29,683 nt of DNA from a virus. Shown piece after piece: positions 1-29,683 of this stretch. How positions within the stretch are numbered: the stretch's first letter is position 1; every line of letters starts with the position of its first letter. The stretch is from positions 1 to 29,683 of IMG/VR virus record IMGVR_UViG_3300000929_000387; one strand, given 5' to 3'. The notes beneath the pieces were generated by a model that ran no database searches, was not told the origin of the DNA, and saw only the letters and a program-made list of their open reading frames with translations. A program made the translations under genes and the position numbers.

Positions 1-1655
1 TTATTTACGTATCCAAGTACTTCGATACTTGAAGCACCACCCAACCCACTAATAGTAACGCTAGTTGTTCCAACGCCAGTAATAGTTGCACTAGTATAAA
101 CGTCACTGTCATCTGCTGAAATAATCCAGTCATTTGTGTTTGCAAATGTTTCGCCAGAAGCCGAAAGGGTTAAAGATGCAGATCCAGTGGTAACTGAAGC
201 AGTAAATCTTCTTTGAGTTGCAAGTGAGATGTCGGTTAAATTCTTAGGACGTGAATTTGGCAGATCCATCAATAATGTATTGTATTTAGGATCTTTTAAT
301 ACTGCTTGACCAAGTTCAAGAACTAAATTCATATAGTCAGATACGCTAGTCCCAATACTTCTGACGCTTCTGAAGTTTTGCCCAGAATTCATAGAAACTT
401 CAAAAATGTGAAGTCTATATACCCCAGAATTATCTTCATCTACGGCTCTAATTCTTGCAGTACCAATGGTAGAGCCGCCATAATTTGTAGCATTACGCAA
501 ATTCACTTGAACAAAGGTATTAATATTTGGAAGCCCTTGACTAGTGGTTCCATCTACAAGTATATAATTACCAAGAGTAAAAGCGGTTACTTCGTTATTA
601 ATTGTAGTAGTTGTTCTAGGTTTATTAACCGATATTACTTTAGAGTTAATTGTTGCAACTCTATAACCGTCCACGTATGCTACACCAGGTTGTATTGAAA
701 TATCAAGTTTACTAGCATCATCTAAATTATCAGTAAATGTCAGCATAAATGGTTTAACTATATAATCACCAGATTCTTCGGCCGTACGTACAGCCATAGT
801 ATCTCTTATAATATTGTAATTTTCTTCTTGAGCTGGTTTTTTAATATCGGCAAGTATGCCATTAACAATTTTACCAACATACACAAAATTTTGATCAGCT
901 GTTATTAAAGATCTTAGCGTTAATATTAAAGAAATTTTATATCTATCAGCGCCCGGTGCAGAAGTATTTGGTAAAGCCCCAGAATTATCGTAAAGAGATG
1001 TGTCATCATTTGCCGTAACAATAGATTCATTAATTAAAAATCCAAAATCGTCAGTGATAGTGCTTTGATATTTTGAAGCTAATATAGTTTGCTTAGGGCT
1101 AAATACAAATCTACCTGTTGCGTAATATACGCCTTCATTATTGGTTAGAAAAATTCCAATTCCAGTAGCTGGGTTTAAAGTGGTATTTGTAGTTTGAAGT
1201 GTTAAAGTTACAGAGCCATTTGAGATATTTTCGCCAGGTTGAAATTCAGTATTAGTTCCGTTTGAATTGGTATAGGTAATATAAATTGTACCCGGATCAG
1301 TACTTGTAGCTGCTACTACATATGTAAGAATTCCTGAAACTCCACTGGTATTACCAGTAAACGTGGTTTCTAAAATCGTAGAAGTATCAGTGGGTAGAGT
1401 ATTTGAAGTTTCATTTAATTTAAAAAATCTACCATTATTTGTGGAAAATCCACCAGATTGAACAATTGCGCCATCTTTAAATATATTATTTCCAAATCTG
1501 GTCATTTCAGATTGGACTATAGTCTGAAGTTGCGTCAGTTCACGAGCTTGAACAGCCCTACCATTATTAAATAGTATGCGATGAAAACCGGCACTATCTT
1601 GAAAATCATCTCTATAAGTTTCAAGAAAGGAGTTTTGAATTACTTGATCTACCAT
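1..1655 (-). CDS. DUF4815-type virion structural protein, 3'-partial
   Basis: The minus-strand frame is open from an ATG at 1655 to the left edge with no stop, so the C-terminus lies outside the window. The N-terminus carries the stretch NNGRAVQARELTQLQTIV (about residues 30-47), followed by a region rich in Thr, Gly and Asn. I recognise that opening from large structural proteins of marine T4-like phages annotated as DUF4815 or virion structural protein; their exact role is not established. It is the last visible gene of the baseplate operon, 15 bp after gp8, so a part in the outer baseplate or fibre attachment is inferred. No strong ribosome binding site is seen (GGGCTTATAACGA precedes the ATG). 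The internal Thr/Ser/Gly-rich beta-type sequence fits a fibrous or beta-sandwich protein. Confidence 0.75.
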   Translation of the reverse strand, partial: MVDQVIQNSFLETYRDDFQDSAGFHRILFNNGRAVQARELTQLQTIVQSEMTRFGNNIFKDGAIVQSGGFSTNNGRFFKLNETSNTLPTDTSTILETTFTGNTSGVSGILTYVVAATSTDPGTIYITYTNSNGTNTEFQPGENISNGSVTLTLQTTNTTLNPATGIGIFLTNNEGVYYATGRFVFSPKQTILASKYQSTITDDFGFLINESIVTANDDTSLYDNSGALPNTSAPGADRYKISLILTLRSLITADQNFVYVGKIVNGILADIKKPAQEENYNIIRDTMAVRTAEESGDYIVKPFMLTFTDNLDDASKLDISIQPGVAYVDGYRVATINSKVISVNKPRTTTTINNEVTAFTLGNYILVDGTTSQGLPNINTFVQVNLRNATNYGGSTIGTARIRAVDEDNSGVYRLHIFEVSMNSGQNFRSVRSIGTSVSDYMNLVLELGQAVLKDPKYNTLLMDLPNSRPKNLTDISLATQRRFTASVTTGSASLTLSASGETFANTNDWIISADDSDVYTSATITGVGTTSVTISGLGGASSIEVLGYVN

Positions 1656-1670
1656 TCGTTATAAGCCCGT

Positions 1671-3004
1671 TTATAATTGTATTATTATTTTTAAATCTTC
1701 AGTTTGAGAAGATGATCTCTCAATTGCGGCGCGATTATCAATATAGAAAATTTCACCTGTGAACTTATTTATATCACCGATACTAAGCGCTGAATTAATA
1801 ACACCTGAACCTGAACCATTTGTTTCAGTTAATGATTCTCCATCTTGAAATGCTTTAAATCCAGTTAATGTATCTTGATGATAGTAAATTGTATCTGAAT
1901 CAAATTTGTCAATATATGCCTTTGCGCCAGAGGTTCCACCTAAAATAGTTTTATCTGCAGTGAATGTTGACGATATAGAAGCCAAAGTCATATAGTTTAA
2001 TGCGGATGCTGTAGCATTTGTAATTAAAGCATCAGCTGAGTCTAAAGGATTTTTTATAATAGCAACTTGTCTAAAATCTTGGCCAATAATGAAATCATCA
2101 TTTTCTGCCCCAGAAGGTTTCGTATTAAACATCATTGCTGTCGATTTAAGGTCGATAACGGAATTTGCCCCATAACCATTTCCTGGTGCAATATTCACTC
2201 TTGCTGTCGCCCCAGTTCCTCCACCGCCGGAAAAAACTATTTCAGCATAATTATAATCTTGACCTGGAACAAACAGCACGCCTGCTGCAGAGTCTTTCAT
2301 TTCCACCTTCACGACTGCACCACCGCTAATTGATGCAAAGGCTGTTGCCCCTGTTCCATCGCCTATAACAGTTGCTGTGTATAACCAGATCCACAAGCAG
2401 TAACAGTAACACTTGAAATTTGGCCTTTTATAGCCGCCTGTTGAATTGCATATTGTTCCTGAGTCAATGCTGGATCTTCAGGACCAGCTGAATCTATAAG
2501 TCTAACTGGAATATAGTTAGCAGAGAGATACGAATTGGCTCTTATAGCACTGATAGTATAAAGATACTTCCAAACATAACCATCAGATGTCCTAAATGCA
2601 GAAGTTGAAACTCCAGATGGCTTTACGCTAGATACGACTGATGCCCCAGTTGCATCTTTACCTTGCTGTAAGCAAATATAAACACCGTTGGTATCAGTTA
2701 ATACGTAATAGGAATTTGTTGGATAACCAACTTGGTTATTATCATAAGCTGAATAGGTCGTACCTGATACCCAATTATTTCTAGGAACTACAAAAGAGAC
2801 ATCTTCAGCTTTTTTTAATGACTGTAATGATAATCTTAAATTTCTCTCTTCTCTAAGAGAATTTGTAGGTATAACAACTGTATCTGAAGAATCCCACTGT
2901 TGTGATCTGCCTATCCCAACATAATAATGTTGCGTTGCTGATGCAACGTCATCTATAATAGACTGAACAAATTTTCTTTTAAAACTATCTGTAATGATTG
3001 CCAT
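1671..3004 (-). CDS. 8: gp8-like baseplate wedge protein, reading frame broken by a -1 shift
   Basis: Two overlapping frames together make one gp8-like protein of roughly 440 residues. The 5' frame (3004 to 2363, 213 codons) begins MAIITDSFKRKF and ends out of register shortly after GSGYT. The 3' frame (stop at 1671) resumes with ATVIGDGTGATA and ends ENRAAI-type sequence, here IDNRAAIERSSSQTEDLKII, a typical gp8 C-terminus (the acidic QTED followed by a hydrophobic tail). The 3' frame has only a TTG near its start and no ribosome binding site, so it is not a separate gene. In T4, gp8 is a dimeric wedge protein that bridges gp10, gp7 and gp6. SD AGGAT lies 7 bases before the ATG. The join falls at about 2375-2383. 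A missing base (for example C in an ACACCAGCA context) would restore one frame; a sequencing or assembly error, a true mutation and a recoding event cannot be told apart here. Confidence 0.72.
1766..1773 (-). promoter_or_regulatory. TATAAATA inside gp8, possible internal late promoter
   Basis: An exact T4 late-promoter octamer on the minus strand lies inside the gp8 3' coding region, about 110 bp before the DUF4815-type gene. In this AT-rich DNA it could be chance, since it simply encodes an Ile-Asn pair in gp8. It is listed because the gene below it otherwise has no close promoter. Confidence 0.25.
2363..2396 (-). other. Frame-shift zone in gp8
   Basis: The 5' frame stops at TAG 2365-2363, while the 3' frame is already open from 2396. 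Moving from the first to the second frame is a -1 step between TAT ACA (2383-2378) and GCA ACT (2375-2370). The local sequence TATACACAGCAACTG has no X XXY YYZ slippery heptamer, which argues for an indel rather than programmed recoding. Confidence 0.6.
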
Positions 3005-3016
3005 GTGTTTATCCTA

Positions 3017-4018
3017 TTACGCTACCGTTACTTGGCTTTGATTTCCAATGAGGTACCAATTGTTTCCATCCCAAATAACCTGGCATCCATCATATTGCGC
3101 TAAGGCAAAAGTGGTACCTTGTGCAAAACTTGCTGGAGTTACTGTGGCAGTACCAGCGCCTCTATTTGTAAATATTTTATATTCGCCAACTACTGTACCA
3201 TTAGCTAAAGAAACTGCTAATGCTGATCCGCTATTACAGATTATATATGTCGCCGCAGTTGATGCAGCCCCCGCCGTAGTAATTGTTGAAGATGTATAAG
3301 CTGCTTTTGCAATTTCAACTGAACCAGTACCCTTGCCAGCTAATTTGACCGTAACATTAGTATCTGTACCAGAAGCAGTGATAGTAGGTTTATTACCAGT
3401 TGCAGCATTTGTTAATGTAACTTCATTTACTGCAGATGCAGTCGCAGTAACTTTAATTAATTCTGCACCATTTGCATCATCAACGGATGTGGTAATACGG
3501 GGAGTAGTTAATATAGGTGACGTTAATGTTTTATTTGTAAGTGTTGCCGGGTGTTTTGCGAAAAGTATTGTATCAGAATCTAAAAGATCTGGAAAATTGA
3601 TAATCATATCGGTTCCAGAATCGACAACACCTTCATAATGAAAATGGTAATAACCGGTTCCTTCAACACCATGAAGTCTTAAATCACCATCAATTTTAGT
3701 TTCATGTAAATGCTTTTTATAGAGACTTTGCTCTGCTGTTGTCAATACTACTTCTCCACTTGAATCTGGAAAAGTTATAGTATTATCTTTAGTAGGGTTA
3801 ATTACTTGAAGAACTGTTTCATAATCATCAGTTGAAGTACCTTCAAAAACAATGGTATTATTAGTGAATGTAATCCCAGTAGATAAAACATCACTATCTC
3901 CACCAAGTCTTTGGAAGATTTCTACAAAATTCTCATTGATTTTTTGACCAGCACTACGGAGTGTGTCGCCTGTACCGTCATTCGCGGTGGTGCCAATGCT
4001 GATATTTTGTCTTGTCAT
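3017..4018 (-). CDS. gp10-like baseplate/fibre-connection protein
   Basis: 333 residues. The N-terminus (QNISIGTTANDGTGDTL, then RSAGQKINENFVEIF) closely resembles the N-terminus of T4 gp10 (QNINIG...DDGTGDYLRKGG.KINENF), the part that attaches to the baseplate wedge. T4 gp10 is about 600 residues, so this is a shorter protein. The middle is Thr/Ala-rich with fibre-like sequence (LTNKTLTSPILTTP near residue 160). The C-terminal approximately 50 residues (GEYKIFTNRGAGTATVTPAS and later WDGNNWYLIG) look like a small beta domain shared by many marine phage structural proteins. It has its own late promoter at 4043-4050 and an SD, AGGGA, 7 bases before ATG. The TNKTLTSP motif is common in tail fibres, so a short-fibre role is an alternative. 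Confidence 0.68.
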   Translation of the reverse strand: MTRQNISIGTTANDGTGDTLRSAGQKINENFVEIFQRLGGDSDVLSTGITFTNNTIVFEGTSTDDYETVLQVINPTKDNTITFPDSSGEVVLTTAEQSLYKKHLHETKIDGDLRLHGVEGTGYYHFHYEGVVDSGTDMIINFPDLLDSDTILFAKHPATLTNKTLTSPILTTPRITTSVDDANGAELIKVTATASAVNEVTLTNAATGNKPTITASGTDTNVTVKLAGKGTGSVEIAKAAYTSSTITTAGAASTAATYIICNSGSALAVSLANGTVVGEYKIFTNRGAGTATVTPASFAQGTTFALAQYDGCQVIWDGNNWYLIGNQSQVTVA

Positions 4019-4042
4019 GACTAATCCCTGTTAAGTTTAATC

Positions 4043-4050
4043 TATTTATA
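4043..4050 (-). promoter_or_regulatory. T4-type late promoter before the gp10-like gene
   Basis: Exact TATAAATA on the minus strand in the 39-bp gap between gp7 and the gp10-like gene. With the box at -13 to -6 the start site would be near 4037, giving a leader of about 19 bases that includes the SD AGGGA. Confidence 0.75.
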
Positions 4051-4057
4051 TGAAAAG

Positions 4058-5038
4058 TTAGACTGAATCTAGATATTGATAGGTATTATTAGCTGAATCC
4101 CAATAATCAAATATTGATTGATCCATTGTTTCTAGTGTATTTGACATATTGACAGATTTAATAATACCATCTGAATCTTGGTCAAACGTTGGCGCATTTT
4201 CATCAATAGCTTCAATAATACTATTATATTGATCGTTGATTTCGCTAATAGTCCAATCGGAAATGCTGGATATCATTCTATAAGGATTAACTCTTTCGGC
4301 ATAAAGGTCGGAATCGGCATCATCAGCAATAATAACAGTTAATGGAGAGAATGTTATTGTAGCAACAGAGGCACTGTTTTCGAATGTAATAATACCAGCA
4401 CTTGAGTCTTGAATTGATATGGGCATATCGCCTATAGCAAGATTGACTGTAGTTTCCACGAAAATATCGCCGGCCAAATACCAACCAGCTGGGTGAACAA
4501 ATCTCTTATAAAGAGTTTCCCATCTTGCAATAGGTATACCTGATTTAATTAAAATAGAATGAATCTGATATCTTTTATCATCTTGAATATATCTTAAGGA
4601 GTCAGGGCCAATTAAAGATTCATTTACAATAAAAATATTTCTTTTTGGATATTCTATTTCAACGTTTTCATTATAAAATCCTCTGAAAAAAAGCTTTGCA
4701 GAATTAGCACTGCCTTTTTCTCTATAAAAACTAGCAAATAGTTTTGCCACTAATCTTGGATTAATACTAAAATCAGCTGTATTTACTCCCATACCAATTT
4801 CATCAAATATATTATCAAGTTGAGTTAAAAGATTTGAATTTAAATCTCTTGCTTGATATATCGAACTAATAAAATAACTAAATCCTTCATCATCCTTTTC
4901 CATATAGTCATAATAGGCTTCTAAGAATTCCACAAGATTAGGATATTCCGTAGCATAATGCTCCGGCAAAATTTCTTTTACTTTGCTGGAAATAAAATTA
5001 GCTGGGATTCTATTTAGGAATTCTAAAGTGTGCGACAT
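4058..5038 (-). CDS. 7: Short gp7-like baseplate wedge protein
   Basis: 326 residues, placed directly after gp6 as gene 7 is in T4. T4 gp7 is about 1030 residues, and the resemblance is to its C-terminal third. The shared features are an acidic helix (NLVEFLEAYYDYME, about residue 35), a segment around KLFASFYREKGSANSAKLFF followed by RGFYNENVEIEYP (about 103-135), and ARWETLYKRFVHPAGWYLAG (about 172-191) before a C-terminal tail. I compared these with my recollection of T4 gp7, not by search. gp7 sits at the centre of the wedge and binds gp6, gp8, gp10 and gp53. The ATG overlaps the gp6 stop (TAATG), so translation is probably coupled. The lack of the long N-terminal part suggests a reduced wedge. 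Confidence 0.65.
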   Translation of the reverse strand: MSHTLEFLNRIPANFISSKVKEILPEHYATEYPNLVEFLEAYYDYMEKDDEGFSYFISSIYQARDLNSNLLTQLDNIFDEIGMGVNTADFSINPRLVAKLFASFYREKGSANSAKLFFRGFYNENVEIEYPKRNIFIVNESLIGPDSLRYIQDDKRYQIHSILIKSGIPIARWETLYKRFVHPAGWYLAGDIFVETTVNLAIGDMPISIQDSSAGIITFENSASVATITFSPLTVIIADDADSDLYAERVNPYRMISSISDWTISEINDQYNSIIEAIDENAPTFDQDSDGIIKSVNMSNTLETMDQSIFDYWDSANNTYQYLDSV

Positions 5039-6873
5039 TATAGACTAATCCTAATTCTTTCATAGTCAATTTGAGCGGAAGAGTATGAATTAGTAGTATC
5101 TAAACTTAAAACGAAATTTCTTAGTGGTCGAATAGTACTCTGATTTGCAGGTATAGCTGAAATTTTCATTTCAGTTAAAGAACCAAACAACGCAGTTGGC
5201 GCAAATCCTATAATATTTACTATTCCATTTAGTGCATCATATGATCCAAGATTGGTAACTAATACTAATTGATCAGCAACAGTTACGACTTCAAGAACGT
5301 TACTATTTAACCTATTTCGTATAATACAATTTTGCCCTAAATAGGTGAATGTATTAGAAGTAATTACTCTTGTGTCATATAATGGAGCTGAAAGTTCTAC
5401 TGGAAATACTATTCTATAAGCATTCGATTGAGCTAATGTTGGAGCAAATCTCATTTGCACTTTCACATCCATTCTAGAGTTAAGAATAGCTGTAGGCAAA
5501 TCATCAATCTCTGCTAATATATTCGATCTTCTGAATACTTTATTAAATTTATCTAAATTCGTAGTAAAGTAATTTGATATTAGTGTATTTACTTGATTTT
5601 CAACTGAACTCACTGTAGCATTAGTCAGTGCTGGATTAAAATTGAAAAAAGTGGAAGTTTCAATATAGCAAACTTTAGCATCTTCAAATGTAGTATCAAT
5701 AGACATAATTGATCTATTTTCAGATAAATCAGTAATAATGCTATTTTTAATATTATCTTTCACACTTGTAGTTATGCCATCTTTATAATTTAATGAAACG
5801 TAAACTTTTCCGTAGTTTGGCGGTATATTATCCTCACCTCCCCAAGCAGTAACATCTTTTAAATAACTTCCATAATTGGAATTAATAAGAGCAATATAAT
5901 CAGTCGCAGTGACCAATCTATTTTGGGCGGCAAACTGAATAGGAGCATTTGCTTTAATAGAAGCAATAGTTTCTTTATCTGCTCCACCTGCAGATCTCGA
6001 TACAGTAGTCGCTCTTAATGTATAGTTATTACTATTTACTGTTACTGCAGTTTGAGGGCTAAATATTCTAGCACCATTTCCACTAGTAGCATTTGTAGAC
6101 AAATAAGTTACTACGATGAATTCACCAGCTGCAGGTTTTTTACCTGTAACTGTACCATCTCCAAAATAAAGCTCATAGTATCCATTAGGAGATTCTCTTA
6201 ATAGATAATTTGTTGAAGTTGGAGATACTGAAATTGACTGTGAATATGGCAAGTATGTATCATACAAACTTGAATTTCTGTTTCTATACACCTTTACAAC
6301 TACAGTTGATGAGTCAACATTTTCATCAGGAATAATATAAATTGGATTCTCATTTGAAGATACTAAGAATGATTTAGTTTTCAAGGCTCCTTCATAGATT
6401 GATATATCATAACTACCAGTTCCGCTTTGGAATTTATAAAGTCCAGTTCCATCATCTGTTGCACTATAAACTTCATTAGTCCAGAAGGTATACGTAATAT
6501 CGTCAATAGTAGTAGTAAACCTTTGATTAGTTGGAAGCGTAACTGATATCGGTCTTCCAGTATCAGAAACGCTAATGGAAAGATTTACAACAGCACTTGC
6601 TGCAGTTTTGGATCTTGGAGTATATCCCAAACTTTCAGCAATTGCTAGCACTGAACCTCTTAGTTGAGCAGTGTTTAAAAATGCTTCATTTAAAGCAAAG
6701 TTTGTAATTAGCGCATTATAATGAGTATTATAAGCTAAAACATCTAAAATACTATCTAATGCTGAAGCTTCAAAGTCATAATCAGAAAATTCATTTGTAG
6801 CTAAAAAATGGACTTTTAAAGCTTCTTTGATTCTAGCAAAATCAAGTTGTGTGGATTCTATACTAGTTGCCAT
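5038..6873 (-). CDS. 6: Baseplate wedge protein gp6 (baseplate J-like)
   Basis: 611 residues, near the 660 of T4 gp6. The N-terminus has the typical helical opening (LDFARIKEALKVHFLATNEF, then DYDFEASALDSILDVLAYN). The centre has the J-like core around VTATDYIALINSNYGSYLKD (about residues 320-340) with a following KVYVSLNYKDG strand. In the T4 baseplate gp6 forms dimers that join neighbouring wedges into the inner ring and, with gp25 and gp53, responds to the conformational switch. The gene starts one base after the gp25 stop codon and overlaps gp7, as expected for a wedge operon. Confidence 0.9.
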   Translation of the reverse strand: MATSIESTQLDFARIKEALKVHFLATNEFSDYDFEASALDSILDVLAYNTHYNALITNFALNEAFLNTAQLRGSVLAIAESLGYTPRSKTAASAVVNLSISVSDTGRPISVTLPTNQRFTTTIDDITYTFWTNEVYSATDDGTGLYKFQSGTGSYDISIYEGALKTKSFLVSSNENPIYIIPDENVDSSTVVVKVYRNRNSSLYDTYLPYSQSISVSPTSTNYLLRESPNGYYELYFGDGTVTGKKPAAGEFIVVTYLSTNATSGNGARIFSPQTAVTVNSNNYTLRATTVSRSAGGADKETIASIKANAPIQFAAQNRLVTATDYIALINSNYGSYLKDVTAWGGEDNIPPNYGKVYVSLNYKDGITTSVKDNIKNSIITDLSENRSIMSIDTTFEDAKVCYIETSTFFNFNPALTNATVSSVENQVNTLISNYFTTNLDKFNKVFRRSNILAEIDDLPTAILNSRMDVKVQMRFAPTLAQSNAYRIVFPVELSAPLYDTRVITSNTFTYLGQNCIIRNRLNSNVLEVVTVADQLVLVTNLGSYDALNGIVNIIGFAPTALFGSLTEMKISAIPANQSTIRPLRNFVLSLDTTNSYSSAQIDYERIRISL

Positions 6874-7317
6874 TTATCTTAGCCTTATTACTGTTGTTTC
6901 GAAAGTAATGGTTTCTGATGTATTTACTACCTGAAATTCTACTTTAACTCTTGCTGTATTATTATCTGGTTGAATATTTGGCTTAATAGATAAAAGTTTT
7001 GCCCTAGGTTCAAAGTTTTTTATAGCCGCAGCTATATGCTCTGTCAATAAAATATTAGTTTCATCTTCGGCCAATTCAAATAATAAATCGTTTAATCCAC
7101 CGCCAAAAAATGGGTTAAATGGTTTTTCTCCAACATTCGTTAATAACAGATTTTTAACCGCTTGCTTAACAGCAGCAGCATCTGTCTTTTTATAGACATC
7201 CCCTGATGGTTTTTTAGTAAAAGTAAGATCTAAATCCGAATATACTTTATCTCTAGAAGTTACTAAACTTCTAGTTTGTAAATCGCCATCTTCTGCTGCA
7301 AAATACTTTCTGACCAT
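6874..7317 (-). CDS. 25: Baseplate wedge protein gp25 (GPW/gp25 family)
   Basis: 147 residues, a little longer than T4 gp25 (132). Family marks are the central loop KPFNPFFGGGLNDLLFEL (about residues 64-81) and the conserved EPR motif in NFEPRAKLL (about 101-109). gp25 is a small wedge core protein, related to sheath-initiating TssE/GPW proteins of contractile systems. A strong SD (GGGAAGAAA before ATG) and a late promoter at 7337-7344 precede it. It opens the gp25-gp6-gp7 block. Confidence 0.93.
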   Translation of the reverse strand: MVRKYFAAEDGDLQTRSLVTSRDKVYSDLDLTFTKKPSGDVYKKTDAAAVKQAVKNLLLTNVGEKPFNPFFGGGLNDLLFELAEDETNILLTEHIAAAIKNFEPRAKLLSIKPNIQPDNNTARVKVEFQVVNTSETITFETTVIRLR

Positions 7318-7336
7318 TTTCTTCCCTAGTTTAGTA

Positions 7337-7344
7337 TATTTATA
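7337..7344 (-). promoter_or_regulatory. T4-type late promoter before gp25
   Basis: Exact TATAAATA on the minus strand in the 40-bp gap between the spike gene and gp25. The predicted start is near 7331, 14 bases before the gp25 ATG. Confidence 0.75.
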
Positions 7345-7357
7345 TGGTTTCTAAGTA

Positions 7358-9742
7358 TCAAATCACATTAATAGTTCTTGATGTGGCTAAATATTCATCA
7401 TAAGATTGTGCCAATGAAACTCTTCCACTAGAATTTGTGGCTAACCAATATTGTTGATTATTGTAAACAAAACTAGTCCCATTTTTAGATGTATTTCCGG
7501 CGTAAGCTGAGGTAATATGGGAAGAGAATTCACCAAAATTATTGAATCTTCCAGTTAAATCTTCAGGATTACCAGTATATCTAGTATTAGGTGTAGCGTT
7601 TGGCGTGCCATCATCAAGTTCATCATTACCATCATTCACGTCTGGGCCGCCATCTCCAATTTCACCTTCACTAATTTTAGGATTTTTTGGACCAATTTTA
7701 ATAAACTCCTTACCCTGCGATTTATTATTAAAAAGAGTTTCAGTTTCCATTTTAAAACTTGCAGTAAAGTCATCGTTAATTGCAGGCATGATGACAATAA
7801 CCTGAGCATTTGGATCTTCTGCTTGTCCAACTGGATCATACTCATCATAATCTAAAATAATCTTATCATATCTTATATTAGCTGATAACCAAACAGCTAA
7901 ATCAAAAGTCTTATCCCTATCAATAATTCCATTCTGGCCGATAAGTTCATATACAACCGCGCGACCCTGGGATCTTAAATCTAAAATTCCATCTGGAGTA
8001 ATTTTTTCCTTTGGTTCTTTTAAATATACGCCTTCAACAATTTCAATATTATATCCTTTAAATATATCTTTATTGTCGCGTATTCTTCTAACAAGACTTG
8101 CTTGAGGAAGAAGATTTCTTACAATTTGTTTTCTACCATCTAATGATAATGTAGGATCAAGTTTACCGGCGTCGCCTTTACCAAATACGAATTGCGATAA
8201 AGAAATACCTCTATCTAGCAAAGTTTTAGTCGTGATTTCAGTTGCATTCTTAGGATCGTATCTGGCATCAATTGAAAGTGGAGCATTTCTATTAACGTCA
8301 GGTTTAACTCTCATTTTTGGATCTTCTGCAGCAATTGAAGGCGATCTGCCAGTAATAGTAATATTACTAGGATCCACGACGGTTTGAACACTCGTAGGCA
8401 TTGGATTTTGATATTTAGGACTAATGGCCCCTGAAGATGCCTGATAGGCAGCAAAATTTTGATTGGACATATGTCCTGGATCTCTCATTCTTGCTCTTAC
8501 TTCAGAAGTTCTAAGAATTTTGCTTGTTACGCCACCAGTATCTCTTGACTTATCATAAGCAGATTTTAAATGATCTCCTTGGTCAATTAAAACTTTTTGA
8601 ACACCGTATCCGCCTTTATAAAGATATTCTGACATAACTGCAGAAGTGGCTTTATCATTTAATCCAGTATTATCAAATGACACGCTAGATGCAGATGTTT
8701 GACTTGCCCCGCCACCACCTACGCCAGCTGCAACGTTTGCTTCTAATGCTGATGACGCAGTTCCAAATAAATCTCCATTGAAAGCTATACTGTTAACGGT
8801 TGCTGTAGCTGTCATAGTTTTTGCATTCACAGTTTCACCTGCCCAAATACTATGACCAGAAAACATATTATAATTGTGCATGATAATATTTTCACCGCCA
8901 ATATTTCCGCTAGCGCCAAATACAGAAAGGTTTTCAGCTGCAATATTGATATCAGGTGACGATTCGGTAATTCTTGCTTCAGATGACATGTTTAATGCAC
9001 CTTTAGCTGCAATTATTGCAGCACCTTCTGCTGCACTTTTATCGTCACCTTTCGTATAGGTATCCCTATAACCTAAAGCTGCTGAGGTATAATTTTCTGA
9101 AATAAAATCTTGTCTACTGCCGACAACTGAAGTGTATTTGTTTCCGAAATAAAGATCCCGAGATGGACCACAAATAGTTTTTGTTTCATCCTGAGCCTGT
9201 AGGTTAAAAGATCCACCTACGTTAATATTGAAATTGCCACCAACGTTTAATGTTAAATCCCCACTGAAATGTAGTTGACCATCCCCAGTAACGATTAACT
9301 TATGTCCACCATGATTGACTTCTACTTTACCATCACCATGTGATGTGACTACCATTGTACCATCCGGGCGCATGTCCACGCCCGTACCAGAACTGTGTTT
9401 AAACAAAATCCTAGGCGTTTCAGGAGTGTCATTATATTCAATCACGTGACCGGCTAACGTTTCATGCACTTGATTTAAAGGATATTTTGTTAAAATCCCA
9501 GTACTATATGAACTTAAATCTACCCCAGGAGCAGTGCCAGCAATATTCAAATAATTACTATTGACGCTTTGCTTTGCTGAAAAATTTAATGATGTTGAGT
9601 TAGCATATTCGGCTTTAGGCATAGAACCTGAAATATCACCAAATGTTAAAGGTTGTCTAGGATATGTTTCCACGCCATCATTAGCTGAAGCTTCTGCTGC
9701 TAGTTTTCTAGCTTCTTCAACGCTTACTTCTGTATCTGCCAT
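7358..9742 (-). CDS. gp5C-type beta-helix spike protein with a degenerate M15-like C-terminal domain
   Basis: 794 residues. Residues about 115-185 form a gp5C/VgrG-like triple beta-helix: short strands with regular Gly spacing (GTGVDMRPDGTMVVTSHGDG, then GDLTLNVGGNFNINVGGSFN). In T4 this part is the C-terminal needle of gp5; here it is a separate gene two genes after the lysozyme part. A Ser/Ala/Gly-rich linker follows. Residues about 505-655 follow the layout of M15A-type peptidases (ISLSQFVFGK, RKQIVRNL, then AVWLSANIRYDKIILDY). The expected metal-binding HxxGxAxD reads RSQGRAVV, so the His and Asp are absent and this domain is probably inactive. The SD GGAG lies 7 bases before the ATG. The role as membrane-piercing spike is inferred from the helix and position. 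Confidence 0.72.
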   Translation of the reverse strand: MADTEVSVEEARKLAAEASANDGVETYPRQPLTFGDISGSMPKAEYANSTSLNFSAKQSVNSNYLNIAGTAPGVDLSSYSTGILTKYPLNQVHETLAGHVIEYNDTPETPRILFKHSSGTGVDMRPDGTMVVTSHGDGKVEVNHGGHKLIVTGDGQLHFSGDLTLNVGGNFNINVGGSFNLQAQDETKTICGPSRDLYFGNKYTSVVGSRQDFISENYTSAALGYRDTYTKGDDKSAAEGAAIIAAKGALNMSSEARITESSPDINIAAENLSVFGASGNIGGENIIMHNYNMFSGHSIWAGETVNAKTMTATATVNSIAFNGDLFGTASSALEANVAAGVGGGGASQTSASSVSFDNTGLNDKATSAVMSEYLYKGGYGVQKVLIDQGDHLKSAYDKSRDTGGVTSKILRTSEVRARMRDPGHMSNQNFAAYQASSGAISPKYQNPMPTSVQTVVDPSNITITGRSPSIAAEDPKMRVKPDVNRNAPLSIDARYDPKNATEITTKTLLDRGISLSQFVFGKGDAGKLDPTLSLDGRKQIVRNLLPQASLVRRIRDNKDIFKGYNIEIVEGVYLKEPKEKITPDGILDLRSQGRAVVYELIGQNGIIDRDKTFDLAVWLSANIRYDKIILDYDEYDPVGQAEDPNAQVIVIMPAINDDFTASFKMETETLFNNKSQGKEFIKIGPKNPKISEGEIGDGGPDVNDGNDELDDGTPNATPNTRYTGNPEDLTGRFNNFGEFSSHITSAYAGNTSKNGTSFVYNNQQYWLATNSSGRVSLAQSYDEYLATSRTINVI

Positions 9743-9753
9743 TTTCTACTCCA

Positions 9754-12009
9754 TTAACCCATAATCTGTGCTAGCCATTGAGGTGGCGTTGCGCCTTCTT
9801 TACCCCAATATTTTGCGCTACCTGCGCCCGTACCTTTACCGGCTGAAATATCAACATGAAGATTTCCAGCCATATATCCAGGTCCAGCTCCTACTGCTTG
9901 TATACCTGCTGCCTTACATGCTCTAACAAATCTAAGTACATCTGCATCTGGATTACTATTTACTGAGAAATTAAGACTACTTGATCTAGATGCATCTCTA
10001 TATACAGTTAAATCTGCTGCCCATCCATTATCATGTCTGACACTACCAGTCCTTACTGCTCTACTTACACCTGGAATATACCATTCTTTACCATTCTTAT
10101 ATCCACCGCGACTTTTACATTCAGATAAAGACATTTGTCCACCGGAAACTATAGTGGCATATAAACCAGTTTGTACACATACATTGATAAGAATGCTCAT
10201 CAATTGCTTTTGAATATATTGCCCTCTTATTTTACTTTCAAATCCAGAGCAATATATTACTGTTGGAGATGTCGATAGTCCAAGATCTTCAATTCTTGGA
10301 GGCATTGTAGTATCTGTTGAAGGTACTTCAGTTTGGCCGTTTAATCCATTCATTAATCTAGGAATATCGACGCCAGGATTAATATATGAGGCCCCAGTAC
10401 TGTTTGATTCCATTGCTGCTTGACCAAGTCCATATACTTGAACTCCAGGTGAAGCTATAATCAATTGTTCTAACAATCCTCTCAAAGCATGACTTTGAGC
10501 AAATGCAATAGAAGTTTCAGTTAAAACTCCAAATTCACCCCTATTGACATTATATCCGCCTACTATAGCAATTTTTATTTCAGATTCACTCCCAATTTGT
10601 TTTCCACGTTGTATTGTACCATTTTTCAAAACAATATAATGATAATAATTTTGTGGAACAATTGTGTCTTTTGTAACAAGATCGTCAATATAAGTTTCAG
10701 TCCAACCAATTTGAATACTATTAATAGGTGTCGGTGAACTAATAAGTTCAGCATAACCTTCTTCCATATTACTCATAATTCCAAAACTTAAAGCCAAACC
10801 AGATACTGGAGAAATAATATTGGTAAGACCAAGCTTATCTGTAATTGTACTTCTCACCATTGCTCCAACGCCGCCGTAAGCAAATTGTAAGTAAAGAAGT
10901 TTTTTCTCATACTTATCCGGATTAGCAATAACATCGGCTGATATATCGGATGAATATTGTAATAGTAGTAGAGCGTTTGAAACTGTACCGTAAGTTAGTT
11001 CTTGAATAATTCTATTAGCTAATTCAAATACACCATATGATGTGACCGAAAGACCAAGTGTTGCTATAACCACTAGTGGAGTTTGATGCGTATTATGCAA
11101 AGCATCTAATAATGGAACTCCAGTAATTGCTGGTATAATTGAAGCCACATTTGCATCTAAGAGACCTGTGGCATTCAATAAAGTTGCTCCAGCGATTGCA
11201 TTGATTGGAGATGCCCCAGTAATAGCACTAATTCCAGCGGCGGCTCCAAGAACTCCACCGATACCTGAAGATCCACCGCATGCAAACATAAATCCTAAAT
11301 TAGGTAATGGTATTGAACTGAATACGCCGGAAAGTGCTGCCAATCCAGAAGTAATTCCAGTTAAAGCCCCTAAACCAGATATTGCCCCTTCAATTGCTCC
11401 ACTAATTTCAGAAGGAATAACCAATGATACGCTAGGAATAACATTTTGTGTTGCAGCTGAAATCGCCCCGAGTGCTTCAGATACGGCTAATGGCGTAGGT
11501 ATAGTTAAAGCAATATTATTAAACCCTACAGTAACTTCAGACCCGGCAATTGCTCCAGCGATACTTTGTTCGGCACTATTTAAAGCAGGCATAATTTTAG
11601 ATTCAGCAATTGGAACTGCAGCTGTAACTTCACCAAGTGGTCTTTGTAATCCAGGTATTTGTAACTGCAAATTGCCCATTGATGTAGTTGCACATAAAAG
11701 TGGCTTGGGCACATTAGCGGCAAGTGGGTCTGATGGAAAATCGGTAAGTGGGGAAGACAATGCCTTTATTCCATTATTTATTTCTTCCCCAGCTCTAGGT
11801 ATAAGAGAAGAAACAGCGCCGACTAATGATGCTGCACAAGCTAAATTTGATGCAACTTCATTAAGTGCCGGAACTGCTCTACCGACCAAATCGACATTCA
11901 TTGCTGAAAACTGTAAAGTTGCCTGATCTAATCCAAGAGTTACACTTGGACTATAGATTGTGGTATTCAAATTTTGTAAGGTTAAAGTTAATTGAATTGG
12001 ATCAATCAT
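9754..12009 (-). CDS. Hub-associated protein with pseudo-amidase and intact M15 peptidase domains
   Basis: 751 residues lying between the gp5-like lysozyme and the spike. Residues 1 to about 370 are rich in Ala, Gly, Ile and Leu with long hydrophobic stretches, and resemble tape-measure-like or membrane-active sequence. Residues about 430-545 match the plan of T7-lysozyme/Amidase_2 domains (YHYIVLKNGTIQRGK, IAIVGGYN, and NPGVDIPRLM), but none of the expected zinc ligands is seen: the first His position reads IQIGW, the second reads YGLGQ, and the Asp/Cys position reads NPG. Residues about 605-740 form a DD-peptidase of the M15 type with RHDNGWAADL (HxxGxAxD complete) and LHVDI (third ligand), so this domain looks active against peptidoglycan cross-bridges. 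SD GAGGAAATATA before ATG. It probably acts at cell-wall penetration. Confidence 0.7.
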   Translation of the reverse strand: MIDPIQLTLTLQNLNTTIYSPSVTLGLDQATLQFSAMNVDLVGRAVPALNEVASNLACAASLVGAVSSLIPRAGEEINNGIKALSSPLTDFPSDPLAANVPKPLLCATTSMGNLQLQIPGLQRPLGEVTAAVPIAESKIMPALNSAEQSIAGAIAGSEVTVGFNNIALTIPTPLAVSEALGAISAATQNVIPSVSLVIPSEISGAIEGAISGLGALTGITSGLAALSGVFSSIPLPNLGFMFACGGSSGIGGVLGAAAGISAITGASPINAIAGATLLNATGLLDANVASIIPAITGVPLLDALHNTHQTPLVVIATLGLSVTSYGVFELANRIIQELTYGTVSNALLLLQYSSDISADVIANPDKYEKKLLYLQFAYGGVGAMVRSTITDKLGLTNIISPVSGLALSFGIMSNMEEGYAELISSPTPINSIQIGWTETYIDDLVTKDTIVPQNYYHYIVLKNGTIQRGKQIGSESEIKIAIVGGYNVNRGEFGVLTETSIAFAQSHALRGLLEQLIIASPGVQVYGLGQAAMESNSTGASYINPGVDIPRLMNGLNGQTEVPSTDTTMPPRIEDLGLSTSPTVIYCSGFESKIRGQYIQKQLMSILINVCVQTGLYATIVSGGQMSLSECKSRGGYKNGKEWYIPGVSRAVRTGSVRHDNGWAADLTVYRDASRSSSLNFSVNSNPDADVLRFVRACKAAGIQAVGAGPGYMAGNLHVDISAGKGTGAGSAKYWGKEGATPPQWLAQIMG

Positions 12010-12021
12010 TATATTTCCTCA

Positions 12022-13089
12022 TTATACAGCAGTTGTAGTTGCAGCGGTTGGTGCTGTGGGAGCAGCGGCCACAACTGAATATGTTTTAAATACTTCTTCT
12101 GCGTAATTTATTCTTTTTACTAAATTGGGATGAGCATTATATCTTTCTTGATATGGAGCAAATTTCCAAAGAATCTTTTTACCATTTTCTGTTTTCCAAG
12201 TAGCGGATGATATTTCACTGATTTCATAATATGCTTCTACATAGTTTGCAGCTAATGCAGCTGTAGTAGACTTTGGACCCCATTCTGAAAATTTAAACCA
12301 ACTTTGAGATTGCAATTCATGAACCACATATGAAAGTTGACCCTTTAAGTCTGGAAGGTCGTACCTTCCATCTGAAGATTTTATCATAGTAGATGCCTGA
12401 GACATGCCGTATTGAATTAATCCCTTTAAACGATCGCCGCGCCATTGTGCTAAACCATAAGCTCCACCAACACTTCCATTAACGATAGCTGGATTAACGC
12501 CAGACTCAGCAATAAAGTTTCCTATAAACCCTGCAGCTAATTCTCTTGAATTAGGCAGTTTCAGATCTAACCTAAAAATTTGATCTAAAAAGTTAAAGCC
12601 TTGTTCTATATTACCACCACCGGCTAATGGAATACTATTGTAATTAGATTTCCCTCCATTTGGAGTTGTTCCACCAAGATTAACTGGGTTAGATCCTGGA
12701 GAAGGTGTAATAAATCCACGTCCACCCGCAGGAGCTTCAATAACTCCAGTCATATCAGGTTTAATTCCGTCTACTTTTGGTATTGATCCCAATACTAAAG
12801 GCAATTGTGAATGTAAACCATCAAGGAATATTCCAAATACCTGTGCATATGGTTGAATGCCAACAGGAGTTCCGTTTATACCTGATGTGCCGCCTTGGGT
12901 CGTAGGTGCAAGTACTTGTGCCCAAGGTAAAGCACTATTTGGAATATCTTCAACATTTGCTGAATGGATTCCGTATATTCTAACTCTTAAACGCCCCTGC
13001 CTAATTGGATCATCAACGGATTCTACAATACCAACCCACCATCTGGTTTGATCTCCATAGAAATCGTTATAAATGGTTTTTATGCTCAT
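12022..13089 (-). CDS. 5: gp5-like hub protein: OB fold plus phage tail lysozyme
   Basis: 355 residues. The N-terminal approximately 105 residues are the gp5 OB fold (RWWVGIVESVDDPIRQGRLR, then VRIYGIHS). After a Gly/Pro/Asn linker, residues about 175-320 are a tail-lysozyme domain with AAGFIGNFIAESGVNP (probable catalytic Glu near 195) and GGAYGLAQWRGDR. In T4, gp5 carries OB fold, lysozyme and needle in one chain that is cut after assembly. Here the needle is a separate gene, so no such cleavage is needed. The C-terminus is an Ala/Thr/Pro tail. The ATG overlaps the stop of the gp27-like gene (ATGA), which fits co-assembly of a gp27-gp5 complex. The family is clear; the split form is the odd feature. 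Confidence 0.85.
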   Translation of the reverse strand: MSIKTIYNDFYGDQTRWWVGIVESVDDPIRQGRLRVRIYGIHSANVEDIPNSALPWAQVLAPTTQGGTSGINGTPVGIQPYAQVFGIFLDGLHSQLPLVLGSIPKVDGIKPDMTGVIEAPAGGRGFITPSPGSNPVNLGGTTPNGGKSNYNSIPLAGGGNIEQGFNFLDQIFRLDLKLPNSRELAAGFIGNFIAESGVNPAIVNGSVGGAYGLAQWRGDRLKGLIQYGMSQASTMIKSSDGRYDLPDLKGQLSYVVHELQSQSWFKFSEWGPKSTTAALAANYVEAYYEISEISSATWKTENGKKILWKFAPYQERYNAHPNLVKRINYAEEVFKTYSVVAAAPTAPTAATTTAV

Positions 13090-14381
13090 GGTAAATTCTC
13101 TAATTTAACGCAAGTTAAAGTAACATCATAACGTTCTTTTCTAATAATATGCTTTGTCGCATATATCATGTGCTTACCTGATTTTACTTTATCTGTCATA
13201 TTGTTTATGTCTGTTGCAACTGTGGGAGTTTGGTTATTTAAAAATCTAAGTAATATCGTATTACCAACACTTTTATTAGTGCCCGATCTTAAAAAGTTTT
13301 TACCTGGAACAGATATATCAATTGATCCTGTTGTTAAAATATTTCTAATAGCTTTAGAAGTTAACGTTCTATTTAAACTTTCCAATTCCCTAAAAGAATA
13401 AAAATCAGGATATGGATAAGACGCATGTATAGAATATTGTTTTCTAGACTGTATCGAATTTAACTTTTTAAAATTATGAATATATTCGTTTTTAAACTTA
13501 AAATTTTCCATATTAAATCCTGGTACAAGTCCAAGAGTATTTTCAATTTCGTACATGGTAGATGCATCAAATCCTGAAGAGGTATCCCACCAACCTTGTA
13601 AAGAACTAATTAAACCTTCATCAATTAATTTGCTAATTTCTAATTGCGATTGATTATATGCTTTTATAGAATAATATTTTGCAACCGGATCAACTGAAGT
13701 CGTAGAAGATGCAGTTGTACTTTGTGAATAGGTATATTCTCTAATATCTGATATAGGAGCAGATATTAAAGTCGATAGTGGGATAAAGTGCATAATATCA
13801 GGCTGAGATAAAACTGTAAACAGGTAAAACGGAGTACCATATATTGATGTAGTACGATTTTTTATCCAAATTGCAGCTTCTAATGGGGTCATATTGGGAA
13901 CCACCAATTTCATATTATATTTTGCTTCATCTTCATCTGCGGTGGAAAGTTTCACAGTGAAAAATTCAGTAATGATTTTTTCTAATATTTCTCTAGAAGT
14001 TCCCTCATATGCTTTATTTAAATTTAAAAAAGAAGATATAAATCCTACTTCTTCAATAATATGAAAGGTAATCATTTCACTATTATCATTATTTTTTGCA
14101 GTATCAATAATTCTATCAATAATAAATTTTCTACTAAGAGAAGGTCTATTATCTTCTGGGAAAGATAAAGTCAAATAAAATGATTCTAAACCTTGAAATT
14201 TTACTTTATCTAAAACTCCAACAGGATCTAAAAAAGCTACAGTTCCCGTTAAATACGGTTTATCGATATGTTCAAATATTTCAATATCTGTTATTGAATT
14301 AGCAATATCATATTGCTGAACATTATCAGCTGCGGTGATAGTTGCTCTATCTATGATTAAACGATCTACTGATGCTGGCAT
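13086..14381 (-). CDS. gp27-like baseplate hub protein
   Basis: 431 residues, against 391 for T4 gp27. The N-terminal part (ITDIEIFEHIDKPYLTGTVA, about residues 30-50) is the tube-like domain opening seen in hub proteins of marine T4-like phages. The C-terminal part (GNTILLRFLNN about residue 375, then KHMIYATKHIIRKERY about 405-420) has the layout of the closing gp27/gpD-type domain, where the final strands carry the YxVTL pattern. In the virion such proteins form a trimeric torus at the tube end that holds gp5. Direct similarity to T4 gp27 is not obvious by eye, so the name rests on the family opening and on position between gp53 and gp5. It overlaps both neighbours by 1 and 4 bases. Confidence 0.7.
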   Translation of the reverse strand: MPASVDRLIIDRATITAADNVQQYDIANSITDIEIFEHIDKPYLTGTVAFLDPVGVLDKVKFQGLESFYLTLSFPEDNRPSLSRKFIIDRIIDTAKNNDNSEMITFHIIEEVGFISSFLNLNKAYEGTSREILEKIITEFFTVKLSTADEDEAKYNMKLVVPNMTPLEAAIWIKNRTTSIYGTPFYLFTVLSQPDIMHFIPLSTLISAPISDIREYTYSQSTTASSTTSVDPVAKYYSIKAYNQSQLEISKLIDEGLISSLQGWWDTSSGFDASTMYEIENTLGLVPGFNMENFKFKNEYIHNFKKLNSIQSRKQYSIHASYPYPDFYSFRELESLNRTLTSKAIRNILTTGSIDISVPGKNFLRSGTNKSVGNTILLRFLNNQTPTVATDINNMTDKVKSGKHMIYATKHIIRKERYDVTLTCVKLENLP

Positions 14382-15094
14382 TATCTACTACGCATTGCTT
14401 CTCTAAATACTGATACTACTGAATTAATTGCTTCTTGTTTTAAAACTCTTATATTTTTTAATTTATCATTTTCTTCTATTAAATATTCGTAATATGTAAC
14501 CGGCGTATATAAACCACCTGGACCTTCCAATGGGTTAATATCAATAAATTCACCATTTTCATCTAAGTAATGCTTAACTGCATTATATCCGTCAACTGAT
14601 GATTGAACTGTTACGACATTGCCATCGATATCTGATATTAATTCACCTGAGATAAATGATTGCCCTCCGGTATTTAAGAAAATTTGTCCTAAATCTTCAA
14701 CTCTTTTATTAATAGTCCCAGTTTTACCTGATGAAATTCCTGTTATAGTTGTTCCCACTGGAAAAACATCTGCTAATGAATTCCTAGTCGTAATAACAGT
14801 TCTATAATACCTTTTTTTAATCCAAGCATCCATTTCAACTTGGCTGACTGGCCATCCCTGTCTTCTTATTTTATCATTCATAAGAAAGAATGTCCAATAA
14901 AAATTCACAGATCCATAAAGTTTGTATGAAAGTTGATCTGGCCTTTCATCAAGAACATTATAATAATTATAAAAATCTAATGAATCTTTTACGTCATCAA
15001 TAATATCAGAATACGCGGAAATATTTTGAATAAAATTGGATTCTGCTTCTGTACCAAACTTGTAAGATACTCCAGGAAAATCTTGAAAAAACAT
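14381..15094 (-). CDS. 53: Baseplate wedge protein gp53
   Basis: 237 residues, against 196 in T4. Family marks are RPDQLSYKLYGSVNFYWTFF (about residues 51-70; T4 has RPEELANAIYGNPQLYWVLL), NDKIRRQGWPVSQVEMDAWI just after, and the C-terminal YEYLIEENDKLKNIRVLKQE helix. The extra length lies in a central Gly/Thr-rich insertion (TTITGISSGKTGTINKRVED, about 115-134). In T4 gp53 is the wedge component that joins wedges to the hub. The SD GAGGAGGG is the strongest in this operon, and the ATG overlaps the gp48 stop (TAATG). Confidence 0.87.
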   Translation of the reverse strand: MFFQDFPGVSYKFGTEAESNFIQNISAYSDIIDDVKDSLDFYNYYNVLDERPDQLSYKLYGSVNFYWTFFLMNDKIRRQGWPVSQVEMDAWIKKRYYRTVITTRNSLADVFPVGTTITGISSGKTGTINKRVEDLGQIFLNTGGQSFISGELISDIDGNVVTVQSSVDGYNAVKHYLDENGEFIDINPLEGPGGLYTPVTYYEYLIEENDKLKNIRVLKQEAINSVVSVFREAMRSR

Positions 15095-16056
15095 TAATAA
15101 CCCTCCTCGATATCTTTTTTCGATAGAGCCCTTGGTTCGCCAAAGTTGAGTGTCAAATCTACTTCAGAAGGTTTACCATCTACATGCCAACCCATGCTTG
15201 ATGGGTTATATGTAGTTTGGACACTAATAAGATTTGAATCTAAAAATTTAGTGGCTACGGGTTGACCATTATATGTCATAAGAATTCTAAATTTATTAGG
15301 GAAAACATAACCAACAGAAACTCCTTGCGGTCCAAGGATTTCTCTTGGATAAACTTCTTTTCTAAATGTATAGATAATATTTTCAATTGCATTTGCTTCT
15401 TCAGGAGATGATGCAATCATTTTAAACGAAAATGAAAATGTTCTCAATTCAACAGAGTTAAAAAGAGATTTAGTATTTGGATTTACTGATACGCCAAATG
15501 CAGCACGCGATACTCCTCTAAAAGCATCATTACCTACGTTTTCTGCTAAACGTACAGCCGCAAGGCCAGCCAATTGGGATCCCAAGCCAGAAGGATTTGT
15601 GACAAAGTCTAATACCGATTTGCCGGCTTCAGCAATAGATCCACCGATAGCTTCTCTAATTCCTTTTCCAGATTGTAAACCAGCTAAAGCATTTGCGCCA
15701 ATGATTCCTAGATTTATTCTTTCATAGTTAACCTGATCGGCGACTACAATTGCTTGCGGTAAATAAAGAGTAATTGGACCAGATGGCGTCTGACCAAAAT
15801 TCGTAAGTGGAATACTTGTGATTGGAATATTATATGAAGTTGGTAATGGAGCTGTTGCGCCATATGATCTGAAACCTGGTTCCCCGCTTCCTACGCCAGT
15901 AGTAGCCGCACCTTCACTAAAATTAGGAACAGAAGCTGCAGCAGTTGATATGGTGTTAGCCACTATTGCTGCCGTATCAATATACGATTCAACAATAGGG
16001 ATAAAAAATATTTTACCAGGATATTGATCGGTATTATCGTCTAAGGGATATCTCAT
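15094..16056 (-). CDS. 48: gp48-like baseplate tail-tube cap protein
   Basis: 320 residues, between T4 gp48 (364) and gp54 (320). The N-terminus MRYPLDDNTDQYPGKIFFIP is typical of gp48 of marine T4-like phages. The C-terminal half has tail-tube fold features: ELRTFSFSFKMIASSPEEAN, then IIYTFRKEVYPREI, and VDLTLNFGEPRALSK near the end. gp48 binds the hub and starts tail-tube polymerisation. The middle (about 110-200) is Ala/Gly-rich and probably flexible or helical. It is the first gene of the leftward operon, with a late promoter at 16090-16097 and a leader of about 28 bases. gp54 is an alternative name. Confidence 0.8.
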   Translation of the reverse strand: MRYPLDDNTDQYPGKIFFIPIVESYIDTAAIVANTISTAAASVPNFSEGAATTGVGSGEPGFRSYGATAPLPTSYNIPITSIPLTNFGQTPSGPITLYLPQAIVVADQVNYERINLGIIGANALAGLQSGKGIREAIGGSIAEAGKSVLDFVTNPSGLGSQLAGLAAVRLAENVGNDAFRGVSRAAFGVSVNPNTKSLFNSVELRTFSFSFKMIASSPEEANAIENIIYTFRKEVYPREILGPQGVSVGYVFPNKFRILMTYNGQPVATKFLDSNLISVQTTYNPSSMGWHVDGKPSEVDLTLNFGEPRALSKKDIEEGY

Positions 16057-16064
16057 TATAGACC

Positions 16065-16072
16065 TATAAATA
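16065..16072 (+). promoter_or_regulatory. T4-type late promoter for gp4, rightward
   Basis: Exact TATAAATA, 34 bp before the gp4 ATG. With the box at -13 to -6 the start is near 16078. It lies within the predicted leader of the leftward gp48 transcript. Confidence 0.72.
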
Positions 16073-16089
16073 TCTAAAATTCTTATTAC

Positions 16090-16097
16090 TATTTATA
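16090..16097 (-). promoter_or_regulatory. T4-type late promoter for the gp48 operon, leftward
   Basis: Exact TATAAATA on the minus strand. The start is predicted near 16084, giving a leader of about 28 bases before the gp48 ATG. The box lies downstream of the predicted rightward start, so the two promoters face each other. Confidence 0.75.
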
Positions 16098-16106
16098 TGG
16101 AAATTC

Positions 16107-16592
16107 ATGGCTTATTCTGGAAAATATAAAGTTAAAAACCCATCAAAATATAAGGGAGACTATACTAATGTTGTTTATAGATCTCTATGGGAAAAATATT
16201 GTTTTAAATGGTGTGATGAAAATTCCAGCGTAAAATCATGGTCAAGTGAAGAAGTCGTAATACCATATTTCTATGAAGTAGATAAAAAGTATCATCGCTA
16301 TTTTATGGATTTAAAAATAACATATACAAATGAAATGACCGTACTTGTGGAAATCAAACCTAAAAAAGAAACCACACCTCCAACATTTAAAGGTAGAAAA
16401 ACTAAACAATATATCAATGAAGGTTTGACATATGTTAAAAATATGAATAAATGGGCTGCCGCGCAAAAATTTGCGGCTGACAATGGTTGGGGATTTGAGA
16501 TTTGGACTGAAGATACATTACATAAAATGGGGATTAAACCTAAATCAACAAAACCATTGAAACCATACAAAAAGACTTCAAAAACAATATAA
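16107..16592 (+). CDS. 4: Head completion protein gp4
   Basis: 161 residues, close to T4 gp4 (150). The opening MAYSGKYKVKNPSKYKGDYT and NVVYRSLWEKYCFKWCDEN is nearly identical in pattern to T4 gp4. A PD-(D/E)XK/TnsA-like nuclease signature can be traced: Glu29, Asp68 (FMDLK) and Glu82-Ile-Lys84 (VEIKPKK). The C-terminal WTEDTLHKMGIK is also conserved. In T4, gp4 (also called 50 or 65) is added to the head after packaging, before tail joining, and its catalytic fold suggests trimming of DNA ends. The SD is weak (GGAAATTC before ATG). It is the first gene of the rightward late unit; the stop codon overlaps the next late promoter. Confidence 0.92.
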   Translation: MAYSGKYKVKNPSKYKGDYTNVVYRSLWEKYCFKWCDENSSVKSWSSEEVVIPYFYEVDKKYHRYFMDLKITYTNEMTVLVEIKPKKETTPPTFKGRKTKQYINEGLTYVKNMNKWAAAQKFAADNGWGFEIWTEDTLHKMGIKPKSTKPLKPYKKTSKTI

Positions 16593-16595
16593 ATA
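16588..16595 (+). promoter_or_regulatory. T4-type late promoter overlapping the gp4 stop codon
   Basis: Exact TATAAATA; bases 16590-16592 are the gp4 stop TAA. The predicted start is near 16601, 20 bases before the next ATG at 16621. Confidence 0.7.
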
Positions 16596-16620
16596 GCTTA
16601 ATGAAACAAATAGAGAAACC

Positions 16621-17208
16621 ATGAGTAACTTATTTCACAGTTTAGAAATAGAAGCGTTCCGTAAAGGACTTACGCTCAGATCACGTGAATCACGCGAGTG
16701 GTTTAGGAAACGCGTGGCCAATTTACGTCCAAATCGTAAAGAACTGATGAGAGAAGAACCAGTTCAACTTAAAGATCGTAGCCTTGTCGGTAGAATGTAT
16801 ATGTTCTATTATGACCCAAAAACAAAAGACACTTTACCATATTATGATTCTTTCCCATTAGTGATTGTTGTTGGTCCGGCGGAAGGTGGTTTTTATGGCT
16901 TAAACCTACACTATCTTCCGCCGACTCTCAGAGCTAAATTTTTAGATTCGCTTTTAGATGTTACGAATAATAGACTTTATGATGATTCAACAAAATTTAA
17001 AATTTCTTATAACATGTTACAACGTGCTGCCAAAATGAAATACTTTAAACCATGTTTTAAGCATTATCTCAATTCGCATGTTAAATCTAGATTTGCTATG
17101 ATTGAACCACCTGAATGGGAAATTGCAACATTTTTGCCAACTGCCGATTGGAAAAAAGGAAATGCAGCCATGGTTTATAAAGATTCCAAGAGGATAATAA
17201 ATGGCTAG
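16621..17208 (+). CDS. Conserved T4-like phage protein of unknown function next to gp4
   Basis: 195 residues. I recognise the type from marine T4-like genomes but cannot assign a role. Visible features are a basic N-terminus (RSRESREWFRKRVANLRPNR, residues about 21-40), a central conserved-looking patch (YYDSFPLVIVVGPAEGG, then FYGLNLHYLPPTLRAKFLDS, about 79-115), and a lysine-rich segment before a C-terminal FLPTADWKKGNA. The basic ends would suit nucleic-acid or packaged-DNA contact, and its place beside gp4 suggests head completion or DNA-end handling, but this is inference. Late promoter 16588-16595. Its stop overlaps the next gene by 8 bases. Confidence 0.6.
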   Translation: MSNLFHSLEIEAFRKGLTLRSRESREWFRKRVANLRPNRKELMREEPVQLKDRSLVGRMYMFYYDPKTKDTLPYYDSFPLVIVVGPAEGGFYGLNLHYLPPTLRAKFLDSLLDVTNNRLYDDSTKFKISYNMLQRAAKMKYFKPCFKHYLNSHVKSRFAMIEPPEWEIATFLPTADWKKGNAAMVYKDSKRIING

Positions 17209-17797
17209 TATAGAAGAATTAAAAAGTACGGTGAGTGCTGGGGGAGGATTTGCCTTTGCTCATCAATACATGGTTGAACTGCCGGCACTCCCTGGCAGTT
17301 CTTTAACTGGAAGAGAAAGAAATGCTCTATGTCGAGTGACTAGACTTCCTGGCCGTCAGATTCTTACAAACCAAAGAGAAATTGGTTTGATGAAACAACA
17401 AATAGCATATGGTTATGGCACTGAAAATATCGGATTATCATTCCACGTATTAAATAATTACGGGGCTAAAAAATACTTTGATATTTGGCAAGACCTTATT
17501 GTCAATCAAGTTAATCAGCAAATTTCTTATTCTACATACTATAAAAAATCAGTAAAAATTTATCAAGTGGAAAAAGGTCAAGCTTTTGCACTAGGTGAAG
17601 CTAATTTTAGTATTTTTGGACTTAATCTAAATATTGATGTTGACCTTCGTAGAAGTGAAAAATTAATTTATGGGGTTGAATTGGAAGATGCATTTCCTAT
17701 TACTGTAAATGGAATTGATTTAACGGATGCCTCAACTGACCAAACAATAGAAATTTCTATTGATTTGACTTATAAAAATTGGAAACGTATAATATAA
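17201..17797 (+). CDS. Tail-tube-fold protein (gp54- or gp19-like)
   Basis: 198 residues. The pattern follows the phage tail-tube fold: a hydrophobic start (FAHQYMVELPALPG), a CRVTRLPGRQILTNQREIGL segment (about residues 44-63), then GLSFHVLNNYGAKKYFDIWQ (about 78-97) and C-terminal beta strands ending in IEISIDLTYKNWKRI. T4 has three proteins of this fold (gp19 tube, gp48, gp54). gp48 is encoded in the opposite operon, so this is probably the initiator gp54 or a tube paralogue; length (198) is closer to gp19 (163) than to gp54 (320). The SD AGAGGAT lies 6 bases before the ATG. Confidence 0.6.
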   Translation: MASIEELKSTVSAGGGFAFAHQYMVELPALPGSSLTGRERNALCRVTRLPGRQILTNQREIGLMKQQIAYGYGTENIGLSFHVLNNYGAKKYFDIWQDLIVNQVNQQISYSTYYKKSVKIYQVEKGQAFALGEANFSIFGLNLNIDVDLRRSEKLIYGVELEDAFPITVNGIDLTDASTDQTIEISIDLTYKNWKRII

Positions 17798-17800
17798 AAA
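17793..17800 (+). promoter_or_regulatory. Weak late-promoter-like box before gp26
   Basis: TATAAAAA, one mismatch to TATAAATA, overlapping the end of the tail-tube-fold gene, 13 bp before the gp26 ATG. The predicted start would fall about 7 bases before the ATG, inside the SD GGAG, which makes it doubtful. Confidence 0.2.
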
Positions 17801-17812
17801 TGGAGTTATATC

Positions 17813-18523
17813 ATGGCTTTGCCAGTAATTAATGAATCACCTAAATACAAACTGAAAATTCCATCAACTGGAAAAGAAGTATTTTATAGACCATTCTACG
17901 TAAAAGAACAAAAAGTTCTTCTTATGGCGATGGAAACCCAAGACCAAGAATTAATTTTAAGGTCAATGGTTGATACTATTGTTTCATGCCTACATGATAC
18001 AATTGATCCAAACACCCTTGCGACGTTTGATGTGGAATATATGTTCACTCAAATCAGAACAAAATCTGTAGGTGAAACTGCAGATATTCGCATTTCATGT
18101 ATTGAATGTGGTAAAGATAATGAAGTTAAAGTTAATCTGGAATCTATTACTATGGATGTGCCAAGTAAGATTCCAGAAATTAAACTAAATGATAAGTTTA
18201 CTTTAACTATGCGATATCCGAAATATACAAGTATGATTCAATCGTTGGGCGTAAATAAAAAACCAACATTTACAGATCTTCTTTTTAAGATGGCAATTGG
18301 AAGTTTAGATAAACTTCTTACTGAAGATGAAGTAATCCTTTTTGATGATGAATCTGATGAAGAAAAAAGTAAATTCCTCGATAATTTAAATTCAGATCAA
18401 TTTAAAGAAATTATGACATTTGTTCAAAGTATGCCTAAATTAGAAAAAGAAATCAATTTTAATTGTAAGCATTGCTCACACGAAAACACTCAAACTTTGC
18501 AAGGTATTCAAGATTTTTTTTAA
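17813..18523 (+). CDS. 26: gp26-like baseplate hub protein / tail assembly chaperone (zero frame)
   Basis: 236 residues (T4 gp26 is 208). The start PVINESPKYKLKIPSTGKEV and RPFYVKEQKVLLMAME is typical of the T4_baseplate family. Two CxxC pairs, Cys96/Cys99 (SCIECG) and Cys218/Cys221 (NCKHCS), probably bind one zinc and bring the two ends of the domain together. An acidic stretch lies at about residues 176-185. T4 gp26 and gp51 are needed for hub assembly, and by gene order they correspond to the lambda G/GT tail chaperones that coat the tape measure. The chain ends GIQDFF on a run of eight T, where a -1 shift would extend it by 60 residues. SD GGAG, 8 bases before ATG. Confidence 0.85.
   Translation: MALPVINESPKYKLKIPSTGKEVFYRPFYVKEQKVLLMAMETQDQELILRSMVDTIVSCLHDTIDPNTLATFDVEYMFTQIRTKSVGETADIRISCIECGKDNEVKVNLESITMDVPSKIPEIKLNDKFTLTMRYPKYTSMIQSLGVNKKPTFTDLLFKMAIGSLDKLLTEDEVILFDDESDEEKSKFLDNLNSDQFKEIMTFVQSMPKLEKEINFNCKHCSHENTQTLQGIQDFF
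18514..18521 (+). other. Probable programmed -1 ribosomal frameshift site (T8)
   Basis: Zero-frame codons are GAT TTT TTT TAA (18512-18523), containing the heptamer T TTT TTT followed directly by the stop. Slipping back one base reads on as TTA ATA AAC CTC into the open -1 frame that ends at 18702. The zero-frame stop immediately after the slip site and the location directly before the tape-measure gene are the usual design of GT-type fusions. No obvious strong downstream hairpin was seen by eye. Confidence 0.7.
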
Positions 18524-18702
18524 TAAACCTCTCTCATGAAACACTTATAAATTATTATCAAACCAATTATCAGCTAATGGAAAATCATCAATATTCTTTG
18601 AATGATTTAGATATGATGATACCCTGGGAGAGAGAAATCTACGTCACTATGTTGATCGAAGATCTGAAACAACGTGAAGAGGCAAGAAAAAAGAAATATT
18701 AG
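18520..18702 (+). CDS. -1-frame extension of gp26 (gp51-like / GT-type chaperone tail)
   Basis: 60 codons in the -1 frame relative to gp26, encoding LSHETLINYYQTNYQLMENH, then YSLNDLDMMIPWEREIYVTM and a Lys/Glu-rich helical end (EDLKQREEARKKKY). The first in-frame ATG is at 18577, in the middle of the conserved-looking part and without an SD, and the only earlier start is a TTG inside gp26, so independent initiation is unlikely. Joined to gp26 by a -1 shift it gives a chain of 296 residues. Short proteins of this pattern (helix, YSLxxLxxMxPWERxIY, charged end) follow gp26 in related phages as I recall them, and the position corresponds to T4 gene 51. It ends 18 bp before the tape-measure gene. 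Confidence 0.65.
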   Translation, partial: LINLSHETLINYYQTNYQLMENHQYSLNDLDMMIPWEREIYVTMLIEDLKQREEARKKKY

Positions 18703-18720
18703 AAGTAGGTAGGATAGGAC

Positions 18721-21201
18721 ATGGCAGTTACTTTAGCAGAGATTAATGCTACCCTAGGAAACTTGGGACAAGAGCAAGAAAGGACGACGAAAGCGGTATT
18801 AACTGCTTCCGATAAAATCTCTGATGGTAATGCCGTCCTACAATCAGTTGCATCTAAAATTACCCAGCAAATGGAAGCCGCTGAAAAAAGTAGATTAAGC
18901 AGTCTGAATCAGAAAAATGTTGTTGGTTTAGGAAGTGTCCAAAACAATCCAGCTTCACCATCTAAGAGTGATGAAGCTGGATTTGGTGGAGGATTACTAG
19001 GAGGTCTAGGAGTCGGTTTAGGCGCTTTAGGCATGGGAATGAAAAAAGCAGCAACAGGAGTAGCCGCTTTAGGACTTGCTTTACCGGCATTCTTTGGAGG
19101 TTTGCTTGCAGGTAGTGCTGGATTAGAATGGTTACAAGATACTGCTGGATTAAATTTTGACGGTTTAAAAAAAGCTGCAATTGGATTTACTGATATAATC
19201 ATGGAAATGGATCCAAAAGCTTTTATAGTATTAGCCGGAATAATGGGTATTTCAGCGGTTGGTGGGACTCAATCAGCCAAAGGATTATCAACTATGGGAT
19301 TTGCTATTTCAGCTTTCCTAGGTGGATTATTAGCTGGTGATTTAGTATTTTCAGGCGTAAAAGCATTAGGCGGTAATTTAGATTTTGCTGGAATGAAATC
19401 TGCTATGGTAGGTTTCAGTGATATGATTACATCATTAGATCCTAAAGCAATAACAGTATTGGCCGGCATTATGGGCCTTAGTGCCATAACTGGTATGAAA
19501 AGTGGCGATCCATTAGGATCCGCAAAGGCTTTAGGAGCTATGGGACTAGGTATCAGCGCATTCCTAGGCGGATTATTATTAGGAAATGATATTTTCGAAT
19601 TTTCAGAAGCAATGGGAGCAAAGTTAGACTTCCCATCATTGCAGAAAGTCTTTGCTGGCTTTTCAATGGCAATTGAAACTTTAAGTCCTAAATCAATGAT
19701 TGCAATGGCTACACTACTGACGGCATCGAGTGCAATGGCCGCTTATGGTAAAGACAAGTCAACTGCATTGAATACTGTGGCGATAATGTCAGCTATGGGT
19801 GCTGGCATATCAGGATTTTTAATTGGTCTTACAATTGGAGATGTTGGTATAGGATGGTTAAGCAAAATTGGCGATGCTGACGGTACAGCATTGACATCTG
19901 CATTTAAAATGTTTGACAGTTCAATTGGGGCACTTTCAGTAGAAGGTATAGCTGCCCTTAGTGTGCTTATTGGCGCAGCAGCTCTAATAAAAACAGATCC
20001 AATAACTCTAGGTAAAAATATGCTAGGTTTGAGTGCCGGCATTGCTGGATTTTTAGGCGGATTAGTACTTGGCGAAAAGGGAATAAGTTGGCTTGGAGCA
20101 ATTCCATCTGGAAGTGAAGATGGATTAGTGTCAGCATTTAAAATGTTTAATGCATCTATATTGGCCCTAAGTCCTGAAGCCATGACAGCACTTGGTGTAT
20201 TAATGCTTGCTGCACCAGCCGGAACTGCAATTGCAACTGGATTGCCTATGATTGGAGTAGGTATTGCTGGATTCCTAGTGGCTTTAGCAGCAGGAGATGT
20301 TATTACAGCAATAGCTGCGTATGCAACCGGCGGTCAACCTGGTGAATCGTTAAAAATGTTACTTACTAATATTTTTGAAGGTTTGGGTGCTGCATCTGCA
20401 CTTGGTACAGGAACAGATCTAATTGCATTGGGTGCCGGTTTAACGGCTATAGCAGTTGGACTTGGGGCATTCGGGGTCGGTAATTTAGTTGGTACTTTAG
20501 CAAGCGTTGGAACATCTCTTTTAGAATGGATAGGCGTCGAAGGTCCAATTCCACAATTGCTATCACTAGCAAAAGAAGCCAGCAAATTAACTGAAGTTGC
20601 AAATGCATTAGAAGTTATCGCTAATGCATTAGGTAAATTTGCCTCAATTGAAATTGATACTGATAATGTTGATTTTAAAGGACTGGCAGAAAAATTGGGG
20701 CAAGCAATTCCAACTTTGAAAGCGCTTGCAACAGGTGGTTTTGTTGAGGGATCTGCTGGTTGGTTTAACGGTGGAATTACTTTCCCTGAAGGAGGCATTC
20801 TAAATCCAAATCTCAAACTAAATGAGATGGTAGAAGCAATTGGTAAAGTCAATATTATTCTTGGAAAATCTTTATCAATGCCAAATGGATCAGGAAGTAG
20901 TGGAGGCGCTTCTGTCTCAAATATAACTCCAGAAGGCGGAACAACTGTAGCTGATATTATTCAAAATGTTTCAATTGTAAAAATATCCGATGAAGTACTT
21001 ACTGCTTTAACCACCGCATTAATGCAACGAGATTACGCAGAAGTAACTGCAACATCTTCAGCTGGGGGAGGCAGTTACACTGATGCTAGATCTACGACCA
21101 TTGCGCCTTCAACATCTATGGGAATTTCAATGCCTATGGGTCCTACTGTTGATGTCTTAGATGGTGGATTTGCTGATAGAAGAGGCAGAGGTCCTAGATA
21201 A
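18721..21201 (+). CDS. Tail tape-measure protein (gp29-like role)
   Basis: 826 residues, longer than T4 gp29 (590). The N-terminal about 80 residues are helical and polar with possible coiled coil (LGNLGQEQERTTKAVLTASD). From about residue 95 to 600 the chain is a series of imperfect repeats of about 66-84 residues, each with a Gly/Ala/Leu-rich helix such as ISAFLGGLLAGDLVF or IAGFLGGLVLGEKGISWL. The C-terminus is Gly/Ser-rich and ends basic (FADRRGRGPR). Hydrophobic repeats, length and position right after the frameshifted chaperone all fit a tape measure, which sets tail length and enters the cell envelope during infection. SD AGGATAGGAC before ATG. It ends at a bidirectional terminator. 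Confidence 0.8.
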   Translation: MAVTLAEINATLGNLGQEQERTTKAVLTASDKISDGNAVLQSVASKITQQMEAAEKSRLSSLNQKNVVGLGSVQNNPASPSKSDEAGFGGGLLGGLGVGLGALGMGMKKAATGVAALGLALPAFFGGLLAGSAGLEWLQDTAGLNFDGLKKAAIGFTDIIMEMDPKAFIVLAGIMGISAVGGTQSAKGLSTMGFAISAFLGGLLAGDLVFSGVKALGGNLDFAGMKSAMVGFSDMITSLDPKAITVLAGIMGLSAITGMKSGDPLGSAKALGAMGLGISAFLGGLLLGNDIFEFSEAMGAKLDFPSLQKVFAGFSMAIETLSPKSMIAMATLLTASSAMAAYGKDKSTALNTVAIMSAMGAGISGFLIGLTIGDVGIGWLSKIGDADGTALTSAFKMFDSSIGALSVEGIAALSVLIGAAALIKTDPITLGKNMLGLSAGIAGFLGGLVLGEKGISWLGAIPSGSEDGLVSAFKMFNASILALSPEAMTALGVLMLAAPAGTAIATGLPMIGVGIAGFLVALAAGDVITAIAAYATGGQPGESLKMLLTNIFEGLGAASALGTGTDLIALGAGLTAIAVGLGAFGVGNLVGTLASVGTSLLEWIGVEGPIPQLLSLAKEASKLTEVANALEVIANALGKFASIEIDTDNVDFKGLAEKLGQAIPTLKALATGGFVEGSAGWFNGGITFPEGGILNPNLKLNEMVEAIGKVNIILGKSLSMPNGSGSSGGASVSNITPEGGTTVADIIQNVSIVKISDEVLTALTTALMQRDYAEVTATSSAGGGSYTDARSTTIAPSTSMGISMPMGPTVDVLDGGFADRRGRGPR
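19045..20530 (+). repeat. Tandem hydrophobic protein repeats in the tape measure
   Basis: Seven degenerate copies of a [I/L]xx[A/G]F[L/F]xGLLxG-type helix occur at about residues 122, 197, 280, 364, 443, 516 and 582. Several are followed by a WL or similar aromatic and by a linker such as DPKAITVLAGIMGLSA or LSPEAMTALGVLMLAA. The DNA copies have diverged, so this is old duplication rather than recent. Confidence 0.65.
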
Positions 21202-21205
21202 GGAA

Positions 21206-21225
21206 AAGGCGCCCGAAAGCGCCTT
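21206..21225. terminator. Bidirectional terminator between tape measure and gp32
   Basis: Stem AAGGCGC / GCGCCTT (7 bp) with a six-base loop CCGAAA, located 4 bp after the tape-measure stop and 3 bp after the gp32 stop, between convergent genes. On the minus strand the stem is followed by a short T run (CCTTTTCC); on the plus strand the T tract is weak. Confidence 0.75.
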
Positions 21226-21228
21226 AAC

Positions 21229-22149
21229 TTAACCGTTTGCTAGACGAGCAAAGTAACTTGTCACATCTTCGGTTTCATCATCTTCAGTATCACCCATGTG
21301 CGCAGTCATTTCCTGAACATTTTGTGGAGGAACTTCACGCATGGTACGTGAGGTAGTTTGGTTGCTAAGAGAGTCCTCTTGACGAGGGCTAAGAACTGCT
21401 TCCCGCCCAAGAACTTCATTGAGCTTACGCTCGAGTTCGGCATAAGTCTTATAGTTCTTAGGATCAGTGAATTCGCCCAAATCATGAAGGCTATTATAGA
21501 TACCTTCAAGTTTGGTTTCATCTCCACCGAACAGTTCACTGCGACCATCAAATTCTGATTTATCGTAGTTAGTCCAACCTTCTACTTTACGGATTTTAAT
21601 CTTGAAGTTGGCACCTTCCCAAAAATCGAATGGATTGATTGGAGTCTCATCAGCATATTGTGGTTGCATCGAGTCCATAAGCATATCAAAGATTTTCTTA
21701 CCAAACTGATACAAGAAAACTTTGCCTTCATTATCAGGATTTGCTGGATCAGAAACTACTAGTACGTTTGCGACATAATGCAAACGACGCTTTTGATCTC
21801 GAGCTTGCTTACGAGTTTCAGACTTATCATCATCTGACATATTCCAGAGTTTGCTATTTAATTGACCGACTGGATCATCTTGACCAAGAGTTGTCAGAGA
21901 ACGTTCAATATACCATTTACCGGTTGGCCCTTTAAATCCATGATCCCAATATCGTGTCCACGGAAGGTCTTGACCTTCTGCAGCTGGAAGAAAACGAACG
22001 ACAGCATAACCATTACCCATCTTATCGACAGTTGGTTTCCAGAATCGATCATCTTTAAAGGAGGTTTGTTCGCCACCGCCACTTGATTGTGCTGCTTGAA
22101 CTAGCTTGTCAATAGAACTGCGGTTACGTTTAAGATTTGCAAAAGACAT
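21229..22149 (-). CDS. 32: Single-stranded DNA-binding protein gp32, lacking the zinc ligands
   Basis: 306 residues (T4 gp32 is 301). The N-terminal basic region MSFANLKRNRSSIDKLVQAA is the cooperativity domain. The core matches T4 in YVANVLVVSDPANPDNEGKV, FLYQFGKKIFDML and FWEGANFKIKIRKVEGWTNY. The C-terminus is acidic (DTEDDETED), the part that in T4 contacts replication partners. T4 gp32 has a zinc-binding His-Cys3 site; the matching segment here reads LGQDDPVGQLNSKLWN, and the whole protein contains no cysteine. SD AAGGAAAATATA before ATG, with a -10-like TATAAT upstream. It is the only minus-strand gene between the tape measure and the sulfotransferase. Confidence 0.93.
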   Translation of the reverse strand: MSFANLKRNRSSIDKLVQAAQSSGGGEQTSFKDDRFWKPTVDKMGNGYAVVRFLPAAEGQDLPWTRYWDHGFKGPTGKWYIERSLTTLGQDDPVGQLNSKLWNMSDDDKSETRKQARDQKRRLHYVANVLVVSDPANPDNEGKVFLYQFGKKIFDMLMDSMQPQYADETPINPFDFWEGANFKIKIRKVEGWTNYDKSEFDGRSELFGGDETKLEGIYNSLHDLGEFTDPKNYKTYAELERKLNEVLGREAVLSPRQEDSLSNQTTSRTMREVPPQNVQEMTAHMGDTEDDETEDVTSYFARLANG

Positions 22150-22181
22150 TATATTTTCCTTGTGTTGCGTTGTATAACTGA

Positions 22182-22210
22182 ATTATAGTACAATATATTA
22201 CAATGTATGT
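22182..22210 (-). promoter_or_regulatory. Probable gp32 promoter
   Basis: On the minus strand a perfect TATAAT (22187-22182) lies 33 bp before the gp32 ATG. The sequence about 17 bp further upstream (TACATACA) is a poor -35 and no clear MotA box was found, so activation by a phage factor is possible. The whole 67-bp gap after the sulfotransferase gene is very AT-rich. Confidence 0.5.
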
Positions 22211-22216
22211 ACATTA

Positions 22217-22885
22217 TTATATATTGAGGTTTTCCCTTACATAATCGGGAAATTTCTTATGATCCATAGATAAAGCCGTATCCCTTAGTACGCGGATGAA
22301 TTTGCCAGGATCTTGATAGTAGTCTGTTAAGACTGACTCTTTATAGTTTGTATTCAGATCCAATTTGTTTTCAAAATAGTCTTCTAGACTGGTAGGATCG
22401 TAACTACCATCTACAAGATCTTCAAAATAGATTTTCTCCAGGTAAGGCATTTTCTCAGAATAACAATAGGACTTTAAAAGATTATGTGCATTGTAACGCA
22501 ATCCAAAATCACCATATACTAGTTCACTTGAACCTGCCTGGTTTTTGCTACTCTTGTTTTCATCATAACCGAATCTTAAAAGCACAATTAGACTTAAAAA
22601 AACTTTTTGTACATCCTTTCGAATTAATACAATAGGATCAAAATCTTCTATAAGTCCAGTAAAATCGTAAGAGTCATACCACCAAGTTTTTAATCCTACG
22701 ATTTTACCAGGATGATTAGTTACTAGGTTATCTAAGTAATCTTCCTCATCTAACACGCCAGCATATGGACTGAATGGTTCATAGTCGTAATTGCTGTCCA
22801 TATGTACATTATCAAGAGAAGCTAATCGATTACACAGGAATGTAGTGCCACTCCTTGGTGTTCCAGTAACTACAAATCTTTTCAT
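22217..22885 (-). CDS. Sulfotransferase-family protein coupled to gp33
   Basis: 222 residues. The N-terminus FVVTGTPRSGTTFLCNRL (4-21) is the 5'-phosphosulfate-binding loop of PAPS-dependent sulfotransferases. VLIRKDVQKVFLSLI (86-100) matches the 3'-phosphate-binding motif, with Arg89/Lys90 and Ser98. The remainder is acidic and Tyr-rich with no transmembrane segment, so a soluble enzyme is likely. The acceptor substrate cannot be read. The ATG overlaps the gp33 stop (ATGA), placing it in one translational unit with a late-transcription factor. The fold also occurs in P-loop proteins that are not sulfotransferases, so activity is not certain. Confidence 0.72.
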   Translation of the reverse strand: MKRFVVTGTPRSGTTFLCNRLASLDNVHMDSNYDYEPFSPYAGVLDEEDYLDNLVTNHPGKIVGLKTWWYDSYDFTGLIEDFDPIVLIRKDVQKVFLSLIVLLRFGYDENKSSKNQAGSSELVYGDFGLRYNAHNLLKSYCYSEKMPYLEKIYFEDLVDGSYDPTSLEDYFENKLDLNTNYKESVLTDYYQDPGKFIRVLRDTALSMDHKKFPDYVRENLNI

Positions 22886-23106
22886 TCAAAGAAGAGTTCA
22901 TTGCTACGTGGAATCAAATTTAGACGCATTGCTTCACCTTCGATTTTTTCTTGGATAGGTCCAGATACGAATTTCTTTACATCTTCTGGATCTATTCCAT
23001 GATCCTCACATGTATGTAATACTGCTTCCATGTAACTCATTTTTCTTTCTAAAACATGTTTTTCAACAATTTTAGAAAATTCTGCTTTAGTTAAAAATTT
23101 ATTCAT
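22882..23106 (-). CDS. 33: Late-transcription co-activator gp33
   Basis: 74 residues, shorter than T4 gp33 (112). The pattern EFSKIVE...ERKMSYMEAVLHTCEDHG (about residues 9-37), followed by GPIQEKIEGEAMRLNLIPRS (49-68), is that of gp33 in marine T4-like phages. In T4, gp33 binds the beta-flap of RNA polymerase and, by a C-terminal hydrophobic-acidic epitope, the gp45 clamp; here the C-terminus is NELFFE, which would serve this purpose. Its presence agrees with the TATAAATA promoters in this window. It overlaps both neighbours by ATGA. Confidence 0.82.
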   Translation of the reverse strand: MNKFLTKAEFSKIVEKHVLERKMSYMEAVLHTCEDHGIDPEDVKKFVSGPIQEKIEGEAMRLNLIPRSNELFFE

Positions 23107-24242
23107 TTATTTAGTGCCCTCAAAAGAATTGTATCTTTGTTAATCCGGCCACTTACTTCATCAATAGTTTTAGTAGTTAGTGTCTCCCATACCTTATTGA
23201 TTGCTGTAGGCGTTTTAGTAAGGAATGTAGAGAGTTGTTCTTCAGGTTTACGAAGTCTGATTGAGCGACTCAATTCAGTACTGATGCCATAAATGGTGCT
23301 ACCACGGATTTCAAAGCCAGCAGTACGTTCTGAAACATACTCTGTCATTATACGACTTTTAACGTTAAATGTATACAACCGACTTGCACCAATAACAGAT
23401 GTAGGATTAATAGACGTGAGTTTAAACTCAGCCGACTCTGTTGCATAAACAAGTTTAACCACCTGTTTGTCAGCAGTTTTTGCTTTAGGCTTAGACGGTT
23501 TACGCTTTGCTTTTTTGGAAAGCACATAACGTTCCGCATCATCAACGATCGTTTGCACTAGTTTAAGGTAATTCTTTCGCTGAGATACCGGCATATTGCG
23601 ATAGCCCTCGACTAATTCTGGGGTTTTATCATTGATTAGTTCAAGCAATTCTTTTTGTAGAGGAACGTAATAGTCCAATACGCGCTTAGCTGAAAATGAA
23701 TTTAAGTCAATTTTAACCATTTCATTGTATACTGAATAGTTTTCAATATCAACATGCATATCAGTAAGCCACAAATCAATGACTGATTCAATTTCACCGA
23801 TGAAATCGGATGTACGTTCTTTCACAATATCCATTGGCGATCTACCTACTACCAAAGGTTTATCGCTATCATTTTTTTCAGTAACTTTTTTAAGCGCTGC
23901 AATGCGTACATTGGAGATATATCTCTCAATCTTAGCTATGCCATTCCAACGTTCAGGCCACTGATAACCCAACTTTTTCCATTGGATAGTTGCGGCAGTG
24001 CCGTGTTCTGCATGGTAAAGATATTCAGGAGCCGACAGAAGCAAAGTGCGTTCTGCGCCCTTATAATTTTCTTTGATATATGTGCGAAGAACTTCACTGA
24101 TTTCTTTTTTATCAACATCAGTGCGAAAGTAGTCTGCAAACCAATGAAAGCTTTCAGTTGGCGCTGCTGCGATACCTGTTCTAACTTTACGTGGAAGCGA
24201 TACTGTTTTTTTACGCTTCGTCGGTGCTCTTCTCGCTACCAT
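23103..24242 (-). CDS. Unrecognised basic protein between a small membrane protein and gp33
   Basis: About 379 residues from the chosen start at 24242. An ATG 15 bases upstream is possible, but GAGGTACCAA stands before the 24242 start, giving good SD spacing. I do not recognise a family with confidence. Visible features are a very basic N-terminus (RRAPTKRKKTVSLPRKVR), a mixed helical middle (about 30-230) with WKKLGYQWPERWNGIAKIER, a Lys/Pro-rich linker (KKAKRKPSKPKAKTADK, about 250-266), and a C-terminal domain of about 120 residues ending TTKTIDEVSGRINKDTILLR. The linker suggests two domains and the charge suggests nucleic-acid binding. Coupling to gp33 by ATGA hints at a role in expression or replication, but this is inference. 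The gene overlaps the preceding one by 32 bp. Confidence 0.6.
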   Translation of the reverse strand: MVARRAPTKRKKTVSLPRKVRTGIAAAPTESFHWFADYFRTDVDKKEISEVLRTYIKENYKGAERTLLLSAPEYLYHAEHGTAATIQWKKLGYQWPERWNGIAKIERYISNVRIAALKKVTEKNDSDKPLVVGRSPMDIVKERTSDFIGEIESVIDLWLTDMHVDIENYSVYNEMVKIDLNSFSAKRVLDYYVPLQKELLELINDKTPELVEGYRNMPVSQRKNYLKLVQTIVDDAERYVLSKKAKRKPSKPKAKTADKQVVKLVYATESAEFKLTSINPTSVIGASRLYTFNVKSRIMTEYVSERTAGFEIRGSTIYGISTELSRSIRLRKPEEQLSTFLTKTPTAINKVWETLTTKTIDEVSGRINKDTILLRALNK

Positions 24243-24450
24243 TTGGTACCTCATCATGTATTTTTATCAGTTCAAGTTCGCCGTCACTATTTTCGAAAGA
24301 TTTTATAAATCCCTCATCGCTAAGATATTGAATAGTTGAAGCGATAACAGCATCATTACCTTTGCGGCCTATTGAATAGCCAATCATACTAGCTGCAATT
24401 GATGCAGCAGCAATTAAAATCCAATTTAGAGTAATGGGATCGATATACAT
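24211..24450 (-). CDS. Small membrane protein
   Basis: About 79 residues from the ATG at 24450, chosen because AGGAG stands 8 bases before it and only 2 bases before the alternative ATG at 24456. One transmembrane helix (LNWILIAAASIAASMIGYSI, about residues 7-26) is followed by a short basic GRKG and a soluble region, IASTIQYLSDEGFIKSF, ending acidic. Similar short proteins occur in marine T4-like phages without a known role. The C-terminus overlaps the next gene by 32 bp in another frame. Confidence 0.65.
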   Translation of the reverse strand: MYIDPITLNWILIAAASIAASMIGYSIGRKGNDAVIASTIQYLSDEGFIKSFENSDGELELIKIHDEVPNGSEKSTDEA

Positions 24451-24473
24451 TAACATATCTCCTAACTGTTTAA

Positions 24474-24596
24474 CTATTTATCTTTATCCAAATCTTGCTC
24501 GTAAATGTATATTGGTCCTGGTTTATTTTCTTTTTTACGGAATACGTTATTCCATTTCAAAATTAACATGTATTTCATATATGTGAACCAATTCAT
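24474..24596 (-). CDS. 40-residue small protein
   Basis: The ATG overlaps the stop of the SH3-like gene (ATGA) and the frame runs 40 codons to TAG at 24474. The product begins MNWFTYMKYMLILKWNNVFR and ends acidic with GPIYIYEQDLDKDK. A hydrophobic, aromatic N-terminus followed by KK and an acidic tail suggests membrane contact. Strict ATGA coupling in a run of similarly coupled small genes supports it as real, and it fills an otherwise empty gap of about 136 bp. Function unknown. The end of the gene also contains GATAAATA (24482-24475), one base off the late promoter box, before the next gene. Confidence 0.55.
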   Translation of the reverse strand: MNWFTYMKYMLILKWNNVFRKKENKPGPIYIYEQDLDKDK

Positions 24597-24829
24597 GAGA
24601 ATGAAATCACACTATCAACTCGGAATGAACGCCAACCTTGAGCATTGATATCCCATGCAGGAATAACATTTTCATTAATCTTACGATCTTTAGACTCACC
24701 AGTATCAGACTGAGGCACTACTTCAGATTTAAGAGTGCACAGCATGTCTCGTTCTTCGCCATTTGCCTTTTTAAAAATAACACGGCAAGTACGCGCATGC
24801 AATTGTTCCATCATCTCTTCACGAGTCAT
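24593..24829 (-). CDS. WYL_2 / Sm-like SH3-barrel small phage protein
   Basis: 78 residues. The pattern MTREEMMEQLHARTCRVIFK, then GEERDMLCTLKSEVVP, and the end INAQGWRSFRVDSVISF is the small beta-barrel family annotated as DUF2693/WYL_2, common in T4-like phages. Members are thought to bind nucleic acid or act as small regulators; the exact role is not known. The ATG overlaps the preceding stop (ATGA), with AAGGGG as SD. Confidence 0.75.
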   Translation of the reverse strand: MTREEMMEQLHARTCRVIFKKANGEERDMLCTLKSEVVPQSDTGESKDRKINENVIPAWDINAQGWRSFRVDSVISFS

Positions 24830-25002
24830 TTATTATCCCCTTCAATGGATTGAGAAATATCCTTAAGTTTAGTATTAAGGATACGTACACTATCAGTCAA
24901 ACCTGCCAATTGCTTTTCAATAACTTCAAAGTTGAATTGCAAACCAGATATTTTATCTTTGAGTTTAAAGATCTCCATCTCTAGATGGTCAGTTCCAGTC
25001 AT
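24826..25002 (-). CDS. 58-residue coiled-coil protein
   Basis: The start at 25002 is preferred over an upstream one because GAGG precedes it by 7 bases and the ATG lies within the last codons of the preceding gene. The product (starting MTGTDHLEMEIFKLKDKISG) has a heptad pattern of Leu/Ile/Phe through nearly its whole length (ISGLQFNFEVIEKQLAGLTD), so it is probably a coiled coil. No family recognised. A longer upstream frame would read antisense-like sequence across the preceding gene and is rejected. Confidence 0.6.
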   Translation of the reverse strand: MTGTDHLEMEIFKLKDKISGLQFNFEVIEKQLAGLTDSVRILNTKLKDISQSIEGDNK

Positions 25003-25258
25003 TATCAAACCTCGTAGTTTCACGGAAAGTTTCCCCATAATATTTTTCAGCATATTTAGGAGCATCAGTCCAATAGTTATCGTTTTTGCTTTTATCTTCT
25101 TCGACAATACGATTTGCTTTTTTAGGAGCATCTTCGTATCGATCAAGATGATCGATAACCGACTTCGATTTTACCTTGATCAAGTTCATTTTCTTTTTAC
25201 GTTCAGCGATTTTGCGGATAAGGGCAATACGTTCTTCGTAGGTGATTGCGACGGTCAT
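24989..25258 (-). CDS. Small charged protein, unknown function
   Basis: 89 residues, highly charged. The N-terminal half is basic and helical (YEERIALIRKIAERKKKMNL, about residues 7-26); the C-terminal part is Tyr/Asp/Arg-rich (YAEKYYGETFRETTRFDNDW). GGAGAACTGAT stands before the ATG. It is the first gene after the terminator at 25295-25321, so a promoter should lie in the 36-bp gap; TATAAC at about 25278-25273 is a possible -10. I do not recognise a family. Confidence 0.6.
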   Translation of the reverse strand: MTVAITYEERIALIRKIAERKKKMNLIKVKSKSVIDHLDRYEDAPKKANRIVEEDKSKNDNYWTDAPKYAEKYYGETFRETTRFDNDWN

Positions 25259-25294
25259 ATCAGTTCTCCATGTTATAGAAGCATATTAGCATAG

Positions 25295-25321
25295 AAAAAA
25301 GAGGATGTACATCTCTTTTTT
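25295..25321 (-). terminator. Intrinsic terminator after the 79-residue protein gene
   Basis: Minus-strand stem AAAAAAGAG / CTCTTTTTT (9 bp) with a nine-base loop ATGTACATC. The first stem base is shared with the TGA stop at 25323-25321. The A/T flanks make it work as an A-tract/T-tract terminator, potentially in both directions. Confidence 0.8.
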
Positions 25322-25560
25322 CATTTTTTTTCATAATAAACGTGATAAGCACCTTCAGGTTTATTCATAGCATGAATAAACTCTGCAAACATTTTATGCG
25401 TAATCAGGATGAGGTCATATCTTTCATGAGCCTCATTCCATTGACGAAAAAAGACCCCGTTGTCATCGATGATGATTTCGAGGTCTTCATTCTCAGCAGT
25501 TTCGTCTAAAATGGTGGTGACTGTTGCGCCAAACTCATATTCATTTGTGAACAATTGCAA
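25321..25560 (-). CDS. 79-residue small acidic protein, TTG start
   Basis: The frame opens at TTG with AAGGA six bases upstream; no in-frame ATG exists near the start. The product (MQLFTNEYEFGATVTTILDE ... DNGVFFRQWNEAHERYDLIL) is acidic with a likely small alpha/beta fold. The FRQWNE...YDLILIT pattern recalls short host-takeover proteins of T4-like phages, but I cannot assign a family. It ends in the terminator. Confidence 0.5.
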   Translation of the reverse strand: MQLFTNEYEFGATVTTILDETAENEDLEIIIDDNGVFFRQWNEAHERYDLILITHKMFAEFIHAMNKPEGAYHVYYEKK

Positions 25561-25624
25561 TCAAATCCTTTTCAAAGTATTCCAAGATAGCTGCAGCCAA
25601 AATCATAAAAATTAGCAGACTCAT
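25541..25624 (-). CDS. Possible 27-residue membrane peptide
   Basis: The ATG overlaps the stop of the preceding gene (ATGA) and the frame codes MSLLIFMILAAAILEYFEKD plus LIAIVHK. The first 14 residues are strongly hydrophobic. It overlaps the start of the next gene by 20 bp. Too short to be sure, but the coupling and the otherwise empty 60-bp gap support it. Confidence 0.35.
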   Translation of the reverse strand: MSLLIFMILAAAILEYFEKDLIAIVHK

Positions 25625-25821
25625 TTCATTTCCTCCATCATGGACTCTTCAATAATCATGGACTCTTCAATGCGAATAGCAAGTTTGGTATAGTCTTCTG
25701 CCAAAAACAGAACTTCCTCAATCAGGCGTTCTCTATCATGGCCAAACATATTGGCCCTACGAGCGATACCCGCAAGACGCGTTGCAACTTCATTAGCCGA
25801 ATGAATATCAAATCCGTTCAT
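25621..25821 (-). CDS. Small helical protein with a duplicated C-terminal motif
   Basis: 66 residues from the ATG at 25821, preferred because AAGGAG lies 6 bases before it; a frame 12 codons longer exists but would put that SD inside the gene. The protein (MNGFDIHSANEVATRLAGIA ... ERLIEEVLFLAEDYTKLAIR) is helical and acidic. The end repeats IEESMI / IEESMM through an 18-bp tandem duplication in the DNA. No family recognised. Confidence 0.6.
   Translation of the reverse strand: MNGFDIHSANEVATRLAGIARRANMFGHDRERLIEEVLFLAEDYTKLAIRIEESMIIEESMMEEMK
25637..25672 (-). repeat. 18-bp tandem duplication in coding DNA
   Basis: Two adjacent copies, ATCATGGACTCTTCAATA and ATCATGGACTCTTCAATG on the plus strand, differ only at the last base and keep the frame (six residues each). 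Near-identity suggests a recent slippage event. Confidence 0.8.
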
Positions 25822-25888
25822 GATCATCTCCTTGATTACTCTAACAGTGTAACCCATTTCAAATCAAATGTACATAACTATTTTGCGG

Positions 25889-26758
25889 TTAACCAAAAAT
25901 ACTTTCATGCATAGCTTCAATGATATCATTGATTTCATCGTAGTTTGTGATGATTTCTTTATAGTTTAGATTTAGCGGCTTAGGCAACGAATATTCAATA
26001 AATTCATCATTGATATATTCTCTCCAAATTTTATTTTCAAAAACTGTATCTAATGCCACTTTCATATCTTCTACAGTTGTCAGATCTTCATAATAGAATG
26101 TATTATGGCTATAGCCTGACCTCTCAATGTAGTTTTCAAATAGATCCATCATAGCCGCGGCTCTAAGACTTGGAATAATGGAAGTGCAAAGCCCTGGATT
26201 AATAGTAATTGGCTTTTGCTGAAGGTCAGCATATTTAAACTCATTTGCGTTTCTTTTATGCCAAAGATTAGTATGCATGGATACTAAAAGACTAAAGGAC
26301 ATACCTTTAATATCTTTTCTTCTAGTGATTACATATTTTCTGTTTGAGAAAAAATCAAAAATATTTCTATCATATTTTTCATCAAGTTTATTATCGCCAA
26401 TAAAAATATCTTCTGCCATTATTTTAATATTATATTCTCGACCAGCAATTTTCTCCTGGTTGAGGACTTGCAGCTTATGATTTGTTCTTTGAAATTTACT
26501 ATTATAAATTGCTGGATATACAAAATGGTGAGTAATAGGAGAGTTTTCCCTATTTAAAGGAAAATACTCCATCGAATATTTTCTATCACGTTGCATATCA
26601 TCTGTAATATACCTATAAGAATATTCTTGGAAAAATTCAGTTTGACCACCCAAAGAATGAAGGCCTAAACTATTTTCCATATAAGGAGTGGCTAAAGTCA
26701 ATAATGCTGTTGATCTAGACCTAGGCATTGAGAAAAAAATTGGTAATTTAGTATTCAT
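25889..26758 (-). CDS. Second sulfotransferase-like protein
   Basis: 289 residues. PIFFSMPRSRSTALLTLATP (6-25) is a P-loop-like PAPS 5'-phosphosulfate motif of the divergent type (PRSRST), and YVITRRKDIKGMSFSLLVS (142-160) fits the 3'-phosphate motif, with Arg146 and Ser154 at the usual eight-residue spacing. It is not a close relative of the protein at 22217-22885, so the pair is not a recent duplication. Related proteins in marine phages are annotated as sulfotransferase or hypothetical. No membrane segment. It is 20 bp from the 2OG-oxygenase gene, suggesting co-expression. The substrate is unknown. Confidence 0.62.
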   Translation of the reverse strand: MNTKLPIFFSMPRSRSTALLTLATPYMENSLGLHSLGGQTEFFQEYSYRYITDDMQRDRKYSMEYFPLNRENSPITHHFVYPAIYNSKFQRTNHKLQVLNQEKIAGREYNIKIMAEDIFIGDNKLDEKYDRNIFDFFSNRKYVITRRKDIKGMSFSLLVSMHTNLWHKRNANEFKYADLQQKPITINPGLCTSIIPSLRAAAMMDLFENYIERSGYSHNTFYYEDLTTVEDMKVALDTVFENKIWREYINDEFIEYSLPKPLNLNYKEIITNYDEINDIIEAMHESIFG

Positions 26759-26778
26759 CTTTTATCTTTCTTTACAAA

Positions 26779-27492
26779 TCAATAAATCATATCCACGTAA
26801 TATGGAATAGCGTATCTTTCAAGATTAGGATTTCTATGCGGTGTTACCATATGCGGTAAGAAAGTGGGAATAAGTAGAATCGCGCTTTCCGACGGAGTCA
26901 TACAAATTGGATGACCATGGTTAGGATATCTATCTACTACACTTTTACCGTTAAAATCTGAGTACGCGGCAGGTCCTAATGATGAAACTTTAATACATTC
27001 AATTGGATCAAGCAATACGATACTGCCAGGTCTAGGATTAGATAAAGATTCAACGAGTGGCAATTCAGCATCTAAATCTTTATCGGCATGTTGCCATTCA
27101 CCATCAATGATGCCATAAGTTGGATAATAAACGCCAGTCCAATATTGTTGCGCACTATGGCTATGTGGCATACTATATGCTGTTGGATCTTTATAAACTT
27201 TTCCACACAGCGTATGTACTTTCACATCTTTAATTCTAAACCCAGCCTTTGCTATAGATGGCTTTATCCATTCTTCAATATGCTTTGAAAGAATTTGAAA
27301 ACTTTCATAATGTTTTTCCAGATTAGGCGAAGTACCAATATCATTTACTCCTGCGCGGTTTGGTGGTGCAGGACTATTTTCAATATTATGCCAAATATCT
27401 TTTACTAATTGCCTATTTAGTTCTTTTGTCTTATTTCCAAGCATTCCAAAAGATACGGGAGTTGGAAAAATTTGCAAATCAATGTTTTTCAT
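26779..27492 (-). CDS. Putative 2OG-Fe(II) oxygenase (2OG-FeII_Oxy_5 type)
   Basis: 237 residues. The double-stranded beta-helix motifs are visible: MPHSHSAQQYWTGVYYPTYG (108-127) with His110 and His112, PGSIVLLDP (155-163), and IPTFLPHMVTPHRNPNLERY (208-227) with His214 and Arg226, the last two being the distal iron ligand and the 2-oxoglutarate contact. This layout is that of phage 2OG-Fe(II) oxygenases found in cyanophages. Such enzymes hydroxylate proteins, nucleobases or small molecules; which one here is unknown. Two bases separate it from the preceding small gene. Confidence 0.75.
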   Translation of the reverse strand: MKNIDLQIFPTPVSFGMLGNKTKELNRQLVKDIWHNIENSPAPPNRAGVNDIGTSPNLEKHYESFQILSKHIEEWIKPSIAKAGFRIKDVKVHTLCGKVYKDPTAYSMPHSHSAQQYWTGVYYPTYGIIDGEWQHADKDLDAELPLVESLSNPRPGSIVLLDPIECIKVSSLGPAAYSDFNGKSVVDRYPNHGHPICMTPSESAILLIPTFLPHMVTPHRNPNLERYAIPYYVDMIY

Positions 27493-27493
27493 A

Positions 27494-27706
27494 TTAATAG
27501 ATTTTCTTTATATAATAGTCAAATGGTTCATCAGTGCAATAGACAATCTCATGCCCGTCTTGCAATTTACCTCGAAGAGTATTATTGTCTATCCTCTTGA
27601 TATATTTCATATAAAAAGTCTTAGGAGTTTTTGTCCCTTTAACATAAATCTCTACGACATAAAGGTCTTCAAAGATTCTTTGGAACAGGTTTGGGCCTTT
27701 ACTCAT
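27494..27706 (-). CDS. Conserved small T4-like phage protein
   Basis: 70 residues: MSKGPNLFQRIFEDLYVVEI, KTPKTFYMKYIKRIDNNTLR and the end EPFDYYIKKIY. I recognise the type from several T4-like genomes, without a known role. It is basic and probably a small beta-rich fold. GGGGAATATCA stands before the ATG. It is the first gene after the terminator at 27763-27785. Confidence 0.6.
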   Translation of the reverse strand: MSKGPNLFQRIFEDLYVVEIYVKGTKTPKTFYMKYIKRIDNNTLRGKLQDGHEIVYCTDEPFDYYIKKIY

Positions 27707-27762
27707 TGATATTCCCCATAGTTCTAATTAAATCAGCCGCGAAAAGGCATACGAAAAAATCA

Positions 27763-27785
27763 GAGAGGCGCATTACACGCCTCTC
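27763..27785 (-). terminator. Intrinsic terminator after the RNase H-fold gene
   Basis: Stem GAGAGGCG / CGCCTCTC (8 bp), loop of 7, followed on the minus strand by CTGA and T6 (27759-27754). The stop codon of the gene lies inside the loop, so the hairpin includes its last codons. Confidence 0.85.
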
Positions 27786-28246
27786 CCATGTGCCACACCG
27801 TCAGCGCCATAACTAGCGGCAAAGCCGTGAGGTTTCAGTTTTGGTTCAATACCAGTCATGCCAAGAACATAACCAGCAGCTTCAGTTGCAGCACAGTTTG
27901 AACCATGAATTGGGTCAGTATTAACATCAAGGTGGATTTCTACTTCAAACTCGTCAATGAAAGGCGCAACCTGATTATATAGCTCACAGACTTTACGAGC
28001 TTCGTTAATCATGCGCATTTTTGGACGGTTCTTTTTCAAATCGAAATCGCGTTCATGCGATACATGTGAGAAAATACGGCAACCTGAATTACCATTTTTA
28101 TGTACGATGAGAACTGCAGCAAAACGCGCATATGAGTTATTGTCCCTGAAATATCTCACTGAGTCGCAACCAAGGTAAATCTTTGTGTTTGCGTCTAGCG
28201 TGACAAGCAAATCGACAATATCTTCGATTTGTTTTTGGGTAAACAT
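27773..28246 (-). CDS. RNase H-fold YkuK/DUF458-type protein
   Basis: 157 residues. The start of the fold is IYLGCDSVRYFRDNNSYARF (23-42) with Asp28 on the first strand, then AAVLIVHKN; Glu82 in INEARKVCELY, Asp107 in EIHLDVN and Asp149 in YGADGVAHG complete a set of four acidic residues suitable for two-metal nuclease chemistry. This matches the YkuK-type ribonuclease H-like family (DUF458), present in Bacillus and many T4-like phages with no settled function. Flanked by terminators on both sides, it is a single-gene unit. SD AAGGAATACATC before ATG. Confidence 0.75.
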   Translation of the reverse strand: MFTQKQIEDIVDLLVTLDANTKIYLGCDSVRYFRDNNSYARFAAVLIVHKNGNSGCRIFSHVSHERDFDLKKNRPKMRMINEARKVCELYNQVAPFIDEFEVEIHLDVNTDPIHGSNCAATEAAGYVLGMTGIEPKLKPHGFAASYGADGVAHGRGV

Positions 28247-28285
28247 GATGTATTCCTTTCCTTACCCTATCATATTATCATAAAA

Positions 28286-28308
28286 AAAGGCGGTTGTAAA
28301 CCGCCTTT
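28286..28308 (-). terminator. Strong intrinsic terminator after the oxygenase-like gene
   Basis: Perfect 10-bp stem AAAGGCGGTT / AACCGCCTTT with a three-base loop, followed on the minus strand by T7 in total. Two stem bases are shared with the TAA stop at 28309-28307. Confidence 0.9.
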
Positions 28309-28855
28309 ACTGTTTTATATATTCTAATTCTAATAAATTTTCTTTATATTCTGGATTTTGTACTATAGGTTTATCGACCAAAAAGTAATTATATGTGTAT
28401 CTAGTACTAGAAGAAAGATAGTCATGAAACGTATGATCGTAGCCACAGAATACGAATAGGCGATTTGGTTTCCATTCAATTTCTATAGGTTTACTATCAC
28501 GAGTTTCATAAAGTCTAGTCCCTCTATTTTCTTTTGGTCCAAGATAAAGAACAGCAGACATGATTTTAAATGGCGCTTCAATGTGCATATCATGCACAAA
28601 GTTTTCTGGAGTGATAGCAAAATGAATAAACTTTTTCAGATCGCTATATTTTCTTTTCGGTATATCTTCTCTTTGATTAAAATTTTCTAATAATAATTCT
28701 ATTTGGGGAGTTGGATCATATTTGAATATTTCTCTGGAAACTTTATTCTCAGAATATTCTATTTGCATAGCTTTATTTTTTAGTTCTAAAAATTCAATTT
28801 CAGGGAGATAATCATCTATACAAATATAATGCCAAGGATTAGATTCCATTTTCAT
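28307..28855 (-). CDS. 2OG-Fe(II) oxygenase-like protein
   Basis: 182 residues from the ATG at 28855, which overlaps the preceding stop (ATGA); a TTG six bases upstream is less likely. The jelly-roll core is visible as FVHDMHIEAPFKIMSAVLYL (87-105) with His91-x-Glu93, NRGTRLYE (110-117), RLFVFCGYDHTFHDYL (132-147) with His141 or His144 as distal ligand, and STRYTYNYFLV (150-160) with Arg152. This His-x-Glu...His...Arg order is that of prolyl-hydroxylase-like 2OG enzymes. No substrate can be named. It differs from the protein at 26779-27492 in length and motif spacing. Followed directly by a terminator. Confidence 0.6.
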   Translation of the reverse strand: MKMESNPWHYICIDDYLPEIEFLELKNKAMQIEYSENKVSREIFKYDPTPQIELLLENFNQREDIPKRKYSDLKKFIHFAITPENFVHDMHIEAPFKIMSAVLYLGPKENRGTRLYETRDSKPIEIEWKPNRLFVFCGYDHTFHDYLSSSTRYTYNYFLVDKPIVQNPEYKENLLELEYIKQ

Positions 28856-29683
28856 AGCCAAAACTCATCATAATTATTTTTTTCTATAACATCTGATATT
28901 AATTTTTCAATATATTCACTATTTGTAGTATCTATACTACCATTTACAAATCCGTTATAGACCTTTCCAGTGGAATCTATTTGTAGAACCCTATTCGGTG
29001 CCATGCAACTAGTTCCCCAACAGTTTTTTCTATGTTGTTTGATAAACGGATCTTGCGATGGTTCTCTACCCAATCCTAAAGTGGGAGTTCTAACTAAAGC
29101 ACTTATAAAATAGCAAGATCCAATATATCCAATATGAAGTTTTGCATTCAATAAAAGGTCGTAAACACTTTTTATATCTGTTTGATATGATATAGATCTA
29201 ATTTCTATATTTTTTAGTTTTAAATATTTTTCTATAATTTCCCAGTTTTTATAGAATTTTGTTTGGTTCCAAAATTTTCCATCTTTTTCCGGAAATTGAA
29301 CAGTAATATAATTGCCATTTCCTTTCCACGTTTTTTTTGAAATCCAAAGATTATTCAAATTCCAATGTGAATCAAAAAGGTATTGAACTTTATCTGAAAT
29401 GTAAATTGATATAATTGTGCCATTAGATGTTGGCTTAATATTTTCTATAAACCATAATATTCTATCTTTTGTTAAATTTTTATCACTATTTTTAAATTTA
29501 TAATTAGCATTTATAGGTAAAATTATGCTAATATAAGAAGGATCTTTTATAAAACCTTCTTGAACTCCCAATTGTATATTAAGTAATACTTCGCTTAATT
29601 TATTAACTATTGTAGCATATGTACACATAGTATGCGCACAAAATCGAATAACCCTAGAAGTTTCTGGAATGGCCTTTACTTTT
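28852..29683 (-). CDS. GT-B-like glycosyltransferase, 5'-partial
   Basis: The frame is open at the right edge (upstream of the ATG at 29628 it continues KAIPETSRVIRFCAHT without a stop), so the N-terminus is missing and at least 277 residues are visible. The segment YDLLLNAKLHIGYIGSCYFI, then SALVRTPTLGLGREPS, is like the second Rossmann domain of GT9/heptosyltransferase-type GT-B proteins, where a Gly-Ser motif is followed by a PTxGL strand. The rest is Lys/Asn/Ile-rich with many AT-rich codons, noticeably more than the structural genes, which may indicate later acquisition. Its neighbour is an oxygenase-like gene joined by ATGA. It could glycosylate DNA, protein or surface sugars. Confidence 0.5.
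   Translation of the reverse strand, partial: KVKAIPETSRVIRFCAHTMCTYATIVNKLSEVLLNIQLGVQEGFIKDPSYISIILPINANYKFKNSDKNLTKDRILWFIENIKPTSNGTIISIYISDKVQYLFDSHWNLNNLWISKKTWKGNGNYITVQFPEKDGKFWNQTKFYKNWEIIEKYLKLKNIEIRSISYQTDIKSVYDLLLNAKLHIGYIGSCYFISALVRTPTLGLGREPSQDPFIKQHRKNCWGTSCMAPNRVLQIDSTGKVYNGFVNGSIDTTNSEYIEKLISDVIEKNNYDEFWL

Follow-up and report, generated by a model that had tools for sequence, protein, structure and literature searches.

The window, a 29,683-nucleotide stretch of a 34,455-base IMG/VR virus record from a marine T4-like phage, includes a T4-like structural region. It very probably carries a single predicted tail assembly chaperone gene in which programmed −1 ribosomal frameshifting would yield a short and a long form. 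This reading agrees with the initial annotation, which had suggested a chaperone of the lambda G/GT type. It was supported by a conserved slip site, a conserved tail in the −1 frame, the gene order and the paralogous genes of phage T4, and the function is predicted. The poly-T −1 slip of T4-like phages was reported in 2022, so the core finding was already known; what the present analysis adds is large-scale confirmation, a revised gene model and two details that can be tested.

gp26 and its −1 extension in the window

The features of the locus, all on the + strand, were as follows.

16107–16592, +: gp4-type head closure gene
16621–17208, +: gp2-type DNA end protector
17201–17797, +: tail-tube family gene (phrog_45; PHROG match, E 5e-21), directly upstream of gp26
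17813–18523, +: gp26, predicted short tail assembly chaperone (TAC-N, G-like), 236 aa; from profile matches
18501–18505, +: AAGGT before the slip site, weakly Shine-Dalgarno-like and a possible stimulator, with a stronger counterpart in most relatives; from duplex energy
18514–18520, +: slippery heptamer T TTT TTT, inside a run of eight T (18514–18521); from the sequence
18521–18523, +: gp26 stop codon TAA, directly after the slip codons; from the sequence
18520–18702, +: −1 frame extension, 60-residue gp51-like tail (TAC-C, T-like), including the stop codon TAG; from profile matches
18721–21201, +: probable tape measure protein, 826 aa, with many hydrophobic segments; from position, size and hydrophobicity

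The initial annotation had described a gp26 that ends in GIQDFF on eight T, a −1 slip that passes the stop and adds 60 residues, and a second open reading frame (ORF) without a usable start. All three points were borne out. The end of gp26 reads GAT TTT TTT TAA in the zero frame. A slip of −1 on T TTT TTT would bypass this stop and continue with TTA (18520–18522) as the next codon, up to TAG at 18700–18702. The −1 frame was open from 18469 to this TAG, and its only start codon upstream of the slip was a TTG at 18472, inside gp26; the first ATG lay in the middle of the tail domain. Positions 18520–18699 encode the 60 residues LINLSHETLINYYQTNYQLMENHQYSLNDLDMMIPWEREIYVTMLIEDLKQREEARKKKY, and the predicted fusion of gp26 and tail has 296 aa. 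Among the 6,797 codon positions of 18 window genes, an in-frame T TTT TTN occurred at seven, and only the one at gp26 was near a stop.

Profile searches assigned gp26 to the Pfam family T4_baseplate (PF12322, E 6.5e-56) and to columns 1–232 of the 282 columns of phrog_150 (E 1e-58). For the 60-residue tail there were two matches, one to phrog_634 (E 1e-21), annotated as baseplate hub assembly catalyst, and one to the C-terminal columns 236–282, the last 47, of phrog_150 (E 1e-7), which is the family of gp26 itself. A tail HMM matched the window extension with E 1e-29. Since the tail matched both phrog_634 and the end of phrog_150, the −1 ORF is not a chance ORF. Since it covers the last columns of phrog_150 and gp26 the first 232, the gp26 family includes single-chain members with the tail.

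A tape measure gene directly after the pair, as in lambda G/GT, had also been claimed, and the surroundings agreed with it. A tail-tube family gene was followed by gp26, the gp51-like tail and a large hydrophobic ORF in the tape-measure position. The upstream gene belongs to phrog_45, which both T4 gp19 and T4 gp54 matched in a profile search. The 826-aa ORF had no match in the profile searches; the ORF in the equivalent position of HTVC008M matched tape-measure PHROGs at 1e-11. By position and relatives, the window ORF is probably the tape measure gene.

We hypothesize that most ribosomes would terminate at TAA 18521–18523 and produce the short gp26 (TAC-N), and that a minority would pause at the junction of T TTT TTT and the stop, slip into the −1 frame and append the 60 residues of the gp51 tail. 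The resulting long form of 296 aa (TAC-NC) would be the rarer product. Both the slippage at the eight T and its rate are proposed from the DNA sequence. By analogy with lambda, the N-terminal domain common to both forms would coat the product of the next gene, the probable tape measure protein. The long form would recruit tail-tube subunits to it through its tail, and neither form would remain in the finished tail. Binding of the chaperone to tape measure and tube subunits is presumed from the same analogy.

Conservation of the junction among relatives

A tblastn search with a cutoff of E 1e-5 located gp26 in 698 phage records, at a single place in each. The isolates examined comprised Kyanoviridae cyanophages, pelagiphages, an Ochrobactrum phage, Straboviridae (QD01, PX29 and Cronobacter S13), and Stenotrophomonas, Acidovorax and Rhizobium phages. 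Their junctions read T TTT TTC, T TTT TTT or T TTT TTG, with the gp26 stop within a few codons and a conserved tail in the −1 frame. The same held for all IMG/VR loci analysed (80 of 80; gp26 33–46% identical), in which T TTT TTN was found 0–3 codons before the gp26 stop. Across the 240 loci with a gp26 profile match, the tail domain directly followed gp26 in the −1 frame in 234. The exceptions included T4 and 44RR, with the tail fused in gp51, and a one-base variant in IME-SM1. No tail was detected at three of the 240 matches (T4 gp26, EC-F2 gp26 and Vibrio K444).

Dereplication at 85% identity left 150 representatives, and T TTT TTN near the gp26 stop was kept in 144 of them. In 143, the stop lay 0–3 codons past the slip, and the last codon of the heptamer was TTC (70), TTT (64), TTA (7) or TTG (2). 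The 144th canonical representative, Pelagibacter phage Mosig, was found with a wider search window. An alignment of relatives had been proposed in the initial annotation. Once carried out, it showed conservation of the T-run, of the overlap and of the −1 ORF in at least five phage groups. The pattern thus spans a very wide group, with KVP40-size and Aeh1-size genomes, pelagiphages and cyanophages.

The slip codons themselves varied less than codon use would predict. The base before them was always T (expected 0.62 from the codon use of the same genes) and the first Phe codon was always TTT (expected 0.67). The naive probabilities of 1e-33 and 1e-30, respectively, are too small given shared ancestry; the representatives were less than 85% identical to each other.

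Three other explanations were weighed against programmed ribosomal frameshifting. Gp51 might be a separate short protein, with its own start or a restart at the gp26 stop. Many genome records annotate it in this way, with an internal ATG or TTG as its start, and the junction reads TAATG in phages of the KVP40 type and a few more. However, in 107 of the 143 representatives the −1 frame contained no ATG, GTG or TTG from the preceding stop to the fifth codon past the start of the slip. Peptide conservation set in immediately past the slip, in a stretch that lacks a start codon at most loci; translation from the internal ATG of the annotations would therefore truncate the conserved domain. The heptamer was, moreover, kept at synonymous positions, and T4 gp51 has the tail fused to a gp26-type domain. 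An independent start of the second ORF was therefore rejected for most loci, on the start-codon counts and the conservation from the slip onward, and we consider this explanation very unlikely overall.

Long homopolymer runs can cause slippage, and the window has eight T; RNA polymerase could thus add an extra base to the transcript, and the fusion would arise by transcriptional slippage. Against this, the run was only about seven T, ended by C, in the 70 representatives with T TTT TTC, and the −1 arrangement was kept in Ackermannviridae with [AG]TTTTC. What is conserved is the codon-phased heptamer and not the length of the run, which makes transcriptional slippage highly improbable. The second ORF could also be a remnant left by decay, or a sequencing or assembly error could have split one continuous gene; in favour of this, homopolymers are error-prone and the isolate IME-SM1 is one base off a near-identical genome. 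This possibility was refuted by recurrence, since 234 of the 240 loci, which come from independent sequencing projects, show the −1 arrangement and the tail is conserved as a protein; its probability is close to nil. Programmed −1 frameshifting was thus retained as the preferred explanation.

It also accounts for a systematic annotation error, in which the second ORF is given as a separate 'baseplate hub assembly catalyst' with a wrong start, or is omitted. In public records (loci L001, L003, L006, L010, L014 and L015), the tail was annotated as a separate short gene with an internal ATG or TTG start. The tail gene was omitted from the records of S-WAM2, S-CAM4 and S13. In none of the public records examined was the tail joined to gp26.

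Candidate stimulators and exceptional junctions

In the relatives, the 16 nt that end a few nt before the slip had a median pairing energy of −6.15 kcal/mol with the 16S rRNA tail (background in other parts of these genes, −1.1), and GGAG-like motifs began 12–15 nt upstream of the slip. This Shine-Dalgarno-like element, about 11–15 nt upstream, paired more strongly than synonymous shuffles (p 3e-12, shared ancestry ignored), and 48% of Glu codons in the region were GAG, compared with 24%. Downstream of the slip, RNA folding exceeded that of codon-preserving shuffles (mean z −1.2 to −1.3, shared ancestry ignored). In the window, the element AAGGT was weak (16-nt duplex, −4.0 kcal/mol), and RNA structure 3' of the slip site was not significant, with z above 0 at 45–70 nt. 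The stimulators are therefore a property of the family, and in this phage they are candidates at most.

The six non-canonical representatives were Ackermannviridae and Pseudomonas phage Cygsa01, with [AG]TT TTC at the equivalent place. In the Ackermannviridae (L017, L101, L124–L143) and Cygsa01 (L104), GAR ATT TTC ATY TAA or CAG GTT TTC ATC TGA replaced GAT TTT TTC. Their tail was still in the −1 frame, mostly with no usable start codon before it. This slip site resembles the GTTTTT motif of Vandenendeviridae (PMC12846349).

Two features may add to the published picture: the Shine-Dalgarno-like element located 11–15 nt before the slip, and the unusual slip site of Ackermannviridae. We tentatively suggest, as somewhat less probable than its opposite, that T4-like frameshift chaperones have a selected, dnaX-like stimulator that resembles a Shine-Dalgarno sequence and that [AG]TT TTC in Ackermannviridae still shifts by −1, both as yet unreported. 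If so, the Ackermannviridae site would mean that the P-site pairing rule is relaxed across the whole family.

Two further kinds of junction were seen. Phages of the KVP40 type (L008, L109 and L110) and Vibrio phage K444 (L016, 3190–3230) had TAATG or TAATGATG at the junction. Either sequence offers a −1-frame ATG where gp26 stops, from which a restart could add to or replace frameshifting. In K444, the slip site was weakened to CTT TTT. In Stenotrophomonas phage IME-SM1 (L161, about 3750), the T-run was one base shorter than in the near-identical L160, so that gp26 reads into another frame. This apparent +1 case was discarded as most likely a one-base homopolymer sequencing error, since L160 is nearly identical and normal.

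T4 paralogues, predicted fold and known systems

The abstract of the 2022 study of T4-like chaperone genes reportedly states that the frameshift is conserved in several T4-like groups and that the T4 group uses genes 26 and 51. In our profile searches, T4 gp51 covered columns 13–280 of phrog_150 plus phrog_634, and T4 gp26 only columns 14–235. All T4-group loci (36 of 36) carried both gp26, with the domain only, and gp51, with domain and tail. The stop of T4-group gp26 fell at the equivalent of the slip site, most proteins ending in GLKEFF plus 2–3 residues. The two genes were divergent, as in T4, at 32 of the 36 loci and in tandem on one strand at four. The domain is thus homologous between the window and both T4 proteins, and the tail between the window and gp51, but T4 has two divergently placed paralogous genes and the window one gene with a predicted frameshift. 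That the T4 group makes two products from paralogous genes is independent support for a short and a long form.

In an unrooted tree of the domain, T4-group gp26 and gp51 were placed on one side and all frameshift sequences, including those of other Straboviridae, on the opposite side (support 99/98). Taxonomy suggests that the two-gene state is derived. Frameshifting in a single copy and two paralogous genes would be two solutions to one need, and T4 gp26/gp51 can therefore be read as a separated G/GT pair. Both proteins are listed as T4 hub assembly chaperones, and gp51 is required yet absent from the particle (PMC3004832); other studies cited there place T4 gp26 in the hub.

The AlphaFold2 model of the window gp26 had a pLDDT of 93, and that of a T4-type gp51 a pLDDT of 91 with a helical C-terminal tail. 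No PDB entry matched the gp26 model significantly. The most credible match by Foldseek probability, although weak, was the HK97 tail assembly chaperone 2ob9 (probability 0.93 and 0.82, E 0.26, TM 0.24/0.48), which aligned with part of the larger gp26 at about 12% identity. Among the many predicted 'baseplate hub' proteins that the gp26 model also matched were gp26 and gp51 of the T4 group. The fold search with the gp51 model and the sequence search of solved structures with both alignments returned nothing. The modelled fold is suggestive, but not proof, of a tail assembly chaperone fold in gp26.

A 2016 review described G–T frameshifting as conserved in long-tailed phages 'except T4' (Atkins et al., PMC5009743). 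As cited in two later papers (PMC10885494, PMC12846349), Vladimirov, Gautam and Davidson (Virology 566:9–15, 2022) identified the T4-like chaperone genes. In the citing passages, PRFect (PMC10885494) refers to them on T4-like phages in which the short and the long chaperone each have a gene of their own. The Adele paper (PMC12846349) names them as the source for −1 slip signals of the poly-T kind in T4-like TAC-N genes. The window locus is a further member of this published TAC-N/TAC-NC kind. As far as these passages describe it, it has the same gp26/gp51 family and the same poly-T −1 slip, and it differs only in being an uncultivated phage fragment that was not individually described. The locus of Pakpunavirus Adele is likewise similar, with a T-rich −1 slip, a downstream ORF misannotated as a separate gene and the tape measure next, but it has the motif GTTTTT and belongs to a different family (PMC12846349). 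For T4-like Klebsiella phages, the supplement of a 2026 paper (PMC13119998) reportedly lists peptides from mass spectrometry that suggest frameshifts.

In lambda, the long form is made at a low level, and the model of short and long forms is summarised by Atkins et al. 2016 (PMC5009743). Lambda and the window share the order of tube protein, G, T and tape measure and a −1 shift just before the first stop, and the tube-family gene precedes gp26 in the window as V precedes G. The lambda slip site is G GGA AAG, unlike T TTT TTT in the window, and no sequence relation was detectable between the window gp26 and lambda G/GT. The N-terminal domain of gp26 is also larger than that of lambda and has paired CxxC motifs. 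The two pairs (C96/C99 and C218/C221) were invariant in an alignment of 12 proteins and look like a zinc site. Several cyanophage gp26 relatives lacked the pairs and had DDG and NPKT there.
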